A DNA stretch of 64,000 bases from Pedobacter indicus. Lineage in GTDB: Bacteria; Bacteroidota; Bacteroidia; Sphingobacteriales; Sphingobacteriaceae. Below, piece after piece: positions 1 to 64,000 of this stretch (positions are counted from its first letter, which is position 1; each line of letters opens with the position of its first letter). Location: the NCBI RefSeq assembly GCF_003449035.1, contig NZ_QRGB01000001.1, positions 744,001-808,000 of the forward strand, given 5' to 3'. The position numbers and the translations under genes were made by a program. Under the pieces are notes generated by a model. It was not told the DNA's origin, did not search any database, and worked only from the letters and a program-made list of their open reading frames with translations.

Positions 1-2380
1 TAAGATCGCCGGCATTTTGACGCGGAGAAGCTGCACCAAACACAGCAGGAAGTGTTTTTCCGGGGATGAGCATATCCAGTGTTTCCCGCACATACCAGTC
101 GAAAGTCGTGTTAAGTCGGTTGTTAAACAAGCCCAAATCAACACCAAAGTTTGCAGTGGTTGTTCTCTCCCAAGTGAGGCTTGGAGAAATAGGGACAGGT
201 ACGGATAGGAATTCCGTTCTCCGTCCGTCCATTAGGTAAGGCGTATTTCCCCTAGCAAGCAACGGGATATATCCGTATATTCCTGCTTCTTGAGAGTTTC
301 CTAGGGAGCCATACGATGCTCTGAATTTCAATTCACTAACAGTAGACTTTAACGGTTGGAAGAAGTTTTCTTCACTCAACCGCCATCCGGCAGAAACTGA
401 AGGGAAGAAGCCAAAACGCTGATCATCCGGGAATTTCGATGTACCATCATAGCGGCCGTTGACCTCTAAAAGATATTTCCCCTGATAATCGTAGTTGATT
501 CTTCCAAAGAAACCTTGAAGAGCCCACGTATTTGCGCCGCCGGTTACTTCCATATCACCTGACCCGAGATTTAAATCGTTCAAATCTTCCGACAACAAGT
601 CGTTTCGTATACCCGTAATTCGTTTGTACGATCGCGACTCCTGGTTGTACCCTGCGGTTATTTTAAAATTATGATCATTAAAGCTCTTGGTATAGTCACC
701 ATAAAGATTCACTGTATGGCCAATGTTGGTGGTGTGTATTTCGGTTAATCGGTCATTGCCTAAATAACTGATTTCTCCCGGATATACAGACCATGGTGCT
801 TGTGTTCGACGGACAAATAAAAGGAGAGGATTGTGCGAGAATGTGTAATCTCCGGTGATGTGCAGACCCTCTGCTAACGTAAATTGAGCCTGGAATGTAT
901 TGATGAATTCATACTCTCCATCTTCGCCTTTTGATTTTCCATGAAGCAAATCGGCAAAAATACCGTCGCCGATCGTATAATTGTTCAGCTCAGTCCGGTA
1001 AGTGGCTGTCCCATCGGGGTTGATTGGCAAATAGGACGGTAACGCATGCACAGTTGAAGAAATAAAGTTATTGTTCGCATTCGCGTTACCATTCCATCCT
1101 GGGAATGAATAGTTGTTGTAATTAAACTGAGTATTGTTATTGATTCGGAGCCACGGAGCAACTTCTCCTGATACCTTAGCCCTTAGGTTATATCCTTTAT
1201 ATTTATCTTGATTAACCTTCATGATACCATTTTTTTGATAGGCTCTTCCCGAAACGTAGAAATCAATTTTATCTGTTCCTCCAGTGAAACTCAATGAGTG
1301 CTCCATTGACGTTTGTGTGTCGCGGTAAAGAACATCCCACCAGTCTGTACTTCCATAGTACACATATTGATCTTTCCCATTTCGGTTCTGGATAACAACA
1401 TCGGGCAGCGATTTATCGGTCTTTCTTTTCAGTAGTTCCTCATAATCGGCATCTGAATATCCGGTATAGCTATTACCTGTTGCACGTATAAATGCTTCGT
1501 CGTTCAATATCGCCGCGTCGTATCCGTCAGTAATAAAATCGGTGCTTACGGTTGATCCAGCCCACCCGAAATTATTGCTGTAATTAATATTGATTTTTCC
1601 GCCCTTAGCGCTTTTTGTGGTCACTAGCATGACACCAAAAGCACCGCGAGACCCGTAAATTGCAGCTGCTGCCGCATCTTTTAAAACCGATATGCTCTCC
1701 ACGTCACGTGGATTGATGTTATTAATGTTGCCGGGTACTCCGTCAATCAAAATAAGGGGTGCTGCCCTCGAGCTGTTGATCGATGCATACCCACGTACGT
1801 TAACGCTTCCCTCTGTTCCCGGGCGACCATTACCAAAATTGATATTGACGTTTGGCATGGTACCTTGTATACCCTGAGTGATATTGGATATTGGACGGTC
1901 ATTAAGTACTTCCGAGTCGATTTGGGTAACCGCTCCGGTCAGATTTACCTTTTTCTGCGTACCGTAACCTACCACAATTACATTCTCGAGTAGTTGTTGA
2001 TCAGATTCTAATGTGACATCTATCCTGGTTCTCGATCCTACGGTGATTTCTTGTTTAACAAAGCCAATCATCGAATACACAAGAACAGAATTAGAGTTTG
2101 GAACAGTTAATATATATTCTCCATTTTCATTAGAAGACACGCCTGTTGACGGTTGATCCTTCAAGGAAACCGTAACGCCAGGCAAAGGCTCTCCCTCCTG
2201 GCTTTTAATGACACCGGTTACTTCGATGGACTGAACAGAGTTTTCTATGTTGTAACCGTATTTATCCAAAGAAATCACATCCCGAGATGCGAGGAGGCTG
2301 TTGCTCGTCATCATGATCACACTCGTGGCAATCAATCCGCCTTTCAGTAATTCTATAAACTTTTTGTCAATTTTTTTCAT
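1..2380 (-). CDS. SusC/RagA-family TonB-linked outer membrane receptor (C-terminus beyond window)
   Basis: The frame is open from the ATG at 2380 to the window edge, about 793 codons, with no internal stop in the stretches I translated. It encodes a signal sequence, a CarboxypepD_reg-like domain (VTGVIKSQEGEPLPGVTV near residue 53) and a plug domain with the SusC signatures SVLKDAAAAAIYGSRG and GVMLVTTKSAKGG. The last visible residues (TLPAVFGAASPRQNAGDL) fit the barrel region of this family, whose members are about 1,000 residues, so the end lies outside the window. SusC proteins import oligosaccharides or peptides with TonB energy and a SusD lipoprotein; any susD would be further left. No STN signalling domain is visible between the signal peptide and the carboxypeptidase-like domain, so a direct role in sigma/anti-sigma signalling is unlikely. 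The substrate cannot be told. Confidence 0.93.
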   Translation of the reverse strand, partial: MKKIDKKFIELLKGGLIATSVIMMTSNSLLASRDVISLDKYGYNIENSVQSIEVTGVIKSQEGEPLPGVTVSLKDQPSTGVSSNENGEYILTVPNSNSVLVYSMIGFVKQEITVGSRTRIDVTLESDQQLLENVIVVGYGTQKKVNLTGAVTQIDSEVLNDRPISNITQGIQGTMPNVNINFGNGRPGTEGSVNVRGYASINSSRAAPLILIDGVPGNINNINPRDVESISVLKDAAAAAIYGSRGAFGVMLVTTKSAKGGKININYSNNFGWAGSTVSTDFITDGYDAAILNDEAFIRATGNSYTGYSDADYEELLKRKTDKSLPDVVIQNRNGKDQYVYYGSTDWWDVLYRDTQTSMEHSLSFTGGTDKIDFYVSGRAYQKNGIMKVNQDKYKGYNLRAKVSGEVAPWLRINNNTQFNYNNYSFPGWNGNANANNNFISSTVHALPSYLPINPDGTATYRTELNNYTIGDGIFADLLHGKSKGEDGEYEFINTFQAQFTLAEGLHITGDYTFSHNPLLLFVRRTQAPWSVYPGEISYLGNDRLTEIHTTNIGHTVNLYGDYTKSFNDHNFKITAGYNQESRSYKRITGIRNDLLSEDLNDLNLGSGDMEVTGGANTWALQGFFGRINYDYQGKYLLEVNGRYDGTSKFPDDQRFGFFPSVSAGWRLSEENFFQPLKSTVSELKFRASYGSLGNSQEAGIYGYIPLLARGNTPYLMDGRRTEFLSVPVPISPSLTWERTTTANFGVDLGLFNNRLNTTFDWYVRETLDMLIPGKTLPAVFGAASPRQNAGDL

Positions 2381-2450
2381 TTTGTAAAATACATTTCATG
2401 TGAGTTTTTATTAGATAAGATTATTTAATTTGGTGATGTAAATCTGCCTA

Positions 2451-2666
2451 TCAGCTACCTCCTTTTTTGTGTTTGTTTACGATTTGGAATATACGCTCTT
2501 GCAAGCGTCTGCTTATTTGTGGGTCGAGACGATTTTCATTATCAGTTGGATAATCGTTAAAGTCTTTCCAAGAGTGAGCTACGAAAAGACGCAAGGTAGC
2601 GTAGTTGCAATCCTCTGGGCTCTCCATACCGTTTACCAGGTTAATAAAATCCGACTTTTTCGACAT
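2451..2666 (-). CDS. Small ORF resembling the N-terminal part of a FecR-type anti-sigma factor; possibly a remnant
   Basis: 71 codons, 70 bp upstream of the SusC start and on the same strand. The protein begins MSKKSDFINLVNGMESPEDC and ends with a basic helix (RRLQERIFQIVNKHKKGGS). The pattern of a short acidic or aromatic helical domain followed by a basic RxxxRIxQxI helix recalls the cytoplasmic N-terminus of Bacteroidota FecR proteins. These sit upstream of SusC genes, but the transmembrane helix and periplasmic FecR domain are absent. The likeness is by eye only. It could be a truncated fecR, a free-standing small protein, or chance. Confidence 0.35.
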   Translation of the reverse strand: MSKKSDFINLVNGMESPEDCNYATLRLFVAHSWKDFNDYPTDNENRLDPQISRRLQERIFQIVNKHKKGGS

Positions 2667-2740
2667 ATCAATCTATATATCCTGAATTGCGCAGATCGGG
2701 GGGGTGTGGATTAAACTATTTTTGCCGAAATAATTTATCG

Positions 2741-2748
2741 TATTTTTG
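2741..2748 (+). promoter_or_regulatory. -7 promoter element TATTTTTG, 4 nt before the ATG
   Basis: This is an exact match to the Bacteroidota TAnnTTTG element. The next gene starts at 2753, so a start site a few bases downstream of the element would fall at or next to the A of the ATG, giving a leaderless mRNA. A second identical octamer lies at 2717-2724 and would give a leader of about 25 nt. The sequence does not say which one is used. Confidence 0.45.
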
Positions 2749-2752
2749 TATC

Positions 2753-4285
2753 ATGGCAGAACGTAGTAAACAAGAGGTTCTTGACTATCTTTCCAGAGCG
2801 GAGGTAGCTGCCGTCGGGACTTCAAATATGGGTACTCCGAGACAGCGTATGATGCACTTCGGAGCCGACGAGGATTTTAATATCTATGTGAGCAGTATGA
2901 AGGGGGATCCGAAAGTTATTCAGTGGAGTAACATTCCCGAAACGGCTTTACTGATTCATCAGGGAGATAAGTTTTTGGAGATGGAGGAGTGTGAAATTAT
3001 CGGGCGTGCTGAGGTAATACGTGAACGGAAAGAACGAAACAGGATTATCGATATTATGTCGACCCGATCACCTTTTGTGGAGCATATGATAAAAATTGAT
3101 GCTACGGATCGTCTTGAGTTCATCCGCATCAAACCTTTTACAGTAAAGTATCGTTTTGTTCCTGAGATATTGCAAGGCGAAAAGCCGACTATATTCGAAT
3201 TTCCTCAAAACCGGGAATCCTTCAGTTCGTGGGATGACGTCAAAGCAAAAGCGCGAGCCTGGAAGCAAGCCATGCGGCCGTTATCACTTACTGCTTCGTT
3301 GGTGCCCATCATGGTGGGAGGGGCTGTAGCCTATTCCGCCACAGAAACCTTTAATATTGTGCTATTTCTCTTGACACTGATAGGAGGCTTGTTGATTCAA
3401 GTGGGCACCAATATGATTAACGATTGGAAGGATGCTGAACGAGATAATGAAAACGCAGAGGGGATTAGGCCGTTTACAAGTGGCTCCAGAATGATTCAGC
3501 TCGGACTGATCTCACGGGGGGATATGGGCTTTGCTGGCTTGGTTTTAAGCTTTGTAGCATTGTTAATCGGCATCTTCCTAATCATCGTTAGCGGTTGGGG
3601 GCTTGTGCCCTTGGTGCTTTACGGAATGATAGCAGGGTTGTTCTATACCAATGAAAGTGGTAAATTTTCATTCATTAACTTAGCTCCGGGTATCGCTGAG
3701 ATTCTTATTGCTACTACCTTTGGGGTGATGATGACAATGGGCGCATTTTATGTACAAACCAGCTATTTCTCGATTGAATCATTTCTGATTTCATTACCTG
3801 TAGCACTTTTTATTTCAAATGTGCTCTTAATTAATCAATTTCAGGATGCGAATTCTGATATTAAAGCAAACAAAAACACATTGGTAGTTCGCCTTGGTAA
3901 GAGGAAAGCGAAGAATGTGCTGATTGGCAATTTTATCTTAGCTTACGCAATTATTGTATTACTTCCCGTATTGGGATTTGCACCAGCTACTTTTTACGTA
4001 GCGTTTTTGTCGATGCCTTTCGCAATTCAGGCCATTCGATATGCGCAGAATCATTATGACGGGACACCCGGTGACTTAGTCCCGAGCAATGCACACACGG
4101 CGATAACACATCTATTCACAGGATTGCTTTTCGTATTCGCATTTCTATTAGAAGGTTTGGGCTTTCTGTATCCACTGCTTTATTTTGTAGCATCCCTTGC
4201 GTTTATATTCTGGGTGTGGAATTACATTGAACGCCAACGGAAAACGATGACCGATTTTAGGGTATCGTTTAAAGAAAAGGGTTGA
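2753..4285 (+). CDS. Split-barrel flavin-binding (PPOX/HugZ-like) domain fused to UbiA-family prenyltransferase, MenA-like
   Basis: 510 residues. Residues 1 to about 160 form a pyridoxamine 5'-phosphate oxidase-like split barrel (starts MAERSKQEVLDYLSRAEVAA). Residues from about 185 to 500 are a multi-helix UbiA prenyltransferase with both Asp-rich motifs: N223-D-x-x-D227-x-x-x-D231 and D365-x-x-x-D369. The closest functional class is 1,4-dihydroxy-2-naphthoate prenyltransferase (MenA), which attaches the polyprenyl tail of menaquinone at the membrane. That would fit the menaquinol-dependent act complex at 29-37 kb. The ATG at 2753 is chosen because the conserved barrel begins there; an upstream in-frame ATG at 2687 would add 22 unrelated residues and overlap the promoter. 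The fusion is unusual: the barrel may bind FMN, heme or F420, or act on a quinone intermediate. The prenyl acceptor is inferred, not proven. Confidence 0.85.
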   Translation: MAERSKQEVLDYLSRAEVAAVGTSNMGTPRQRMMHFGADEDFNIYVSSMKGDPKVIQWSNIPETALLIHQGDKFLEMEECEIIGRAEVIRERKERNRIIDIMSTRSPFVEHMIKIDATDRLEFIRIKPFTVKYRFVPEILQGEKPTIFEFPQNRESFSSWDDVKAKARAWKQAMRPLSLTASLVPIMVGGAVAYSATETFNIVLFLLTLIGGLLIQVGTNMINDWKDAERDNENAEGIRPFTSGSRMIQLGLISRGDMGFAGLVLSFVALLIGIFLIIVSGWGLVPLVLYGMIAGLFYTNESGKFSFINLAPGIAEILIATTFGVMMTMGAFYVQTSYFSIESFLISLPVALFISNVLLINQFQDANSDIKANKNTLVVRLGKRKAKNVLIGNFILAYAIIVLLPVLGFAPATFYVAFLSMPFAIQAIRYAQNHYDGTPGDLVPSNAHTAITHLFTGLLFVFAFLLEGLGFLYPLLYFVASLAFIFWVWNYIERQRKTMTDFRVSFKEKG

Positions 4286-4404
4286 TAACGTTACGAGTAA
4301 ACTTGCTCTGTCAATCTTTAATGCTCTATTATTTTCGCAAACGATAGTTTTCAAGAGCTTTCATCTTCTTTTAAGAATTAAGACTTTTTTGTATCTTAAA
4401 CGTA

Positions 4405-4884
4405 ATGTTGCATTTCGAGAAATACAAAAATAGTGATTACTCTGACTATTATTCACTAGTCAAGGATGATGAGGTAATGAAATATATCACCGGTAAGGGA
4501 ATGTCAGCTGAAGAAGCCGAAGAAAAATTTGAATCGATTATAAAGATTAACAACGAGGTCGAGTTGCTCGGGTACTTTAAAGTTTTGAATATTGATTCGA
4601 ATATTATTGGTGAGTGTAAATTGGTGAGATACAAGCAAGATCGATCGCTATTCGAGGTTGGTTATCTTTTAAAAAAGGACTACTGGGGGCTAGGGCTGGG
4701 CAAGGAGATCTGTGCGAACATGATTGACCTAGCATTTTCTGTTGCTCCTAACAACCCGATTCTTGGTATTATTGATCCCAAGAATCAGGCTTCAAGAAAG
4801 ATCTTAGAAAGCTTTGGGTTTAAAACCTATTTTAAAGGAATTGAAGATAATATTCCAACAGAAAAACTTATTTTAAAACGTTAA
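4405..4884 (+). CDS. GNAT-family N-acetyltransferase (RimJ/RimL-like)
   Basis: 159 residues, the full length of a single GNAT domain. The acetyl-CoA loop is seen as YWGLGLGKEICANM (RxxGxG-type, with the first basic residue replaced), preceded by the beta-bulge strand FEVGYLLKKDYW. The C-terminal ENxxSRKILESFGFK-type helix appears as NQASRKILESFGFKTYFKG. The family transfers acetyl groups from acetyl-CoA to protein N-termini, ribosomal proteins or small amines; the substrate is unknown. The gene stands alone. A TATCTTAA sequence at 4392-4399, 5 nt before the ATG, is a degenerate -7 element. Confidence 0.8.
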   Translation: MLHFEKYKNSDYSDYYSLVKDDEVMKYITGKGMSAEEAEEKFESIIKINNEVELLGYFKVLNIDSNIIGECKLVRYKQDRSLFEVGYLLKKDYWGLGLGKEICANMIDLAFSVAPNNPILGIIDPKNQASRKILESFGFKTYFKGIEDNIPTEKLILKR

Positions 4885-4957
4885 AAAATTTGTCATAGTT
4901 AACATATTTTTAATTTAGGCATTAACATAAGATCGATGCTCTCTAACCAAAAACCTA

Positions 4958-5101
4958 TTATATTCGATCGTTCAAGAACACCTTTTTTAGGAGCGATGTC
5001 GTGCGGAATATGGGATTTTCACGGATGTCGCTTTCTTTTTCTGCTACCATTTTGAATACGCCATTGACCGTTTCTCGCGTGACGTAGGTATTTAGATCCA
5101 T
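4958..5101 (-). pseudogene. C-terminal remnant of a DUF4197-family protein
   Basis: Reading leftwards from 5101, 47 codons give MDLNTYVTRETVNGVFKM, then VAEKESDIRENPIFRTTSLL and KKVF near the end. This strongly resembles the C-terminal end of DUF4197 proteins as I remember it (a DLxxYVT...A(L/V)xGxFxMVAEEE...RTTxLLKKVF pattern). Those are about 230-residue exported proteins of unknown function. A TGA precedes the ATG in frame and nothing upstream continues the domain, so the N-terminal three quarters are gone. A perfect hairpin (5122-5158) and an inverted repeat (5221-5294) lie where the missing part would be. Identification is from memory of the family pattern. Confidence 0.65.
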
Positions 5102-5121
5102 TCAGGATATCAGACCGGCAG

Positions 5122-5158
5122 CATTGGGTTAATTTTTAGAACAAAAATTAACCCAATG
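5122..5158. repeat. Perfect 16-bp inverted repeat with 5-nt loop
   Basis: Left arm 5122-5137 (CATTGGGTTAATTTTT) pairs without mismatch with 5143-5158; the loop is AGAAC. It sits next to the DUF4197 remnant. It could be a bidirectional terminator, since both arms end in A/T runs next to the loop, but no T-run follows either arm. It could also be a relic of a small mobile element. Confidence 0.8.
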
Positions 5159-5220
5159 GTAAAATTCTCTACTCTTATTCTACTCTTCTTTATAATAAAC
5201 AGTAGAAAAACTCTCCTAAA

Positions 5221-5294
5221 ACAGTTGTCAAACAGTCCTTTTACCACAGGTTGACCACAGCTTGAGGACTGTAAAAGGACTGTTTGACCACTGT
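5221..5294. repeat. 24-bp inverted repeat carrying the ACAGT/GGACTG motif shared with 57,259-57,370
   Basis: The left arm 5221-5244 and right arm 5271-5294 are reverse complements with a single mismatch, separated by 26 nt. The right arm contains a 19-mer (5276-5294) whose reverse complement, ACAGTGGTCAAACAGTCCT, occurs exactly at 57272-57290. The AAAAGGACTGT motif is also present at both places. The two loci have no genes in common, so this looks like a dispersed intergenic repeat family. Function unknown. Confidence 0.8.
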
Positions 5295-5403
5295 TCTTCT
5301 CGAACAAGTTAATAATATTTCTTCAGGGATTGTGCTTGAAGAAAAAAGGCTGTCCTCGCTATATTACAACACAGTTATTATTTTAAATAAAAGAAGATTT
5401 ATC

Positions 5404-5411
5404 TAAGTTTG
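5404..5411 (+). promoter_or_regulatory. -7 promoter element TAAGTTTG, 4 nt before the ATG of the M28 peptidase gene
   Basis: This is an exact TAnnTTTG match with a 4-nt gap to the ATG at 5416. The geometry is the same as at 2741 and 25838 and predicts a leaderless transcript. No convincing -33 TTTG is present at the usual distance. Confidence 0.5.
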
Positions 5412-5415
5412 GTGC

Positions 5416-6366
5416 ATGAGATCTATGCAAATTTTATGTTCACTTATTGCCTGTATATGCTTTATCAGCTTGACTAACCCTGGTTATTCACAAATAAACT
5501 CGAAGAACCTTCAGAAGCATATCAAGTTTTTGTCGGCAGACAAAATGCAGGGTCGCGAAACGGGTCGAAAAGGATCTCTTAAAGCGGCAGATTATGTAGA
5601 AAAGTATTTTAAGAAATTAGGGTTGGAGCCAAAAGGCGAGGATGGCTTCCGTCAGTCATTTGAAGCTAAGATTACTAGAGCAAAGGTGGCTGATTCGATA
5701 AGAATGTCTGACAATATTATTGGGTTCCTAAACAATGGTGCGCGCTATACAATTGTTATCGGAGCTCATTATGATCATTTAGGAACTGGGGTCATTGGCG
5801 GCTCCAGAGATACGCTCGCTATTGGTGAGATCCATAATGGAGCAGACGATAATGCTTCAGGTGTGGCCGGGTTGTTGGAATTGGCGCGTCATTACAGTAC
5901 AAATAATATTAAAGAACCCTTTAATATTTTGTTTATAGGTTTTGGAGCTGAAGAGTTGGGGTTGATAGGGTCCAAATATTTTACAGAGAACCCAACTCTT
6001 CCTTTATCTGAAATTCATTGGATGCTCAACATGGATATGATTGGTCGTTATCAAGAGCAGAATGGACTAGCTATTATTGGTCATGGAACCAGCTCGGCCT
6101 TTCCAAAAATCTTTGAAGGCGTTGAAAGCCCCATTAATTTTTTTACAAGTAAAGACGGTAATGGTGGATCCGATCAAACTTCTTTTTACAAAAAAGATAT
6201 CCCGGTATTGTTTTTTCATACCGGCGGACACGACGATTATCATAAACCGGGCGACGATGAACCCAAGATTAATTACCAAGCCATGGAGGCTATTTTAAAT
6301 TTGGGTATCATAGTTATTGATAATTCGATGGAGCAGCCAAAAATGGATTTTCAATGGACGAATTAA
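5416..6366 (+). CDS. Secreted M28-family zinc aminopeptidase-like peptidase
   Basis: 316 residues with an N-terminal signal peptide ending near PGYSQ (about residue 26). The two-zinc M28 site is complete: His and Asp in GAHYDHLG, bridging Asp in GADDNASGVAG, catalytic Glu pair in GFGAEELGLIGS, Asp in MLNMDMIGR, and the last His in DDYHKPGDD. No PA domain insertion is seen, so this is the short form of the family. It probably trims peptides in the periplasm or outside the cell. The ATG at 5416 is supported by the signal peptide; a second Met three codons later is possible. The gene is monocistronic between a repeat-rich gap and the ArsR operon. Confidence 0.92.
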   Translation: MRSMQILCSLIACICFISLTNPGYSQINSKNLQKHIKFLSADKMQGRETGRKGSLKAADYVEKYFKKLGLEPKGEDGFRQSFEAKITRAKVADSIRMSDNIIGFLNNGARYTIVIGAHYDHLGTGVIGGSRDTLAIGEIHNGADDNASGVAGLLELARHYSTNNIKEPFNILFIGFGAEELGLIGSKYFTENPTLPLSEIHWMLNMDMIGRYQEQNGLAIIGHGTSSAFPKIFEGVESPINFFTSKDGNGGSDQTSFYKKDIPVLFFHTGGHDDYHKPGDDEPKINYQAMEAILNLGIIVIDNSMEQPKMDFQWTN

Positions 6367-6494
6367 GTTTATCGTTGACCATCATGTTTTGCTACTAAAA
6401 GCAAATTGAATAAGAAAGAAAACTAGAAAAATAAATTAAAAAATATTGCGTAGCTAAATGACTACTCTTATATTCGCAAACAAATGACTTCATA

Positions 6495-6818
6495 ATGAAT
6501 TTAAGACGCGATGTTTTTCAAGCGATAGCTGATCCTACCAGAAGAGCTATATTATTATTGCTTGCTACACAGTCTATGACTGCCGGAGCGATTGCTTCGA
6601 ATTTTAACAGTGCAAGACCCACCGTTTCTAGACATATACAAATCCTAACCGAATGTGAGCTATTGGAATCCGAGCAGAACGGTAGGGAGATCTACTATAA
6701 CTTAAACCCAAGAAAGATGAAAGAAGTTGCAGATTTTATTGAGCCTTTTCGTAAAATGTGGGACGGGCGCTTCAATAAGCTAGAATCTATAATGAAAAAC
6801 TATAGAAATAAAAAATAA
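6495..6818 (+). CDS. ArsR/SmtB-family transcriptional repressor (SdpR-like)
   Basis: 107 residues containing one winged helix-turn-helix: [16 protein letters not shown], then the recognition region [20 protein letters not shown] and the wing [13 protein letters not shown]. No cysteine or histidine cluster for metal binding is visible, so it is more likely the autorepressor type that travels with SRPBCC and DoxX genes than an arsenic or zinc sensor. It is the first gene of a four-gene operon; the next start lies one base after its stop codon. It probably represses this operon, but the inducer is unknown. Confidence 0.9.
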
Positions 6819-6819
6819 A

Positions 6820-7284
6820 ATGGAATTTAAAACAAAAATTCACGCTGAGGAAAATAAACAAGAACTATTCATCACAAGAGAGTTTGATCTGCCCGTAGAG
6901 TTTCTTTTCCGAGCTTATGAAGACGCCGAATTAGTAGGAGAATGGATGGGAACAAAAGTTCTGAAACTTGAAAATAGAAAATATGGGAGTTGGCGTTTTG
7001 AAACCTCCTATGAAGGTCAAGTGGTTTTCGCTGCTGAAGGAGTTATACTCGAATTTATACCAAATGAGAGAATCACCAGAACCTTTGAAATGGAAAACAG
7101 TCCATTCCCTGTTCAATTAGAATTTTTATCATTCGAAAGAATAGATGAGGAAACGAGTAAAATCACCATTCAACAGATTTTTAAATCGGTTGAGTTTCGC
7201 AATCAACTTTTAGAAATGCCTTTTGCGAAAGGGTTAAGTATGGCGCATGACCGGCTACAACAAATTTTTAACCAATTAAATTAA
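6820..7284 (+). CDS. SRPBCC (AHSA1/Aha1-type) domain protein
   Basis: 154 residues forming a single helix-grip fold of the activator-of-Hsp90 homologue type: FITREFDLPVEFLFRAYEDA at the start, a central region with W/G pairs (GEWMGTKVL, GSWRFETSYEG), and the C-terminal helix GLSMAHDRLQQIFNQL. Such proteins bind a hydrophobic ligand. ArsR-SRPBCC gene pairs are common in Bacteroidota and the pair is translationally close here (1 nt gap). Ligand unknown. Confidence 0.85.
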   Translation: MEFKTKIHAEENKQELFITREFDLPVEFLFRAYEDAELVGEWMGTKVLKLENRKYGSWRFETSYEGQVVFAAEGVILEFIPNERITRTFEMENSPFPVQLEFLSFERIDEETSKITIQQIFKSVEFRNQLLEMPFAKGLSMAHDRLQQIFNQLN

Positions 7285-7289
7285 ATACC

Positions 7290-7673
7290 ATGAATAAACG
7301 AAACAGAACCATTTATTGGATTCTTACAATTTTTCTTTCTGTCGGAATGCTGGCAGGAGGTATACAACAAATGCTTCAAATTGGTGGGTATAATGAGATT
7401 GTAACCCAATTAGGTTATCCGCTCTACATGTTGAGTATTCTCGGGGTTTGGAAAATATTAGGAGTTGTAGCAATATTGATTCCCAGATTTACTCTGCTGA
7501 AAGAATGGGCTTATGCAGGCTTTTTCTTTGCTATGTCTGGTGCAGCAATATCTCATTTTAGTGTCGGACAGCCATTCATAGAAGCGCTTCCTTCTCTAAT
7601 ATTACTATTGGTAACGATCTTGTCTTGGTATACAAGGCCGGCAGATCGGCAGATCAAATCCACACGAAATTAA
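7290..7673 (+). CDS. DoxX-like integral membrane protein
   Basis: 127 residues with four predicted membrane helices (TIYWILTIFLSVGMLAGG, LYMLSILGVWKILGVVAILI, AYAGFFFAMSGAAISHF, ALPSLILLLVTILSWY). The LGVWKILG and AYAGFFFAMSGAAISH motifs match the DoxX_2 group. The family sits in the inner membrane, and some members interact with thiol or redox enzymes; the role here is not known. Third gene of the ArsR operon, 5 nt after the SRPBCC stop. Confidence 0.85.
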   Translation: MNKRNRTIYWILTIFLSVGMLAGGIQQMLQIGGYNEIVTQLGYPLYMLSILGVWKILGVVAILIPRFTLLKEWAYAGFFFAMSGAAISHFSVGQPFIEALPSLILLLVTILSWYTRPADRQIKSTRN

Positions 7674-7684
7674 TTCAATCAAAA

Positions 7685-8272
7685 ATGAATACAAAAGCTG
7701 AGCTTTTTTTTGAAAAAGCAAACCGATGGAGCGAAGAATACTCCTTGCTTCGAGACATCATCCTTGAGAATAAGTCTTTAAAAGAAGATTTTAAGTGGAA
7801 GCATCCTTGTTATACTTACGAAGGGAAAAATATAATAATTGTTCACGGATTTAAAGATTACTGTGCATTGCTTTTTCATAAAGGAGTCTTGATCCAAGAT
7901 AAGGCGGGGATATTGATTCAACAGACTGAAAATGTTCAATCCGCAAGGCAAATTCGCTTTACCAATGTTCAGCAGATTCTCGAGTTGCGCACTGTTATTA
8001 AGAAATACATTCAAGAGGCAATAGATATAGAAAGATTGGGTAAAAAGTTAGAGTTCAAAAAAGTAGAAGAATACCCGATGCCAGAAGAGTTCAAAAAAGT
8101 CCTTGATGACGATGAGGCTTTAACGAAAGCCTTCCATTCCTTAACTCCCGGAAGACAAAAAGGATATTTATTTTATTTCAACCAAGCCAAACGATCTAAA
8201 ACGCGAGAAAGTAGAATTGAGAAATACTATCAACATATCTTAGACGGAAAAGGGATCAATGATTACATATAA
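7685..8272 (+). CDS. DUF1801/YdeI-type (OmpD-associated) protein
   Basis: 195 residues. The N-terminal part has the DUF1801 pattern (LKEDFKWKHPCYTYEGKNI, then CALLFHKGVLIQD). The C-terminal part has the YdeI motif (ALTKAFHSLTPGRQKGYLFY followed by RESRIEKY). Proteins of this group are cytoplasmic and poorly understood; YdeI of enterics has been linked to peptide resistance. The ATG at 7685 is preferred because the conserved domain starts there; upstream in-frame codons overlap the DoxX gene. Last gene of the ArsR operon; its end overlaps the convergent epimerase-like gene by 10 bp. Confidence 0.82.
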   Translation: MNTKAELFFEKANRWSEEYSLLRDIILENKSLKEDFKWKHPCYTYEGKNIIIVHGFKDYCALLFHKGVLIQDKAGILIQQTENVQSARQIRFTNVQQILELRTVIKKYIQEAIDIERLGKKLEFKKVEEYPMPEEFKKVLDDDEALTKAFHSLTPGRQKGYLFYFNQAKRSKTRESRIEKYYQHILDGKGINDYI

Positions 8273-9258
8273 TTGTTCTTCTTAAACCAATCGTATGCAC
8301 TTTTAATAGCGTCTTCAATAGCTGTATACTTTATACCCAATTCTCGTTCTGATTTTTGACCTGAATAATAGTTGCCAAGACATAGCATATAGGCCGAAAC
8401 ATAGTTTAATTTAGGAGATGAACCTGTAATCTTTCCAAATTTGCTACTTGTATTTCCAGCTATTTTCAGTAACGATGGCGGGATGCGGATCATCTTTGGA
8501 TTTTGACCGGAGATTTTATTTAACATCTTGAAGAAATCATAATATGAAATGTTCTGTCCGGCCAGCAGATACATTTCCCCAATTTCACCCTGCTCGATAG
8601 CATTATTTATTCCGATACAAACATCATTTACATGTACGAAGTTTTTACCGCCTGGCGGATAAAACAGTATCTTTTTATTCATCCCGTACAGTATAATTTG
8701 ACCTGAACTTGGCTTTGCGTCATAAGCGCCAATCATAAATGTTGGATTCAAGATGACGGCTGGAAGATTATTACGCTCTATTTGTTCCTGAACATATTGC
8801 TGTGCGATGTATTTGGTATTGATGTAGCCCGAGTTTATGTGAAACAGTGAAAACGAGCTGAGTTCATTACCCGGTTTGTTGATTGATCCATGGCCGATGG
8901 TATTGGCTGTACTGATATAGATCAGCTTTTCGACTTTATGTATAAGACAAGCTTCTACGATATGTTTTGTGCTCGTTATATTAACCCGTTTATAGTCACT
9001 ATAGGCCACTCCCCATTGTGCGGTCAGCGATGCCGCATGGACAACAAAATTGCAATCATTAACAGCATCATGGACATCTTCAGCAACACAAATATCACCG
9101 TAGTAGAATTCACAGTTGAGGTTCTTAATGGTTTTCAAATTAGACCCTGGTCTAACTAGCAACCGAACATGGTATTTGTTACACAACAATCTAACTAAAT
9201 TAGATCCCAAAAGCCCATTTGCACCAGTGATTAACACTTTTTTCTTTCTATTTGTCAT
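8263..9258 (-). CDS. NAD-dependent epimerase/dehydratase-family (extended SDR) protein
   Basis: 331 residues. The Rossmann nucleotide loop is GANGLLGSNLVRLL (GxxGxxG) at the N-terminus, the acidic strand-end is YYGDICVAED, and the catalytic Tyr-Lys pair is GYINTKYIAQ (YxxxK). The overall arrangement resembles dihydroflavonol-4-reductase or 3-beta-hydroxysteroid dehydrogenase-like enzymes, which reduce or oxidise keto groups with NAD(P)H. The gene follows the classical SDR gene with a 4-bp stop/start overlap, so the two enzymes are probably co-translated and may act in sequence. The substrate cannot be inferred. Confidence 0.85.
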   Translation of the reverse strand: MTNRKKKVLITGANGLLGSNLVRLLCNKYHVRLLVRPGSNLKTIKNLNCEFYYGDICVAEDVHDAVNDCNFVVHAASLTAQWGVAYSDYKRVNITSTKHIVEACLIHKVEKLIYISTANTIGHGSINKPGNELSSFSLFHINSGYINTKYIAQQYVQEQIERNNLPAVILNPTFMIGAYDAKPSSGQIILYGMNKKILFYPPGGKNFVHVNDVCIGINNAIEQGEIGEMYLLAGQNISYYDFFKMLNKISGQNPKMIRIPPSLLKIAGNTSSKFGKITGSSPKLNYVSAYMLCLGNYYSGQKSERELGIKYTAIEDAIKSAYDWFKKNNYM

Positions 9259-10058
9259 TGTTGTACTTGAAATTTCAGTTCGGCTGCTATAGTAGAAGAA
9301 ACAATTCGAAGTCTTGTTTTTATGGGAATGAGTTTCATTAGCGAATAGTTAAACCTGTTCCAAAGTCCGGGTATGATGATCGCTTTCTTAGCCAATGTCT
9401 GTTTAACCGCTATTCTTGCAATTTCGGCAGTCGGCAGAAGACCTATTTTCCCTTTTCTCCCCAATGCTATTATTCGTTCTGATACATTAGAATTGGTCAT
9501 GATCGCACCGGGGTACACTACGCTGATTGATACCCCGGTATGCTTTAGTTCCTCTCTTAGCCCTAATGAAAAAGAGGATATAAAAGCTTTTGATGCTGGA
9601 TATACTGTTTTGTATGCGATCGGGCTAAATGCTGCCATACTAGATATATTCATTATATAACTCTCTTCATTTTCTATTAAGTGCGGAACCATTAGACTAG
9701 TAACCGTTGTCATAGCCCGAACATTTAATTGTACAATATTGTCAATATAGTTGAGTGAGCTGCTTAGTAGTTCCGCAGTTCCTCCTGTTCCTGCATTGTT
9801 TATGAGAAAGTTAACCTTGTAGTTTTTTTTAATATATTCCAGCTGCTCAACGAGCAATGGCTGATCGGTTAAATTAAGCTCAATAATAACAATATCTACT
9901 CCGAATTCCAATCCAATCTGTCTTGCTAAAGATCTTAAACTTCCGCTAGGAAGAGCTATTATTATTACATTTAAGCCAATAGAAGCACATTGTATAACCA
10001 ATTCTTTTCCCAGACCCGCACTGCCGCCCGTTATGAGTACGTATTTTTTGCTCGTCAT
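9255..10058 (-). CDS. Short-chain dehydrogenase/reductase (classical SDR)
   Basis: 267 residues. The cofactor motif is TGGSAGLGKELV (TGxxxGxG), the NNAG motif is LINNAGTGG, the catalytic Ser lies in IMNISSMAAF, and the Tyr-Lys pair is YPASKAF. The C-terminal third is longer than the minimum fold (NRFNYSLMKLIPIKTR), as in the DltE/YqjQ-type group that acts on lipophilic substrates. It sits in the middle of a minus-strand operon, 45 nt after the unknown gene at 10,104 and overlapping the epimerase-like gene. A GGAAATC sequence before the ATG may be a weak ribosome site. Confidence 0.9.
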   Translation of the reverse strand: MTSKKYVLITGGSAGLGKELVIQCASIGLNVIIIALPSGSLRSLARQIGLEFGVDIVIIELNLTDQPLLVEQLEYIKKNYKVNFLINNAGTGGTAELLSSSLNYIDNIVQLNVRAMTTVTSLMVPHLIENEESYIMNISSMAAFSPIAYKTVYPASKAFISSFSLGLREELKHTGVSISVVYPGAIMTNSNVSERIIALGRKGKIGLLPTAEIARIAVKQTLAKKAIIIPGLWNRFNYSLMKLIPIKTRLRIVSSTIAAELKFQVQQ

Positions 10059-10103
10059 GATTTCCTGGTTTTGGCATTTTTCGCTAAAAGCTGTGCTTGT
10101 CCT

Positions 10104-10598
10104 TTATTCTGTATTTTCATAGCTATTTTTTAGTGGTGAAGTGGTAAGAATGTAGTCAGTTAAAACCTTTTCATATTCAAAATATTTGATAAATGATTTC
10201 ATCTTATTAAAAATGAATTTTTTGCCGATAAGGGCTTCTATAAGATGTAATTCTTTTGTGTTTGAGCCTTGTACAGAGTTCCTCAATATATGTTCTAACA
10301 GCAGAAGGTTGACATGGTCCAACTCGTCAGCTATTAAATATTCCTTTAATGAAATTAACAAATTAAAGATGATCAATAGTTCGCCCAAGGTGCATTGCAA
10401 TGAGGTACTTTGCTTTTCGGCTTTGTCAATTTTTTCGTAAAAACCCTCGAAGAGTTTTAATATTTCACAATTATTGGGATGATAATGCTCAATTAGACAC
10501 ATCAGCTTGAATATCGTTTTTTGCAGAGCCTGGAAGTCAGAAACATCCCCCGATATCTTTATAGAAAAATCACTTTTTGTGTATGACCCTGTTAGCAT
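10104..10598 (-). CDS. Unrecognised 164-residue, largely alpha-helical cytoplasmic protein
   Basis: I do not recognise this protein. It starts MLTGSYTKSDFSIKISGDVS, a short beta-like segment, followed by long amphipathic helices rich in Leu, Ile, Lys and Glu. It has no signal peptide, membrane segment or metal motif, and one histidine pair (LIEHYHPNNCEIL). It is the promoter-proximal gene of the operon with the two SDR enzymes (45 nt gap), which suggests a related function, perhaps a partner or regulator. The strong hydrophobic-helix content could reflect a dimerisation bundle. Confidence 0.6.
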   Translation of the reverse strand: MLTGSYTKSDFSIKISGDVSDFQALQKTIFKLMCLIEHYHPNNCEILKLFEGFYEKIDKAEKQSTSLQCTLGELLIIFNLLISLKEYLIADELDHVNLLLLEHILRNSVQGSNTKELHLIEALIGKKFIFNKMKSFIKYFEYEKVLTDYILTTSPLKNSYENTE

Positions 10599-10734
10599 AC
10601 TGTCAGTTTATTGTTTTCTTACTTTTAATAGAGACAACTTATACGCGTGATACCCCTATGACGAAAACGATTTTTCATAGATAATTTCTCTGTGCTGTAA
10701 GCGAATGGTAGCTACCATGCATTATATTCTCTAT

Positions 10735-10870
10735 CTGTACCCCTTAGGTGCCTATGCTAGGGTCTCGCTCGAATAGCCCTACAAGCGAGTGCACACCGGG
10801 GCCACCGACCGGCCACCACGAAGGTATGTAAAGCAAGTCCTAATCCAGGGCTAAGAAGGGCGCTTGTTAT
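10735..10870. other. Unexplained G+C-rich block in the 379-bp gap before the MFS gene
   Basis: The gap 10,599-10,977 has no credible gene. Within it, this stretch is clearly richer in G and C than its surroundings and can fold: CTCGCT near 10764 pairs with AGCGAG near 10783, and GGCC elements flank ACCGACC near 10800. It does not match tmRNA, RNase P RNA, SRP RNA or a tRNA by eye. It might be an unannotated structured RNA, the end of a mobile element, or a decayed gene. Confidence 0.4.
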
Positions 10871-10977
10871 CTTGAAGACTTTTTTGGCAAGTTATATTAA
10901 AATAACCATCTTTGCTGCTCCTCGTTTAAAAGAATCTACAATAACACGTGCACAGGTGACTATTAAAGCAGCTTTTC

Positions 10978-12174
10978 ATGACTAAGGTGGATCGGTCGCA
11001 ACTTTCGGTGATCGGAATAATAATCGTTATCCTGATAGCAGGCAATCTCCGTTCGCCTATTACGTCACTTAGTCCGGTCCTAAGTGAAATCATGACAAAG
11101 TTGGGGTTGAGTAACTTTCAAGGGAGCTTGCTGACTTCTATTCCTTTGCTGGTGTTTGCTGGCGGCTCGGTTTTAGTAAGTCGGATCGGCGCGAAAATTA
11201 GAATTCAATATACTCTGGGTTTATCGTTAATTTTACTAATCCTCGGGTTGTATTTGCGAGTATACGGAAGTGTCTCCATGCTTTATATAGGTTCTTTTTT
11301 GATAGGAATAGGTATCTGTATCGGAAATGTAATGACCCCCGCTTATATCAAACAAGTATTTCCTGACAAGATAGGTTTGATGACTGGGGTGTTCTCTGTG
11401 ACGATGAACTTGTTTGCTGCTCTTGCTGCCGGCTATAGTATAGCAATAGGCGAATGGACACAATTGGGCTGGCGTGGGTCATTGGGTATCTGGATAATTT
11501 GGTCCATACCGGCACTGCTGGTACTGTCAATTGAGCTTTTTCTAAGTAAAAAGAGGTCTGACGAGAGCAAATCAAACAAAATTCTAGAAGGCAAATTTAA
11601 TGCATTCCGTTCAAAACAGGCTTGGTACATCAGTATATTCATGGGTATCCAGTCCTTGGTATATTTTTGTGTAATTGCTATGTTGCCTACCGTCTTGATT
11701 GATTATGGGATGGATAAAGGAGAGACTGGTTTTGTGTTGTTGGCTTTTCAATTGGTGATGGCTCCTGTGATGTTTATCTGTCCGGTTATTGCTTCAAAAA
11801 TGAAAGAGCAGCAATCTCTAATATATTTAGCGGGTGCTTTGATGGTTGGGGGTATCGGACTGTTGACAATATTCAAAACTCAATATATTTACTTTACCGC
11901 TGTAATGATCGGGACATCCACAGGTTTGGCATTTAGTCTTTCTATTCTTTTTTTCTCTTTAAAAAGTAGAACTACCGATGGAACGATTAAAGTTTCTGGC
12001 CAGGCACAATCGATAGGCTACCTGATAGCTGCTTTAGGGCCTCCTGTTTTTGGAGTGTTGCACGACTGGGATTCCTCATGGAATACATCCTTTTATTTTT
12101 TGATAGTTATGGCTGTTATCCTGACTTTTAGCGGGCTTGGAGCAGCAAAAGCACGTTTCGTTGAGGATTATTGA
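10978..12174 (+). CDS. MFS transporter of the CynX/NimT type
   Basis: 398 residues with about 12 predicted membrane helices. The N-terminal signature AGNLRSPITSLSPVLSEI and the segment GNVMTPAYIKQVFPDKIGLM match the CynX/NimT (cyanate/2-nitroimidazole transporter) group, followed by a central cytoplasmic loop (KKRSDESKSNKILEGKF) between helices 6 and 7. It acts in the inner membrane, probably as a proton-coupled exporter or importer of a small organic compound. The gene is monocistronic; the next feature downstream is a convergent tRNA. Confidence 0.88.
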   Translation: MTKVDRSQLSVIGIIIVILIAGNLRSPITSLSPVLSEIMTKLGLSNFQGSLLTSIPLLVFAGGSVLVSRIGAKIRIQYTLGLSLILLILGLYLRVYGSVSMLYIGSFLIGIGICIGNVMTPAYIKQVFPDKIGLMTGVFSVTMNLFAALAAGYSIAIGEWTQLGWRGSLGIWIIWSIPALLVLSIELFLSKKRSDESKSNKILEGKFNAFRSKQAWYISIFMGIQSLVYFCVIAMLPTVLIDYGMDKGETGFVLLAFQLVMAPVMFICPVIASKMKEQQSLIYLAGALMVGGIGLLTIFKTQYIYFTAVMIGTSTGLAFSLSILFFSLKSRTTDGTIKVSGQAQSIGYLIAALGPPVFGVLHDWDSSWNTSFYFLIVMAVILTFSGLGAAKARFVEDY

Positions 12175-12193
12175 AAATGAAGGGTATTAAACC

Positions 12194-12226
12194 AAAAAAT
12201 CCCCGGAAGGTTCTTCCGAGGATTTT
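12194..12226 (-). terminator. Intrinsic terminator behind tRNA-Asp
   Basis: On the minus strand, the arm AAAATCCTCGGAAG pairs with CTTCCGGGGATTTT through one G-U pair and runs into six T residues. On the plus strand the same hairpin carries an A-C mismatch, so it works best as the terminator of the minus-strand tRNA. It also lies 20 nt after the MFS stop and could act weakly in that direction. Confidence 0.75.
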
Positions 12227-12227
12227 G

Positions 12228-12301
12228 CGGTCTGGACGGGACTCGAACCCGCGACCCCATGCGTGACAGGCATGTATTCTAACCAGCTGAACTACCAGAC
12301 C
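12228..12301 (-). tRNA. tRNA-Asp (anticodon GTC)
   Basis: A 74-nt cloverleaf on the minus strand. The 7-bp acceptor stem is GGTCTGG with CCAGACC, the D arm is GTTCAGCTGGTTAGAAT, the anticodon arm is CATGC-CTGTCAC-GCATG with GTC in the loop, and the T arm is GCGGGTTCGAGTCCCGT. The discriminator base is G. The CCA end is not encoded. It lies downstream of prfA on the same strand. Confidence 0.97.
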
Positions 12302-12370
12302 CTGGTTCCCTTTTGGGAATGCAAATATACTGCGATTTCTGTATATCGCAACATTTTTTGTTAAAATTTT

Positions 12371-13441
12371 TTAAATTTCACTCTCCTTCATTTTTTCTGC
12401 ATTCTCCGCAAATTGAAGGGCATCGATAATTTCCTGAATTTCACCATCCATGACGGCCGGTAGGTTATAGAGTGTAAGGCCAATACGATGTTCGGTTACG
12501 CGCCCCTGTGGGTAGTTATAGGTTCTGATTTTAGCGGAGCGGTCGCCCGTAGATACCATTGTTTTTCTTCTAGCGGCGATGTCACCGTTCTTTTTTAACA
12601 GCTCTTGCTCGTACAATTTGGAGCGCAACATTTCCATAGCTAGTTCCCGGTTGGCGAGTTGCGAGCGCTCTACTTGACAGACTACAACAATGCCGGTAGG
12701 TTTGTGGGTTAGCTGAACTTTGGTTTCAACTTTATTGACGTTCTGTCCACCAGCTCCTCCTGAACGAGATGTATGAAATTCGATATCACCAGCATTAATT
12801 TCGATATCTACATCTTCCGCTTCTGGTAAAACAGCAACCGAAGCAGCCGAAGTATGAACACGCCCTTGCGTTTCAGTATCAGGTACCCGCTGTACGCGGT
12901 GAACACCTGATTCATATTTCAGGGTCCCGTATACATCTTCGCCGGTGACTTTCAGGATGACTTCTTTGTACCCTCCGGCTGTACCTTCTGTAACGTCCAT
13001 CACTTCCGTCCGCCAGCCTTTATCCTCAAAATAGCGTGTATACATGCGGTACAGATCCCCAGCAAATAATGCAGCTTCATCTCCACCAGTACCACCTCTG
13101 ATCTCGATCATGGCATTTTTGGAATCTTCAGGGTCTTTCGGGATTAGCATAAGACGTATGCTTTCTTCCATCTCTTCTTTCTGCTCTGCTAAAAGGTCAA
13201 GCTCTTCTTTTGCCATCTCTCGAAGCTCCTGATCTTTTTCATTAGCAAGGATGTCGCGGTTGCTATCGATGTTACTCACCACGTTTTTGTAGATATGGTA
13301 TTGATCGACAATCTTGCCAAGATCTTTATATTCTTTGTTGAGCTTGGCAAAACGTTTCATATCGCTAACCGTAGCGGGGTTGCTCAGTTCGCGTTCAATC
13401 TCTTCCCAGTGCTCCTTTATCGCTCGTAATTTTTCTAACAT
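12371..13441 (-). CDS. prfA: Peptide chain release factor 1
   Basis: 356 residues, the usual RF1 length. The peptidyl-tRNA hydrolysis motif GGQ is in [14 protein letters not shown]. The codon-recognition region reads [16 protein letters not shown], where PDT occupies the place of the RF1 PxT motif rather than the RF2 SPF motif. The N-terminal coiled-coil domain ([19 protein letters not shown]) is complete. It releases nascent peptides at UAA and UAG in the ribosome. A TAATTTTG -7 element lies 16 nt before the ATG. tRNA-Asp follows downstream on the same strand. Confidence 0.96.
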
Positions 13442-13504
13442 TATGCGGAATTTGATGCAAAATTAATGTTTTTTCTCCATTTTTCTTTTATGCGTTTATT
13501 GTTT

Positions 13505-13512
13505 TATATTTG
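13505..13512 (+). promoter_or_regulatory. -7 promoter element TATATTTG ahead of the TPP riboswitch
   Basis: This is an exact TAnnTTTG match ending 4-5 nt before the first conserved bases of the riboswitch, which places the predicted start site at the 5' edge of the aptamer. The upstream sequence is T-rich and gives no clear single -33 TTG. Confidence 0.6.
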
Positions 13513-13516
13513 CAGC

Positions 13517-13641
13517 ATCTAAGGGGTGTCCTGAAATACAATCTAAATTCAGGGCTGAGATTATACCCATCGGCAAATTACGCTTTTCTGAGTGGTGTTT
13601 GTCGGGAACCTGATCCGGATCATGCCGGCGTAGGGAAGGTA
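13517..13641 (+). promoter_or_regulatory. TPP riboswitch (THI element)
   Basis: The diagnostic conserved blocks occur in order: AAGGGGTGTCC (13521), GGGCTGAGATTATACCC (13552-13567), GAACCTGATCCGGATCATGC (13605-13624) and CGTAGGGAAGG (13629-13639). The P3 arm is extended (CCTGAA at 13530 with TTCAGG at 13548). The element senses thiamine pyrophosphate and normally lowers expression of the gene downstream when TPP is plentiful. It lies 66 nt before a TonB receptor gene, which makes that receptor a probable thiamine-compound importer. Confidence 0.95.
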
Positions 13642-13645
13642 AAAT

Positions 13646-13690
13646 AAAATAGGTGCAGTAACAAACCCCTTGTTTCTGCTATGTTTTATT
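13646..13690 (+). terminator. Hairpin after the riboswitch, probable expression platform
   Basis: The inner stem GCAG-T-AACAA pairs with TTGTT-T-CTGC around a 5-nt loop, and A/T-rich outer arms (AAAATA with TATGTTTT) extend it into a T-rich end at 13684-13690. It lies between the aptamer and the ATG at 13708. It could act as a TPP-controlled transcription terminator or by occluding the start region. Confidence 0.5.
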
Positions 13691-13707
13691 AAAAAATCAA
13701 ATTAAAA

Positions 13708-16089
13708 ATGAAAAAGACAATTGCGCTGATGGCGATTGTATGGCTGCCGTTATGGTTGCTGGCACAGAATGACATTCGCATCTCGGTGAAGGATGTGAAC
13801 ACAAAAGAATCACTTATTGGTGCTTCTGTGCAGTTAAAAAACAGTTCGTTAAATGGCCAGACGAACACAAAGGGTGAATTTCGGTTAACTAATCTGGAAA
13901 GCGGAACCCATACGGTGATGGTAAGCTATCTGGGTTACCGAAATGTGACGAAAGAATTTTCGGTTCCTGGTGATGCCAGCATAGATGTGTTGATGGATCC
14001 GGCTACTTTTTTAGCGGACGAAGTGGTCGTGCAGGCTACCAGAGCGTCGGCGAATGCAGCGACAACCTACAAAAATCTGTCGAAGGAAGAGATAGCAAAG
14101 AACAATATGGGGCAAGATATTCCGTATTTGTTGAATCAGACGCCTTCGGTTGTGGCGTCTTCAGATGCTGGAGCAGGTGTGGGTTATACAGGAATACGTA
14201 TTCGCGGAAGTGATGCACAACGGATTAACGTAACGGTGAACGGTATTCCCTATAATGATTCAGAGAGCCAAGGTTCTTTTTGGGTAAACATGCCAGACTT
14301 CGCTTCTTCTGTAGATAATATCCAGATTCAAAGAGGGGTAGGTACTTCTACGAATGGGGCTGGCGCTTTTGGTGCGAGTATTAACATTCAGACCGGCCAG
14401 CGAATTGATACGGCCTATGCTGAACTGGACAACTCGTTTGGGTCTTATAATACATGGAAGAATACCGTAAAAATCGGCTCAGGCTTGATCAATGATCAGT
14501 TTACCTTTGATGCGCGACTCTCGCGAATTGAATCTGACGGCTATATGGATAATGCATTTTCCGACTTGAAGTCATTCTACGTTTCAGGTGCATGGTATGG
14601 GAAGAGTTCGTTTGTTAGAGCCAATGTATTCTCCGGAAAAGAAAAAACCTACCAGGCTTGGAATGGGGTTCCTGAAGAATTATTAGAAACGGATCGCACC
14701 TATAGCGAGTTTACTTATGAAGATCAGACTGATAACTATACACAGACGCACTACCAGTTGTTGTATTCCAATCAAATAGATGAGAGGTTTTTAATAAACG
14801 GTGCCTTGCATTATACCCGTGGTAAAGGTTATTATGAGGAGTTTAAGGAGGATGATATGCTGGAAAATTACCAATTGCCCCCGGTAGTGATTGGTGATGA
14901 AACGATTGAGTCGACCGACCTGGTGAGACAAAGATGGTTGGATAACTATTTTTATGGTCTGACGTATTCGGTGAATTATCGTCCTTCGAAGATCGCAAAC
15001 ATCACCGTTGGGGGAGCGTATAACCAATACAGGGGTGATCACTATGGAGAAGTAATTTGGGCGAGATACTCTTCGGATTTAAATTTGGGCGATAAATATT
15101 ACCTCAATGATGCAGAGAAAAATGACTTTAACGTGTATGCAAAAGGTGATTTTCGTATTGGTCAGCTTAACTTGTTCGGGGATGTTCAGTATCGTAAAAT
15201 TGATTACACTTTGGAGGGGATTGATAAGGATTTAAAGTTACTGGACCAAGATGTCAATTATGATTTTATAAATCCGAAAGTAGGTTTGACTTATAGTTTC
15301 GACAACAATAGTCAGGTTTATGCATCCATGGCGATCGCTAATAAAGAACCGGTTCGTGATGATTTTACTGAATCTTCGGTTTCAAGCAGGCCTTCTCCGG
15401 AGCGGTTGACAGATTTCGAAGCTGGTTATCGTATTTCAGCCCGTGACTTCAACATCGGATTGAATGGATATGCCATGCTCTATAAGGATCAACTGGTATT
15501 TACGGGTCAGATTAATGATGTGGGAGCTGCTGTGCGGGAAAATGTGGACAAGAGCTATCGCATCGGCGTGGAAATGGACGCTAGTTGGAGACCGATAGAA
15601 GATTTTATGTGGAGGGCTACCGCGGCATTTAGTCAAAATAAAATTAAAGACTATTCGTATTATATTGATATTTACGATAGCGAATGGGGACTTGATGGGC
15701 AACAATCGGAGACCTTGGGCTTGACGGATATAGCACTTTCACCTAATGCCGTATTGTCCAATGAGTTTGCATATGTACCATTTGATCGGGCGGAAATAGC
15801 CTTGTTAAGCAAATATGTTTCGCGTCAGTATTTGGATAATACAGGAGATCAGAGTAAAAGTATTGATCCGTTTTTTGTTTCAGATCTTCGCTTAAGTTAC
15901 AATACAAAGATAAAAGGGGTGAAAAATGTAGGAATCACCCTGAAAATCAATAATATTTTCAATGAACTGTACGAGGCTTCCGGTTATACGTTTGGTTATT
16001 ATAATCCCGATGGAAATCTGGAAACTTACAATTACTATTTTCCGCAGGCCACGAGGAACTTTATGCTAGGCGTGAATTTGAAATTTTAG
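13708..16089 (+). CDS. TonB-dependent outer membrane receptor, riboswitch-controlled, probable thiamine-compound importer
   Basis: 793 residues. A signal peptide (to about WLLAQ, residue 20) is followed by a CarboxypepD_reg-like domain (VKDVNTKESLIGASV), a plug (EIAKNNMGQDIPYLLNQTPS, then RIRGSDAQRINVTVNGIPYN) and a 22-strand barrel ending in NFMLGVNLKF, with the C-terminal aromatic residue expected for outer membrane barrels. It is not SusC-like and needs no SusD. Substrate specificity is inferred from the TPP riboswitch in its leader; riboswitch-controlled TonB receptors for thiamine are known in Bacteroidota. No other thiamine gene follows; a strong terminator closes the unit. It would be energised by the ExbBD-TonB system at 59-62 kb. 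Confidence 0.92.
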   Translation: MKKTIALMAIVWLPLWLLAQNDIRISVKDVNTKESLIGASVQLKNSSLNGQTNTKGEFRLTNLESGTHTVMVSYLGYRNVTKEFSVPGDASIDVLMDPATFLADEVVVQATRASANAATTYKNLSKEEIAKNNMGQDIPYLLNQTPSVVASSDAGAGVGYTGIRIRGSDAQRINVTVNGIPYNDSESQGSFWVNMPDFASSVDNIQIQRGVGTSTNGAGAFGASINIQTGQRIDTAYAELDNSFGSYNTWKNTVKIGSGLINDQFTFDARLSRIESDGYMDNAFSDLKSFYVSGAWYGKSSFVRANVFSGKEKTYQAWNGVPEELLETDRTYSEFTYEDQTDNYTQTHYQLLYSNQIDERFLINGALHYTRGKGYYEEFKEDDMLENYQLPPVVIGDETIESTDLVRQRWLDNYFYGLTYSVNYRPSKIANITVGGAYNQYRGDHYGEVIWARYSSDLNLGDKYYLNDAEKNDFNVYAKGDFRIGQLNLFGDVQYRKIDYTLEGIDKDLKLLDQDVNYDFINPKVGLTYSFDNNSQVYASMAIANKEPVRDDFTESSVSSRPSPERLTDFEAGYRISARDFNIGLNGYAMLYKDQLVFTGQINDVGAAVRENVDKSYRIGVEMDASWRPIEDFMWRATAAFSQNKIKDYSYYIDIYDSEWGLDGQQSETLGLTDIALSPNAVLSNEFAYVPFDRAEIALLSKYVSRQYLDNTGDQSKSIDPFFVSDLRLSYNTKIKGVKNVGITLKINNIFNELYEASGYTFGYYNPDGNLETYNYYFPQATRNFMLGVNLKF

Positions 16090-16115
16090 GAGCTACTGGT
16101 TTAGTTTAATATTCG

Positions 16116-16144
16116 AACCCCGGAATCTATTTTCGGGGTTTTTT
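16116..16144 (+). terminator. Intrinsic terminator after the thiamine-regulated receptor gene
   Basis: AACCCCG (16116-16122) pairs with CGGGGTT (16134-16140) around an 11-nt loop, followed by further T residues to 16144. Confidence 0.9.
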
Positions 16145-16189
16145 GCAATTCCAGCCTAATGACGTATTTTTACACAAAATTTCAAAACT

Positions 16190-17380
16190 ATGTACAAATC
16201 ACTCCAACCAGTATTGCAAAAAGAAATCGAGGAAATTAAGAAAGCCGGACTTTACAAAAAAGAGCGGGTTATCGTTACTCCTCAAGGGGCTGAGATCAAG
16301 GTAGAAGGCGGGAAGGAAGTTATCAATTTTTGTGCGAACAATTATTTGGGATTGTCTTCTCATCCAAAGGTCATTGAGGCTGCGAAAGCTACGATCGATT
16401 CACATGGCTATGGAATGTCCTCCGTTCGTTTTATTTGTGGTACACAAGATATACATAAGCAGTTGGAGGAAAAAATATCAGCTTTTTTAGGAACAGAGGA
16501 TACCATATTATATGCTGCAGCCTTTGATGCAAACGGTGGTGTTTTTGAACCGCTTTTTAACGCGGAGGATGCTATTATATCTGATGAACTAAATCATGCT
16601 TCCATTATTGATGGAGTACGATTATGTAAGGCGCAGCGTTTTCGCTATAAGCACAATGATATGGCTGACCTGGAGGCTCAATTGCAGGCAGCGAAAGGTG
16701 CACGCCACCGGATTATTGTAACGGATGGTGCTTTTTCGATGGATGGCACGATCGCGCAATTAGACAAAATATGTGATCTGGCCGATCAGTACGAAGCTTT
16801 GGTGATGATCGATGAATCGCATTGTACTGGCTTTCTTGGAAAGACAGGTCGTGGTACGCACGAATACTGCGGCGTAATGGATCGTATTGATATTATTACA
16901 AGTACATTGGGTAAGGCTTTGGGGGGTGCATCGGGAGGCTTCACTTCCGGGAAAAAGGAAATTATCGATATGCTACGTCAGCGTTCGCGTCCTTATCTGT
17001 TTTCTAATACGCTTGCACCATCCATTGTGGGTGCATCTATCGCTGTATTGGATATGCTGAGCGAGGCAACGGATTTACGGGATAAACTAGAAGAAAATAC
17101 AAAGTACTTCCGTTCGAAAATGACGGAGGCCGGCTTTGATATTCCACAAGGGGAGCATCCGATTGTTCCTGTGATGCTTTACGATGCAAATATCGCTCAG
17201 GATTTTGCTGCGAAAATGCTGGATGAGGGAATTTACGTGATCGGCTTCTATTTCCCTGTAGTGCCACGCGAAAAGGCACGTATTCGTGTACAGTTATCAG
17301 CTGCTCATGAAAAAGAACATATTGATAAGGCTGTGGCTGCATTTACAAAAGTCGGTAAAGAATTAGGGGTGATTAAGTAA
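16190..17380 (+). CDS. kbl: Glycine C-acetyltransferase (2-amino-3-ketobutyrate CoA ligase)
   Basis: 396 residues, the family length. A PLP-dependent alpha-oxoamine synthase: N-terminal [15 protein letters not shown], the ring-stacking segment [14 protein letters not shown], the Asp-containing [17 protein letters not shown], and the Schiff-base lysine K242 in [13 protein letters not shown]. It cleaves 2-amino-3-ketobutyrate with CoA to glycine and acetyl-CoA in threonine breakdown. No threonine dehydrogenase gene is adjacent, so the partner step is elsewhere. Close relatives (serine palmitoyltransferase, KBL-like acyltransferases) are possible, but the N-terminal residues fit Kbl best. The stop codon shares one base with the pheS start. 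Confidence 0.92.
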
Positions 17381-18420
17381 TGAGTATACACGATCAAATA
17401 CAGAAGTATACAGCAGAGATCAATGCATTTTCTGCTTCAACCGTTGAGGAAGTGGAAGCATTTCGTCTACGGTTTTTGGTAAATAAAGGAATTGTTCGCT
17501 CTTTATTTGATGAGTTTAAAACAGTTTCTCCGGAAGAGAAGCGTACACTCGGAAAAGTGCTGAACGAGTTTAAGCAATTGGCTGAATCGAAACACCGATT
17601 GCTTCTTGACGATCTGGAAAGTCCGGCTGATCAGTCTGTTGGAACTTCAGAAGATTTAACATTACCGGGAAGAGGTTTTACGTTAGGCTCTCGTCATCCA
17701 CTACTTTTGGTACGCAAGGAAATAGTCGATATTTTCAAGAAGATGGGTTTTATCGTTGCTGAAGGCCCAGAGATTGAAGATGATTGGCATAACTTCAGTG
17801 CCTTGAACTTTCCTGAAGAGCACCCGGCCAGGGATATGCAGGATACTTTCTTTGTTGAAAAGAAAGAAGGGAATGATATCGCGCTTCGTACACATACTTC
17901 TTCGGTTCAGGTAAGGATGATGGAGATGGGTAAACCGCCTTTTCGAGCCATTATGCCAGGGCGTGTTTACAGGAATGAAGCTATTTCTGCACGGGCGCAT
18001 TGTTTTTTTCATCAGGTAGAAGGACTTTATGTGGATGAGAATGTCTCGTTTGCTGATTTGAAGCAGACCTTATTCCAGTTTGTTCAGGAACTCTATGGTA
18101 AAGGGACAAAGGTTCGTTTCCGTCCGTCGTATTTTCCGTTCACCGAACCATCTGCCGAGATGGATATCTCCTGTTCGATCTGTAAGGGTGCCGGTTGTAC
18201 GATGTGCAAAGGAAGCGGATGGGTGGAAATCTTAGGCTGTGGCATGGTTGACCCGAATGTTTTGGAAAATTGCGGTATCGATAGTAAGAAATACAGCGGT
18301 TTTGCTTTTGGAATGGGGATCGAGCGTATTACAAACCTGAAATATGAGATTAAGGATCTGCGATTGTTTTCTGAAAATGATATCCGGTTTTTAAAGCAGT
18401 TTGAGACTGAAATAATATAG
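17380..18420 (+). CDS. pheS: Phenylalanyl-tRNA synthetase alpha subunit
   Basis: 346 residues. An N-terminal coiled coil is followed by the class II catalytic domain: RHPLLLVRKEIVDIFKKMGF, motif 2 region RTHTSSVQVRMM with PGRVYRNEA, a zinc-finger-like CSICKGAGCTMCKGSGW insert common in this subunit, and motif 3 GFAFGMGIERITNLKY. It charges tRNA-Phe as an alpha2-beta2 enzyme; pheT is not adjacent, as is frequent in this phylum. It is translationally coupled to kbl by a TAATG overlap and followed 4 nt later by a TetR gene. Confidence 0.97.
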   Translation: MSIHDQIQKYTAEINAFSASTVEEVEAFRLRFLVNKGIVRSLFDEFKTVSPEEKRTLGKVLNEFKQLAESKHRLLLDDLESPADQSVGTSEDLTLPGRGFTLGSRHPLLLVRKEIVDIFKKMGFIVAEGPEIEDDWHNFSALNFPEEHPARDMQDTFFVEKKEGNDIALRTHTSSVQVRMMEMGKPPFRAIMPGRVYRNEAISARAHCFFHQVEGLYVDENVSFADLKQTLFQFVQELYGKGTKVRFRPSYFPFTEPSAEMDISCSICKGAGCTMCKGSGWVEILGCGMVDPNVLENCGIDSKKYSGFAFGMGIERITNLKYEIKDLRLFSENDIRFLKQFETEII

Positions 18421-18424
18421 CCAG

Positions 18425-18994
18425 ATGGAAGCAGATAAGATTAAAGAATGTATTAAAGATTCTGCTCGGGAACTGTTCAGACGTTATGGCTACAACAAAA
18501 CGAATGTCAATGAAATAGCCAAAAAAGCGAAGATTGCGAAGGCAACTATCTACAAGTATTTTGATAGCAAAGAGCTGATTTTGCACGGAATTCTGATGGA
18601 TTATATCCGGAAAGGTGTAAATGACCTGATCTATAAATCGCCGCGCGACCTTGAGCTGGAGTTGTATCTGAGTAATTTGATCTTAAAAGTCAGTCGCCTG
18701 ACTTATACCATCTGCAATGAATTTATTGGCTGGGACTTTATTCGGGAGTCAGCCAATGCACAAGAATATCTAAAAACTCTTTCAGACGATTTGGAAAACC
18801 TGTTGGTTCAGTCCTTTCAACAAAGCGAACGGGTTTCTATTCCACTTGAGAATCTGATATTCTTGGTGAAGTCTAGTAAGAGTATTGTTTTTTCATTTGC
18901 GTTTACGTCAGTTAGTGTAGCTGATGTACGGAAGAATTTTGTCTCTTTTCAGAACGATCTCCTGCCTTTTCTCGTAAAAGGGGCTTTGGTCTAA
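18425..18994 (+). CDS. TetR-family transcriptional regulator
   Basis: 189 residues. The N-terminal helix-turn-helix is typical: CIKDSARELFRRYGYNKTNV, then EIAKKAKIAKATIYKYFDSK. The C-terminal ligand-binding domain is all-helical and not recognisable further. The gene starts 4 nt after pheS. It may control the operon or a distant target; no palindromic operator was noticed in the short gap. Ligand unknown. Confidence 0.92.
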   Translation: MEADKIKECIKDSARELFRRYGYNKTNVNEIAKKAKIAKATIYKYFDSKELILHGILMDYIRKGVNDLIYKSPRDLELELYLSNLILKVSRLTYTICNEFIGWDFIRESANAQEYLKTLSDDLENLLVQSFQQSERVSIPLENLIFLVKSSKSIVFSFAFTSVSVADVRKNFVSFQNDLLPFLVKGALV

Positions 18995-19032
18995 GAACCT
19001 GGTGAACTCAAGTGTTTTACCGTAATAAGTTG

Positions 19033-19040
19033 TAATTTTG
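19033..19040 (+). promoter_or_regulatory. -7 promoter element TAATTTTG, 8 nt before the ATG of rlmD
   Basis: This is an exact TAnnTTTG match with 8 nt between its G and the ATG at 19049, so the leader would be only a few nucleotides long. Confidence 0.5.
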
Positions 19041-19048
19041 CACCAGCA

Positions 19049-20458
19049 ATGAGAAGAAATAAAAGGGAAAGAATTAAAATAGACCATGTAGAGGTTGTTG
19101 ACATAGCTGAAGAAGGAAAAGGGGTCGGGAAGGCAAATGATTTGGTTTTGTTTATACCTCATGCAATTCCTGGTGATGTTGTGGATGTCGAGGTAACCAG
19201 AAAGAAGAGGAATTTTGCAGAAGCAAATGTTACCGCGCTGAGATCTTCATCACAACATCGGGTAGATCCGTTTTGTGAGCATTTTGGAATTTGTGGTGGC
19301 TGCAAATGGCAGCACATGTCTTATGATGCTCAATTACTATATAAAAACAAAAGCGTTGAAAACGCTCTATCCAGAATAGGAAAGGTTGATACAGCGGTTA
19401 TGGAAGACATATTGGCTTCCGAACAGACAAGGTATTATCGCAATAAGCTGGAATATACATTTTCTAACCAAAGGTGGCTTACAGAAGAAGAGATTAAGCG
19501 TGACGAAGAGCTACAGCGAAATGCGTTGGGTTTTCATGTTCCTCAGCGCTTCGACAAAATTTTGGCAATTAACCATTGCTATCTACAGGCAGATCCTTCG
19601 AATGCAATTCGTAATTCAATAAGTGCTTTTGCGATAGAGAACAATATCAGCTTCTACGACCTTAGAAAACATGAAGGGGCACTTCGGAACCTGATTATTA
19701 GGAATACTTCAACTGGTGAGCTGATGATTATCGTTGTCTTCGCTTATCCGGACGAAGAGCAAGTTGAACAATTGATGTCCTTTATTCTTGAAAAGTTCCC
19801 CGAGGTCAATTCCTTGCTTTATGTCATCAATCAAAAGAAAAACGATACCATTTTCGATCAGGAAGTGCATATATATCACGGTCGTGACCATATTTTTGAA
19901 TCGATGGCCGGGTTGACGTTTAAAATTGGCGCGAAGTCGTTCTATCAAACCAATTCACTCCAAGCCTATGAATTATATAAAATTACCAAGGAGTTTGCGG
20001 GTTTGATGGGAAATGAGATGGTGTACGACCTGTACACCGGTGCTGGTACGATTGCAAACTTCATAGCTTCAGATGCTCGGAAGGTCGTTGGTATCGAGTA
20101 TGTGCCGACAGCGATCGCGGACGCCAAAGTTAATGCGGAGCTTAATGGTATCGGTAACACGGAGTTCTTTGCCGGTGATATGAAAGATGTTCTAAATGAT
20201 GAGTTTATTGCTTTCCATGGGAAACCTGATGTGATCATTACGGATCCGCCGCGAGCGGGTATGCACGCCGATGTGGTGAAGAAATTGTTAGAAATTGAAG
20301 CTGATAAAATTGTTTATGTAAGCTGTAATGCTGCGACGCAAGCGAGGGATTTGTCGATGCTGGGAGAGAAGTATGATGTAAGACGAAGCAAGGCTGTTGA
20401 TATGTTCCCGCAGACACAGCATGTTGAAAACGTGGTGTTATTGACGTTAAAGAACTAG
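19049..20458 (+). CDS. rlmD: 23S rRNA (uracil-5-)-methyltransferase of the RlmD/RumA type
   Basis: 469 residues. An N-terminal TRAM RNA-binding domain (HVEVVDIAEEGKGVGKAN), iron-sulfur cysteines C76, C82 and C85 in CEHFGICGGCKW with a fourth Cys in NHCYLQ, the SAM-binding motif DLYTGAGTIANF, and the catalytic Cys in VYVSCNAATQARDL. It methylates uridine in 23S rRNA using SAM. The Fe-S cysteines favour RlmD over TrmA. Whether it makes m5U1939 or a related site (RlmC, dual activity) cannot be read from sequence. It begins a group with a small unknown gene and tadA. Confidence 0.93.
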   Translation: MRRNKRERIKIDHVEVVDIAEEGKGVGKANDLVLFIPHAIPGDVVDVEVTRKKRNFAEANVTALRSSSQHRVDPFCEHFGICGGCKWQHMSYDAQLLYKNKSVENALSRIGKVDTAVMEDILASEQTRYYRNKLEYTFSNQRWLTEEEIKRDEELQRNALGFHVPQRFDKILAINHCYLQADPSNAIRNSISAFAIENNISFYDLRKHEGALRNLIIRNTSTGELMIIVVFAYPDEEQVEQLMSFILEKFPEVNSLLYVINQKKNDTIFDQEVHIYHGRDHIFESMAGLTFKIGAKSFYQTNSLQAYELYKITKEFAGLMGNEMVYDLYTGAGTIANFIASDARKVVGIEYVPTAIADAKVNAELNGIGNTEFFAGDMKDVLNDEFIAFHGKPDVIITDPPRAGMHADVVKKLLEIEADKIVYVSCNAATQARDLSMLGEKYDVRRSKAVDMFPQTQHVENVVLLTLKN

Positions 20459-20461
20459 AAT

Positions 20462-20860
20462 ATGGATTTAGAGGATTTGTTAAAGGCGGGATCTGAAAAC
20501 GAAAACGAAAATAAGACGAAAGTCAGTCCCTTGAAAAGCCTTAAGGTTGATTTGGATTTCTATAAAGATTCGATGAATGAAGTAGCTAACGAGCTTCTTT
20601 CAGAAAAATACACCCAGTTTCCGATTTTTGTTGCTCATCAGCATGAAGTAAGTGTCGGAGAGATTATATTGGATAGAATGGAGCTGGGGACAGAGTGGAC
20701 GATTCAGGTGTCGAGTTTAGAGGAGTTTTTGGAGGTTGGGATTATAAAAGAAGATAAGAAAGACAAATTCATTCAGAAATTTAAAGATCCAGCAGAACAC
20801 ATGTGCCTATTCGTTGTTGTCCCTGAAGGAGCGAACTTTGTATTTTATCCATATAAATAG
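20462..20860 (+). CDS. Unrecognised small acidic protein between rlmD and tadA
   Basis: 132 residues; I do not recognise the family. The N-terminus is charged and Asn/Glu-rich (LLKAGSENENENKTKVSPLK), followed by a compact mixed alpha/beta segment ending in HMCLFVVVPEGANFVFYPYK. It has no signal peptide or membrane helix. It starts 3 nt after rlmD and ends 15 nt before tadA. Co-transcription with two RNA-modification genes suggests, but does not show, a role in translation or RNA metabolism. Confidence 0.75.
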   Translation: MDLEDLLKAGSENENENKTKVSPLKSLKVDLDFYKDSMNEVANELLSEKYTQFPIFVAHQHEVSVGEIILDRMELGTEWTIQVSSLEEFLEVGIIKEDKKDKFIQKFKDPAEHMCLFVVVPEGANFVFYPYK

Positions 20861-20875
20861 AGTTAAACTATTGTA

Positions 20876-21352
20876 ATGACCTATATCAGTTTCGATGAGG
20901 GGAGTGGTTTAGTGACAGATGAATATTTTATGAACGAGGCGCTTAAGGAGGCACAAAAAGCGTTTGAACTAGACGAGGTTCCGATTGGGGCTGTAATTGT
21001 GTATAAGAACCGGATTATTGCGAGAGGGCACAACTTAAGCGAGACCTTGAACGATACTACCGCTCATGCGGAGATGCAAGCCTTTACTTCAGCAACCAAT
21101 CATGTCGGTGGAAAGTATCTGCAGCAATGTACCTTATACGTTACCTTAGAGCCTTGTGTGATGTGTGCAGGTGCTGCGTTCTGGACTCAGATAGGGAGGA
21201 TTGTTTACGGAGCAAAAGACGAGAAGCGTGGATATTCTAAGTTTGATAATGATAAATCGATTATTCATCCTAAAACGACAGTTTTGGCGGGTATTTTAGA
21301 AGAGCGTTGCGCAAGTTTCATCAAAAGGTTTTTTCAAAAAAAGAGAAATTGA
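20876..21352 (+). CDS. tadA: tRNA-specific adenosine deaminase
   Basis: 158 residues. The zinc-dependent deaminase motifs are complete: HAEMQA (HAE with catalytic Glu) and LEPCVMCAGA (PCxxC). The C-terminal part has the TadA features EKRGYSKFDN and the closing RFFQKKR helix that contacts tRNA. It converts A34 of tRNA-Arg(ACG) to inosine. The N-terminus carries about 17 extra residues before EYFMNEALKEA, so a start at the Met of YFMNEAL is possible. Confidence 0.93.
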   Translation: MTYISFDEGSGLVTDEYFMNEALKEAQKAFELDEVPIGAVIVYKNRIIARGHNLSETLNDTTAHAEMQAFTSATNHVGGKYLQQCTLYVTLEPCVMCAGAAFWTQIGRIVYGAKDEKRGYSKFDNDKSIIHPKTTVLAGILEERCASFIKRFFQKKRN

Positions 21353-21403
21353 TTAATGATATTTAGCTGACGATTATTTCAAACATTTGTCATACTTTCT
21401 GGT

Positions 21404-21411
21404 TATATTTG
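21404..21411 (+). promoter_or_regulatory. -7 promoter element TATATTTG of the sod gene
   Basis: This is an exact TAnnTTTG match 31 nt before the ATG at 21443, in the A/T-rich gap after tadA. A TTTG at 21386 lies only 14 nt upstream, closer than the usual spacing of about 19. Confidence 0.55.
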
Positions 21412-21442
21412 TATTATTCATTAATTTAAAAACCAAACTATT

Positions 21443-22048
21443 ATGGCATTCGAATTACCGGCGTTACCATACGCCTCAGACGCTTTAGAACCACATATTG
21501 ATAGAGAGACCATGGAAATCCACCATGGGAAACACCACCAAGCTTATGTTGATAACCTGAACAAAGCTCTGGAAGGTAAAGATGCGGGCTCTTCTATTGA
21601 AGATATCATAAAAAGTATTTCTAAATATGACGCTGCTGTTAGGAATAACGGTGGTGGTCATTTTAACCATTCCTTGTTCTGGACGGTATTATCCCCCGAT
21701 GGCGGAGGTGAACCAACGGGCGAGCTAGCAACTGCAATTAATGAGGCTTTCGGGTCATTTGATGAGCTGAAAAAGAAGTTGCAAGATGCAGGTGCAAAAC
21801 GTTTTGGTTCAGGTTGGGCCTGGCTTATTGTAGATGGTTCCGGGAAATTGCAGGTAACTTCTACTCCAAATCAAGACAATCCATTAATGGATGTTGCTGA
21901 GGTTCAGGGTACCCCGATTTTCGGCATCGATGTATGGGAGCATGCGTATTACCTTAAATATCAAAATAAACGCCCAGCATATTTAGAAGCTATTTTCAAT
22001 GCTGTTAACTGGGAAGCTGTAGCAGACCGTTACGCGAAAGCAAAATAA
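21443..22048 (+). CDS. Superoxide dismutase, Fe/Mn family
   Basis: 201 residues, the normal length. The metal ligands are seen in [13 protein letters not shown] (first His), [10 protein letters not shown] (second His) and [13 protein letters not shown] (Asp and last His). No signal peptide, so cytoplasmic. It dismutates superoxide to oxygen and hydrogen peroxide. Whether Fe or Mn is used cannot be decided here. It neighbours msrA and oxyR, forming an oxidative-stress group, but has its own terminator. Confidence 0.96.
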
Positions 22049-22069
22049 AATATAAATTGGAAGCTTTGT

Positions 22070-22110
22070 AATAGCGATGCGGGTATGGACCGGCATCGCT
22101 ATTTTATTTT
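22070..22110 (+). terminator. Intrinsic terminator after sod
   Basis: AATAGCGATGC (22070-22080) pairs perfectly with 22093-22103, followed by TTTTATTTT. It ends 17 nt before the msrA start, so msrA needs its own promoter or read-through. Confidence 0.88.
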
Positions 22111-22126
22111 AAATAGAAATGAAAGA

Positions 22127-22858
22127 ATGGGAAAGTTAAAGAATATACGGTTTGTTGCTATGCTAGCAGCATTTGTGATGATTTTTACTTCTTGCAGCTC
22201 GTCGAACGGCAGCGAACGGACAATGGAAAGCAATCAGAGTTCAGGTGTTCAGGGTGAAGAGCAAGAGGTAATCGAACCAAATCCTTTAGCGGAGTTACTT
22301 GAGAAAGGAGATGGTGGTATTGACACAGCCACATTTGCAGCCGGATGTTTTTGGTGTATAGAGGCACAGTTCCTTGAACTAGCCGGTGTGAATGAGGTGA
22401 ACCCAGGTTATACAGGTGGGCGCACAAAGAACCCTACCTATAAGGAAGTAGTAACTGGAAAAACGGGGCATGCTGAAGCGATCAATTTGATTTATGACTC
22501 AGATAAGATTTCTTTCGATGAGTTATTAGAAGCATTTTTTGTTGCACATGATCCCACTCAATTGAATCGACAAGGAAATGACGTAGGAACACAATATCGT
22601 TCCGCTATTTTTTATCATAATCTGGAGCAAAAAAAGTTAAGTGAATATTACATAGCAGAGTTAACGGAGGAGGAGGTGTATGCGAAACCGATTGTTACTG
22701 AAGTGAGTCCACTCAACGTATTTTACGAGGCAGAAGATTATCATAAAAATTATTATGCTTTAAATCCATCGAATCCTTATTGTCAACGTGTTATCCAGCC
22801 GAAGCTGGAAAAATTCAAGGAAGTTTTCTCGCATAAATTAAAAACGAAGACTAAATAA
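22127..22858 (+). CDS. msrA: Peptide methionine sulfoxide reductase A, lipoprotein form
   Basis: 243 residues from the ATG at 22127. The N-terminus is a lipoprotein signal (hydrophobic stretch then FTSC lipobox, Cys about residue 22), followed by an acidic linker and the MsrA domain with the catalytic motif AGCFWCIEAQF. The domain continues to the C-terminal HKNYYALNPSNPYCQ, whose Cys may resolve the sulfenate. It reduces methionine-S-sulfoxide in envelope proteins. An in-frame ATG at 22085 is rejected because it lies inside the sod terminator and spoils the signal peptide. It converges with oxyR, 1 nt apart. Confidence 0.93.
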   Translation: MGKLKNIRFVAMLAAFVMIFTSCSSSNGSERTMESNQSSGVQGEEQEVIEPNPLAELLEKGDGGIDTATFAAGCFWCIEAQFLELAGVNEVNPGYTGGRTKNPTYKEVVTGKTGHAEAINLIYDSDKISFDELLEAFFVAHDPTQLNRQGNDVGTQYRSAIFYHNLEQKKLSEYYIAELTEEEVYAKPIVTEVSPLNVFYEAEDYHKNYYALNPSNPYCQRVIQPKLEKFKEVFSHKLKTKTK

Positions 22859-22859
22859 T

Positions 22860-23798
22860 CTAGTCAATACTCATTAATTCTTTTCGCTTACTACTTTTAA
22901 ACTTTTCGGGAACGGCCTCCAAGATCTCCTTTGTTAGAAATGAGATCGCTTTCTTTTTTAGAAAATTCTGCGTAGTGACCAGAGATATCTCGCGTACAGG
23001 TTCGGGAGATATGAAATATCGCACATGTTCGAGTTCATCTTCATTAAAATCCAAGATACTCAATTCTGGTAGAATGGTTACTCCGGAGTTCATGTCGACC
23101 ATCCGTTTAAGGGTTTCTACGCTTCCGGTATTATATTCAAGCGTTTGTTCGGGATTCAGCGCACGTTTTTTCTGGCAGATATTCAGAACTTGATTTCGCA
23201 TACAATGACCTTCGTTTAGAAGCCATAATTTTTCATTGAGCAGTTCGGTCGCGCTGACGGTCTTGGACTTGTTCAGGGAGCTGTTTTCCGAAATATATGC
23301 AACGAAGCTTTCGTAAAACAGCGGTGTTTCAATTAGTTCGCCATCATTTAAAGGGGTTGATAAAATACCACAATCTAGCAATCCGAGTTTAAGCTCACTG
23401 ATCACTTTGGTTGTCGTGGATTCCCAAATTTGCAATTTCATCTTTGGATATTTCTCCATGAAAGACCCTAGGATCTTGGGTAATAAATAGGGTGCGAGTG
23501 TCGGAATGACTCCAATCTTTATTTCTCCTCCTAGTTCATCTTGCGTTTCAGAAATGAGTTCTTTGATTTTATCTCGTTCTTTGAGGACGCTACGTGCTTG
23601 ATTGATGATTACTGCGCCGATATCTGTTGCTACGATAGGTTGTTTACTACGATCAAATATCCGAACACCCAAGGATTTCTCGAGTTTTTGTATCTGCATA
23701 CTGAGAGTAGGTTGCGTAACAAAACTCTTCTCTGCGGCGAGCACGAAACTTTTGTAAGTATCTACGGCAATTATATATTCTAATTGAATCAGTGTCAT
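22860..23798 (-). CDS. oxyR: LysR-family peroxide sensor OxyR
   Basis: 312 residues. The N-terminal HTH is AAEKSFVTQPTLSMQIQKLE. The regulatory domain contains NEGHCMRNQVLNICQ with two Cys nine residues apart, the spacing of the redox pair Cys199/Cys208 of E. coli OxyR. This identifies it as OxyR rather than a generic LysR protein. On oxidation by hydrogen peroxide it forms a disulfide and activates defence genes. The adjacent msrA and sod are plausible targets. It is transcribed away from the propeller lipoprotein gene. Confidence 0.93.
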   Translation of the reverse strand: MTLIQLEYIIAVDTYKSFVLAAEKSFVTQPTLSMQIQKLEKSLGVRIFDRSKQPIVATDIGAVIINQARSVLKERDKIKELISETQDELGGEIKIGVIPTLAPYLLPKILGSFMEKYPKMKLQIWESTTTKVISELKLGLLDCGILSTPLNDGELIETPLFYESFVAYISENSSLNKSKTVSATELLNEKLWLLNEGHCMRNQVLNICQKKRALNPEQTLEYNTGSVETLKRMVDMNSGVTILPELSILDFNEDELEHVRYFISPEPVREISLVTTQNFLKKKAISFLTKEILEAVPEKFKSSKRKELMSID

Positions 23799-23860
23799 TT
23801 TATGTTTTCTTAACCAATAAATATAAGAAAATGACTTGGATTCAGTTCGCGTTTTTTTGC

Positions 23861-23868
23861 TACTTTTG
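23861..23868 (+). promoter_or_regulatory. -7 promoter element TACTTTTG of the propeller lipoprotein gene
   Basis: This is an exact TAnnTTTG match 22 nt before the ATG at 23891. A TTG lies at 23836-23838, 22 nt upstream of the element, slightly long for the -33 spacing. The region also serves the divergent oxyR gene. Confidence 0.5.
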
Positions 23869-23890
23869 TTTTAATCAGTTTTCGATACGA

Positions 23891-24907
23891 ATGAGAGGAT
23901 ATAGACTGTTTTTTTTATTTATTGCCCTATCGCTTGGATTTTTTGTTTCTTGTGAACGTAATGATGACGAGCCAATATTGCCGCAAACTCCTATTTCTCG
24001 TTTATATGTTTCTTTTTCTGATGTTCCGTCAAGCGATTTAGAGGAGCCTATTCGTAATATTGAGGTTTTTGATCCTGCACATGAATCTCCGATACCGACG
24101 TCGTTTAAGTACAATTCTGAAGTTCAGGAAGGTGCTGGGATCTTTTTTGACCCGTTTTCTGGACGAATCTTTCAAGGTAGTCTACGTAATCAGACAATCA
24201 AAACATTCTCCGTGAATGCACAGGGTTCAATTGGTACGGGCGTGAGTTTTCGTGACTCAACGTTACTTTCTCAACGCGATTTAGCCTATGACTATAGCTC
24301 AAAATATTTATATGTATCTGATAATCTGTCTGGTAGTATTTATGGGTATGCGCAGGCATTAACCAATAATGGAGATGTGCCTCCTAATAAAATATTTGAG
24401 TTGGGAAGTGCACCTTGGGGAGTTTATTTTCAAGGTGACACGTTGACAGGGGATAGCTTATTTGTCGCAATGGCGGGACAGCTAAAGGAAGTATGGTTAT
24501 TGGACAAACCACATAGACTTGATTCAGGCGCCGTTACAGCATCGAAAAAAATAGCTATAGCAGATGCGGGAGATTTGAGGGGAATTGCATTCTCAAGCAA
24601 GTTAAACCTGTTGGTTTTAACCGATTTCTCGAATGACCGGATATATGTAATTGAAAATGCGCGAGAAGCGTTTAATTCTCAAGGATTGATATCTGCTACT
24701 CGCGTGATTGAGGGAGCAGCGACTCTTCTTGATGGGCCTATTGACGTAGCCATTGACGATCGAGAAGAGAGGAATTTGCTCTATGTAATCAGTCGAAATA
24801 GTAAGCGATTATTGCGTTATCCGTTATCTGCTGAAGGGAATGCCTCGCCTGAAGCCGAGCATACTTTTAATTTAACTCCTGTTTCTATTTATTTAGATGC
24901 CCGCTAA
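23891..24907 (+). CDS. Lipoprotein with a predicted beta-propeller (NHL/YVTN-like)
   Basis: 338 residues from the ATG at 23891, which begins a lipoprotein signal (RLFFLFIALSLGFFVSC, Cys about residue 21). The rest contains repeated strands of the type LAYDYSSKYLYVSDNLSGSI, GIAFSSKLNLLVLTDFSNDR and DREERNLLYVISRNSKRLL, a pattern of blades in six-bladed NHL or YVTN propellers. It probably faces the periplasm or cell surface and binds a protein or ligand. No catalytic motif is seen. An earlier in-frame ATG at 23792 is unlikely since it precedes the promoter. Its end overlaps the convergent SirB1-like gene by 23 bp. Confidence 0.8.
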   Translation: MRGYRLFFLFIALSLGFFVSCERNDDEPILPQTPISRLYVSFSDVPSSDLEEPIRNIEVFDPAHESPIPTSFKYNSEVQEGAGIFFDPFSGRIFQGSLRNQTIKTFSVNAQGSIGTGVSFRDSTLLSQRDLAYDYSSKYLYVSDNLSGSIYGYAQALTNNGDVPPNKIFELGSAPWGVYFQGDTLTGDSLFVAMAGQLKEVWLLDKPHRLDSGAVTASKKIAIADAGDLRGIAFSSKLNLLVLTDFSNDRIYVIENAREAFNSQGLISATRVIEGAATLLDGPIDVAIDDREERNLLYVISRNSKRLLRYPLSAEGNASPEAEHTFNLTPVSIYLDAR

Positions 24908-25751
24908 CGATGTCCCGCATTTTCTGAACTTCGATTGCCTTTGGGCTGGAATTTTCAGTATAATATGCGAGTAGGTTAGTCAGTACCCTTTCGATTATTT
25001 GAAGATTACTACAAGGCTGGTAATATTCCGGTTTTCTTGGTAATTTAAGCTGTTGTAAAAAAGAGAGGACATCATGTTTCCCCAAAACCTGCCCGCGGTT
25101 GAAAGCATTGATGTAAAACAAGATCTCGTTTTCATCGTAGTTGGTTTGGTAATTATCCGTATAAGCTAAAATAAAGTGTTTTGGGAGATTGACACCGTAG
25201 ATCGGCATGTCCAGCTTTTGGGCAACAATACTATAGATGCAGGATAACAAAACAGGATTACCTTTTCTGGTATCAAGTACCTGACCAATATACGAGTTTT
25301 GGGGGTCGTTGTAATTTCTGATGTTTCCTGAGAAGCCTTCAGTGTTGTAGAAGACATTGTTGAAAAGGCGGACTTTTTCGACTGGCGTCATGCTATAGTG
25401 CATCTGGAGCCACACCTCTCTTTTAATCGCTTCAACTTGATTGATGATTTTCTGTTCGTCACAATCTGGGTATTGATATTTATGGATAATAATAAGTCCT
25501 TCGAGCAGATCGAAAGAACCGCTTAAAGCCCATAGGTCGAGCGATTGGAGGTTTTGGCGAAACTGTATTATATGTACAATATCCTCGATTCTTTGTTGCT
25601 GGAGGGCGTCGAAAGATTGCTCCCAAGCTTCTTCTAGAGGTTCGATCGCTAATTCTCCCAACGAAAGAAGTTTCGTTTGGACATGATCAAAGATTATGTG
25701 ATCAGGATCGTCTAGGAGCTTGATTAGGGAGTCGATTTCTTCTTTTCTCAT
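24885..25751 (-). CDS. SirB1/transglutaminase-like superfamily protein
   Basis: 288 residues. The central region TRKGNPVLLSCIYSIVAQKL followed by DMPIYGVNLPKHFILAY matches the SirB1 N-terminal (transglutaminase-like core 2) family, with a helical N-terminal domain before it (LIKLLDDPDHIIFDHVQTKL). The conserved His of the PxHF segment is present. Cytoplasmic. The biochemical role of this family is unsettled; a peptidase- or transglutaminase-like activity has not been shown for it. A TACATTTG -7 element lies about 30 nt before the ATG. Confidence 0.82.
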   Translation of the reverse strand: MRKEEIDSLIKLLDDPDHIIFDHVQTKLLSLGELAIEPLEEAWEQSFDALQQQRIEDIVHIIQFRQNLQSLDLWALSGSFDLLEGLIIIHKYQYPDCDEQKIINQVEAIKREVWLQMHYSMTPVEKVRLFNNVFYNTEGFSGNIRNYNDPQNSYIGQVLDTRKGNPVLLSCIYSIVAQKLDMPIYGVNLPKHFILAYTDNYQTNYDENEILFYINAFNRGQVLGKHDVLSFLQQLKLPRKPEYYQPCSNLQIIERVLTNLLAYYTENSSPKAIEVQKMRDIVSGHLNK

Positions 25752-25815
25752 ATTCTACTATAACCTGATTCTTTGACAGGTGCAAATGTATTATGAGCGA
25801 ATTTACGAATAATAC

Positions 25816-25845
25816 TTGACGCTTGGAGCGGAACACGTATCTTTG
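25816..25845 (+). promoter_or_regulatory. Promoter (TTG, 19-nt spacer, TATCTTTG) 4 nt before the methyltransferase ATG
   Basis: TTG at 25816-25818 and the exact -7 element at 25838-25845 have the standard 19-nt Bacteroidota spacing. The ATG lies at 25850, so transcription should start at or beside it. This is the best supported leaderless gene of the window. Confidence 0.65.
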
Positions 25846-25849
25846 CTAC

Positions 25850-26638
25850 ATGGCGAACTTCCGCTTTTTTAAAGACTTTATATTGCATTGCATTCAGTCA
25901 AAAACCAGACATGGAACGCATTCTCCTTTCGTTTACCGATTGGTCGATGAAGTAATCTACGATTTCAGTAAAAAAGCGTATGTCGCAGATATTGAGCAAT
26001 TACGTGATGACTTGGTCGATGACCAAAGAACGCTAACAATTACCGACCTAGGTGCCGGTTCGATGTTGAATAAGAACAGAAAAAAGAAGGTTGGGACGCT
26101 TGCTGCTAATGCTTTAAAACCGCCAAGGGTAGCGAAACTTATTGCTCGTTTAGCTCATGATCTTCAACCTGAAACGATTATAGAGTTAGGCACATGTCTA
26201 GGTGTGACAACACTGTATTTATCAAAAGCAAATCCTGCCGCTTCGATTATTACGGTTGAAGGGTGTCCAGAAACGGCTAATATAGCCCGAGAAAATTTTG
26301 ATAAACTGGCTGTTGATAACGTTGATATAAAAGTAGGCAACTTCGATGTTCTCCTTCCTCAGGTTTTAGAGGATTTGACTAAAGTCGACTTCTTATTTAT
26401 TGACGGTAATCATCGGAAAGAAGCTACACTTGATTACTTTTATCAATGCCTGCCAAAAGTGCACAACGGAACCATGCTCATCTTCGATGATATTTATTGG
26501 AGTGATGGGATGAAAGAAGCCTGGGCAGAAATCAAGAATCATCCATCAGTCACCGTAACAATTGATCTTTTCTATATAGGGCTTGTTTTCTTTAAAAAGG
26601 ATCAAGCTAAAGAAAATTTTAAGATACGTTTCTTCTAG
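25850..26638 (+). CDS. Class I SAM-dependent O-methyltransferase-like protein
   Basis: 262 residues. The SAM-binding motif I is IIELGTCLGVTTLYLS, the acidic strand 2 end is ITVEGCPETANIA, and the motif after strand 4 is VDFLFIDGNHRKEATLDYF, typical of the Methyltransf_24 / O-methyltransferase group. The N-terminus SKTRHGTHSPFVYRLV is a conserved leader of this Bacteroidota family. Substrate unknown. The ATG at 25850 is chosen because it begins the conserved region; an in-frame ATG at 25823 overlaps the promoter spacer. It converges with the Omp85-like gene 3 nt away. Confidence 0.85.
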   Translation: MANFRFFKDFILHCIQSKTRHGTHSPFVYRLVDEVIYDFSKKAYVADIEQLRDDLVDDQRTLTITDLGAGSMLNKNRKKKVGTLAANALKPPRVAKLIARLAHDLQPETIIELGTCLGVTTLYLSKANPAASIITVEGCPETANIARENFDKLAVDNVDIKVGNFDVLLPQVLEDLTKVDFLFIDGNHRKEATLDYFYQCLPKVHNGTMLIFDDIYWSDGMKEAWAEIKNHPSVTVTIDLFYIGLVFFKKDQAKENFKIRFF

Positions 26639-26641
26639 GAG

Positions 26642-27793
26642 CTAAAATGCTTGACCCAAGGCAAGATAAAAGCCACCCTGTCTTTTTTCCCCTGGTCTCT
26701 TTTCTCCAATAGCGTAGTCCAAACGAATGCTTGATCCGTGTTGGAGATCAAAAAAGTATCGAACACCCCCGCCTCCTGAAATTTTCAGGCTGGATAGGTC
26801 GATCTGGCTATCATAGACTGAACCTATACCGAAGAAAGCAGCCATACCAATGCGCGGATGTATTCTGTATCGTAACTCTGCTTGCGATGCGATGTAGTTA
26901 TTAGCACGATAGCGACCTTGATAATATCCTCGCATCATCGAGTCGTTTCCTAATTGTCGAGTCATATAGAATGGAACCTTATTCGCCATTACGGATTCAA
27001 AATATCCTTGGACTCCTAATACAAAGTTTTTTTTCAGGTCGAAAAACGCTCGCAAGTCTGCTGATAGAATACCTCCGTGAAAGTTATCTTCACGCCAAAA
27101 ATCAGGAGCATACGCATATTTCAACCGTCCATATAGCCCTTGTGTCGTTTCAGTATTAGAGTTTCTGGTGTCGTAGGATTGTGAAATGCCCAGTGCAAGG
27201 TATTTACCGCCCCCAGCGCCGTATATTAGATTTGGATCGAAAAGGCTTTCGTCGCCGTAATCACTAAAGTCAAAATTTTCGAAGATGGCGTTTAAGCCCG
27301 CATAATAGTTCTTTAGAACTTTTTTCTCAGCTTCTAAATTGATTTGAATGAGGTTTTGAGTGAGGGTTGTCTTATCACTTTCATTTGTCTGATCTCCCAA
27401 ACCATAGTAACTAAAAGGATATTTTTTATAACGCAGTGTGGTGATATAATGATAATCGTTGTTCCGGGTCCAGATATCGCTTTCTAGTTTTAAATTAACC
27501 TGTTTCTCTGTCGTCATCGATGCTAGAGCGATAAGACTTGATGTGTAAATCGTTGTGTCTGTCCGATTAACATAAAAGTTATACATGCCACTTAGACCAT
27601 ACTCTAAGCCTGTTTCTTGCGAATAACTCAATGTAGGAATAACTAAAAGTGTTGGTTTTCGAGAAGTATCTGCTGTTGAAGAGGTAAGTCTTTTGATGAG
27701 AGGGTGATCCCAAAGTTTCTTTTGAGCATACAGAGGTGTTGAGCTCAGAAATAAAAGGAGTACGAGCGATAAAAAGATGGAACCAGTTTTCAT
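26642..27793 (-). CDS. Outer membrane protein of the BamA/Omp85 surface-antigen type
   Basis: 383 residues from the ATG at 27793, with a signal peptide to about STPLYAQ. The rest is a beta barrel rich in alternating aromatic strands. The late barrel contains MRGYYQGRYRANNYIASQAE and RYRIHPRIGMAAFFGIGSVY, the region corresponding to the Omp85 VRGF/Y-containing loop 6 and following strands. It ends in LALGQAF with a terminal Phe, as barrel proteins do. No POTRA repeats are visible, so it is a barrel-only member. It may insert or export a specific partner or bind lipid. A TACCTTTG -7 element (27800-27807, minus) lies 6 nt before the ATG. Confidence 0.82.
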   Translation of the reverse strand: MKTGSIFLSLVLLLFLSSTPLYAQKKLWDHPLIKRLTSSTADTSRKPTLLVIPTLSYSQETGLEYGLSGMYNFYVNRTDTTIYTSSLIALASMTTEKQVNLKLESDIWTRNNDYHYITTLRYKKYPFSYYGLGDQTNESDKTTLTQNLIQINLEAEKKVLKNYYAGLNAIFENFDFSDYGDESLFDPNLIYGAGGGKYLALGISQSYDTRNSNTETTQGLYGRLKYAYAPDFWREDNFHGGILSADLRAFFDLKKNFVLGVQGYFESVMANKVPFYMTRQLGNDSMMRGYYQGRYRANNYIASQAELRYRIHPRIGMAAFFGIGSVYDSQIDLSSLKISGGGGVRYFFDLQHGSSIRLDYAIGEKRPGEKRQGGFYLALGQAF

Positions 27794-27799
27794 TGCCGA

Positions 27800-27807
27800 C
27801 AAAGGTA
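27800..27807 (-). promoter_or_regulatory. -7 promoter element TACCTTTG, 6 nt before the ATG of the Omp85-like gene
   Basis: This is an exact TAnnTTTG match on the minus strand. The predicted leader is at most a few nucleotides. A divergent -7 element (TAACTTTG, 27843-27850, plus) serves the deoxyhypusine-synthase-like gene, so the two genes share a compact divergent promoter region. Confidence 0.5.
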
Positions 27808-27882
27808 CGGAATGTACATTATAAGATTAGCGTATTTATCTTTAACTTTGGCTCCGTTACTTAAATCTTATTTTATTTTATT

Positions 27883-28857
27883 ATGGAAAGAGGTCCAGTT
27901 TCCCAATTTATTGAAAAGAACTATCTGCATTTCAATTCTGCTGCATTGATGGATGCGGCAAAAGGTTACGAGGCGCACCTAGATGACGGTGGCAAAATGA
28001 TGATTACGCTGGCTGGTGCCATGAGTACCGCAGAGTTAGGGATTTCCTTGGCAGAGATGATTCGACAAGATAAGGTGTCTATCATTACATGTACTGGAGC
28101 GAATCTAGAAGAAGATATTATGAATTTGGTGGCCCATTCACACTATAAGCGCGTGCCCAATTACCGTGATTTAAGTCCACAAGAAGAATGGGATCTATTG
28201 GAAAACCATTATAACCGTGTCACTGATACGTGTATTCCCGAAGAAGAGGCTTTTAGGAGGCTACAAAAACACATTTTTAAAATATGGAAAGATGCAGAAG
28301 ATGCAGGAGAGCGTTATTTTCCACATGAATACATGTTCAAAATGTTGAATAGCGGTGTGCTGGAACAGTATTATGAAATTGATCCAAAAAACTCTTGGAT
28401 GTTGGCCGCAGCGGAAAAGAACCTCCCCATTATTGTTCCCGGGTGGGAAGATTCGACAATGGGTAATATTTTTGCCTCTTATGTTATCAAAGGAGACCTG
28501 CAGGCATCGACTACAAAAAGCGGAATTGAATATATGGGATATCTAGCGGACTGGTACATTAAAAACTCTGATGGGAAAGGGATTGGCTTTTTTCAAATTG
28601 GTGGAGGAATAGCTGGCGATTTTCCGATTTGTGTTGTGCCGATGTTGTATCAGGATCTCGAAATGGATAATATCCCGTTTTGGAGTTATTTTTGTCAAAT
28701 CTCAGATTCAACAACTTCCTATGGCTCATATTCCGGGGCAGTTCCGAACGAAAAAATCACGTGGGGCAAATTAGATATCGATACACCGAAGTTTATCGTT
28801 GAATCTGATGCTACGATTGTAGCGCCACTGATTTTTGCTTGGGTTCTGAAACAATAA
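27883..28857 (+). CDS. Deoxyhypusine synthase-family protein
   Basis: 324 residues. It has the NAD-dependent deoxyhypusine synthase fold: MMITLAGAMSTAELGISLAE, the segment ITCTGANLEEDIMNLV, GWEDSTMGNIFASYVI, FFQIGGGIAGDFPICVVPML, and near the end GSYSGAVPNEKITWGKLD, whose WGK lysine occupies the place of the catalytic Lys of the eukaryotic enzyme. The eukaryotic enzyme transfers the aminobutyl group of spermidine to eIF5A, which bacteria lack. Bacterial homologues are thought to act on small polyamines (for example homospermidine synthesis) or unknown proteins. It is monocistronic with its own -7 element at 27843. Substrate unknown. Confidence 0.88.
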   Translation: MERGPVSQFIEKNYLHFNSAALMDAAKGYEAHLDDGGKMMITLAGAMSTAELGISLAEMIRQDKVSIITCTGANLEEDIMNLVAHSHYKRVPNYRDLSPQEEWDLLENHYNRVTDTCIPEEEAFRRLQKHIFKIWKDAEDAGERYFPHEYMFKMLNSGVLEQYYEIDPKNSWMLAAAEKNLPIIVPGWEDSTMGNIFASYVIKGDLQASTTKSGIEYMGYLADWYIKNSDGKGIGFFQIGGGIAGDFPICVVPMLYQDLEMDNIPFWSYFCQISDSTTSYGSYSGAVPNEKITWGKLDIDTPKFIVESDATIVAPLIFAWVLKQ

Positions 28858-29014
28858 TATATAGCTATTTTTTTAAAAATACAAATCCGACTTTTTTTAT
28901 AGAAGGATTATAAAATGGCCTTGCCATTCGTTAAACAATGCAAATGGGTTGTTTAGAATAATTATAAATTAGCAAATTTGGTCATGAAACTGTCACCGAT
29001 ACACTAATAAGTTA

Positions 29015-29022
29015 TACTTTTG
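29015..29022 (+). promoter_or_regulatory. -7 promoter element TACTTTTG ahead of the act operon
   Basis: This is an exact TAnnTTTG match 83 nt before the actA ATG at 29106, in the 248-bp gap that separates the respiratory operon from the upstream gene. No other feature was seen in that gap. It is the probable promoter of actABCDEF and perhaps the cox genes. Confidence 0.5.
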
Positions 29023-29105
29023 TCTTTTGAGTTTATTACCCTATTTCGCGTTAGGTGATCAACTTGTTCAATTTGTCAAACATTATATCGTATAAAACTC
29101 TCAAA

Positions 29106-30395
29106 ATGAGAAACATCTCTTTAATTTTTAGACGTGTTGCAAAGTCCTTAATCTTAGTCGCGTTACTAAGTGTGGCAACTTTATCCGTGCAGGCGCAGGA
29201 TATCAAGGCGGGTGAATCGCTTTTTAAAGCAAATTGTACGGCTTGTCATGGTATTGATAAGGCAGTTATCGGTCCAGCCCTAAAAGGTGTAACTGATAAC
29301 TTTGAACATGACTGGCTTGTTTCGTGGATTAAGAACTCTCCAGCACTTATAGCTTCGGGTGATGCGCAGGCGGTAGAGGTATCAGAGCTGCATCCGTCAA
29401 TGATGCCAGCCTTTCCAACGCTATCGGATGACGATGTTAATAACATTATTGCTTATATAGCTGATGCTTCGGTAGCAAAGCCGGAAGCAGAAGGCGGTTC
29501 TGGTGGTGCTGGCATGGCTGAAGGTGCTGGTCAAAGCGGTGATGTAAGCAACTTTATGTTAGGAGGGTTGATCCTTGTCTTGATTATCGCCTTCCTTGTT
29601 ATCTTGGTGTTGAACCGAGTAATCCGTACTTTAGACAGAATTATCCTAAAGAATAAAGATAATATTGTTGAACAGGTAGAAGAAGAAGGAGAGACACAAG
29701 GCCAGGTCTTCGTTGCTAAATTGAAGCGTCTTTCGAAAAATAAAAAACTTGTATTCTTTGTGATTTTAGGTCTTGTAGCAATCTTAAGTACTGCTGGATG
29801 GAATGTGATGTGGAATACAGGTGTTCATGAAGGTTATCAGCCGGTTCAGCCAATTAAGTTTTCCCACCAGCTACATGCTGGAATTAATCAGATTGATTGT
29901 CAATACTGTCACTCTGGCGCAGCTACTTCTCAAAATGCATCGATTCCGTCTCCAAATGTATGTATGAACTGTCATAACTATGTGACTGCATCAGACAATT
30001 ATGGAGGTGAGATTTCTCCGGAGATCCAAAAGATTTATAATGCGATTGATTGGGATCCTGAAACTCGTACTTATGGTGATAACCCGAAACCAATCGAGTG
30101 GATACGTGTTCATAATCTTCCGGATCTAGCTTACTTTAATCACTCACAGCACGTGACGGTGGCTGGTATTGAATGTCAAAAATGTCACGGTCCAATCGAA
30201 ACAATGGAAGAGGTTTATCAATATTCGCCGTTAACCATGAAATGGTGTATCGAGTGTCACCAGGAAACAGAGGTTAATGCAAAAGGTAATGCATATTACG
30301 ATCAACTAATAGCCGCACACGAAAAACTGAAAAGTGGCGAGAAGATAACCGCCGCGGTGTTAGGGGGCTTGGAATGTGGTAAATGTCATTATTAA
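29106..30395 (+). CDS. actA: Alternative complex III subunit A, multiheme cytochrome c with an extra N-terminal heme domain
   Basis: 429 residues with a signal peptide to about SVQAQ. Six CxxCH heme sites are visible: Cys44 (CTACH), 265 (CQYCH), 286 (CMNCH), 357 (CQKCH), 381 (CIECH) and 424 (CGKCH). The last five form the pentaheme ActA domain; the first belongs to a monoheme cytochrome c domain with its own PAFPTLSDDDVNNIIAYI tail. Two membrane helices lie between them (MLGGLILVLIIAFLVILVLN and VFFVILGLVAILSTAG). ActA passes electrons from menaquinol to the oxidase. The ATG at 29106 is preferred over an upstream GTG at 29055 because it begins the signal peptide. First gene of the act-cox cluster. 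Confidence 0.93.
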   Translation: MRNISLIFRRVAKSLILVALLSVATLSVQAQDIKAGESLFKANCTACHGIDKAVIGPALKGVTDNFEHDWLVSWIKNSPALIASGDAQAVEVSELHPSMMPAFPTLSDDDVNNIIAYIADASVAKPEAEGGSGGAGMAEGAGQSGDVSNFMLGGLILVLIIAFLVILVLNRVIRTLDRIILKNKDNIVEQVEEEGETQGQVFVAKLKRLSKNKKLVFFVILGLVAILSTAGWNVMWNTGVHEGYQPVQPIKFSHQLHAGINQIDCQYCHSGAATSQNASIPSPNVCMNCHNYVTASDNYGGEISPEIQKIYNAIDWDPETRTYGDNPKPIEWIRVHNLPDLAYFNHSQHVTVAGIECQKCHGPIETMEEVYQYSPLTMKWCIECHQETEVNAKGNAYYDQLIAAHEKLKSGEKITAAVLGGLECGKCHY

Positions 30396-30439
30396 TCAAG
30401 TAAAAACAAACGTAGCAATACGATTATATAATAGCTTAA

Positions 30440-33400
30440 ATGGATAGCAACAAAAAATACTGGAAAGGTTTAGAGGAATTACAGCAGACTCCTGCTTTTG
30501 TTGAGAATAAGAGTGCTGAGTTTTCTGAGAATATTCCTATTGAAAACGTGTTAAATGAAGCTGGTTTAAGTACAAAAACTCCACGTAGAGACTTTTTGAA
30601 GGCTTTAGGTTTTGGGGTGGGAGCCGTTACATTAGCTGCTTGTCAGCGGACACCGGTTCATAAGTCTGTACCTTACATTATTAAGCCTGAGGAAGTAACA
30701 CCGGGGGTCCCAAATTACTATGCGTCGAGCTATAAAGGACAGAGTTTAATAGTTAAGACACGGGAGGGGCGTCCGATATTTATCGAAGCAAATCCCAAAG
30801 CAGTATTTGCTGGAAACGGTGTGAGTGCTTCTACTCAAGCTTCTATCCTCGACTTGTACGACATGTCTAAACTTAAGGGCCCTCGTGCGGGTTCAGAAGA
30901 TATCTCATGGGAGGAAGTTGATAAACAAGTTGGGGCGGCACTAAATTCCGCATCAAGTGCAGGAAAACAGATTGCAATTATAACAAGTACATTAAACAGT
31001 CCTTCCGCCAGAGCGGCTATCGATGAGTTTATCGCAGCATATCCAACTGCGAAGCTTATTGAAGTTGACGCGGTATCTTACTCAGGTATTATAAAAGCCA
31101 ATGAGCGTACATTTGGAAAAGCGGCTCTACCGCAGTATCGTTTCGATAATGCGGACGTAATTGTAAGTGTGGGCGCCGATTTCTTGAATACATGGATTGA
31201 TGAGGTAGAGTTTACAAAACAGTACATGTCTAACCGGAATCATGCATCGTTGAAAAATGGCAAAATGTCTCGTCATATTCAATTTGAAAGTGGTTTAAGT
31301 GTGACAGGGACAAACGCTGATGTTCGGGTTACTATCAAGCCGTCAGAAGAGGGTGCGTTGTTAATATCTTTATATAATGAGTTGACAGGGTCTTCATTGT
31401 CGGGAGCTCTTCAGGGTAATGATAAAGCCGCTACGGCTATCAAGGTTGTTGCAAAAGAATTGAGCCAGGCGAATGGACGATCGCTTCTTGTCTCTGGTTC
31501 AAACGATATCAATGTACAATCCTTGGTGAACGCTATCAACATGCATCTTGGAAGTTATGGTACAACGATCGATCTCGACAATTCAGCAAATCATTTCCGG
31601 GGAGACGATGAGGCTTTCGCTCAATTCTTGAACGATGCTAGAGATGGAAATGTAGATGTTGCATTCTTCGTTAATAGCAATCCCCGATACGATTATTTTG
31701 ACAGTAAATTGGTAGAAGATGCGCTTGGCAAAATCAAATTTACTCTGTCATTCGCAGATCGTGATGATGAAACAGCTTCCGAAGCTACAATCATTGCTCC
31801 AGGTCGTAATTATTTAGAATCTTGGGGAGATGCGGAACTTTATACGGGATATTTTACGATTGTCCAACCGACTATTAACCCAATTTTTGACTCGCGTCAA
31901 TTTGAAGAAAGCTTTTTAATCTGGGCCGGTAATACGACTCCGTACCATGATTATGTGAAGGCATATTGGGAGGCTAATATTTTAGCTCCATCAGGTAAAA
32001 CCTGGATTGACAGTCTACAAGAAGGGTTTATATTTAATGGGGCACTAGGAGTGTCTACAAAAGTATTTAACGGTTCTGTTTCGGATATAGCTGCTCAAAT
32101 CACCAGTCAGAGTAAGGCGATAGCGAAAGACGTAGAGTTAGAGTTATATCAGAGTGCTTTGGGTGATGGAAAGCAGGCGAATAATGCGTACCTTCTTGAA
32201 CTGCCAGATGCTGTATCTAAAGTGACCTGGGATAACTATGTGGCGATCGAGCCCCGCTATGCTGAGTCGTTAGGGCTTGGAGAAAAAGATTTGGTCGAAG
32301 TGACTGCAGAAAACGGTTATTCGGTAACTCTTCCTGTTTTGCTACAACCTGGTCAAGCACAGGGGACTGTTTCGATAGCTGTTGGTTTTGGCAGAACCAA
32401 AGCAGGTCGTGCAGGGAACGGAGTCGGGAAAAATGCATTTCCTTTTGTAAGGTTAGTGAATGGTACACTTCAATTGAACAATTCTGTTAAGATATCGAAG
32501 GCATCTGGTTCTTACGAGCTGGCACAAACGCAAACTCACCATACAATTGAAGGAAGAAATGTAATCCGCGAGACGACTTTTGCTAATTATAAAAATGACC
32601 CAACACATAACAGTGGAAACTCTGGTCACAAACATAAAACTTATGATTTGTGGAATAAATACGAACAGCCAGGGCACAGTTGGGTAATGGCTATTGACTT
32701 AAACGCTTGTACAGGTTGTGGTTCATGTGTGGTAGCTTGTAATATTGAGAATAATGTTCCCGTGGTAGGACGTGATGAAGTTCGCCGCCGTAGAGAAATG
32801 CACTGGATTCGAATCGACCGTTATTACTCATTCGACAATGGTAATAATGAAGGGGTAACAAGAGAAGGAGATATTGCTGAATTAGAAGATCTTGGGAATG
32901 TTTCGGTTGTACATCAACCAATGTTATGTCAGCATTGTGACCACGCTCCGTGTGAGACAGTGTGTCCGGTTCTTGCAACCGTTCACTCATCGGAAGGTCT
33001 TAATCATATGGCCTATAACAGATGTTTCGGTACAAGGTACTGTGCCAATAACTGTCCTTATAAGGTGCGTCGTTTCAACTGGTTTAACTATTGGAACGAT
33101 TCGAGATTCGACAACTATTTAAACAATGAATTCACGCAGTTAGTATTAAATCCAGATGTGACTTCGAGATCGCGAGGGGTAATGGAAAAATGCTCAATGT
33201 GTATTCAACGTATCCAAGCTGGTAAATTACAGGCAAAAGCTGAAAAGCGTCCTATTAAGGATGGTGACATACAAGTAGCGTGTGCTGCAGCTTGTCCGTC
33301 AAATGCAATCATCTTTGGAGATAGAAACGATCCTGAATCTGCTGTTTCCAAAGCTTTGAGAAATGAACGCGTTTATTACGTGTTAGAAGAATTAAACGTT

Positions 33401-33451
33401 CAACCGGGTGTTGGTTACATGACGAAGGTGAGAAATACATTTGAAGCGTAA
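30440..33451 (+). CDS. actB: Alternative complex III subunit B (molybdopterin-oxidoreductase-like plus 4-cluster ferredoxin domain)
   Basis: 1003 residues. A twin-arginine lipoprotein-like signal (RRDFLKALGFGVGAVTLAAC) precedes a long molybdopterin-oxidoreductase-like domain that in this complex carries no cofactor. A C-terminal ferredoxin domain follows with four cysteine groups: CTGCGSCVVAC, CQHCDHAPCETVCPV, CFGTRYCANNCPYK and CSMCIQRI with a later CAAACPS. These bind three 4Fe-4S clusters and one 3Fe-4S cluster in the characterised complex. The protein is held on the periplasmic face and relays electrons from the quinol site to ActA. The two domains (B1 and B2 elsewhere) are fused here. 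It follows actA by 44 nt. Confidence 0.95.
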   Translation: MDSNKKYWKGLEELQQTPAFVENKSAEFSENIPIENVLNEAGLSTKTPRRDFLKALGFGVGAVTLAACQRTPVHKSVPYIIKPEEVTPGVPNYYASSYKGQSLIVKTREGRPIFIEANPKAVFAGNGVSASTQASILDLYDMSKLKGPRAGSEDISWEEVDKQVGAALNSASSAGKQIAIITSTLNSPSARAAIDEFIAAYPTAKLIEVDAVSYSGIIKANERTFGKAALPQYRFDNADVIVSVGADFLNTWIDEVEFTKQYMSNRNHASLKNGKMSRHIQFESGLSVTGTNADVRVTIKPSEEGALLISLYNELTGSSLSGALQGNDKAATAIKVVAKELSQANGRSLLVSGSNDINVQSLVNAINMHLGSYGTTIDLDNSANHFRGDDEAFAQFLNDARDGNVDVAFFVNSNPRYDYFDSKLVEDALGKIKFTLSFADRDDETASEATIIAPGRNYLESWGDAELYTGYFTIVQPTINPIFDSRQFEESFLIWAGNTTPYHDYVKAYWEANILAPSGKTWIDSLQEGFIFNGALGVSTKVFNGSVSDIAAQITSQSKAIAKDVELELYQSALGDGKQANNAYLLELPDAVSKVTWDNYVAIEPRYAESLGLGEKDLVEVTAENGYSVTLPVLLQPGQAQGTVSIAVGFGRTKAGRAGNGVGKNAFPFVRLVNGTLQLNNSVKISKASGSYELAQTQTHHTIEGRNVIRETTFANYKNDPTHNSGNSGHKHKTYDLWNKYEQPGHSWVMAIDLNACTGCGSCVVACNIENNVPVVGRDEVRRRREMHWIRIDRYYSFDNGNNEGVTREGDIAELEDLGNVSVVHQPMLCQHCDHAPCETVCPVLATVHSSEGLNHMAYNRCFGTRYCANNCPYKVRRFNWFNYWNDSRFDNYLNNEFTQLVLNPDVTSRSRGVMEKCSMCIQRIQAGKLQAKAEKRPIKDGDIQVACAAACPSNAIIFGDRNDPESAVSKALRNERVYYVLEELNVQPGVGYMTKVRNTFEA

Positions 33452-33482
33452 TCAATATTAATATATCTGAAATAAAAAGAAT

Positions 33483-34961
33483 ATGTCATCGCACAACGAA
33501 TCTATTATTAGAGAGCCCCTTGTAACCGGGGAAAACATTACCTACGCAAAGGTTACAGACGACATTCTCGTTTCTGTGGAAAATAAACCGAATAAAGCAT
33601 GGTGGATTGGATTCATCGTTGCAGTATTGGGTGCATTGCTGTGGGTTGTGAGTGTAGGTTATACATTTTGGACAGGGATTGGCGCTTGGGGTTTGAATAA
33701 GACAGTTGGATGGGCTTGGGACATTACCACATTCGTTTGGTGGGTGGGTATTGGTCACGCAGGTACGTTGATTTCTGCTGTGCTTTTGCTGTTTCGCCAA
33801 AACTGGCGTAATTCAATTAACCGATCAGCAGAGGCTATGACGATTTTTGCCGTTATTTGTGCGGCAACCTATGTTGTAGCTCACATGGGACGGCCATGGT
33901 TAGCTTATTGGATTTTTCCGCTTCCGAATCAATTTGGTTCTCTGTGGGTAAACTTTAACTCTCCCCTTGTTTGGGATGCCTTTGCGATTTCAACCTATTT
34001 CACAGTGTCATTAGTGTTCTGGTATGTTGGGTTATTGCCAGATATTGCGACAATCCGTGACCGTGCTATTGGCTTAAGAAGAAGAGTCTATTCTGTATTA
34101 TCGTTCGGTTGGAACGGTTCTGTAAAAACCTGGCAGCGATTTGAGATTGTATGTTTGATCCTTGCGGGTATTGCAACACCACTCGTACTTTCGGTACACA
34201 CCATTGTATCGATGGACTTTGCTACTTCGGTGATTCCTGGTTGGCATACAACAATTTTCCCTCCTTATTTCGTTGCAGGAGCGATTTTTTCTGGATTTGC
34301 GATGGTTCAGACACTCCTGTTGGTTATGAGAAAGGTATTGAATCTGGAACATTACATTACCATGTTCCATATCGAATCAATGAATAAGATTATTTTAGTT
34401 ACTGGTTCGATCGTTGGTATAGCATATTTGACCGAATTGTTCATAGCATGGTATTCTGGCTCTGAGTATGAATTGTACGCATTCCAAAACCGTATCGCTG
34501 GACCGTATTGGTGGGCCTATTGGTCAATGATGACTTGTAATGTTATATCACCTCAGTTATTCTGGTTCAAAAAGATCAGAACTAGTATTGCGTTATCTTG
34601 GATCTTGTCAATTGTAGTTAACATTGGTATGTGGTTCGAACGCTTTGTAATCATCGTTACTTCTCTTCATCGTGATTATATCCCATCTAGTTGGGTTATG
34701 TTCTATCCAACCTGGGCTGATGTGGGTATCTTCGTAGGGTCAATTGGTGTGTTCTTTACATTATTCCTGTTGTTCCTTAGAGTATTACCTCCTGTAGCTA
34801 TAGCGGAAGTGAAATTATTATTGAAAACTCAGAGTCATGCAGTTAAGAAACAGATAATTTTAGATGGGCACGAAGAGCGCGAGTACGAAGAGTTTTATAC
34901 AAACTCATTAGATAAATACGATTCAGTAACAGAGCGTGAAGTTAAAGAACTAGTAAAATAA
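33483..34961 (+). CDS. actC: Alternative complex III subunit C (NrfD-like membrane subunit)
   Basis: 492 residues with about ten membrane helices. NrfD/PsrC-family features include [38 protein letters not shown] and [20 protein letters not shown], the last typical of ActC. In the known structure ActC provides the menaquinol-binding pocket and possibly a proton path. It lies 31 nt after actB and 4 nt before actD. Confidence 0.95.
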
Positions 34962-34965
34962 AAGG

Positions 34966-35502
34966 ATGAGCACTACAAAATATATATTAGGAAGTTTTGG
35001 GGATCCTGACGAAATGATGCATGGCATCGAGAAATTGCAGGAGAATAACATTAAAATATATGATGTTTATACACCGATGCCGATTCACGGGATTGAGGCT
35101 AAACTGGGTGTACCCCCATCAAGATTACCCATTGTAGCGTTTTTATGCGGGTTATTAGGATTTATATTGGGTTTTTCTTTACTCTACTATACAATGGTTT
35201 ACGACTGGCCTATGAATATCGGAGGAAAACCTGCATTCGCTATACCGAATTTTGTGCCGGTTACATTTGAGGTTACTATACTTTGTACTGCCTTGGGTAT
35301 GGTGGCGGTTTTTTTCTATAGAAACCATCTCTTTCCTGGTAGAGCACCTAGAGTAATGGATTTTAGAGCGACAGATGATCGATTTGTAATTGCTGTTGAC
35401 GCAAAAGAAAATACTGACCACAATCAAATTGAAACTTTATTAAAAGAAGCTGGTGCAATAGATGTATTGCACAACGAGAGAAAATATGTTAGCTATGAAT
35501 AA
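34966..35502 (+). CDS. actD: Alternative complex III subunit D (DUF3341)
   Basis: 178 residues. A cytoplasmic N-terminal domain (KYILGSFGDPDEMMHGIEKL, then YTPMPIHGIEAKLG) is followed by two membrane helices (LPIVAFLCGLLGFILGFSLL and VTFEVTILCTALGMVAVFF) and a short C-terminal domain. This is the DUF3341 pattern of ActD, a structural subunit of complex III without cofactors. The last 8 nt overlap the actE start, which indicates translational coupling. Confidence 0.93.
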   Translation: MSTTKYILGSFGDPDEMMHGIEKLQENNIKIYDVYTPMPIHGIEAKLGVPPSRLPIVAFLCGLLGFILGFSLLYYTMVYDWPMNIGGKPAFAIPNFVPVTFEVTILCTALGMVAVFFYRNHLFPGRAPRVMDFRATDDRFVIAVDAKENTDHNQIETLLKEAGAIDVLHNERKYVSYE

Positions 35503-36085
35503 GATTAAGATAATAGGATCTGCATGTATTGCTGTAGCTTTAGCCGCCGTTGTTTCTGCTTGTGGGGATGGAACGACCAGAAGTACAGGCATGGAATTTT
35601 CTCGGAATATGTATGATCCGATTGGATATAATGCAGATCAAGTAAATGGTAATTTTGCCAATAAAATAACAGCTCAGACACCCCCGGAAGGTACAGTTCC
35701 CATCGGGTTTGAAAACTTTGGAATGCAATATGAAAACACTATTGAAGGTTACGAAGCTGCAGGAGCAAATTTTCATAATCCGTTGGAAAGGACAGAAGAC
35801 AATTTAAAAGAAGGGGAAGTTTTATACTTACGCTTCTGTCAGCCATGTCATGGAGAGTCGGGTAATGGTGATGGTAGCATTGTTCAGTTGGAGAAGTTTC
35901 CGCCTCCGCCGTCATATAGTACTGGACCATCATCTCGCGGTGGAGCAATGAAAGATTTATCTGATGGTAAGATTTATCACACCATTTATTACGGATTAAA
36001 CTTAATGGGATCTCATGCTAGCCAGATTTCTCCGGAAGACCGCTGGAAGATTGTTATGCATGTTCATGAATTACAAAATCGATAG
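35495..36085 (+). CDS. actE: Alternative complex III subunit E (monoheme cytochrome c lipoprotein)
   Basis: 196 residues from the ATG at 35495, which opens a lipoprotein signal (GSACIAVALAAVVSAC, Cys about residue 23). A single heme site FCQPCHGESGNGDG lies in the second half and a Met ligand is available in GLNLMGSHASQI. In the complex ActE and ActA pass electrons toward cytochrome oxidase. In-frame ATGs at 35462 and 35486 lie inside actD and would put extra residues before the signal, so 35495 is preferred. Confidence 0.93.
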   Translation: MNKIKIIGSACIAVALAAVVSACGDGTTRSTGMEFSRNMYDPIGYNADQVNGNFANKITAQTPPEGTVPIGFENFGMQYENTIEGYEAAGANFHNPLERTEDNLKEGEVLYLRFCQPCHGESGNGDGSIVQLEKFPPPPSYSTGPSSRGGAMKDLSDGKIYHTIYYGLNLMGSHASQISPEDRWKIVMHVHELQNR

Positions 36086-36105
36086 TATAAATAGATATCT
36101 AACAA

Positions 36106-37326
36106 ATGGAAACTCATCAACATTCGTATAATTTTAATGAACAGTTCGACTTTTCAGGTAAACCTAAAACCTGGAGTCTAATTGCAATTTTGATTGGAGT
36201 AATTGCTATCGTGTACGGCTTTGTATTCAATGGCGCAGAAAGAACTTTTGCCAATCTGTTGTTAATGAGCTATTACTTAACGTGTATTTGCGCGGCTGGA
36301 ACTTGTTTCCTCGCAATACAGTATGTAACTCAATCGGGTTGGTCAGCTGGTATGATCCGTGTACCACAAGCATTTTCAAGTCTATTACCAATCGCTTCGC
36401 TTATATTATTGGCTGTTTGTGCAATCGGATTATTTTCTCATAATCTGTATCATCACTGGTTTGGAGAAGGATTGACAGATCCTAACAGCTCTCATTTTGA
36501 CCCGTTGATTGCAAAAAAGGAAGTTTATTTAAATGCACCAGCTTTCCTTTTACGCGAAGTTATCTTCTTAGCAGCTTATAGTTTTTTTGCCGTTGCACTA
36601 ACAAAGTTTTCCTATAATGAGGATCTTTCAGGTGGATTAAATTCATATAAGAAGAGTTTTAAATATTCTGCAATATTCTTGGTGATTTTTGGTTTCACGT
36701 CACCAATTTGGATTTTTGATACGATCATGTCTTTGGAGGCCCATTGGTTTTCAACAATGTTTGGTTGGTACAACTTTGCCGCTCTTTGGGTGAGTGGTTT
36801 ATGTGCAATTACCCTAACAATTATTTTGTTGAAGAAGGCGGGATATATGCATTGGGTTAATATCAATCACCTGCATGATATGGGTAAGCTCATATTTGGT
36901 TTTTCCATTTTCTGGTGCTATGTTTGGTTCGCGCAGTTCATGTTGATATGGTATGCGAACTTACCAGAGGAAACGGTTTACTTCTATAAGCGTTGGGAGC
37001 CTGAATATAAACCATGGTTCTGGTTGAATATTGTTATCAACTTTTTAGCACCGATCTTAATCTTAATTAATAGATCTTGGGTGAGAAATGTGAATGTATT
37101 GGCCGGAGTTTGTATCCTATTATTGTTAGGTCACTGGCTTGACTACTACTTAATGATTATGCCGGGAACGGTGGAACAGCATAGGGGTTTTGGTCTAACT
37201 GAAATTGGTATGGCAATTGGATTTACAGGGTTATTTGTTTATTTAATGCTTAACAAATTGAGTAAGCACGCTCTAGCACCTCAAAAGCACCCATTTTTGG
37301 AGGAAAGCCTACACCATCAAATTTAA
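36106..37326 (+). CDS. actF: Alternative complex III subunit F (NrfD-like second membrane subunit)
   Basis: 406 residues with about ten membrane helices: a variant of the NrfD fold seen in ActF, for example PAFLLREVIFLAAYSFFAVA, SPIWIFDTIMSLEAHWFSTM and FWCYVWFAQFMLIWYANLPE. ActF pairs with ActC in the membrane core. A proton-channel role has been proposed for the family. The stop is 38 nt before coxB, so complex III and oxidase genes form one continuous transcription unit, in keeping with a complex III-oxidase supercomplex. Confidence 0.93.
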   Translation: METHQHSYNFNEQFDFSGKPKTWSLIAILIGVIAIVYGFVFNGAERTFANLLLMSYYLTCICAAGTCFLAIQYVTQSGWSAGMIRVPQAFSSLLPIASLILLAVCAIGLFSHNLYHHWFGEGLTDPNSSHFDPLIAKKEVYLNAPAFLLREVIFLAAYSFFAVALTKFSYNEDLSGGLNSYKKSFKYSAIFLVIFGFTSPIWIFDTIMSLEAHWFSTMFGWYNFAALWVSGLCAITLTIILLKKAGYMHWVNINHLHDMGKLIFGFSIFWCYVWFAQFMLIWYANLPEETVYFYKRWEPEYKPWFWLNIVINFLAPILILINRSWVRNVNVLAGVCILLLLGHWLDYYLMIMPGTVEQHRGFGLTEIGMAIGFTGLFVYLMLNKLSKHALAPQKHPFLEESLHHQI

Positions 37327-37364
37327 AATTTACGTAACTTTAAAAGTTTAATCGAACAATTAAA

Positions 37365-38732
37365 ATGAAATTAAGACAATTCGTTCATAGTAAGGGAGTT
37401 CTTGGACTGGTATTAGGATTATTGTTCTTACTTCAGGGACCGGTTTTTGCTCAGACTGATACAACTGCGGCAACAGCTGATACAGAACAGGTTGAAGCAG
37501 TGCAAGGAGACAGCATTGAGGCGGTGGCAGCTGGGGAAACCGAAGACGCAGCGCCGACAGAAGAAGCCGCTACTTCAACTGAAGAAGTTTCCGCTGCCAG
37601 CACCAGCACTAGCTCTTCAACTAACACAGCTGCAGAGGCTGCTGAAGAAGAGGCAAATATTCCAACTCAAGTTTATGTAAACTTCTTTTACTATGTCTTG
37701 CTGTTTGTATTGATTTGCTTGATTGTTACTATAATCGGACAAATTGGTAGCGTATATGAACTTACTCAACGGATGCAAGGTAAAATTATTGGAAACAAAT
37801 GGCATTCTTCTCAAGGATGGTTGTTTTTAGTAGCATTGCCTTTATTTTTATATGGGATCTATTGGTCCTATGTCAATCACGGTGCAATGAGTTTTCGTGA
37901 GGCAGCTACGGAGCACGGTGCCAAAATAGATACGCTTTTTATTATCACGACGATTATCACAACAATCGTATTAGTCTTAACTCACATTGCTCTTTTCGGT
38001 TTCAGTTGGAAGTATAGAGGTTCTGATAAAAGAAAGGCTTATTTCTACCCTCATAATAATACGTTAGAAAAGATCTGGACGATTGTGCCAGCTACGGTGT
38101 TAACGGTTTTGGTGCTTTCTGGATTCTTCACATGGAGAGGGATAACCAATATTCCAGAAGATCAACAGAAAGACGCGCTTCAAATTGAAGTGACTGGTGA
38201 ACAGTTTTTATGGACAGTTCGGTATGGCGGTCGCGATAATGTTATTGGGCAGCGAGATTATAAGTTGACTACGCCGACAAATGGTTTAGGGATTGATTAT
38301 ACTGATAAAAGTGCATTAGATGATGTGCGTGCAGGTGATATCGTTCTTCCTGTCGGCAAACCTGTGCATTTTACTGTAAACGCAAAAGACGTTCTACATT
38401 CATTTTATATTCCCGAATTCAGGGTTCAGATAAACGCAGTTCCCGGAATGCCTACTTTCTTTCATATAGTTCCAAAATATACTACTGAAGAGATGAGGGA
38501 AAAGTTAGACGATCCGACATACGATTACATTTTGCTTTGTGCTAAAATCTGTGGGGGAGGGCATTATAATATGCAGAAAAAAGTAATCGTTGTAACGGAA
38601 GCCGAATATAAGGAGTGGTTATCGGAGCAGACTTACTTCTTTGATGAAGCTATGCAAAAAGAGTTTAAAGAGACTCAGCAGCAGGCCAACAATTCGGTGA
38701 TAGAAGGGAATCAAATGGTATTAAACAACTAA
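37365..38732 (+). CDS. coxB: Cytochrome c oxidase subunit II
   Basis: 455 residues, longer than usual because an acidic Thr/Ala/Glu-rich segment (about residues 30 to 100, with runs like TEEAATSTEEVSAASTSTSS) separates the signal peptide (to PVFAQ) from the first of two membrane helices. The C-terminal cupredoxin domain has the complete CuA site: the His of DVLHSFYIPEFR and CAKICGGGHYNM (CxxxCxxxHxxM). CuA accepts electrons from cytochrome c or ActE/ActA. No fused cytochrome c domain is present. The low-complexity segment probably lies in the periplasm. Confidence 0.95.
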   Translation: MKLRQFVHSKGVLGLVLGLLFLLQGPVFAQTDTTAATADTEQVEAVQGDSIEAVAAGETEDAAPTEEAATSTEEVSAASTSTSSSTNTAAEAAEEEANIPTQVYVNFFYYVLLFVLICLIVTIIGQIGSVYELTQRMQGKIIGNKWHSSQGWLFLVALPLFLYGIYWSYVNHGAMSFREAATEHGAKIDTLFIITTIITTIVLVLTHIALFGFSWKYRGSDKRKAYFYPHNNTLEKIWTIVPATVLTVLVLSGFFTWRGITNIPEDQQKDALQIEVTGEQFLWTVRYGGRDNVIGQRDYKLTTPTNGLGIDYTDKSALDDVRAGDIVLPVGKPVHFTVNAKDVLHSFYIPEFRVQINAVPGMPTFFHIVPKYTTEEMREKLDDPTYDYILLCAKICGGGHYNMQKKVIVVTEAEYKEWLSEQTYFFDEAMQKEFKETQQQANNSVIEGNQMVLNN

Positions 38733-38751
38733 ATATAGAGTTAAAGAACTT

Positions 38752-40647
38752 ATGGCAACTACATCAACTCTGTCGGCGGCAGATTTTAATCACAACGATC
38801 ATCATGGTGATCATGGGCATAAGGAAACATTTATATCTAAATATGTTTTTAGCTTAGATCACAAGATGATAGCCAAACAATTCTTGATAACAGGAATTAT
38901 TATGGCCTTTATCGCGTTATTTTTATCTATCTTATTTCGTTTGCAATTAGCTTGGCCGGAAACAGACTTTCCAATATTAGAGGTCTTTCTAGGCAAGTGG
39001 GCCGAGGGTGGGCGAATAAAGCCTGAATTTTTCTTGGCTTTGGTGACAATTCACGGTACGATCATGGTTTTCTTTGTGTTAACGGCTGGTCTTAGTGGAA
39101 CCTTTAGTAATTTGCTGATACCCTTACAAATTGGAGCCCGTGATATGGCAGCCCCGTTTGTAAACATGTTATCATACTGGTTTTTTCTTGCTGCATGTAT
39201 CATCATGCTAGCTTCTTTCTTTGTAGAGAGTGGTCCAGCTTCGTCCGGATGGACCGTCTACCCGCCGCTTTCCGCCGTTCCGACTGCGATTGCAGGGTCA
39301 GGAACGGGAATGACTTTATGGTTAGTAAGTATGGTTCTTTTTATCGCTTCACAGGTAATGGGCGGTATTAATTATATCAGTACTATACTTAATATGAGAA
39401 CAAAAGGGATGAGCCTTTGGAGGATGCCTTTGACTATCTGGGCGCTTTTGTTCACTGCTGTATTAGGTCTATTAGCTTTCCCAGTACTGGTTTCAGCCGT
39501 TGTACTTTTATTTTTTGATAGAAGTATGGGCACTAGTTTTTATCTTTCTGATCTCGTTGTGCAGGGGCAAATTCTTGCTAATGAAGGTGGAAGTCCGATT
39601 CTGTTCCAGCACTTGTTCTGGTTCTTAGGACACCCAGAGGTATACATTGTAATTTTACCAGCGTTCGGTATCACTTCCGAGGTAATTTCTACCAATGCGC
39701 GTAAACCGATCTTTGGTTACCATGCAATGGTTTATTCTTTGGCAGGAATCGCCATATTATCATTCATTGTTTGGGGGCACCACATGTTCGTGACAGGGAT
39801 GAATCCATTTTTAGGTGGTGTATTTATGATCACTACCTTGATAATCGCTGTACCATCTGCAGTAAAGGTGTTTAACTACCTCGCAACTATTTGGAGGGGT
39901 AATATACGATTTACGCCAGCTATGATGTTTGCGATCGGAATGGTATCATTCTTTATATCAGGAGGTATAACTGGTCTATTCGTGGGTAATGCTGCGATCG
40001 ATATCAATGTTCATGATACTTATTTTATTGTGGCTCACTTTCACTTAGTAATGGGATCGGCTGCTATTTTTGGTATGTTGGCAGGGGTGTATCACTGGTT
40101 CCCTAAAATGTATGGACGTTTGATGGATAATCGGTTGGGATACCTACATTTCTGGTTGACTTTTATCGGAGCCTATTTTGTGTTTATACCTATGCACTTT
40201 ATGGGTATCGATGGAGTACCACGTAGATATTATGCATTTACATCCTTCGAGTTTATGGACAAGTGGTTATCGGTGAATGTATTTATCACTTGGTCTGCAA
40301 TTATAGCTGGATTGGCACAAGTGGCTTTTGCATGGAATTTCTTTTGGTCTATGAAGCATGGTAAGTTAGCTGGACAGAATCCTTGGGGCGGAAACACTTT
40401 AGAGTGGACAACACCTGTCGAACGTATTCACGGAAACTGGCCTGGAGAGCTCCCAACAGTTCATCGTTGGCCATATGATTATAGCAAGCCAGGGCATCAT
40501 GAAGATTTTATTCTTCAAACCACTCCGTTCTCAGAAACAATGAGCTCGAACCTTCCTCATGACTTCGAAGGAAATCCAGAGGCTGAAAGAATCCAGCGTG
40601 AATGGGAGGCTCAACAAGAGATTGTCGAAAACGAAGAATCCAAGTAG
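38752..40647 (+). CDS. coxA: Cytochrome c oxidase subunit I
   Basis: 631 residues with 12 core helices. Ligand motifs: VTIHGTIMVFF (heme a His), LGHPEVYIVILPAFG (CuB His, cross-linked Tyr and channel Glu, diagnostic for type A1 oxidases), WGHHMFVTG (CuB His pair) and DTYFIVAHFHLVMG (heme a3 and heme a His). It reduces oxygen to water and pumps protons. An N-terminal His/Asp-rich stretch (NHNDHHGDHGHKE) could bind metal or be a neutral extension. Gene follows coxB by 19 nt. Confidence 0.97.
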   Translation: MATTSTLSAADFNHNDHHGDHGHKETFISKYVFSLDHKMIAKQFLITGIIMAFIALFLSILFRLQLAWPETDFPILEVFLGKWAEGGRIKPEFFLALVTIHGTIMVFFVLTAGLSGTFSNLLIPLQIGARDMAAPFVNMLSYWFFLAACIIMLASFFVESGPASSGWTVYPPLSAVPTAIAGSGTGMTLWLVSMVLFIASQVMGGINYISTILNMRTKGMSLWRMPLTIWALLFTAVLGLLAFPVLVSAVVLLFFDRSMGTSFYLSDLVVQGQILANEGGSPILFQHLFWFLGHPEVYIVILPAFGITSEVISTNARKPIFGYHAMVYSLAGIAILSFIVWGHHMFVTGMNPFLGGVFMITTLIIAVPSAVKVFNYLATIWRGNIRFTPAMMFAIGMVSFFISGGITGLFVGNAAIDINVHDTYFIVAHFHLVMGSAAIFGMLAGVYHWFPKMYGRLMDNRLGYLHFWLTFIGAYFVFIPMHFMGIDGVPRRYYAFTSFEFMDKWLSVNVFITWSAIIAGLAQVAFAWNFFWSMKHGKLAGQNPWGGNTLEWTTPVERIHGNWPGELPTVHRWPYDYSKPGHHEDFILQTTPFSETMSSNLPHDFEGNPEAERIQREWEAQQEIVENEESK

Positions 40648-40680
40648 AAATACTTAAGTAGTGAAAGAGGGGACGAAATA

Positions 40681-41742
40681 ATGTACTTACCGGCTGAGAA
40701 AAGATTTATAATGGTGAATCGGATCACTATTGTGATCCTTTACATCGTCATCTTAGCCGGAGGTGTGGTAAGGAGCACCGGTTCTGGAATGGGGTGTCCC
40801 GATTGGCCAAAATGCTTTAACCGCTTGGTACCTCCAACACATGTTTCTCAGCTTCCTGCAGACTATGAGCAAGAGTACATTGATGGCAGAGCGAAAAAAA
40901 ATGAACGCTTCGCCAATTATCTAGAGAAATTAGGTTTTAAGGACTTAGCTTCTAAGATTCGAAATGATGATAGTATTCTTGAGCATGAGGAGTTTAATGC
41001 CGCTAAGACATGGACCGAGTACATAAATCGTCTAGCAGGCGCAACGGTGGGAGTGTTCCTCTTGTTATGTGTGGTCTTTTCGACTGCTTACTGGAGATTT
41101 AGAAAAAGGATTTTCTTTTTTAGTTTGGTGAACGTCGTGCTGGTTGTGTTTCAGGCTTGGATGGGATCGGTTGTCGTTTCTACTAACTTGACACCTTGGG
41201 TTATTACCATTCACATGGTCTTAGCACTAGTGATATTGCTAATCGCGATATATACGTATTTTCAAGCAAGAGTCGTCAGGGATAGAGGAATTTTATTTAA
41301 TCAAGGCTCAGCTTGGATTAAATGGTTAGCGGTTTTAGTGTTGTTTGTCACGTTTATACAAGTCATCATTGGAACAGATATACGGGAGAGTATTGACATG
41401 ATTTCTGCAAGTTACGAGGGAACGAATCGTAATCTTTGGGTCGATCAACTTGGAGACAGCTACATATGGCACCGTGAGCTGGCATTGGTGTCATTTGTTC
41501 TTACTTTATTCTTGTTTTTTGCTGTGCGTTCAAGATTTGCAGGCGATAGTGAGCAAAGTAGAATGATTAATCTTATGATGATATTGGTGGTGCTGCAAAT
41601 TATAAGCGGATTAGTGTTAGGATATATGGGTATGCCAGCTTATATGCAGACCGTACATCTCGTTCTAGCAACGCTTACTTTTGGCGCTCAATATTATATT
41701 ATTCTCTTATTAACTAAAACAAGCCAATATATTGGGCATTAG
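40681..41742 (+). CDS. ctaA: Heme A synthase (COX15/CtaA)
   Basis: 353 residues with eight predicted helices. The N-terminal signature GGVVRSTGSGMGCPDWPKCF is typical of COX15/CtaA, and the conserved His residues that bind heme appear in AKTWTEYINRLAGA (flanking EH), TIHMVLAL, IWHRELAL and TVHLVLATL. It oxidises the methyl group of heme O to the formyl of heme A. A long extramembrane loop (KKNERFANYLEKLGFKDLAS) lies between helices 1 and 2, as in other Bacteroidota proteins. It follows coxA by 33 nt and precedes ctaB. Confidence 0.94.
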   Translation: MYLPAEKRFIMVNRITIVILYIVILAGGVVRSTGSGMGCPDWPKCFNRLVPPTHVSQLPADYEQEYIDGRAKKNERFANYLEKLGFKDLASKIRNDDSILEHEEFNAAKTWTEYINRLAGATVGVFLLLCVVFSTAYWRFRKRIFFFSLVNVVLVVFQAWMGSVVVSTNLTPWVITIHMVLALVILLIAIYTYFQARVVRDRGILFNQGSAWIKWLAVLVLFVTFIQVIIGTDIRESIDMISASYEGTNRNLWVDQLGDSYIWHRELALVSFVLTLFLFFAVRSRFAGDSEQSRMINLMMILVVLQIISGLVLGYMGMPAYMQTVHLVLATLTFGAQYYIILLLTKTSQYIGH

Positions 41743-41749
41743 ATAGAAG

Positions 41750-42625
41750 GTGAAAGATTTTTTACAGGATTTTAAAAAGCTGGTTAAGCTTCGGCTGACG
41801 TTAACCGTCGTATTCTCTGCTTCCGTAGCTTTCTTGATAGGTAGTAAGGTTCAGGGTGACATTAATTGGTTCAATTGGGTGATTTTAACTATTAGCGGTT
41901 TTCTGGTGACTGGTTCTGCCAACGGGTTTAATGAGATTATAGAGCGTGATCTGGACAAACTCATGTCCCGAACGGCAGATAGACCGCTTCCATCAGGAAG
42001 AATGAATACGGGTCAAGCATTAATCTTGAGCTTGTTTATGGGGCTAATAGGGACAATACTCTTGTTCCGGTTGAATTTGTTAACCGGAGCATTGTCAGTT
42101 TTTTCAATCATTCTCTATGCCTTTGTATATACACCAATTAAGCAGATATCACCTATAGCAGTTTTTGTTGGAGCATTTCCAGGGGCTCTGCCTCCGTTAA
42201 TCGGTTATTTTGCCGCGTTTGACGAGCCGATGATATCGTGGATACCCATCATTCTGTTTACCATACAGTTTGTATGGCAATTTCCCCATTTTTGGTCAAT
42301 TGCATGGGTGTTAGACGAGGATTATAAGCGTGCAGGATTCAGGCTGCTGCCTACTTGCAAGAAAGACAAGGTGAGCGCATTTATGGTGATATTTTCGTCA
42401 ATGTTGTTAATACCTGTAGGGTTACTACCAACACTAATGGGCTTTGGAGGCTATGTGGTCGGTGCTTTGTCAACATTAGGAGGGCTCGTGTTTGTTTGGT
42501 ATTCTTGGTCCCTTTACAAGAAACTGGATACCGCATCAGCGAAAAAAGTGATGTTCACATCCTTTCTTTATTTACCAGTTGTACAGTTAACTTTGTTGTT
42601 TGATTTTATACCAATATCGATATGA
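41750..42625 (+). CDS. ctaB: Heme O synthase (protoheme IX farnesyltransferase)
   Basis: 291 residues, starting at GTG (41750), 7 nt after ctaA. A UbiA-superfamily enzyme with the first Asp-rich motif in SANGFNEIIERDLDKLMSRT and the heme-specific TADRPLPSGRM segment. The second conserved region is WQFPHFWSIAWVLDEDYKRA. It attaches a farnesyl group to heme b, giving heme O for CtaA. The stop overlaps the following subunit III gene (ATGA). Confidence 0.94.
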   Translation: MKDFLQDFKKLVKLRLTLTVVFSASVAFLIGSKVQGDINWFNWVILTISGFLVTGSANGFNEIIERDLDKLMSRTADRPLPSGRMNTGQALILSLFMGLIGTILLFRLNLLTGALSVFSIILYAFVYTPIKQISPIAVFVGAFPGALPPLIGYFAAFDEPMISWIPIILFTIQFVWQFPHFWSIAWVLDEDYKRAGFRLLPTCKKDKVSAFMVIFSSMLLIPVGLLPTLMGFGGYVVGALSTLGGLVFVWYSWSLYKKLDTASAKKVMFTSFLYLPVVQLTLLFDFIPISI

Positions 42626-43209
42626 GCACGAAGGATTTAACAAAGGAACAGAGCTCTTTAGCAGTATTTAGAGCTAAAAAATTTGCATTATGGCTTTTTA
42701 TTATTGCCTCTATTATGATTTTTGCTTCCTTGAGCAGCGGGTACATTGTTTATACGGCAAACGGAGTTGACAAAGGAATCAAAATCATCTTGCCAAAAGC
42801 CTTTATATGGAGTACTATTTTCATTGTGCTGAGTAGTATCACAGTTCACATGGCATATTTAGCAACAAAGAAGGAGCTAACTGCTAAACGGCGCTTATAT
42901 TTACTAATATCGATTGCGCTAGGAACGGCTTTTTTTGTATCTCAATTTAATGCTTGGAAAGTTCTGGTAGAACAAGGCGCTTACTTTATTAATAATAATG
43001 CCTCTCAATCGTTCATTTATGTTTTTACGGGCTTTCACTTAGCACATATTTTGGGTGGAGTTATTGTTCTGTTGGTTGCGTTTTTTAGAAAAACTGAGCG
43101 CTATACGTCAGCACAGAATATAGCGAGCACAGAGTTGGGTGCCATGTTCTGGCATTTTCTAGATATATTATGGATATATATATATGTTTTCTTACTTTTG
43201 AACCAATAA
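42622..43209 (+). CDS. Heme-copper oxidase subunit III-like protein (first of two)
   Basis: 195 residues with five predicted helices. Subunit III features are the helix with FVSQFNAWKVLVEQGAYF and the late FTGFHLAHILGGVIVL with a conserved His, plus AMFWHFLDILWIYIYVFL at the end. The family stabilises the active site of subunit I. It overlaps ctaB by 4 nt. A second, longer subunit III gene follows 10 nt later; this shorter copy may pair with it. Confidence 0.9.
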   Translation: MSTKDLTKEQSSLAVFRAKKFALWLFIIASIMIFASLSSGYIVYTANGVDKGIKIILPKAFIWSTIFIVLSSITVHMAYLATKKELTAKRRLYLLISIALGTAFFVSQFNAWKVLVEQGAYFINNNASQSFIYVFTGFHLAHILGGVIVLLVAFFRKTERYTSAQNIASTELGAMFWHFLDILWIYIYVFLLLNQ

Positions 43210-43219
43210 AATTTTTATA

Positions 43220-43912
43220 ATGAGCACAACTGTATCAAAATTAGATGAAGTAAAGACTGGCAAATGGTCAGGTGGAACCTCACCTTTAAAGGCTGAATAT
43301 GGTAAAGTCATGATGTGGCTGTTTCTGCTTTCAGACGCATTCACATTTACGGGTTTCCTTACCATATATGGTGCGCAGAGAATGTATATGCAAGATACAT
43401 GGCCTAATCCAGATATAATTTTTCAATCCATCCCCTTTATAACCGATACAGGGGCACCGTTGGTATTTGTTGGAATCATGACATTCATCTTGATTGTGAG
43501 CTCTGTAACTATGGTATTAGCCGTTGAAGCGGGTCATCGTCATTCTAAGAAGGAAGTTGTCATATGGATGATTTTAACAATTGTCGGAGGTCTGACATTC
43601 TTGGGTTGTCAAGCATTAGAGTGGAGTCACTTGAGCCATCAGGGTTTTTGGTTTGGAGCCATCCCTGAGTCTATACCTCTAGCTGAACAACAAGGCGCTA
43701 CTCAGTTCTCGAGCTTCTTTTTCGCGATAACAGGGTTTCACGGTTTCCACGTGACGGTTGGTATTACTTTGAATATCATTATCCTTTTAATGACACTCGC
43801 GAATGTGTTCGAAAGAAGGGGGACCTATCTGATGATCGAGAAAGTTGGTTTATACTGGCACTTTGTTGATTTGGTGTGGGTGTTTGTGTTTACGTTCTTC
43901 TATTTGGTTTAA
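43220..43912 (+). CDS. coxC: Cytochrome c oxidase subunit III (second of two)
   Basis: 230 residues. It begins with a cytoplasmic stretch and KVMMWLFLLSDAFTFTGFLT, the typical helix-1 motif of subunit III, then LGCQALEWSHLSHQGFWFG, FAITGFHGFHVTVGITLN and GLYWHFVDLVWVFVFTFFYL. These match CoxC proteins more fully than the copy upstream. Part of the membrane core of the oxidase. Confidence 0.93.
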   Translation: MSTTVSKLDEVKTGKWSGGTSPLKAEYGKVMMWLFLLSDAFTFTGFLTIYGAQRMYMQDTWPNPDIIFQSIPFITDTGAPLVFVGIMTFILIVSSVTMVLAVEAGHRHSKKEVVIWMILTIVGGLTFLGCQALEWSHLSHQGFWFGAIPESIPLAEQQGATQFSSFFFAITGFHGFHVTVGITLNIIILLMTLANVFERRGTYLMIEKVGLYWHFVDLVWVFVFTFFYLV

Positions 43913-43932
43913 AAATTTTAAAATTACAGATC

Positions 43933-44286
43933 ATGTCTACTGAAAATACTACTACTCAGAATACATACGAACATCATGAGCCGGATATGACCAAAGGTCG
44001 TATTTGGAAGGTATTCTTTTATTTATTGGGACTTACCGCTTTAGAATTTATTATTGCCTTGGGTTTTGTAGAAACCGGTTTGATTGAAAAAGGTTTTGCT
44101 GTAATTGCAGCCTATATTATTTTAACAATATTGAAGGCCTTCTACATCGTTGCATATTTCATGCACCTTAAATTTGAGAATAAAGCGTTTAAACTTATAT
44201 TAGGTATCCCTCTTTTCCTATTGATCTATTTTATTGTCCTTGTTCTCATTGAAGGAGATTATCTTGGCCTTTATATCTACAAATAA
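43933..44286 (+). CDS. coxD: Cytochrome c oxidase subunit IV (prokaryotic, CoxD/CyoD-like)
   Basis: 117 residues from the ATG at 43933 (STENTTTQNTYEHHEPDMTK). Three membrane helices, with KAFYIVAYFMHLKFENKAF as the signature of bacterial subunit IV. A small structural subunit of the oxidase. In-frame starts further upstream lie inside coxC and are rejected. Confidence 0.92.
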   Translation: MSTENTTTQNTYEHHEPDMTKGRIWKVFFYLLGLTALEFIIALGFVETGLIEKGFAVIAAYIILTILKAFYIVAYFMHLKFENKAFKLILGIPLFLLIYFIVLVLIEGDYLGLYIYK

Positions 44287-44311
44287 GAGGCGTACAGCTT
44301 AATAAGCATTC

Positions 44312-44974
44312 ATGACTGAAAAGAATAAGAAATATTCTTTAGGTAAAATTGTAACCCTGGTATTGATTTTATTAATACCAGGGTTATTGCATTTTTATTT
44401 AAGACAAACTGGCCAGAACATCTATCAAGAGCTCCCACATTTAGGCTCTCCGAATACCGATACTACCCAGGTTAAGCCTTTTCAGCTTATTAATCAGGAC
44501 AGCGAGGTTGTTAACTTTCCTGAACGAGAAAGCATTACCGTTGTCCAATTTATGCATAGTGATTGTCAACAGTTTGGAGACTATATGAGTCTCTCAATGG
44601 CTCGTGTAGCAAAGAAATTTGGAGAGCATCCCAATGTGCATCTTTACAGTATCTCTCTTGACTCTAACGACACGCCGGCTGTGCTAAAAGAAATGGCGCT
44701 ACATTATGGCGCGGCGGGTACTAATTGGCAGTTTCTCACCGGTAGTGAAGAAGAGACTTCCCGAATTGCACAACAGGAATTTTGGGTTGATGGGTTTAGA
44801 ACTTCACAAGGTAACAATCGTATTATACATAGTCCGTTCTTTATATTATTGGATTCAAAACAGCGTATTAGAGGTTACTACGAGTTTTTCACGAAAGATG
44901 AGGTTGATCGTTTGATCGGTGAAATGATTTTACTAGTAACCGAATTATCCCGAGAAAATAAGGTAGATTTGTAA
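44312..44974 (+). CDS. SCO1/SenC-like protein with an incomplete copper-binding CxxxC motif
   Basis: 220 residues. An N-terminal membrane anchor (GKIVTLVLILLIPGLLHFYL) is followed by a thioredoxin-fold domain of the SCO family. The canonical CxxxC copper/redox motif reads C85-Q-Q-F-G89, so the second Cys is missing. The conserved C-terminal His is present (H173 in IIHSPFFILLD). Normal SCO proteins deliver copper to the CuA site of CoxB, so this copy cannot use the usual two Cys plus His site. It lies 25 nt after coxD and 1 nt before the DUF420 gene, clearly within the oxidase operon. Other SCO proteins may be encoded elsewhere. Confidence 0.85.
   Translation: MTEKNKKYSLGKIVTLVLILLIPGLLHFYLRQTGQNIYQELPHLGSPNTDTTQVKPFQLINQDSEVVNFPERESITVVQFMHSDCQQFGDYMSLSMARVAKKFGEHPNVHLYSISLDSNDTPAVLKEMALHYGAAGTNWQFLTGSEEETSRIAQQEFWVDGFRTSQGNNRIIHSPFFILLDSKQRIRGYYEFFTKDEVDRLIGEMILLVTELSRENKVDL
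44352..44386 (+). other. Perfect 13-bp hairpin inside the SCO-like gene
   Basis: TAACCCTGGTATT (44352-44364) pairs without mismatch with 44374-44386; the loop is 9 nt and the 3' side is T-rich (TTGCATTTTTATTT). It falls in the codons of the membrane anchor, 66 nt after the coxD stop. It may act as a partial terminator or stability element between the oxidase structural genes and the assembly genes. Confidence 0.7.
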
Positions 44975-44975
44975 A

Positions 44976-45515
44976 ATGAACGATAAAGCAATATTTAGAT
45001 TAGTCGGTGTAGTCTCAATAATCGTTTTATTGGTTGTTATCCTCCTGCAGGCCAATGTTGTGAATTTATTCCCCAATCATGATGTTTTGCCCAAATGGGT
45101 TCAATTTCTGCCTACGCTGAATGCTATAATCAACGGCACCTGCACCATTTTGCTGTTAATATCTTACTATTTTATTAGGCGAAAAAACATACGGATGCAT
45201 AAAACGTTAAATATAACAACGTTCATCCTATCCTGTCTGTTTATGGTTTCTTATTTGATTTTTCATTCAGCAGGTATGGAAACCAAATTTGGAGGCCAAG
45301 GCACAATTCGCTATGTGTATTTTTTTATTCTAATCACGCACATCATTCTGGCAGCTATTGTACTTCCCTTAGTTTTGTTAAGTTTCTACCGAGGTATGAT
45401 GATGCAGGTTGAAAAACATAAAAAGCTTGTTAGGTGGAGTTTCCCCATATGGTTATACGTCACAATTAGTGGAGTTTTAGTATATTTGATGATATCTCCT
45501 TATTATTCATTTTAA
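44976..45515 (+). CDS. DUF420-family membrane protein
   Basis: 179 residues with five predicted membrane helices (for example IFRLVGVVSIIVLLVVILLQ and FFILITHIILAAIVLPLVLL). The conserved His residues of DUF420 are seen in FLPTLNAIINGTC (Asn/His site), IRMHKTLNI, LIFHSAGMET and ITHIILA. The family includes CtaM/YozB-type oxidase maturation proteins of Firmicutes, which help maturation of heme A oxidases. Its position, 1 nt after the SCO-like gene, fits such a role. Confidence 0.85.
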   Translation: MNDKAIFRLVGVVSIIVLLVVILLQANVVNLFPNHDVLPKWVQFLPTLNAIINGTCTILLLISYYFIRRKNIRMHKTLNITTFILSCLFMVSYLIFHSAGMETKFGGQGTIRYVYFFILITHIILAAIVLPLVLLSFYRGMMMQVEKHKKLVRWSFPIWLYVTISGVLVYLMISPYYSF

Positions 45516-45537
45516 AGGAGTTTTTGTTTAAAGTAAA

Positions 45538-45810
45538 ATGAAAAAGTCAGTTCAAAAAATCGCAGCAGTATTTATGTTGGCAATTGCATTAGCTAGCTAC
45601 CCTTTATCGGGTGCCCAAGCTCAGTGTGCTATGTGTTCGTTAACGGCTGACAGTTCTGTGAAAAATGGTAATACCCAAGGTGATAATTTAAACAAAGGAA
45701 TTCTTTTTCTTCTTGCAATGCCCTATGCTGCAGCTGGTTTAGTGGGATATCTATGGTATAGGAAGTATCGTAAGAAACAAGAAGCAGAGGCTCCCAATCC
45801 CTTTTCGTAA
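45538..45810 (+). CDS. Small exported membrane protein with a CxxC motif
   Basis: 90 residues. A signal peptide (VFMLAIALASYPLSGAQA) is followed directly by QCAMCSLTADSS, a CxxC motif at the predicted mature N-terminus, then one membrane helix (GILFLLAMPYAAAGLVGYL) and a basic tail. The CxxC would face the periplasm and could bind copper or take part in thiol exchange. Given the incomplete SCO motif two genes upstream, a role in oxidase metal delivery is attractive but purely inferred. No family name is recognised. Confidence 0.8.
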   Translation: MKKSVQKIAAVFMLAIALASYPLSGAQAQCAMCSLTADSSVKNGNTQGDNLNKGILFLLAMPYAAAGLVGYLWYRKYRKKQEAEAPNPFS

Positions 45811-45821
45811 ATCTTCATACG

Positions 45822-46208
45822 GTGGCAGCTAGAGGGTTACTAAGCGCTATGGTATCATGTCGGTGCCCCCGTTGCCGAATCGGTAAGGTATTCTATGGAA
45901 ATCCTTATTCCTTTAAACGGCAGCGAAGCAATCAAGTATGCGCACACTGTGGTCTTTACTTTGAAATTGAACCTGGTTATTTTTATATATCAATGTACAT
46001 CAGTTACGCGTTTGCTGTTTTTGAGGCACTTTTAACCGCGTTTCTTCTTTTCTCAATCACTCATAGTGAGTCACCTTGGTTATATGGTTTTTTTATAATC
46101 TTTGTTATTATTTTCATGGCTCCCGTCAACTACCGCTATTCAAGAATAACATTACTGTATACTACTCGAAAGATTCGATATAACAGTCGTTATGATAACG
46201 ACCACTAA
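45822..46208 (+). CDS. DUF983 family protein (zinc ribbon plus two membrane helices)
   Basis: 128 residues, GTG start at 45822. An N-terminal zinc ribbon (CRCPRCRIGK and CAHCGLYFEIEPGYF) precedes two membrane helices. DUF983 proteins often follow cox genes in many bacteria; function unknown. Last gene of the respiratory cluster. Its stop codon overlaps that of the convergent DUF4286 gene. Confidence 0.85.
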   Translation: MAARGLLSAMVSCRCPRCRIGKVFYGNPYSFKRQRSNQVCAHCGLYFEIEPGYFYISMYISYAFAVFEALLTAFLLFSITHSESPWLYGFFIIFVIIFMAPVNYRYSRITLLYTTRKIRYNSRYDNDH

Positions 46209-46513
46209 TGAAACGCGATGTATTTCATCTTACTCTCAAACATATAGAGTTGACCTTCCCAATGTTGCGCCATTTTCTCTTGGATAAGTTTAAAGAGACT
46301 CGATTTAAAAGTCTCGATTCCTTGATCGCTTGCACTCATCATTTGTAAGCTGTACGTTGTACCTTCATTTGGAGAGTCCAACACTTTTAAGAACGACTGA
46401 CCCTTAAAGATTCCTTCATTTGCCACTTTAGGTAAAAAGTCATATTGAATCCAAGCGGCAAATTCAGCATCAATGTCCTCGTTTACAAGGAAGGTTATAT
46501 TGTATAATATCAT
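46205..46513 (-). CDS. DUF4286 family protein
   Basis: 102 residues from the ATG at 46513: MILYNITFLVNEDIDAEFAA matches the start of DUF4286 proteins, small cytoplasmic alpha/beta proteins found in Bacteroidota. No function is known. An upstream extension of 12 codons is possible but begins before the conserved region. A TATCTTCG element (one mismatch to TAnnTTTG) sits 4 nt before this ATG. Confidence 0.8.
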   Translation of the reverse strand: MILYNITFLVNEDIDAEFAAWIQYDFLPKVANEGIFKGQSFLKVLDSPNEGTTYSLQMMSASDQGIETFKSSLFKLIQEKMAQHWEGQLYMFESKMKYIAFH

Positions 46514-46689
46514 GCTGCGAAGATAGGGGATATGACCCGTTAAAACCAAAAAGCTGTATTTTAAATGTTACTCACCGATATTTCAAATCAAAGCTATTTT
46601 TTCCTAAATTCACCTAGGCATCTAGTGGAGCTCAATTGGTATATTATGTCAAAGACAATACATGGTTGCATAGTCGACGGAGGAACTAT

Positions 46690-48576
46690 ATGATTAGAAA
46701 TTTACTTCAACAACTGTATGTTTTTGCTTTTGCTCTGTTAGCCTTTTCGTGTGGCCAAAATCAAACAGATCATCCCAAAGCGGATTTATTTTTCCATACA
46801 GCGGAGAAAAATCATTTTAGGATTTCTCCAAGTGGAACTCACATTTCGTATTTACAAGATTACGAAGGATTCAAGACTATTTTTATTTTAGATATCGCCT
46901 CAGGGAACACGCGTACCGTGCCGACGGGGCATGATGTTGAGTCTGCCTTTTGGGCAAATGACGACGAGTTGATTTTTCTTTTAAAAAGGAATCCAGGAGA
47001 CAGTCTTCGACTGATGTCAGTTAATCGTGATGCGTTAGATATCCGATCCATTCTTCCCGCAACCAACGCACACCTGCGCTGGATAGCACCTATTCAGGTA
47101 AAGAATAATGAAATATTAATATCACTCAACGATCGGGATTCATCCGTTTTTGACGTATACAGGCTGAATATTCTCACCGGCAGTCGGGATTTGATAGCAA
47201 AGAATCCTGGTAATATTGTCCGCTGGCTTACCGACGTTGAAGGCTCACTAAGAGTCGCCGTGGTATCTAATGGTCTTCAGGAAACCATTCTGGCCAGAGA
47301 AAATGAAGTTGAAGATTTTCATCAAGTAATTAACACGCGTTATAAGACACGAATCATACCATTAGGTTTTACGAAGCACGACCGAAACACAATTTATGCG
47401 CTCTCAAACCAAAATCGGGATAAATTAGCCCTTGTTGAGTTCAATTTGCTTACGGGAAAAGAAATGGGAGTTATTTATCAGAATCCTAAGTACGATTTGA
47501 GCACGCAAGGTTATTTAAAACAAACAGGGGAGATGGGGTTTGCAGAATACAATGGAACGCGAGCAGAGCGGCATTTTATTGATCTTCAATTAAAGAAAGT
47601 TTTTCAAAAGCTCAGTTCTCATATACCCGATTACTCCCTTGAGATTGTTGCTCGGGATAGTACCTTCACAAACTTTCTGATAAAAACCGAACAGGACGTC
47701 GACCCCGGGGCAACGTATTATTATAATTACAAAACGGACGAGCTGATCTTGCTTGCAGAAGAGAGTCCGGGACTTGATACCAGTTTGCTATCGCCCATGA
47801 AAACAGTAAATTTTAAAGCCCGTGACGGTTTTGAATTACAAGGTTACCTTACAGTTCCAAAAACATCGGAAAGTAACTTGCCCACCATTATAATACCTCC
47901 TTCTGATATCAATTCACGGGCCGTGTGGGGGTATAACCCAGAAGTTCAGTTTTTAGTTTCCAGAGGCTATGCTGTGTTTCAGGTTAATACACGTGGTTTA
48001 CAAGGGTACGGGAAACAATATTGGATCGACGGATTCAAGAAATGGGGGACAACCATGCAGGAAGATATTACCGATGCTACACAGTGGTTAATTCAAGAAG
48101 GTATCGCTGATTCTACTCGTGTTGGAATCTATGGTTTTAACCTTGGCGGTTATTCCGCATTGCATAGTGCTTGTTATCAACCCGATCTGTACGCCTGTGC
48201 GGCATCCTATTCAGGAATAACAAATTTATTTACCTATCTAAAAGAAATACCACCTTACTTTAAGCTTTATAGGCAAATGTTTTACGAGATGGTTGGCAAC
48301 CCAGCAATAGAAAGTGATTATTTTCGGAAGCACTCACCAATTTTTCACGCAGCGAAAATAAAAAATCCTGTATTTATTGCACATGGTGGAAAGGACAGCC
48401 GTGTCAATGTCACCGAAGCAAATCAATTTGTCAAAGATCTACGTAACCGCGAAGTCCCGGTTGAATATATTCTTGAGCCAAATGAGGGTCGGAAGTTTAC
48501 GACAACCGAACAGAAGATTGATTTATATAATCAATTAGCAGATTTCTTTGATAGTTATCTCCTAAAAAGGCGTTAA
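46690..48576 (+). CDS. Lipoprotein with prolyl-oligopeptidase (S9) fold but no catalytic Ser or His: putative pseudoenzyme
   Basis: 628 residues from the ATG at 46690, which has a GGAGG-like site upstream and opens a lipoprotein signal (FAFALLAFSC, Cys about residue 21). Residues 30 to about 370 form an N-terminal beta-propeller (blades such as ISPSGTHISYLQDY). Residues about 390-625 are an alpha/beta-hydrolase domain: AVFQVNTRGLQGYGKQYW, then VGIYGFNLGGYSALHS. The nucleophile elbow is G-F-N484-L-G instead of GxSxG. Asp569 is kept (HGGKDSRV), but the His position reads NEGRKF with Arg601 instead of the usual EGHxF. The chain is otherwise intact. It should bind peptides or proteins without cleaving them. 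It is followed 6 nt later by a histidine kinase gene, suggesting a sensing role. Confidence 0.88.
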   Translation: MIRNLLQQLYVFAFALLAFSCGQNQTDHPKADLFFHTAEKNHFRISPSGTHISYLQDYEGFKTIFILDIASGNTRTVPTGHDVESAFWANDDELIFLLKRNPGDSLRLMSVNRDALDIRSILPATNAHLRWIAPIQVKNNEILISLNDRDSSVFDVYRLNILTGSRDLIAKNPGNIVRWLTDVEGSLRVAVVSNGLQETILARENEVEDFHQVINTRYKTRIIPLGFTKHDRNTIYALSNQNRDKLALVEFNLLTGKEMGVIYQNPKYDLSTQGYLKQTGEMGFAEYNGTRAERHFIDLQLKKVFQKLSSHIPDYSLEIVARDSTFTNFLIKTEQDVDPGATYYYNYKTDELILLAEESPGLDTSLLSPMKTVNFKARDGFELQGYLTVPKTSESNLPTIIIPPSDINSRAVWGYNPEVQFLVSRGYAVFQVNTRGLQGYGKQYWIDGFKKWGTTMQEDITDATQWLIQEGIADSTRVGIYGFNLGGYSALHSACYQPDLYACAASYSGITNLFTYLKEIPPYFKLYRQMFYEMVGNPAIESDYFRKHSPIFHAAKIKNPVFIAHGGKDSRVNVTEANQFVKDLRNREVPVEYILEPNEGRKFTTTEQKIDLYNQLADFFDSYLLKRR

Positions 48577-48582
48577 TATGTA

Positions 48583-50283
48583 ATGATGAAACCTCAAAAA
48601 GCGATCAATAATAAAAATGGTCTTCTTATCATTACTTTTTTGGTATTGATTACCCTCACCTATGTTATAGCTTTGATACTTGGGTATAGCTTTACAAGAA
48701 ACTATGTAGAAAATAATTTCAATACTGTAAAAGTAGAAGTGTTTGATCAAAGTTTGAGTTCTTACAATGATTTTTTTCAGAACCGTATTGGTGAAGTGTC
48801 CTACTACCAAGGTTACCTTGATTCTGCGAGTGCCAGAAGATACGCTGATTCGGTACTATCTAACTATCCGATAGTCGAACGGATACTATTTGCTGACGTG
48901 CAAATAAGTAATTACTATTTAAACCATGGCTTTTCGATCCATCAAATGTATCTTTCCCCTAAGGCCATCTACCAATTCGGCGATGATGTACATCCCGACT
49001 CAGTTGTTTATTACAAAGCGGGGGTTGACCCCAATCTGAGCCTGACGAAGTCAGACGAGTTTAATACAATGGCGGTTAAATTCGCATCCTTTATTGAATC
49101 TGCAGACTCAGCGAAAGTCTTAAGCGGAGCAGATATCTTCAACTCTTTTTATGCTGTTAATTCGGCTAAGGTTTCATATATGACCATTCCACGCAGAGAT
49201 GAGATTAGGGTATTCCAACAGTTTATGGCGGGACAGGTACAAGACTCCTCTGTCTATGAATTTGACATCATGACTTTCTACCTCAATCCGAGAAACCTGG
49301 ATATACAGAATGTCCATCCTGAGCTTTATCAGGATATCTCCATCCAGCCCTTATTCTTCGACTCCTATGAGGCTGATCCCTCTGTAATTGTAACACAAAT
49401 GCCGCTTTCCGGAGCGCTTTCAGATTATAAACTATATTTTCGTTCGTCGCGCACATTCCTCAAGAAAGAGATTAACAATCTTTTTACCCCAATAGGAATT
49501 GCCATTTCTGCGATTTATTTATTCCTCTTACTGATTGGCTATTTAATCTATAAAAACCTGAAGATTAATTTTCGTATGTTTAAATTGCAATATGATTTTG
49601 TCAACAACCTATCTCACGAGTTCAAGACCCCAGTAAGTGTGATCAAAATTGCTGGCAGTAATATTCGGAACGGAAAGACCCTTACCGATGTTGAGCGCAA
49701 TTATTACGGTAAAATACTCGACGAGGAATCAGATAAATTAAACAACCTACTCAATACACTGCTCTCTTTTACCCAATTAGAGAATAAAGTGTTTAAACTC
49801 AAGAAGAAAAAAGTTGACCTCGATGATTTTTGCAGTAATATGGTAAACAGCTATCAGGTAAAGCATCCTGATTTTGATATTCAATACCATATACAGGGCG
49901 TTGAGGTCATTGAAACAGATGAGACGCTATTGATCAGCCTTTTCCAAAATTTGATAGACAATGCTTATAAATACTCGTCGTTTGATAAAAAATACTTGAG
50001 AATCAATATTTCTAAGCAAAAGAGAGAAATCTTTTTTAAATTTGAGGATAGGGGTATCGGTATACCCAAAGATGAGCAAAAGAATATCTTTAAGAAATTT
50101 TACCGAATACAATCCCAATACAATCAACAGGGTAGCGTTGGTTTGGGGCTCGCTTTTTGTAAGGAGGTAGTTAACTTAATGAATGGCGAGATCTTTGTAG
50201 AGAGTAAGAAAGGAAAAGGGTCGGTCTTTACAATCATTTTACCAGCTGAATTGAATCAGGTAAAGAAGGTTCTCATATCATAA
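48583..50283 (+). CDS. Sensor histidine kinase with large extracytoplasmic domain
   Basis: 566 residues. Two membrane helices (about residues 14-36, LLIITFLVLITLTYVIALIL, and about 300-328, IGIAISAIYLFLLLIGYLIY) enclose a periplasmic domain of about 260 residues with no recognised fold. The cytoplasmic part has HisKA with H345 in NNLSHEFKTPVSVI, and a HATPase domain with NLIDNAYKYS, FEDRGIGIPKDEQ and GSVGLGLAFCKEVV. It autophosphorylates and passes phosphate to the regulator that starts on the next base. Operon position suggests that its input may involve the S9-like lipoprotein. Confidence 0.93.
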   Translation: MMKPQKAINNKNGLLIITFLVLITLTYVIALILGYSFTRNYVENNFNTVKVEVFDQSLSSYNDFFQNRIGEVSYYQGYLDSASARRYADSVLSNYPIVERILFADVQISNYYLNHGFSIHQMYLSPKAIYQFGDDVHPDSVVYYKAGVDPNLSLTKSDEFNTMAVKFASFIESADSAKVLSGADIFNSFYAVNSAKVSYMTIPRRDEIRVFQQFMAGQVQDSSVYEFDIMTFYLNPRNLDIQNVHPELYQDISIQPLFFDSYEADPSVIVTQMPLSGALSDYKLYFRSSRTFLKKEINNLFTPIGIAISAIYLFLLLIGYLIYKNLKINFRMFKLQYDFVNNLSHEFKTPVSVIKIAGSNIRNGKTLTDVERNYYGKILDEESDKLNNLLNTLLSFTQLENKVFKLKKKKVDLDDFCSNMVNSYQVKHPDFDIQYHIQGVEVIETDETLLISLFQNLIDNAYKYSSFDKKYLRINISKQKREIFFKFEDRGIGIPKDEQKNIFKKFYRIQSQYNQQGSVGLGLAFCKEVVNLMNGEIFVESKKGKGSVFTIILPAELNQVKKVLIS

Positions 50284-50985
50284 ATGAATACTATGCACAC
50301 AAATATTAAAATCGCAGTAATAGAAGATGATGACAACTTAAGGTTTTTAGTTGTTCATCGGTTAGAAGCAGAACAATTTCAAGTAATCCAAGCTGATAAC
50401 GGAGTAGACGGTGAAGAGCTGATACTGCGTGAAAAGCCAGACATCGTGCTTTTAGATTGGATGTTACCTAAACGACCTGGATCCGAAGTTTGTGAAAATG
50501 TTCGTGATAAAGGCTTCACGAATCTCATTATTATGATGACTGCCAAGTCACAAGATTTAGATAAGATCGACGCCTATAGCTTTGGAGTATCTGACTATAT
50601 CACCAAACCGTTTAATATGGACGTACTGGTTGCTATGATCGAAAACAAGGTCAAATATTTCGTTAGCCAGCCCGTAGAAAACTTTACTTTTGGTGATACC
50701 GAACACCACCCTTCTATTCATACATTGATACGCGATGGGAAAAGAATTGAGCTCACCATTTTAGAAAACAGGATCCTTCTTTATTTTCTTCAAAATATCG
50801 GCAGAGTCATTAGTCGAGACGAGCTGATGGAAGTCGTATGGGGCTACAGTTCAAATGTGAATACCCGTACACTCGACATGCATATTGTGCGTCTTAGAAA
50901 GAAAATCGAATTGAACCCTGATCGACCTGCCTATCTGATCACAGTTCGAGGAATGGGCTATAAGTTTGTTGAAGATACCGAATAA
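50284..50985 (+). CDS. OmpR-family response regulator
   Basis: 233 residues. The receiver domain has the acidic pair IEDDDN, the phospho-acceptor D58 in IVLLDWMLP, the conserved Thr/Ser in MMTAKSQD and Lys in ITKPFN. The C-terminal winged helix ends NTRTLDMHIVRLRKKI and TVRGMGYKF. It binds DNA on phosphorylation by the adjacent kinase. The target genes are unknown. ATG at 50284 directly follows the kinase stop; an internal start at 50293 is possible. Confidence 0.95.
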   Translation: MNTMHTNIKIAVIEDDDNLRFLVVHRLEAEQFQVIQADNGVDGEELILREKPDIVLLDWMLPKRPGSEVCENVRDKGFTNLIIMMTAKSQDLDKIDAYSFGVSDYITKPFNMDVLVAMIENKVKYFVSQPVENFTFGDTEHHPSIHTLIRDGKRIELTILENRILLYFLQNIGRVISRDELMEVVWGYSSNVNTRTLDMHIVRLRKKIELNPDRPAYLITVRGMGYKFVEDTE

Positions 50986-50988
50986 GGT

Positions 50989-51020
50989 TTTGATTTTATC
51001 TAAATAGTTTTTTATATTTG
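50989..51020 (+). promoter_or_regulatory. greA promoter: TTTG, 20-nt spacer, TATATTTG
   Basis: TTTG at 50989-50992 and the exact -7 element at 51013-51020 are separated by 20 nt. The predicted start lies at about 51025, just before the hairpin at 51027. The -33 element begins 3 nt after the stop of the response regulator. Confidence 0.65.
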
Positions 51021-51026
51021 TTAACA

Positions 51027-51065
51027 CGGCAAGACCATACACAATATGGTCTTGCCGCTTTTTTT
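51027..51065 (+). terminator. Perfect 13-bp terminator hairpin directly after the greA promoter
   Basis: CGGCAAGACCATA (51027-51039) pairs without mismatch with 51045-51057, loop CACAA, followed by seven T residues (51059-51065). It ends transcription from the two-component operon. Because a promoter lies just upstream, it may also cut short greA transcripts, leaving an RNA of about 40 nt; the greA ATG is at 51089. Confidence 0.92.
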
Positions 51066-51088
51066 GTACAACTTGATAGAAGATAATC

Positions 51089-51562
51089 ATGGCAGAAATA
51101 ACTTATTACACTGAAGAGGGACTGGAAAAGTTGAAGCAAGAGTTGCATCAGCTTAAAACCGAAGGACGGGCAAAAATTGCAAAGGCCATTGCAGAAGCCA
51201 GGGATAAAGGTGATTTATCAGAAAACGCTGAATATGACGCTGCAAAAGATGCACAAGGGCACCATGAAAGCAAAATTGCTAAATTAACGGAGATACTAGC
51301 TAACGCACGCTTGATAGATGAATCTAAATTAGACGCATCTAAAGTTCTGGCCCTATCCATCGTGAAATTGAAGAATACAAAGAATGGAATGGAAATGACG
51401 TACCAATTGGTTTCCGAAACAGAAGCTGATCTAAAGTCTGGTAAGATATCTGTCAAATCTCCGATAGCACAGGGTTTACTAGGTAAATCTGTAGGGGACA
51501 AAGCTGAAATCGAAGTGCCGGCTGGTAAGATAGAATTAGAAATTCTAGAAATATCACGGTAG
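51089..51562 (+). CDS. greA: Transcription elongation factor GreA
   Basis: 157 residues, the normal length. The N-terminal coiled coil (GLEKLKQELHQLKTEGRAKI) contains the tip acidic residues in ARDKGDLSENAEYDAAKDAQ, followed by the C-terminal FKBP-like domain (SPIAQGLLGKSVGDKAEIEV). It enters the secondary channel of RNA polymerase and stimulates transcript cleavage in backtracked complexes. It is monocistronic, between two strong hairpin terminators. Confidence 0.97.
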   Translation: MAEITYYTEEGLEKLKQELHQLKTEGRAKIAKAIAEARDKGDLSENAEYDAAKDAQGHHESKIAKLTEILANARLIDESKLDASKVLALSIVKLKNTKNGMEMTYQLVSETEADLKSGKISVKSPIAQGLLGKSVGDKAEIEVPAGKIELEILEISR

Positions 51563-51628
51563 TTTACTGAATTTATCACGTTAACCATATCCGATTATGC
51601 CTGATATCCCATAAGGCTGATCAAAAAA

Positions 51629-51669
51629 GATACAAAAAAAGCGGTCAGAATGACCGCTTTTTTTGTATC
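51629..51669. terminator. 19-bp perfect inverted repeat, bidirectional terminator between greA and the HIT gene
   Basis: Left arm 51629-51647 and right arm 51651-51669 pair without mismatch around the loop GAA; the stem is A7 GCGGTCA with TGACCGC T7, so either strand ends in a T run. The outer end of the right arm (TATC) forms part of a TATCTTGG -7-like element at 51666-51673, so the promoter of the HIT gene overlaps the terminator. Confidence 0.9.
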
Positions 51670-51691
51670 TTGGGGAATAAATAAATTTCTT

Positions 51692-52120
51692 ATGTCAACC
51701 ATTTTTTCGAAGATAATTTCAGGTGAGATACCCGCGCATAAAGTCGCAGAAACAAATGATTTTATAGCTTTTTTAGATATTAACCCCCTCACTCACGGCC
51801 ATGTTTTGGTAATTCCCAAAAAAGAGACAGACTATATATTTGACATGGACGATGATGAATACATGGGTATCTGGATGTTGACAAAAATTATATCCGAAGG
51901 GATTAAGGAGGCTTTCCCCTGTGAAAAAGTAGGAGTAGCTGTTGTCGGTTTGGAGGTTGCTCATGCGCATATCCATCTAATTCCAATTAATCATGTAAAT
52001 GATATGGACTTCAGTCGTGAGAAGTTAAAATTAACAAATGATGAGTTAGCGGCCGATGCATTAAAAATACGGGGCGCTCTTAGTAAATCGCTCGAGTCGT
52101 CTTTGTATCCTAAAAACTAA
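51692..52120 (+). CDS. HIT-family nucleotide-binding hydrolase (HINT-like)
   Basis: 142 residues from the ATG at 51692: STIFSKIISGEIPAHKVAET is the usual start of HINT-type proteins. The active-site motif is VAHAHIHLIPI (HxHxHxx with the central His as nucleophile). The family hydrolyses nucleoside phosphoramidates or dinucleoside polyphosphates. The in-frame ATG at 51650 lies inside the terminator and is rejected. It converges with ruvC, 2 nt apart. Confidence 0.93.
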   Translation: MSTIFSKIISGEIPAHKVAETNDFIAFLDINPLTHGHVLVIPKKETDYIFDMDDDEYMGIWMLTKIISEGIKEAFPCEKVGVAVVGLEVAHAHIHLIPINHVNDMDFSREKLKLTNDELAADALKIRGALSKSLESSLYPKN

Positions 52121-52122
52121 CA

Positions 52123-52689
52123 TTATTTTATACGGTCCTGGTTGTCCTTAACAAATGCAGCCCAGCCCGAATAGTTTTGCAGGTTGCTGTTTCCATTGAC
52201 TTTCTGAAATGAATGGCATACAGCAGCGGCTAACCCATCGGTGGCATCCAAAAATTTAGGGCTTTCCTTAAACTTAAGGAGGGTCTGAAGCATTGATGCT
52301 ACCTGTTCCTTACCCGCATTTCCATTTCCTGTCACTGCTTGCTTTATTTTTCGTGGCGCATATTCAAATATTGGAATGTCCAGTGCAAGGCCTGCAGCCA
52401 TTGCTACACCCTGTGCCCTACCCAGTTTGAGCATCGACTGGATGTTTTTCCCATAAAAAGGTGCTTCCAATGCGATACAATCAGGATGATAGGCATTAAT
52501 AATCTCGGTTGTTTTTTTAAAAATAGCCTGTAGTTTTAATGCATGGTTGCTTAAATGACTCAGTTTAATGATTCCTAAGGTAACCAATGCCAGATCTTTT
52601 CCCCGTTCGGTCACTACACCGTAGCCCATGACAGCTGTGCCCGGGTCAATTCCCAGGATGATTCGTTCTTTTTCAGGCGCTAAATTCAT
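52123..52689 (-). CDS. ruvC: Holliday junction resolvase RuvC
   Basis: 188 residues. The RNase H-like core has the catalytic acids in LGIDPGTAVMGYGVV (first Asp), CIALEAPFYGKN (Glu) and DATDGLAAAVCHSF (last Asp and nearby His). It cuts four-way junctions during recombination with RuvAB; neither ruvA nor ruvB is adjacent, as is usual in this phylum. A TAATATTG element, one mismatch to TAnnTTTG, is 4 nt before the ATG on the minus strand. Confidence 0.94.
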   Translation of the reverse strand: MNLAPEKERIILGIDPGTAVMGYGVVTERGKDLALVTLGIIKLSHLSNHALKLQAIFKKTTEIINAYHPDCIALEAPFYGKNIQSMLKLGRAQGVAMAAGLALDIPIFEYAPRKIKQAVTGNGNAGKEQVASMLQTLLKFKESPKFLDATDGLAAAVCHSFQKVNGNSNLQNYSGWAAFVKDNQDRIK

Positions 52690-52823
52690 AGTACAATATT
52701 ACGTTTTATTTATAGATTCTGCTTCCATAAAGGCATAGAGTTTAATTTCAAAGGTTTTTGCATATCTTTACCGACCATTTAAAGCGAGATATTTAACCTT
52801 TTTAAGTGTAAAAAGGATCCACA

Positions 52824-53819
52824 TTGAACAATAATAGGAAAGACTTGAATCCTTCGTTGAAGAAAACCTTAAGTTATCTATTAAAGGCGGGTATTTTTAT
52901 CCTGGTTGTCTGGTATTCTTATAAGTTACTTACAAGGAACGATGCACTTCGTGATTTTCGTGAGCTAATTCAAAGCGTACCACCGACAACTATCTGGCTC
53001 ACCATTTCTGCTGTTTTCCTATTCATGTTAGTAAACTGGTTCTTTGAAGCTTTAAAATGGCGCTATATCTGCTGCCAATTTCAGCCCATTCGTTTACGGA
53101 TGGCTATCGAATCGGTACTTTGTGGACTTTCCTGGGCAGTATTCACCCCAAATAGAATCGGCGAATATGGTGGCCGTGTGTTGTTTCTCCGCCCTCGGAA
53201 ACGTGTCTTTGGTGTGATAGGCATGCTTATCGGTGCTGTGTCGCAGATGGTAATAACCAATGTATTGGGGTGTATTGCCATCTGTTGGTTTGTTGGCCGG
53301 TTTATGGATATAGAAGGTTGGTTGTATGCTGTTATCTGCCTCTTCGGCTTTATCTATATTCTGTTCTTCCTACTTTTATATTTTAACATATCCTTAATCA
53401 ATCGCTGGTTATTGAAGATCAGGTTCTTGAGAAAGTATAAACGTTTTTTTGACCTTCTACTTCGTTATGAGAAAAAAGAATTGCGAAAAATCTTTCTTTA
53501 TTCTGTGGCTCGTTTTATCATCTTCACCCTTCAGTACTGCATACTTATAGCGGTTCTGCTTCCGTCCATTCCCGCCGTTCAAATGGTTTTACTCATATTT
53601 ATTTTATTTTTCGTACAATCTGCACTACCTTCGCTCGATTTGTTTGATGTAGGAGTACGAGGGATAACGGCGAGCTACTTCTTTGGCTTCGTAACCGATC
53701 AGATCGTTGCGGTAATGGCAATAACGGCCTGCGTCTGGTTTGTGAACTTGATTATCCCGGCTATCATCGGATCATTTTTTGTATTTAAAATTAACTTCTT
53801 TGGTACCAGAGATCATTAG
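52824..53819 (+). CDS. Lysylphosphatidylglycerol synthase transmembrane-domain (flippase-like) protein
   Basis: 331 residues starting at a TTG (52824) with AAAAGGA upstream; no ATG is available at the same place. Seven to eight membrane helices, with the family segments LCGLSWAVFTPNRIGEYGGR and FVQSALPSLDLFDVGVRGIT. It is the integral membrane part found in MprF-like proteins and in free-standing flippase-like proteins (UPF0104) that move lipids or glycolipids. It has no synthase domain. It overlaps the glycosyltransferase frame by up to 41 nt, so they are probably co-transcribed and may act on the same lipid. Confidence 0.85.
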   Translation: MNNNRKDLNPSLKKTLSYLLKAGIFILVVWYSYKLLTRNDALRDFRELIQSVPPTTIWLTISAVFLFMLVNWFFEALKWRYICCQFQPIRLRMAIESVLCGLSWAVFTPNRIGEYGGRVLFLRPRKRVFGVIGMLIGAVSQMVITNVLGCIAICWFVGRFMDIEGWLYAVICLFGFIYILFFLLLYFNISLINRWLLKIRFLRKYKRFFDLLLRYEKKELRKIFLYSVARFIIFTLQYCILIAVLLPSIPAVQMVLLIFILFFVQSALPSLDLFDVGVRGITASYFFGFVTDQIVAVMAITACVWFVNLIIPAIIGSFFVFKINFFGTRDH

Positions 53820-54936
53820 CTCCTTGACGGTTCTGTTTACCGTCATATACGTTTCCGTAATACTTTACCTTATTCGTGGGTGGCAACGAATAACACCTTT
53901 CAAAGTGCCCACTGATCCTGCTTTTACCACGAAAGTCAGCGTACTTATTGCTGCCCGAAACGAAGAGAAAAATATAGGGGATACACTTTCCGATATCCTC
54001 CGACAGAATTTCCCGTCAGAGCTATTGGAAATTATTGTAGTTGATGACCATTCTAATGATCGTACCGCGGAAGTGATCCGGTCTTTCAGAGATCAGGGTG
54101 TCATATTGCTTCAGTTGAATGAGAGCGAGCCATTGAACTCCTATAAAAAAAAGGCTATCACTGAAGCCATCCATTATGCTAGCGGGGAATTGATGGTTGC
54201 CACCGATGCAGATTGCAGGATGGGCCCCGACTGGTTGCGGACGATCGTAGCGATGTATGAAGAAAAGGAGGTAAAGTTGATTTCCGGTCCGGTTGTCTAT
54301 GATCAGGAGAAAAGCTTTTTTGAACGTCTTCAAACGCTTGAATTTTTGTATTTAATTGGGTTAGGAGCTGCCGGGATCGGCAATGGTCGTTCTTCAACAT
54401 GCAACGGGGCTAACCTCGCTTATTCAAAAGAGGTCTTCCTTGAATTGGGGGGCTTTCAAGGTATAGACGATCTCGCATCCGGCGACGACGAGCTATTTCT
54501 TCATAAGGTTGTTAGCAGATATCCACATCAGATCGCTTTTTGTAAAAACGAAGATGCCATCGTTTATACAGATGCGAAGCATACCGTACGTTCGTTCGTT
54601 AGTCAACGTAGACGTTGGGCTTCAAAGAGCACGAAATACAAAAATAAGAGCCTTGTTATGCTGGGTGTTGGGATTTGGTTTTTCAACCTACTCCTGGTGG
54701 CTAATCTGCTTGGTGCGGTCTTTTTTAAAGGAGCCTTATCCATTGCTGCTTATTGCATCGCGATTAAGATCCTGGCTGAATATTTCTTCCTTGTACCCGT
54801 AAGTCGCTTCGCTAAGCGGACAAACTATCTAATCTATCTGCCGCTGTTGTCGATTATCCACATCCTTTATCTGATCTATATCGGCATTGCGGGTAACAGC
54901 GGAACCTATCAGTGGAAAGGCCGAGAGGTTAAGTAA
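53779..54936 (+). CDS. Family 2 glycosyltransferase with membrane helices
   Basis: 385 residues from the TTG at 53779; TTG codons at 53800 and 53824 are equally possible starts, so the N-terminus is uncertain. An N-terminal membrane helix is followed by the GT2 domain: KVSVLIAARNEEKNIGDTL, IIVVDDHSNDRT, the DxD-like VATDADCRM, the acceptor motif SGDDELFLHK and QRRRWASKS (QxxRW, as in processive enzymes). Three helices close the protein. It uses a nucleotide sugar to extend a glycan or glycolipid at the cytoplasmic face. It converges with plsC-like gene, overlapping 28 bp. Confidence 0.88.
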   Translation: MYLKLTSLVPEIISSLTVLFTVIYVSVILYLIRGWQRITPFKVPTDPAFTTKVSVLIAARNEEKNIGDTLSDILRQNFPSELLEIIVVDDHSNDRTAEVIRSFRDQGVILLQLNESEPLNSYKKKAITEAIHYASGELMVATDADCRMGPDWLRTIVAMYEEKEVKLISGPVVYDQEKSFFERLQTLEFLYLIGLGAAGIGNGRSSTCNGANLAYSKEVFLELGGFQGIDDLASGDDELFLHKVVSRYPHQIAFCKNEDAIVYTDAKHTVRSFVSQRRRWASKSTKYKNKSLVMLGVGIWFFNLLLVANLLGAVFFKGALSIAAYCIAIKILAEYFFLVPVSRFAKRTNYLIYLPLLSIIHILYLIYIGIAGNSGTYQWKGREVK

Positions 54937-55658
54937 TCGCGAATCCGATCTTCGGAAGTACTGACGATTTCGTCTATTGTCAAATCTTTTGGTTCTATCG
55001 GATCTAGAACCGTCCAGCTCATCTTATTAAAAGTTCCCAAAGGAAAAGCACCATACTGGACAACCTTACATGAATTGTTAATTGCTATTGGCACGACCAG
55101 AACATTAGGTACTTTTTTTATAATGGTTGCAATGCCGCCACCTGAAAAAGGCTTAATATTAGCAGATTTCGCTCGTGTTCCTTCAGGAAAAATAACCGCT
55201 GACCAGTTTTTTTCCTTCATGCGGTTCGCTAATTTCAAGATTTCGGCGATCGATTGTTTGCTGTCTTTTCTATCAATGTTTGCCCCGCCGCCATATTTAA
55301 GATTGAACGAAATGCTCGGGATTCCCTTCGTAAGCTCAATCTTGGAAATAAACTTAGCATGATGTTTTCGGAGGAAGTAAATCAGAGGAGGGATATCATA
55401 CATGCTCTGATGGTTCGATACAAATAAAATAGGGCGGTCTGTTGGTAAATCGTGTTGATTGGTAAACCGGACACTATTACCTAAAATATAATAGGAACTA
55501 ATCAGGCATAAGTTCAGAATATCTACCGATGTCTTATGCCAATTGTAGCCGCCTAACTTCAGACAAACCCATTGGATGGGGTGAAAAATTAATAAGATAA
55601 GCCCGAAAGCAATGTAATGAATCGGGCTAAGGATGTATCCAGCTATTTTTCTAACCAT
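54909..55658 (-). CDS. 1-acyl-sn-glycerol-3-phosphate acyltransferase (PlsC-like)
   Basis: 249 residues. The acyltransferase motifs are complete: SNHQSMYDIPPL (HX4D), then KGIPSISFNLKYGGGANIDR and IFPEGTRAKSANIKPFSGG (FPEGT). An N-terminal membrane segment (IAFGLILLIFHPIQWVCLKL) anchors it. It acylates lysophosphatidate in phospholipid synthesis. It lies downstream of metK on the minus strand, 24 nt apart, possibly in one operon. Confidence 0.92.
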   Translation of the reverse strand: MVRKIAGYILSPIHYIAFGLILLIFHPIQWVCLKLGGYNWHKTSVDILNLCLISSYYILGNSVRFTNQHDLPTDRPILFVSNHQSMYDIPPLIYFLRKHHAKFISKIELTKGIPSISFNLKYGGGANIDRKDSKQSIAEILKLANRMKEKNWSAVIFPEGTRAKSANIKPFSGGGIATIIKKVPNVLVVPIAINNSCKVVQYGAFPLGTFNKMSWTVLDPIEPKDLTIDEIVSTSEDRIRDYLTSRPFH

Positions 55659-55682
55659 GCACCGCCAATTAAATTGACAATT

Positions 55683-56936
55683 TTAAATACCAAATGCTGC
55701 TTTGATTTTTTCTACATAATCAAGCTTTTCCCACGTAAACAGCTCTACTTCAACTGTCTTTTCTTCTCCAAGTGTATTTTTGAATGATTTTTTTACAAAT
55801 TTAGGCTCCCTACCCATGTGTCCGTATGCCGCAGTTTCAGAATAGATAGGGTTGCGCAGACCCAAGCGGCACTCAATACCGTAAGGGGTCATGTCAAACA
55901 TCTCCTCAATCTTTTTCGCGATCGCACTATCACTAATACCCAATTTAGATGTCCCGTATGTGTTCACATATATACCCATCGGGTTTTTCACGCCAATGGC
56001 ATAAGACACCTGCACTAATATTTCGTCAGCTACACCAGCTGCTACCAGGTTTTTTGCAATATGACGGGTAGCATATGCCCCTGACCGATCTACTTTAGAT
56101 GGGTCTTTCCCAGAAAAAGCGCCACCACCATGGCCACCCTTACCACCATAGGTATCAACGATGATTTTTCTTCCGGTAAGTCCCGTATCACCGTGTGGCC
56201 CGCCGATTACGAATTTTCCGGTCGGGTTGATATGATATTTAATATCATTCGTAAATAGTTCTTGTAATTCAGGTTTCAGGTTCTTTTTAACTCGTGGAAT
56301 TAAAATATTGATAATGTCCTTTTCGATTTTTTCTAACATAGCCGATTCCGTATCAAACTCATCATGCTGTGTAGAAATCACGATTGCGTCAATGCGTAAT
56401 GGTTTGTGGTCATCATCATACTCGATAGTCACCTGAGACTTTGCATCCGGCCTTAGGTACGTGATATCTTGGTTTTCTCTTCGCAATTTAGCTAGTTCGA
56501 TCAATAATTTATGAGATAAATCAAGTGCCAGCGGCATATAATTTTCCGTTTCGTTATTAGCATAACCAAACATAATGCCCTGATCACCAGCTCCCTGGTC
56601 TTCTTTATTCGCTCTGTTAACACCTTGGTGAATATCAGCGGACTGTTCGTGTATGGCCGAGAGAATCCCACATGAATTTGCTTCAAACATATAGTCTGAT
56701 TTCGTATAGCCAATACGCTGGATAACATCCCTGGTGATCTGTGGGATATCCAAATAGGTAACGGATTTAACTTCTCCGGCCAAAACCACCTGTCCGGTTG
56801 TTACCAATGTTTCGACAGCAACTCTTGAATCAGGGTCCCAAGCCAAAAAATTATCAATTAGCGCATCCGATATTTGATCCGCAATTTTATCTGGGTGTCC
56901 TTCAGATACAGATTCAGAAGTGAATAAATAAGGCAT
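55683..56936 (-). CDS. metK: S-adenosylmethionine synthetase
   Basis: 417 residues, the family length. Signature motifs: [20 protein letters not shown] at the N-terminus, [12 protein letters not shown], and [20 protein letters not shown]. It makes SAM from methionine and ATP. A TAAATTTG -7 element on the minus strand (56944-56951) lies 7 nt before the ATG, so the leader is at most a few nucleotides and no SAM riboswitch separates them. Confidence 0.97.
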
Positions 56937-56943
56937 ATTAATT

Positions 56944-56951
56944 CAAATTTA
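56944..56951 (-). promoter_or_regulatory. -7 promoter element TAAATTTG, 7 nt before the metK ATG
   Basis: This is an exact TAnnTTTG match. A transcript starting a few bases downstream of it would have almost no leader. The rest of the 525-bp gap 56,937-57,461 contains the ACAGT repeat at 57,259-57,370 and otherwise no gene that I can support. Confidence 0.5.
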
Positions 56952-57258
56952 ACCGTAATACATAAAACTTTAATAAGGATTGATCGCTTACAATAGAAGT
57001 ATTAAAACAAACGAGGTAGGTTTTAGCACTTTTTTATCGTGGTTGCAATCTTTTGACCCTATCGGATAAGCAAATCAATCCACTTTCTATCTTATCACAA
57101 AAGTACAATAATTTTTCAATTATCATTTTTTATCAGGCTTATTTATTTTTCTACAGTGATCTCCGATCATTTCGGGTCGAAACAATTGAAGGAATGTATA
57201 GTATAGCATCTGCATTGTTTCGGCCAGCACCATAATCACGAATTATTCTAGTTTAGAC

Positions 57259-57370
57259 AAACAGTGGTTAAACAGTGGTCAAACAGTCCTCTAACTGTGG
57301 TCAGACAGTGATAAAAGGACTGTATAACTACTGTTTGACTACTGTTTAATAACAGTACAATCACTGTTTA
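57259..57370. repeat. Array of ACAGT/ACTGT units with inverted-repeat structure
   Basis: Near-identical 10-11-bp units AAACAGTGGTT, AAACAGTGGTC and AAACAGTCCT run in tandem from 57260. In the second half the same units appear in reverse orientation (ACTACTGTTTGACTACTGTT). A 20-bp arm TTAAACAGTGGTCAAACAGT pairs with the reverse-complemented right half with one mismatch. The 19-mer at 57272-57290 is also found, inverted, at 5276-5294. There are no spacers, so it is not a CRISPR array. It could be a protein-binding site cluster, a structured RNA, or a dispersed miniature repeat. Confidence 0.8.
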
Positions 57371-57461
57371 TATTTAGTATCCTATCACAATGTTATATTT
57401 TTATGAATTGTACGAATAAGTCTTTTGTTTACTTAGTTTTGTAGGTAAGAGTATTTGATAG

Positions 57462-58343
57462 ATGGTTAAGAAGAGAAAAAAGCTATTATTCATCATCAAC
57501 CCCATTTCTGGTGGCAAAGAGAAGAGTAATTTCGAAAAACGATCGGCTCAGTTTCTTGATACTGATATATTCGATGCGCGATACCGCTTTACAGAAAAGC
57601 CGGATCACGCTGTCGAATTAGCTCAAGAGGCGATTGAAAGCAATTATGATGTTGTTGTGGCTGTCGGAGGTGATGGGACCATTAATGAAGTTGCCCGGAC
57701 GCTGGTTAATACTTCCGTTGTTTTGGGTATCATTCCGGAAGGGTCAGGCAATGGCTTGGCCGGTTATCTTGAGATCCCCATGGTCATGAAAGAGGCTGTT
57801 TTGCTGCTGAATAAGTTTCGAGTCAAACAAATAGATAGTGGCAAATTAAACGACCATTATTTTTTCAATATGGCGGGTATAGGTTTTGACGCTGTTATCA
57901 GTGACCGTTTTGATAAGGATAGTATAAGAGGCCCTTTCGGATACATGAAAACAGTCGTTTCCGAGATAGGAAATTATAAAGCTGAGAATTATCAATTTAT
58001 AATCGACGGGAAAAATTACGAAGAAGAGGCTTTTATGATTAGTCTGGCTAATTCACCGCAATATGGTAATAATGCTTATGTCTCACCAAATGCCTCGGTT
58101 AGCGACGGCTTGCTGGATGTTTGCATTGTTAAGCCATTTCCGCTCTTTCTTTTACCTAAAATGCTCTTTCATTTGTTCAACCGGACAACTGATAAGTCAG
58201 GTTTTGTCGATATAATTCGAGGTAAGGAAATTTTAATAAAACGAGAAAAAGAGGGTCATGTCCATGTAGATGGTCAGCCGATTTATCTGGGCAAAGAACT
58301 GCGTTGCACGATATTGCCAGACTCTCTATATATTATTTATTAG
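57462..58343 (+). CDS. Diacylglycerol/lipid kinase-family protein (YegS/DagK-like)
   Basis: 293 residues. The ATP-binding motif VVAVGGDGTINEVARTLVN and the conserved PEGSGNGLAGYL are typical of the DAGK catalytic family, followed by the beta-sandwich domain with FNMAGIGFDAVISDRF and a final VHVDGQPIYLG. It phosphorylates a diacylglycerol or related lipid at the membrane, so it could feed phosphatidate metabolism together with the PlsC-like enzyme upstream. A TAGTTTTG -7 element lies 20 nt before the ATG. Confidence 0.9.
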   Translation: MVKKRKKLLFIINPISGGKEKSNFEKRSAQFLDTDIFDARYRFTEKPDHAVELAQEAIESNYDVVVAVGGDGTINEVARTLVNTSVVLGIIPEGSGNGLAGYLEIPMVMKEAVLLLNKFRVKQIDSGKLNDHYFFNMAGIGFDAVISDRFDKDSIRGPFGYMKTVVSEIGNYKAENYQFIIDGKNYEEEAFMISLANSPQYGNNAYVSPNASVSDGLLDVCIVKPFPLFLLPKMLFHLFNRTTDKSGFVDIIRGKEILIKREKEGHVHVDGQPIYLGKELRCTILPDSLYIIY

Positions 58344-58393
58344 TATATTTCGGTCTCAAAGCATAAGAATGAATTAGATTTAAATGAAACGAG

Positions 58394-58741
58394 ATGGCAA
58401 AGAATAAGAAAAAACAATATACGGGGGTGGTTTACTCCACTGACCCTTCTTTTGATTATCAAGAGGAAACCCCGGATGTTGAACAGACACTTCCTCCGCG
58501 GCAACAAAACCTACGCGTGATGCTCGATAAGAAACAACGCGGGGGCAAAGCCGTGACTTTAGTTACCGGATTTGTTGGTGAAAGCGATGATTTAGAGGAG
58601 CTTGGAAAGGTTTTGAAACAGAAATGCGGAGTAGGGGGAACAGTTAAAGATGGGACTATTCTGATACAAGGAGATTTTAGAAAACGCGTTTTAGAACTGC
58701 TCGAAGCACAAGGTTACCGGGCAAAGCAATCTGGAGGTTAA
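58394..58741 (+). CDS. yciH: YciH/SUI1 (eIF1-like) translation factor
   Basis: 115 residues. The SUI1 domain is in the C-terminal two thirds: [40 protein letters not shown] and [18 protein letters not shown]. The N-terminal 30 residues are charged and likely disordered. Bacterial YciH-type proteins are thought to influence start-site fidelity on the 30S subunit. It follows the lipid kinase by 50 nt. Confidence 0.9.
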
Positions 58742-58939
58742 ATTGTGAAAATTATAGGCTTGTAGGTTAATAGTTTATAGCAAACAAATAAAGAAAAAAA
58801 GGAATAAATTTGAATCTTTGTCTTGGTTCCTTTTGTATTTTTTTGGATTAAAAACTTGCATAATCAAAAAAAAATAGTTTCTATTGTAAAATATTGTTAA
58901 GAAAAGTTGAGGAATTTGTATAAGATCAACAATTTTAAT

Positions 58940-58970
58940 TTCGGCGTTGATGCCGCTGTTGCACGCCGAA
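58940..58970. other. 8-bp hairpin in the 372-bp gap before exbB
   Basis: TTCGGCGT (58940-58947) pairs with ACGCCGAA (58963-58970) around a 15-nt loop. It has no T run. It is the only local structure noticed in the otherwise A/T-rich gap 58,742-59,113, apart from the promoter at 59,000. Its function is unknown. Confidence 0.45.
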
Positions 58971-58999
58971 TAAAAGGGATAACTATCGAAAAAACTTTA

Positions 59000-59030
59000 T
59001 TTGTTTTTATTTTGTAAAATCTTAAGTTTG
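59000..59030 (+). promoter_or_regulatory. Promoter of the exbB-tonB operon: TTTG, 19-nt spacer, TAAGTTTG
   Basis: TTTG (59000-59003) and TAAGTTTG (59023-59030) are both exact and have the standard 19-nt spacing. The predicted leader is about 80 nt to the exbB ATG at 59114. Confidence 0.7.
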
Positions 59031-59113
59031 CTTAAGCTTTACTAGAAATTGGAGAGTAAACAATTGAACTAATTAACATAAATCATTAAAACTAAAAACT
59101 AAAATTTAAGAAA

Positions 59114-59947
59114 ATGGCAAATGCACCAAAACCAAACACTGCAAAAAAGCAAAGTAGCTCTTCGGGTTCAAACGTTTTTGCAAGTTTAGCAATCATTATC
59201 TGTTTTGTTATCGGATATCTTGTTTGGAAGTTAGTAATGGGTAATCCTATTCACTTTGAGGGAGGCGATCCAGAAAATGGACAGCCACTTCCGGGTGATT
59301 ACTTTGGAATGGTATACAAAGCTGGTGTTGTTGTGCCAGTACTATTGGGCTTACTCCTTATGACTATTGTGTTCTCGATTGAGCGGTTCTTTGTAATTAG
59401 CAGAGCTGCTGGAAAAGGGAATGTAGATGCTTTCGTAACTCGTATCCAAGGGTTCCTGTCTTCTGGAAACATCGATTCTGCAATCGCTGAATGTGACAAA
59501 CAACAAGGATCTGTAGCGAATGTGATTAAATCAGGATTATTGAAGTACAAAGAAGCTTCTGCAGATACCCGTGTTAATCCTGAGCAAGCAACCATTGCTA
59601 TTCAAAAGGAAATTGAAGAAGCAACTGCATTGGAAATGCCGATGTTAGAGAAAAACATGACCGTTATCGCAACGTTGGTATCGATTGGTACGCTGACTGG
59701 TCTATTGGGTACGGTAACTGGTATGATTAAAGCATTCTCGGCTTTAGCAACCGGCGGTGCTCCTGACCAGGCGCAGTTGGCGAATGGTATTTCTGAGGCT
59801 TTGATCAACACAGCAACAGGTATCTTTACGTCTACCATTGCGATTGTAATGTACAATGTATTTACTTCTAAGATTGATAAATTAACCTACTCGATTGATG
59901 AGGCTGGTTTCTCAATTGTACAAACTTACGCTTCAACCCATAATTAA
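59114..59947 (+). CDS. exbB: ExbB/TolQ/MotA-family proton channel subunit
   Basis: 277 residues. Three membrane helices: one N-terminal (FASLAIIICFVIGYLVWKLV), one in VPVLLGLLLMTIVFSIERFF, and the conserved pair MTVIATLVSIGTLTGLLGTV ... GTVTGMIKAFSALAT and GISEALINTATGIFTSTIAI. The cytoplasmic domain between them has GNIDSAIAECDKQQGSVANV. ExbB assembles as a pentamer with ExbD and couples proton flow to TonB. First gene of the energising operon. Confidence 0.93.
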   Translation: MANAPKPNTAKKQSSSSGSNVFASLAIIICFVIGYLVWKLVMGNPIHFEGGDPENGQPLPGDYFGMVYKAGVVVPVLLGLLLMTIVFSIERFFVISRAAGKGNVDAFVTRIQGFLSSGNIDSAIAECDKQQGSVANVIKSGLLKYKEASADTRVNPEQATIAIQKEIEEATALEMPMLEKNMTVIATLVSIGTLTGLLGTVTGMIKAFSALATGGAPDQAQLANGISEALINTATGIFTSTIAIVMYNVFTSKIDKLTYSIDEAGFSIVQTYASTHN

Positions 59948-60042
59948 TTTTTGAAAAAAATCAGATGATTTATGGAATCGTCTGGGTTTGATCATCTATT
60001 AATTAAAACACTTAGTTTAAAAACGAATAATAAAATGAAGCA

Positions 60043-60657
60043 ATGGGTAAGATAAAAGTAAAAAGAAACAGTACCACGATAGACATGACGGCTATGTGTG
60101 ATGTGTCTTTCCTGCTGTTAACGTTCTTTATTTTAACAGCAACTGCCCGTCAGCCAGAGCCGATGCCGGTCGATATGCCAGCGTCAACTGTACAGATTAA
60201 GGTTCCTGATACAGATTTGGGGATCATTACTGTGGGTGATGGCGGTAAGTTGTTCTTCAGCGTTACCGGTCCTAATGTTCGTATGAATATGTTGGATCGT
60301 ATGGCTGAGCAGTACGGAATGACTTTTTCAGACGAGGAAAAGCAGCGCTTCTCTTTGATCGATGGCTTTGGTGTGCCGCTGAGCCAGTTGAAACAGTTGA
60401 TCGCAATGGATAATACGCAGCGGATTGAATCAGGTATTCAGCAGGGTATTCCTGCCGATTCAGCTGACAATCAATTGAAAGAGTGGATTTTAGCCGCGCG
60501 TAGAGCGACCGCTGAAATCAACGATAAGCAAATGCGTATAGCTATAAAAGGAGATAAGGAGGAAGAGTATCCGGCTGTTAAGAAGGTGATTGATATTCTT
60601 CAGGATCAGAAGTTAAATAAATTCAGTTTGATCACGAGTTTACGTGTAGCTGAATAG
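60043..60657 (+). CDS. exbD: ExbD-family protein (first copy)
   Basis: 204 residues, longer than usual ExbD (about 140) owing to a periplasmic insertion around residues 80-150 (QYGMTFSDEEKQRFSLIDGF). The single membrane helix has the key Asp: TAMCDVSFLLLTFFILTATA. The C-terminal KVIDILQDQKLNKFSLITSL is the usual ExbD end. It is followed by a second ExbD gene 23 nt later; the two probably form a heterodimer in the ExbB pore. Confidence 0.92.
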   Translation: MGKIKVKRNSTTIDMTAMCDVSFLLLTFFILTATARQPEPMPVDMPASTVQIKVPDTDLGIITVGDGGKLFFSVTGPNVRMNMLDRMAEQYGMTFSDEEKQRFSLIDGFGVPLSQLKQLIAMDNTQRIESGIQQGIPADSADNQLKEWILAARRATAEINDKQMRIAIKGDKEEEYPAVKKVIDILQDQKLNKFSLITSLRVAE

Positions 60658-60680
60658 TAACCATATTAAAGATATAGCAA

Positions 60681-61238
60681 ATGGCAGAATTAAATACCGG
60701 TGACGGTGGAGGCAAAAAGGGCGGTAAGATACGGTCAAAGAAAGCTGGTGGTCGTGTAGATTTGACCGCGATGGTGGATTTGGCTTTCTTATTGATTACC
60801 TTCTTTATGTTGACCACCTCCATCTCCAAGCCGTACGCGATGGATGTCGCAATGCCGGATAAAAACAAAGAGAATCAGGAAGATCAACTGGATGTGGCTG
60901 ATAATAGAACGCTGACCGTTTTACTGGGAAGTGATGATAAGATCGCCTATTATATGGGATTGTTAGAATCTCCTATTCAAGGTCCTGAAGTGGTTGATTA
61001 TGGGAAAAATGGTATCAGACCGATACTTCTGGAAAAGATCAAAGAGGTTCCACAAATTACGGGTGATCCTGAAAAAGGATTAATCGTAATCATTAGACCG
61101 AGCGATCGATCTAACTATAAGAACCTTGTGGACATCCTTGATGAGATGAAAATCGTAAATGCGACGCAGTATATGATTGGTGATATTGGTGAGGCTGAAA
61201 TAGCTTTGTTAGAGAATCAAGCCATATACAATGAATAA
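60681..61238 (+). CDS. exbD: ExbD-family protein (second copy)
   Basis: 185 residues. A Gly/Lys-rich N-terminus (GDGGGKKGGKIRSKKAGGRV) precedes the membrane helix with the conserved Asp in TAMVDLAFLLITFFMLTTSI. The periplasmic domain ends with KNLVDILDEMKIVNATQYMI. It pairs with the copy upstream. Confidence 0.92.
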   Translation: MAELNTGDGGGKKGGKIRSKKAGGRVDLTAMVDLAFLLITFFMLTTSISKPYAMDVAMPDKNKENQEDQLDVADNRTLTVLLGSDDKIAYYMGLLESPIQGPEVVDYGKNGIRPILLEKIKEVPQITGDPEKGLIVIIRPSDRSNYKNLVDILDEMKIVNATQYMIGDIGEAEIALLENQAIYNE

Positions 61239-61264
61239 TAGGTTTTACCATTAAATAAAAAAGC

Positions 61265-62101
61265 ATGTTAGGGTCTAAATTAGACATATTTAAAAAAGAG
61301 TGGCTCGACGTAGTATTCGCTGGTCGGAATCAGGCCTATGGGGCATATGATTTGCGAAAAACAGCGGATTCAAACACCACCAAAGCCTTATTTATTGGTG
61401 TAGTATTATTTACAATTGCAGTAAGCATGCCGATAATATTGCAATACATCAAGGGTGATGAGGTTGTGGAAACCGAGCGTATTATAGAAACCGAGGTTGT
61501 TCTTTCAGAACCGCCTCCGGTAAACGAAGAGGAACCACCTCCGCCACCTCCTCCTGTTGAACCACCTCCACCGCGTGTAGATCAGGTGCGTATGCCACCT
61601 CCAGTGGTAGTTAAGGCTGAAGAGGTTCGTGATGAGGAGCCTCCGACCGTGGAAGATTTGAAGAAGGCTGACCCGGGACCAAAAACATTGGCCGGGGATC
61701 CAACCGCAGATATCCGGATTGATTTACCTGTGGGTGACGGTCCGAAAGATCAGGAAGTAACTGAAGCAGTTGAATCAAACCAGGTGTTTACTTCGGTAGA
61801 GGTAGCGCCAACACCACAAGGTGGAATGGAAGCCTTTTATAAGTATGTGGCAAACAATTATAATTACCCGCCACAAGCACAAGAGCAGGGTGTAAACGGA
61901 CGTGTTCTTTTGCAGTTCGTTGTGGAGAAAGATGGATCATTAACTGATATCAAGATTCTTCGAGACTTGAAATACGGAACTGGTGAAGAAGCTGTAAGAA
62001 TGCTGAAGAAAGCTCCTAAATGGAAGCCAGGTATTCAGAATGGCCGTCCGGTACGTGTACAGTTTACCTTGCCGATCCAGTTGAATTTGGCAGCACAATA
62101 A
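61265..62101 (+). CDS. tonB: TonB energy-transducing protein
   Basis: 278 residues. The N-terminal cytoplasmic segment (LDIFKKEWLDVVFAGRNQAY) leads to a membrane helix (ALFIGVVLFTIAVSMPIILQ), a Pro/Glu-rich spacer (EEPPPPPPPVEPPPPRVDQV), and the TonB C-terminal domain (YPPQAQEQGVNGRVLLQFVV, EEAVRMLKKAPKWKPGIQNG). It carries proton-motive energy to TonB-dependent receptors, such as those at 1-2,380 and 13,708. The next gene starts on the base after its stop. Confidence 0.95.
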   Translation: MLGSKLDIFKKEWLDVVFAGRNQAYGAYDLRKTADSNTTKALFIGVVLFTIAVSMPIILQYIKGDEVVETERIIETEVVLSEPPPVNEEEPPPPPPPVEPPPPRVDQVRMPPPVVVKAEEVRDEEPPTVEDLKKADPGPKTLAGDPTADIRIDLPVGDGPKDQEVTEAVESNQVFTSVEVAPTPQGGMEAFYKYVANNYNYPPQAQEQGVNGRVLLQFVVEKDGSLTDIKILRDLKYGTGEEAVRMLKKAPKWKPGIQNGRPVRVQFTLPIQLNLAAQ

Positions 62102-62344
62102 ATGTTGAATAGAAATAATATTCATAATGATAGAAGACAGAAATCGCCCGCAAAGCGATTTCTGTCACTTTTAGGGCTATTCATGTTCGCCCTGTACTTT
62201 GTATTGGGTTTGATCATTATCTTCTGGTCCGACTTCCCAATCGAGATGGACAGCACCTACCGTATACTTTTTGGGGTAGTTTTAATTGTCTATTCCTTTC
62301 TCCGCTTTGCCCGACTATGGAGCAATCGTGTTAATGAGCTATAA
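62102..62344 (+). CDS. Small two-helix membrane protein in the tonB operon
   Basis: 80 residues; I do not recognise the family. A basic N-terminus (NIHNDRRQKSPAKRF) precedes two helices (FMFALYFVLGLIIIFWSDF and ILFGVVLIVYSFLRFARLW). It starts directly after the tonB stop, and its first codons contain a perfect 12-bp hairpin (62136-62166). A start at an internal Met (62184) is possible but would leave only the helices. Confidence 0.7.
   Translation: MLNRNNIHNDRRQKSPAKRFLSLLGLFMFALYFVLGLIIIFWSDFPIEMDSTYRILFGVVLIVYSFLRFARLWSNRVNEL
62136..62166 (+). other. Perfect 12-bp hairpin at the start of the small membrane gene
   Basis: GACAGAAATCGC (62136-62147) pairs without mismatch with 62155-62166, loop CCGCAAA, followed by ACTTTTAG, a weak T tract. 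It lies 35 nt after the tonB stop. It may be a leaky terminator that lowers expression of the lipoprotein and TPR genes relative to exbBD-tonB, or an mRNA-stability element. Confidence 0.75.
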
Positions 62345-62421
62345 ATAATTAATTTTATGGATTTCGCAGTAAAGATGCATCTATGTTAAATAATGTTAAT
62401 TAATCACTAAAATTTTAGCTT

Positions 62422-63351
62422 GTGTCCTTGAACTTCATAAAAAAAAATGCATATTTGTTAGTGGCGTTTGTCATTTGTTTGGCCATAGTTAGCTGTAGTC
62501 AATCTCCACAAAAAGATAAAAAGGAGGTGCACACGATTCTAACGGGCAGGTTGACGATGGTGGTGGATGAAAGTCTTGAACCCATTGTCGAAGATCAGAT
62601 GATTGTTTTCGAACACACATATGTTGATGCAGATATTACGTTGAAAAGTGAGCCCGAGAAGCGCGCTGTTAATTCGTTATTAAATGACTCGGTGAAAGTC
62701 GCTGTTCTTGCGAGAAAGCTGACTGAAGACGAGCGGAAGTTCTTTGAAGCGAAAAAAATTATACCCCGGGAGGCGAGGTTTGCGACAGACGGTGTTGCCT
62801 TGATTGCTAACAGAAGCAGTAATGATTCTACCGTTCATGTCGACGACATAATCAAGAAACTCCGCGGTGAAGACACTGATTTGAGTACTTTGGTGTTTGA
62901 TAATCCAAATTCTAGTACTGTAAGGTACTTGCAGGAGTTAGCCGGTATTGATCAGCTACCGGAGGATGGGGTTTATGCGTTGAGTTCCAACGCTGATGTG
63001 ATTCGATATGTGTATGAAAATACACATGCGATCGGTGTAATTGGTATTAATTGGATTTTTCAACCAGATCCAGAGCTGAAAGATTTTGTTGAAGGGGTAA
63101 AGATATTAGGGGTTAAAAATCAGACAGGTAGTAAAGGCGACGATGATTTTTACAAACCTTCACAAACGAACCTGGCCCTTGGTACCTATCCTTTGGCTCG
63201 TGATTTGTATATTATCAACTGTCAGGGCATTAAAGGGCTGGGACTAGGTTTCTCGGCTTTTTTGACCGGGGAGAGAGGACAGAGAATTGTCCTGAAGTCG
63301 GGTTTAATGCCCGATAGTATCCCTCCTCGAGAGATTAACATTATAGAATAA
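62422..63351 (+). CDS. PstS-like phosphate-binding lipoprotein without an ABC transporter
   Basis: 309 residues from a GTG at 62422; the first residues form a lipoprotein signal (YLLVAFVICLAIVSCSQ, Cys about residue 25). The mature part is a PstS-like periplasmic binding protein: TILTGRLTMVVDESLEPIVE, VFDNPNSSTVRYLQELAGID and a C-terminal GLGFSAFLTGERGQRIVLKS. No pstCAB genes follow, and it sits in the exbB-tonB operon, a location often seen in Bacteroidota. It may present phosphate or another anion, or act as a sensor. Confidence 0.85.
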   Translation: MSLNFIKKNAYLLVAFVICLAIVSCSQSPQKDKKEVHTILTGRLTMVVDESLEPIVEDQMIVFEHTYVDADITLKSEPEKRAVNSLLNDSVKVAVLARKLTEDERKFFEAKKIIPREARFATDGVALIANRSSNDSTVHVDDIIKKLRGEDTDLSTLVFDNPNSSTVRYLQELAGIDQLPEDGVYALSSNADVIRYVYENTHAIGVIGINWIFQPDPELKDFVEGVKILGVKNQTGSKGDDDFYKPSQTNLALGTYPLARDLYIINCQGIKGLGLGFSAFLTGERGQRIVLKSGLMPDSIPPREINIIE

Positions 63352-63382
63352 ATAAATTTAAATTAATTGAATAAGAATTAGA

Positions 63383-64000
63383 ATGAAAATGAAGAAAGCA
63401 ATAAACATAGGTTTAGCTCTGTCTTTTGTAGCTTCGGGTGCCTTTGCTCAGAGCTTGGATGACGCGAAAACTGCTATTAAAGAAGAGCAGTACGCTGAAG
63501 CCAAAAGTATTTTAGAGAATTTGGTGCAGACGAAGAGCAAGGATGGGGATAATTATTACTATTTAGGAACAATTTATCTGACTTCTGGTTATTTGGATTC
63601 TGCGAAAACGGTATTTGACCAAGGGCTTGCTGCTGATTCGAAAAATGCCATTAACAACGTTGGTATCGGAGCCATTCAGTTCTTGAATGGGGATGCGACA
63701 GCGGCTGATGCTACTTTCAAAGATGTAGAGAGCAGTATTAAAAGAAGGGATTATGAAGAGTTACTTGAGATTGGAAAGGCTTATTTAAGAGGAGAGAAAC
63801 CTGATTACAATAAAGCGATTGAATATCTAAATAAAGCAAAAGAAAAAGAGGACGAAGACGCGGAAGTTTCGTTGCAGTTAGGGAATGCGTATTTTGGATT
63901 GGGGGATAATAGTAACGCGTTTGTTAACTATCGTGATGCCGTTGATTTGGATAATTCCCTTATTAACGCACAAGTACAGATGGCGGTGATCAGTAAAGAG
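63383..64000 (+). CDS. TPR-repeat exported protein (C-terminus beyond window)
   Basis: 206 codons are visible, with no stop before the edge. A signal peptide (GLALSFVASGAFAQ) is followed by tetratricopeptide-type helices such as EEQYAEAKSILENLVQ, YYYLGTIYLTSGYLDSAKTV and PDYNKAIEYLNKAKEKEDED. TPR domains bind proteins. It is the last visible gene of the tonB operon and probably acts in the periplasm. Confidence 0.88.
   Translation, partial: MKMKKAINIGLALSFVASGAFAQSLDDAKTAIKEEQYAEAKSILENLVQTKSKDGDNYYYLGTIYLTSGYLDSAKTVFDQGLAADSKNAINNVGIGAIQFLNGDATAADATFKDVESSIKRRDYEELLEIGKAYLRGEKPDYNKAIEYLNKAKEKEDEDAEVSLQLGNAYFGLGDNSNAFVNYRDAVDLDNSLINAQVQMAVISKE

Follow-up and report, generated by a model that had tools for sequence, protein, structure and literature searches.

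In Pedobacter indicus a lipoprotein with the fold of S9 peptidases is encoded together with a sensor histidine kinase and an OmpR/PhoB-family response regulator, and the reading preferred here, to which we give a probability of about 0.58, is that of an autoregulated two-component system with an accessory lipoprotein, in which the S9 partner would set the activity of the kinase, catalysis would be dispensable and the regulator would bind a repeat in front of the operon. The basis of this reading was observed directly and consists of the linkage of the genes, a repeated and ordered loss of active-site residues, a fold that is kept without clear relaxation and a promoter element. These features suggest that the S9 lipoprotein has been kept as a partner of the kinase, its role as an enzyme being no longer needed.

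The window, i.e. the whole stretch of DNA analysed, comprises 64,000 nt of P. indicus (NZ_QRGB01000001.1, positions 744,001-808,000), and the features of the locus are listed in Table 1. The stop codon of the S9 gene is separated by 6 nt from the ATG of the kinase, whose TAA directly abuts the ATG of the regulator (0 nt); the coordinates, the gene order, the short gap and the direct junction given in a preliminary description of the region were all confirmed. Pfam recognizes HisKA and HATPase_c in the kinase and Response_reg and Trans_reg_C in the regulator, the best score of the latter being to the MtrA model, yet under the cut-off of that model. Terminator-like sites number eight across the window, against 3.6 expected. 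Upstream of the operon lies a small divergent gene (46205-46513, minus strand) for a protein of about 100 residues (MILYNITFLVNE...), whose cluster is represented in 41 of 53 loci, on the opposite strand and one to three genes upstream of the operon; homologues with 27-29% identity also occur in three of the four loci of the S9-less genus g11 described below. Further upstream (41750-45810), the genes look like a cluster for cytochrome oxidase assembly with protoheme farnesyltransferase-like, two subunit III-like, subunit IV-like and SCO-like products, these names coming from the reading of the sequences.

Table 1. Coordinates of the operon and its flanking signals in the window
Feature	Position	Strand	Description
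S9-fold (propeller + alpha/beta-hydrolase) lipoprotein gene	46690-48576	+	628 aa; Pfam, alignment, model
Sensor histidine kinase gene	48583-50283	+	~270-residue periplasmic domain, residues ~36-305
OmpR/PhoB-family response regulator gene	50284-50985	+	receiver + winged helix
Promoter element CTGTATTTTAAATGTTAC	46554-46571	+	11-bp-periodic direct repeat, candidate regulator-binding site
Terminator-like hairpin, 3' of the regulator gene and before the next gene	51027-51057	+	13 pairs, T tail

The first product of the operon matches Peptidase_S9 (PF00326) over residues 414-624 (E 1.8e-39; 135.8 bits, cut-off 22.6), and the AlphaFold model of the mature protein has a mean pLDDT of 93.1. The solved structures closest to this model are those of acylaminoacyl peptidases (5l8s_A: VIA Z 34.8 over 577 residues, rmsd 4.7); DPP6 and DPP10 are both among the solved structures that match the protein by sequence. 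The complete prolyl-oligopeptidase architecture claimed in the preliminary description is borne out by domain match, model and fold search alike. Acylaminoacyl peptidases such as 5l8s, 1ve7 and 3o4g, which share this fold with VIA Z values of about 34, retain the Ser/Asp/His triad. In the window protein, the alignment places Asn484 (GFNLGG) at the position of the nucleophile and Arg601 (NEGRKF) at that of the histidine; both the catalytic Ser of the GxSxGG motif and the catalytic His are missing and Asp569 alone remains, as had been described from the sequence. The H-G-G motif is missing as well. Cys21, on which the assignment as a lipoprotein is based, is found in every one of the 114 operon copies, and a strict lipobox pattern run on the window protein gave no match.

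The distribution of the operon was followed by searching the S9 protein in 100 genomes, including that of the window, and then in 399 genomes of the same family (f1). Regions were fetched around 60 S9 matches, around four S9-less kinases and around 60 further operons, the last hand-picked among the best listed family matches, with distant genera under-sampled. A kinase lies downstream of the S9 gene in 113 of the 120 fetched S9 regions, the other seven holding other S9 homologues. Among the first 60, a same-strand kinase occurs within 200 nt downstream in 53, and the remainder are paralogues, a fragment and distant relatives that fall outside the operon group; in the second 60 the kinase is always present, with a gap of -4 to 43 nt. 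The regulator is third in every kinase-linked region except L080 and L140, whose regions run to the edge of a contig. The search for the same operon in homologues, proposed in the preliminary description, thus found the linkage conserved, and the recurrence of the gene order across genomes argues against a chance arrangement: a lipoprotein is encoded with a kinase and a regulator, and the three stay together, as in accessory-lipoprotein systems. On the S9 tree the operon copies occupy one side of a branch.

At E<=1e-60 an S9 match is found in 387 of the 399 family genomes, some of them possibly a sister paralogue, given that non-operon copies such as L091 also clear this threshold. The ectodomain of the kinase occurs exactly once per genome in 58 of 61 f1 genomes, and the three in which it was missed are 71-76% complete; of the 395 class genomes searched, 15 have it, every one of them in f1. 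A scan of contigs returned two named homologues, neither of them adjoining the kinase. Twelve family genomes have no S9 match. Two of these hold S9 pieces together with the kinase, with pieces and kinase both at contig ends in G532 and a kinase that starts at base 3 of its contig in G641; the complete genome G449 was found to have neither S9 gene nor kinase, neither was seen in the incomplete genomes G009, G010 and G042, and the other six belong to genus g11. Of the genomes that allow a verdict, only g11 and G449 are without the S9 gene. Such a nearly universal presence in the family indicates that the role of the operon is probably not niche-specific.

The g11 genomes (about 1.3-2.0 Mb) carry the kinase and the regulator without the S9 gene, the kinase being found in five of the six examined. 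On the midpoint-rooted kinase tree, g11 adjoins the S9-bearing L080 and L068, and the simplest reading of this position is that g11 lost the S9 gene. The g11 loci (L101-L104) constitute a natural S9 deletion. The persistence of the kinase in this genus counts against a partner role of the lipoprotein, as the kinase can, judging from these loci, do without it.

The catalytic residues were compared among 114 operon copies, all different from one another. At position 484, 76 copies have Gly and 34 have Ser, with two each for Asn and Arg, so that Ser has been lost in 80 copies, and the full Ser/Asp/His triad is found in 34, including that of a relative from the same genus (L041). His is present at 601 in 42 copies and Arg in 32, whereas Asp569 is retained in 113. 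The losses are ordered: all 34 Ser-bearing copies have both Asp and His, only eight of the 80 others keep His, and His is missing only where Ser is missing. Two copies (L144 and L145) have Arg at the nucleophile position and retain Asp and His. These counts do not sustain two ideas raised in the preliminary description. Inactivity is not the defining trait of the system, since intact Ser and His occur in 34 of 114 homologues of the same operon, L041 among them; nor do Asn and Arg form a conserved functional signature, as Gly prevails at 484, only one other copy shares the Asn and Arg601 is limited to 32 copies. The copies that appear catalytically competent also speak against a pure partner role.

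With the three catalytic columns left out of the tree, the Ser state requires at least 13 changes, 11 of which are forced by starred branches, and if neither residue was ever regained Ser was lost 14 times and His 10 times; these counts are approximate, both trees being products of a quick search and carrying SH-aLRT as their sole measure of support. Rows that are fragments or distant were excluded, namely L098-L100 from the smaller tree and L097-L100 from the larger. Half of the decayed copies (40/80) form a single clade in which all have Gly. Outside the operon the picture differs: nine of nine fetched S9 homologues away from the kinase retain Ser/Asp/His, and among other S9 hits from seven genomes the triad was found in 30 of 31 aligned. 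This second sample joins 26 of the 37 non-operon hits of six relatives (E<=1e-25), those for which a locus was listed, to five of the 20 hits in the genome of the window, where eight had a listed locus and the operon's own S9 protein and two weak hits were left out of these; it leans to strong hits, which are likelier to be intact, and its sole exception (L006) is a weak partial match with a poor alignment. Since other S9 homologues keep their triad, the decay of the active site looks tied to the kinase operon and does not appear to be general among the S9 proteins that these bacteria carry. On the more specific proposal that an S9 peptidase became the dedicated envelope co-receptor of one autoregulated kinase through some 11-14 transitions to a pseudoenzyme, in which Ser went first, His second and Asp almost never, and that it is the first S9-fold partner of a kinase known, we regard the odds as even.

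If the decayed copies had become functionless, their hydrolase domain might be expected to have diverged more freely. Measured against its own propeller, it has not: the median ratio of hydrolase to propeller distances is 0.53 among Ser-Ser pairs (n = 318) and 0.54 among both non-Ser (n = 1377) and mixed pairs (n = 929), and by clade it is 0.58 in seven decayed clades (0.42-0.97) and 0.605 in eight Ser clades (0.44-1.18). Relative to the kinase domain the hydrolase ratio is somewhat higher in decayed pairs (median 1.31 vs. 1.09; by clade 1.38 vs. 1.105), and so is that of the ectodomain (2.30 vs. 1.86), while the hydrolase/ectodomain ratio is 0.58 in decayed and Ser pairs alike and, by clade, 0.81 in decayed and 0.64 in Ser clades. 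All pairwise ratios cover only pairs with a kinase distance of 0.03-0.5, and the pairs are not independent. From these sequence comparisons, no clear relaxation of constraint seems to have followed the loss of Ser when the propeller is the reference; with the kinase domain as reference the rate rises slightly, and a mild relaxation may have occurred.

The pattern of conserved columns bears on what the protein was kept for. Of 150 columns that are at least 90% conserved in Ser copies, 101 are equally so in non-Ser copies, and the columns that differ most between the two groups are 484 and 601. Arg571 of the Asp-x-Arg motif, to which we ascribe a role in the pocket, is found in 32 of 34 Ser copies and in 36 of 80 others, and the H-G-G motif in 19 of 34 and 27 of 80, respectively. 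The loss of catalysis and of part of its surroundings, with most other conserved columns staying, appears to fit contact more than chemistry. It is against this background that a ligand receptor of the kind proposed in the preliminary description has to be weighed, a binding protein joined to a kinase, in which the decayed S9 pocket would bind peptides or acylated amino acids and present the bound state to the kinase. The fold, intact in the model, the nearly invariant Asp569 and the 101 columns common to Ser and non-Ser copies would all suit such a receptor; nevertheless it is held to be unlikely, because the surroundings of the active site have been remodelled while most of the rest was kept, which weakens the idea of a conserved peptide receptor, as does the fact that the residues in place of Ser and His differ between clades. 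Of what the preliminary description put forward, the idea that a role other than catalysis has been kept is supported, the binding of peptides is conjectural, and the Asn and the Arg are not conserved.

A less probable account, which we consider doubtful, is that the S9 protein is the output of the system, an ordinary peptidase under the control of the co-encoded two-component pair, in which the loss of Ser reflects drift in the presence of redundant peptidases. The intact triads of 34 copies, the several further S9 proteins of the genomes, an operon whose upstream element fits regulation of its first gene and the somewhat higher hydrolase-to-kinase distance in decayed pairs are in favour of this account; it explains poorly that decayed copies are full length with a hydrolase domain evolving no faster than their own propeller, that the decayed form has persisted throughout the large all-Gly clade and that, of the genomes allowing a verdict, only g11 and G449 lack the gene. 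Finally, a recent decay confined to this genome, the gene being a degenerating and functionless peptidase or pseudogene, would agree with the intact triad of L041 and the loss of the H-G-G motif in the window, but is very improbable in view of the full-length open frame, 56% identity to the same-genus protein over residues 7-624, the identical promoter element and the same gene order in both species and the lack of clear relaxation.

For a partner of the kinase, the periplasmic region of the latter would be the natural counterpart. The preliminary description had called it a large unrecognised domain, which holds for family searches, no Pfam family, CACHE included, matching the ectodomain at E<=0.1, and may no longer hold for its modelled structure. 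The model of the 270 residues has a pLDDT of 89.5 and, although Foldseek returned nothing at E<=0.001 (best 0.036), fold comparison gives a VIA Z of 10.3 to 6iou_A (192 residues, rmsd 4.1). The top fold matches are ligand-binding domains of chemoreceptors and kinases, with 5wbf and 6mni titled double or tandem CACHE; most of the others we assume to be double-CACHE domains too, with a few related folds such as that of the plant cytokinin receptor. Double-CACHE domains combine a long N-terminal helix with two PAS-like subdomains, and on the strength of the model the ectodomain is tentatively taken as a divergent double-CACHE-like fold. A contact surface was sought through the S9-less g11 kinases, in which three of 18 conserved ectodomain columns are released, the control clades giving 0-2 of 18-20, and in which the control L080 cannot serve for the kinase domain, its row being truncated; no such surface emerged.

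The last component is an element of 18 bp located 5' of the S9 gene, which reads CTGTATTTTAAATGTTAC in the window and the sister species and TGTAAAAWTAARGTTGCA in genera g4 and g17. In the former, TGT is repeated at 11 bp, a geometry that presumably corresponds to a PhoB-family site; the second half is GGT in g4 and g17. A general pattern for the element, drawn from part of the same set of regions, matches 88 of 114 upstream regions and leaves 26 unmatched, with none of 114 matching on the opposite strand or after reversal. Allowing at most one mismatch, a single copy per genome was found in 15 of 15 genomes and none in the control; allowing at most two, the genome of the window and that of the sister species (G000 and G001) have one exact copy each, again with none in the control. 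By their coordinates, all 17 genome-wide copies (17/17 genomes) lie just upstream of this operon. A wider regulon was sought at three mismatches in the 15 genomes, and the 404 matches, compared with 362 for the reversed control, represent background only. In the S9-less g11, the element was not found on the operon strand within the 330 bases before the kinase (0/4), and a match occurs on the opposite strand in 4/4, perhaps inside the divergent neighbour gene. The operon of the regulator is thus preceded by a direct repeat with the 11-bp period of PhoB/OmpR-type regulators, and the single-copy repeat suggests autoregulation, the co-encoded regulator being the likely factor that binds it. In the window the element lies between divergent genes and could serve the other one too.

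Brought together, the accessory-lipoprotein reading would run as follows. The S9-fold lipoprotein would be anchored in the envelope, probably facing the periplasm, and would act as the dedicated partner of the double-CACHE-like ectodomain through direct contact; this contact would set the activity of the kinase, upwards or downwards, and the regulator would bind the direct repeat of 11-bp period in front of the S9 gene, with feedback on the operon. The ancestor would have been a working S9 peptidase whose partner role was established first. Once this had happened, catalysis would be dispensable, which would account for the repeated loss of the nucleophile, then of the His and then of part of the pocket, with the fold kept.

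Both halves of this proposal have precedents. In the actinobacterial MtrA-MtrB-LpqB system, the gene of a lipoprotein likewise accompanies those of a kinase and an OmpR-type regulator, and LpqB has a propeller; unlike the Pedobacter protein, however, it is not known to have an alpha/beta-hydrolase domain, and an S9 fold is not known in QseG, the outer-membrane lipoprotein of the QseG-QseE-QseF system. In the latter, whose genes also encode a lipoprotein, a kinase and a regulator, QseG is reported to bind QseE and to activate it (PMC12691602; see also PMC6075780); the corresponding contact is here a proposal. On the side of the peptidases, DPP6 and DPP10 belong to S9, lack peptidase activity and act as partners of Kv4 channels, and the fly orthologue of DPP10 is reported to be an ancillary subunit that is still a peptidase (PMC4873792). 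They resemble the lipoprotein in their S9 fold, in a replaced nucleophile (Asp in DPP6, Gly in DPP10) and in partnering a signalling protein of the membrane, and the fly protein resembles it in the pattern of a partner first and an enzyme later lost. They differ in being animal membrane proteins on ion channels, whereas here a bacterial lipoprotein sits in a histidine-kinase operon and shows many independent losses. Proteolysis of the sensor kinase VgrS is reported to alter its signalling (PMC6237974), a precedent by which intact S9 copies, too, may cleave something. Among the literature matches listed, a scope that leaves most subscription journals outside, no pairing of an S9 protein with a histidine kinase was found; kinase accessory proteins are known, as are S9 pseudoenzymes, and their combination is unseen in the literature listed. 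A two-component system with an accessory lipoprotein seems the most economical account of the three genes, and each half has a precedent (QseG-QseE and DPP6/DPP10).

If this reading is true, the accessory proteins by which histidine kinases are tuned would gain a class derived from enzymes. The family offers about a dozen parallel catalytic losses in orthologues that share one genomic setting, and the intact copies can serve as controls; these losses offer a way to test whether the protein was already a partner before catalysis became free to disappear, and the operon would represent a natural replicate series for enzymes becoming signalling subunits.
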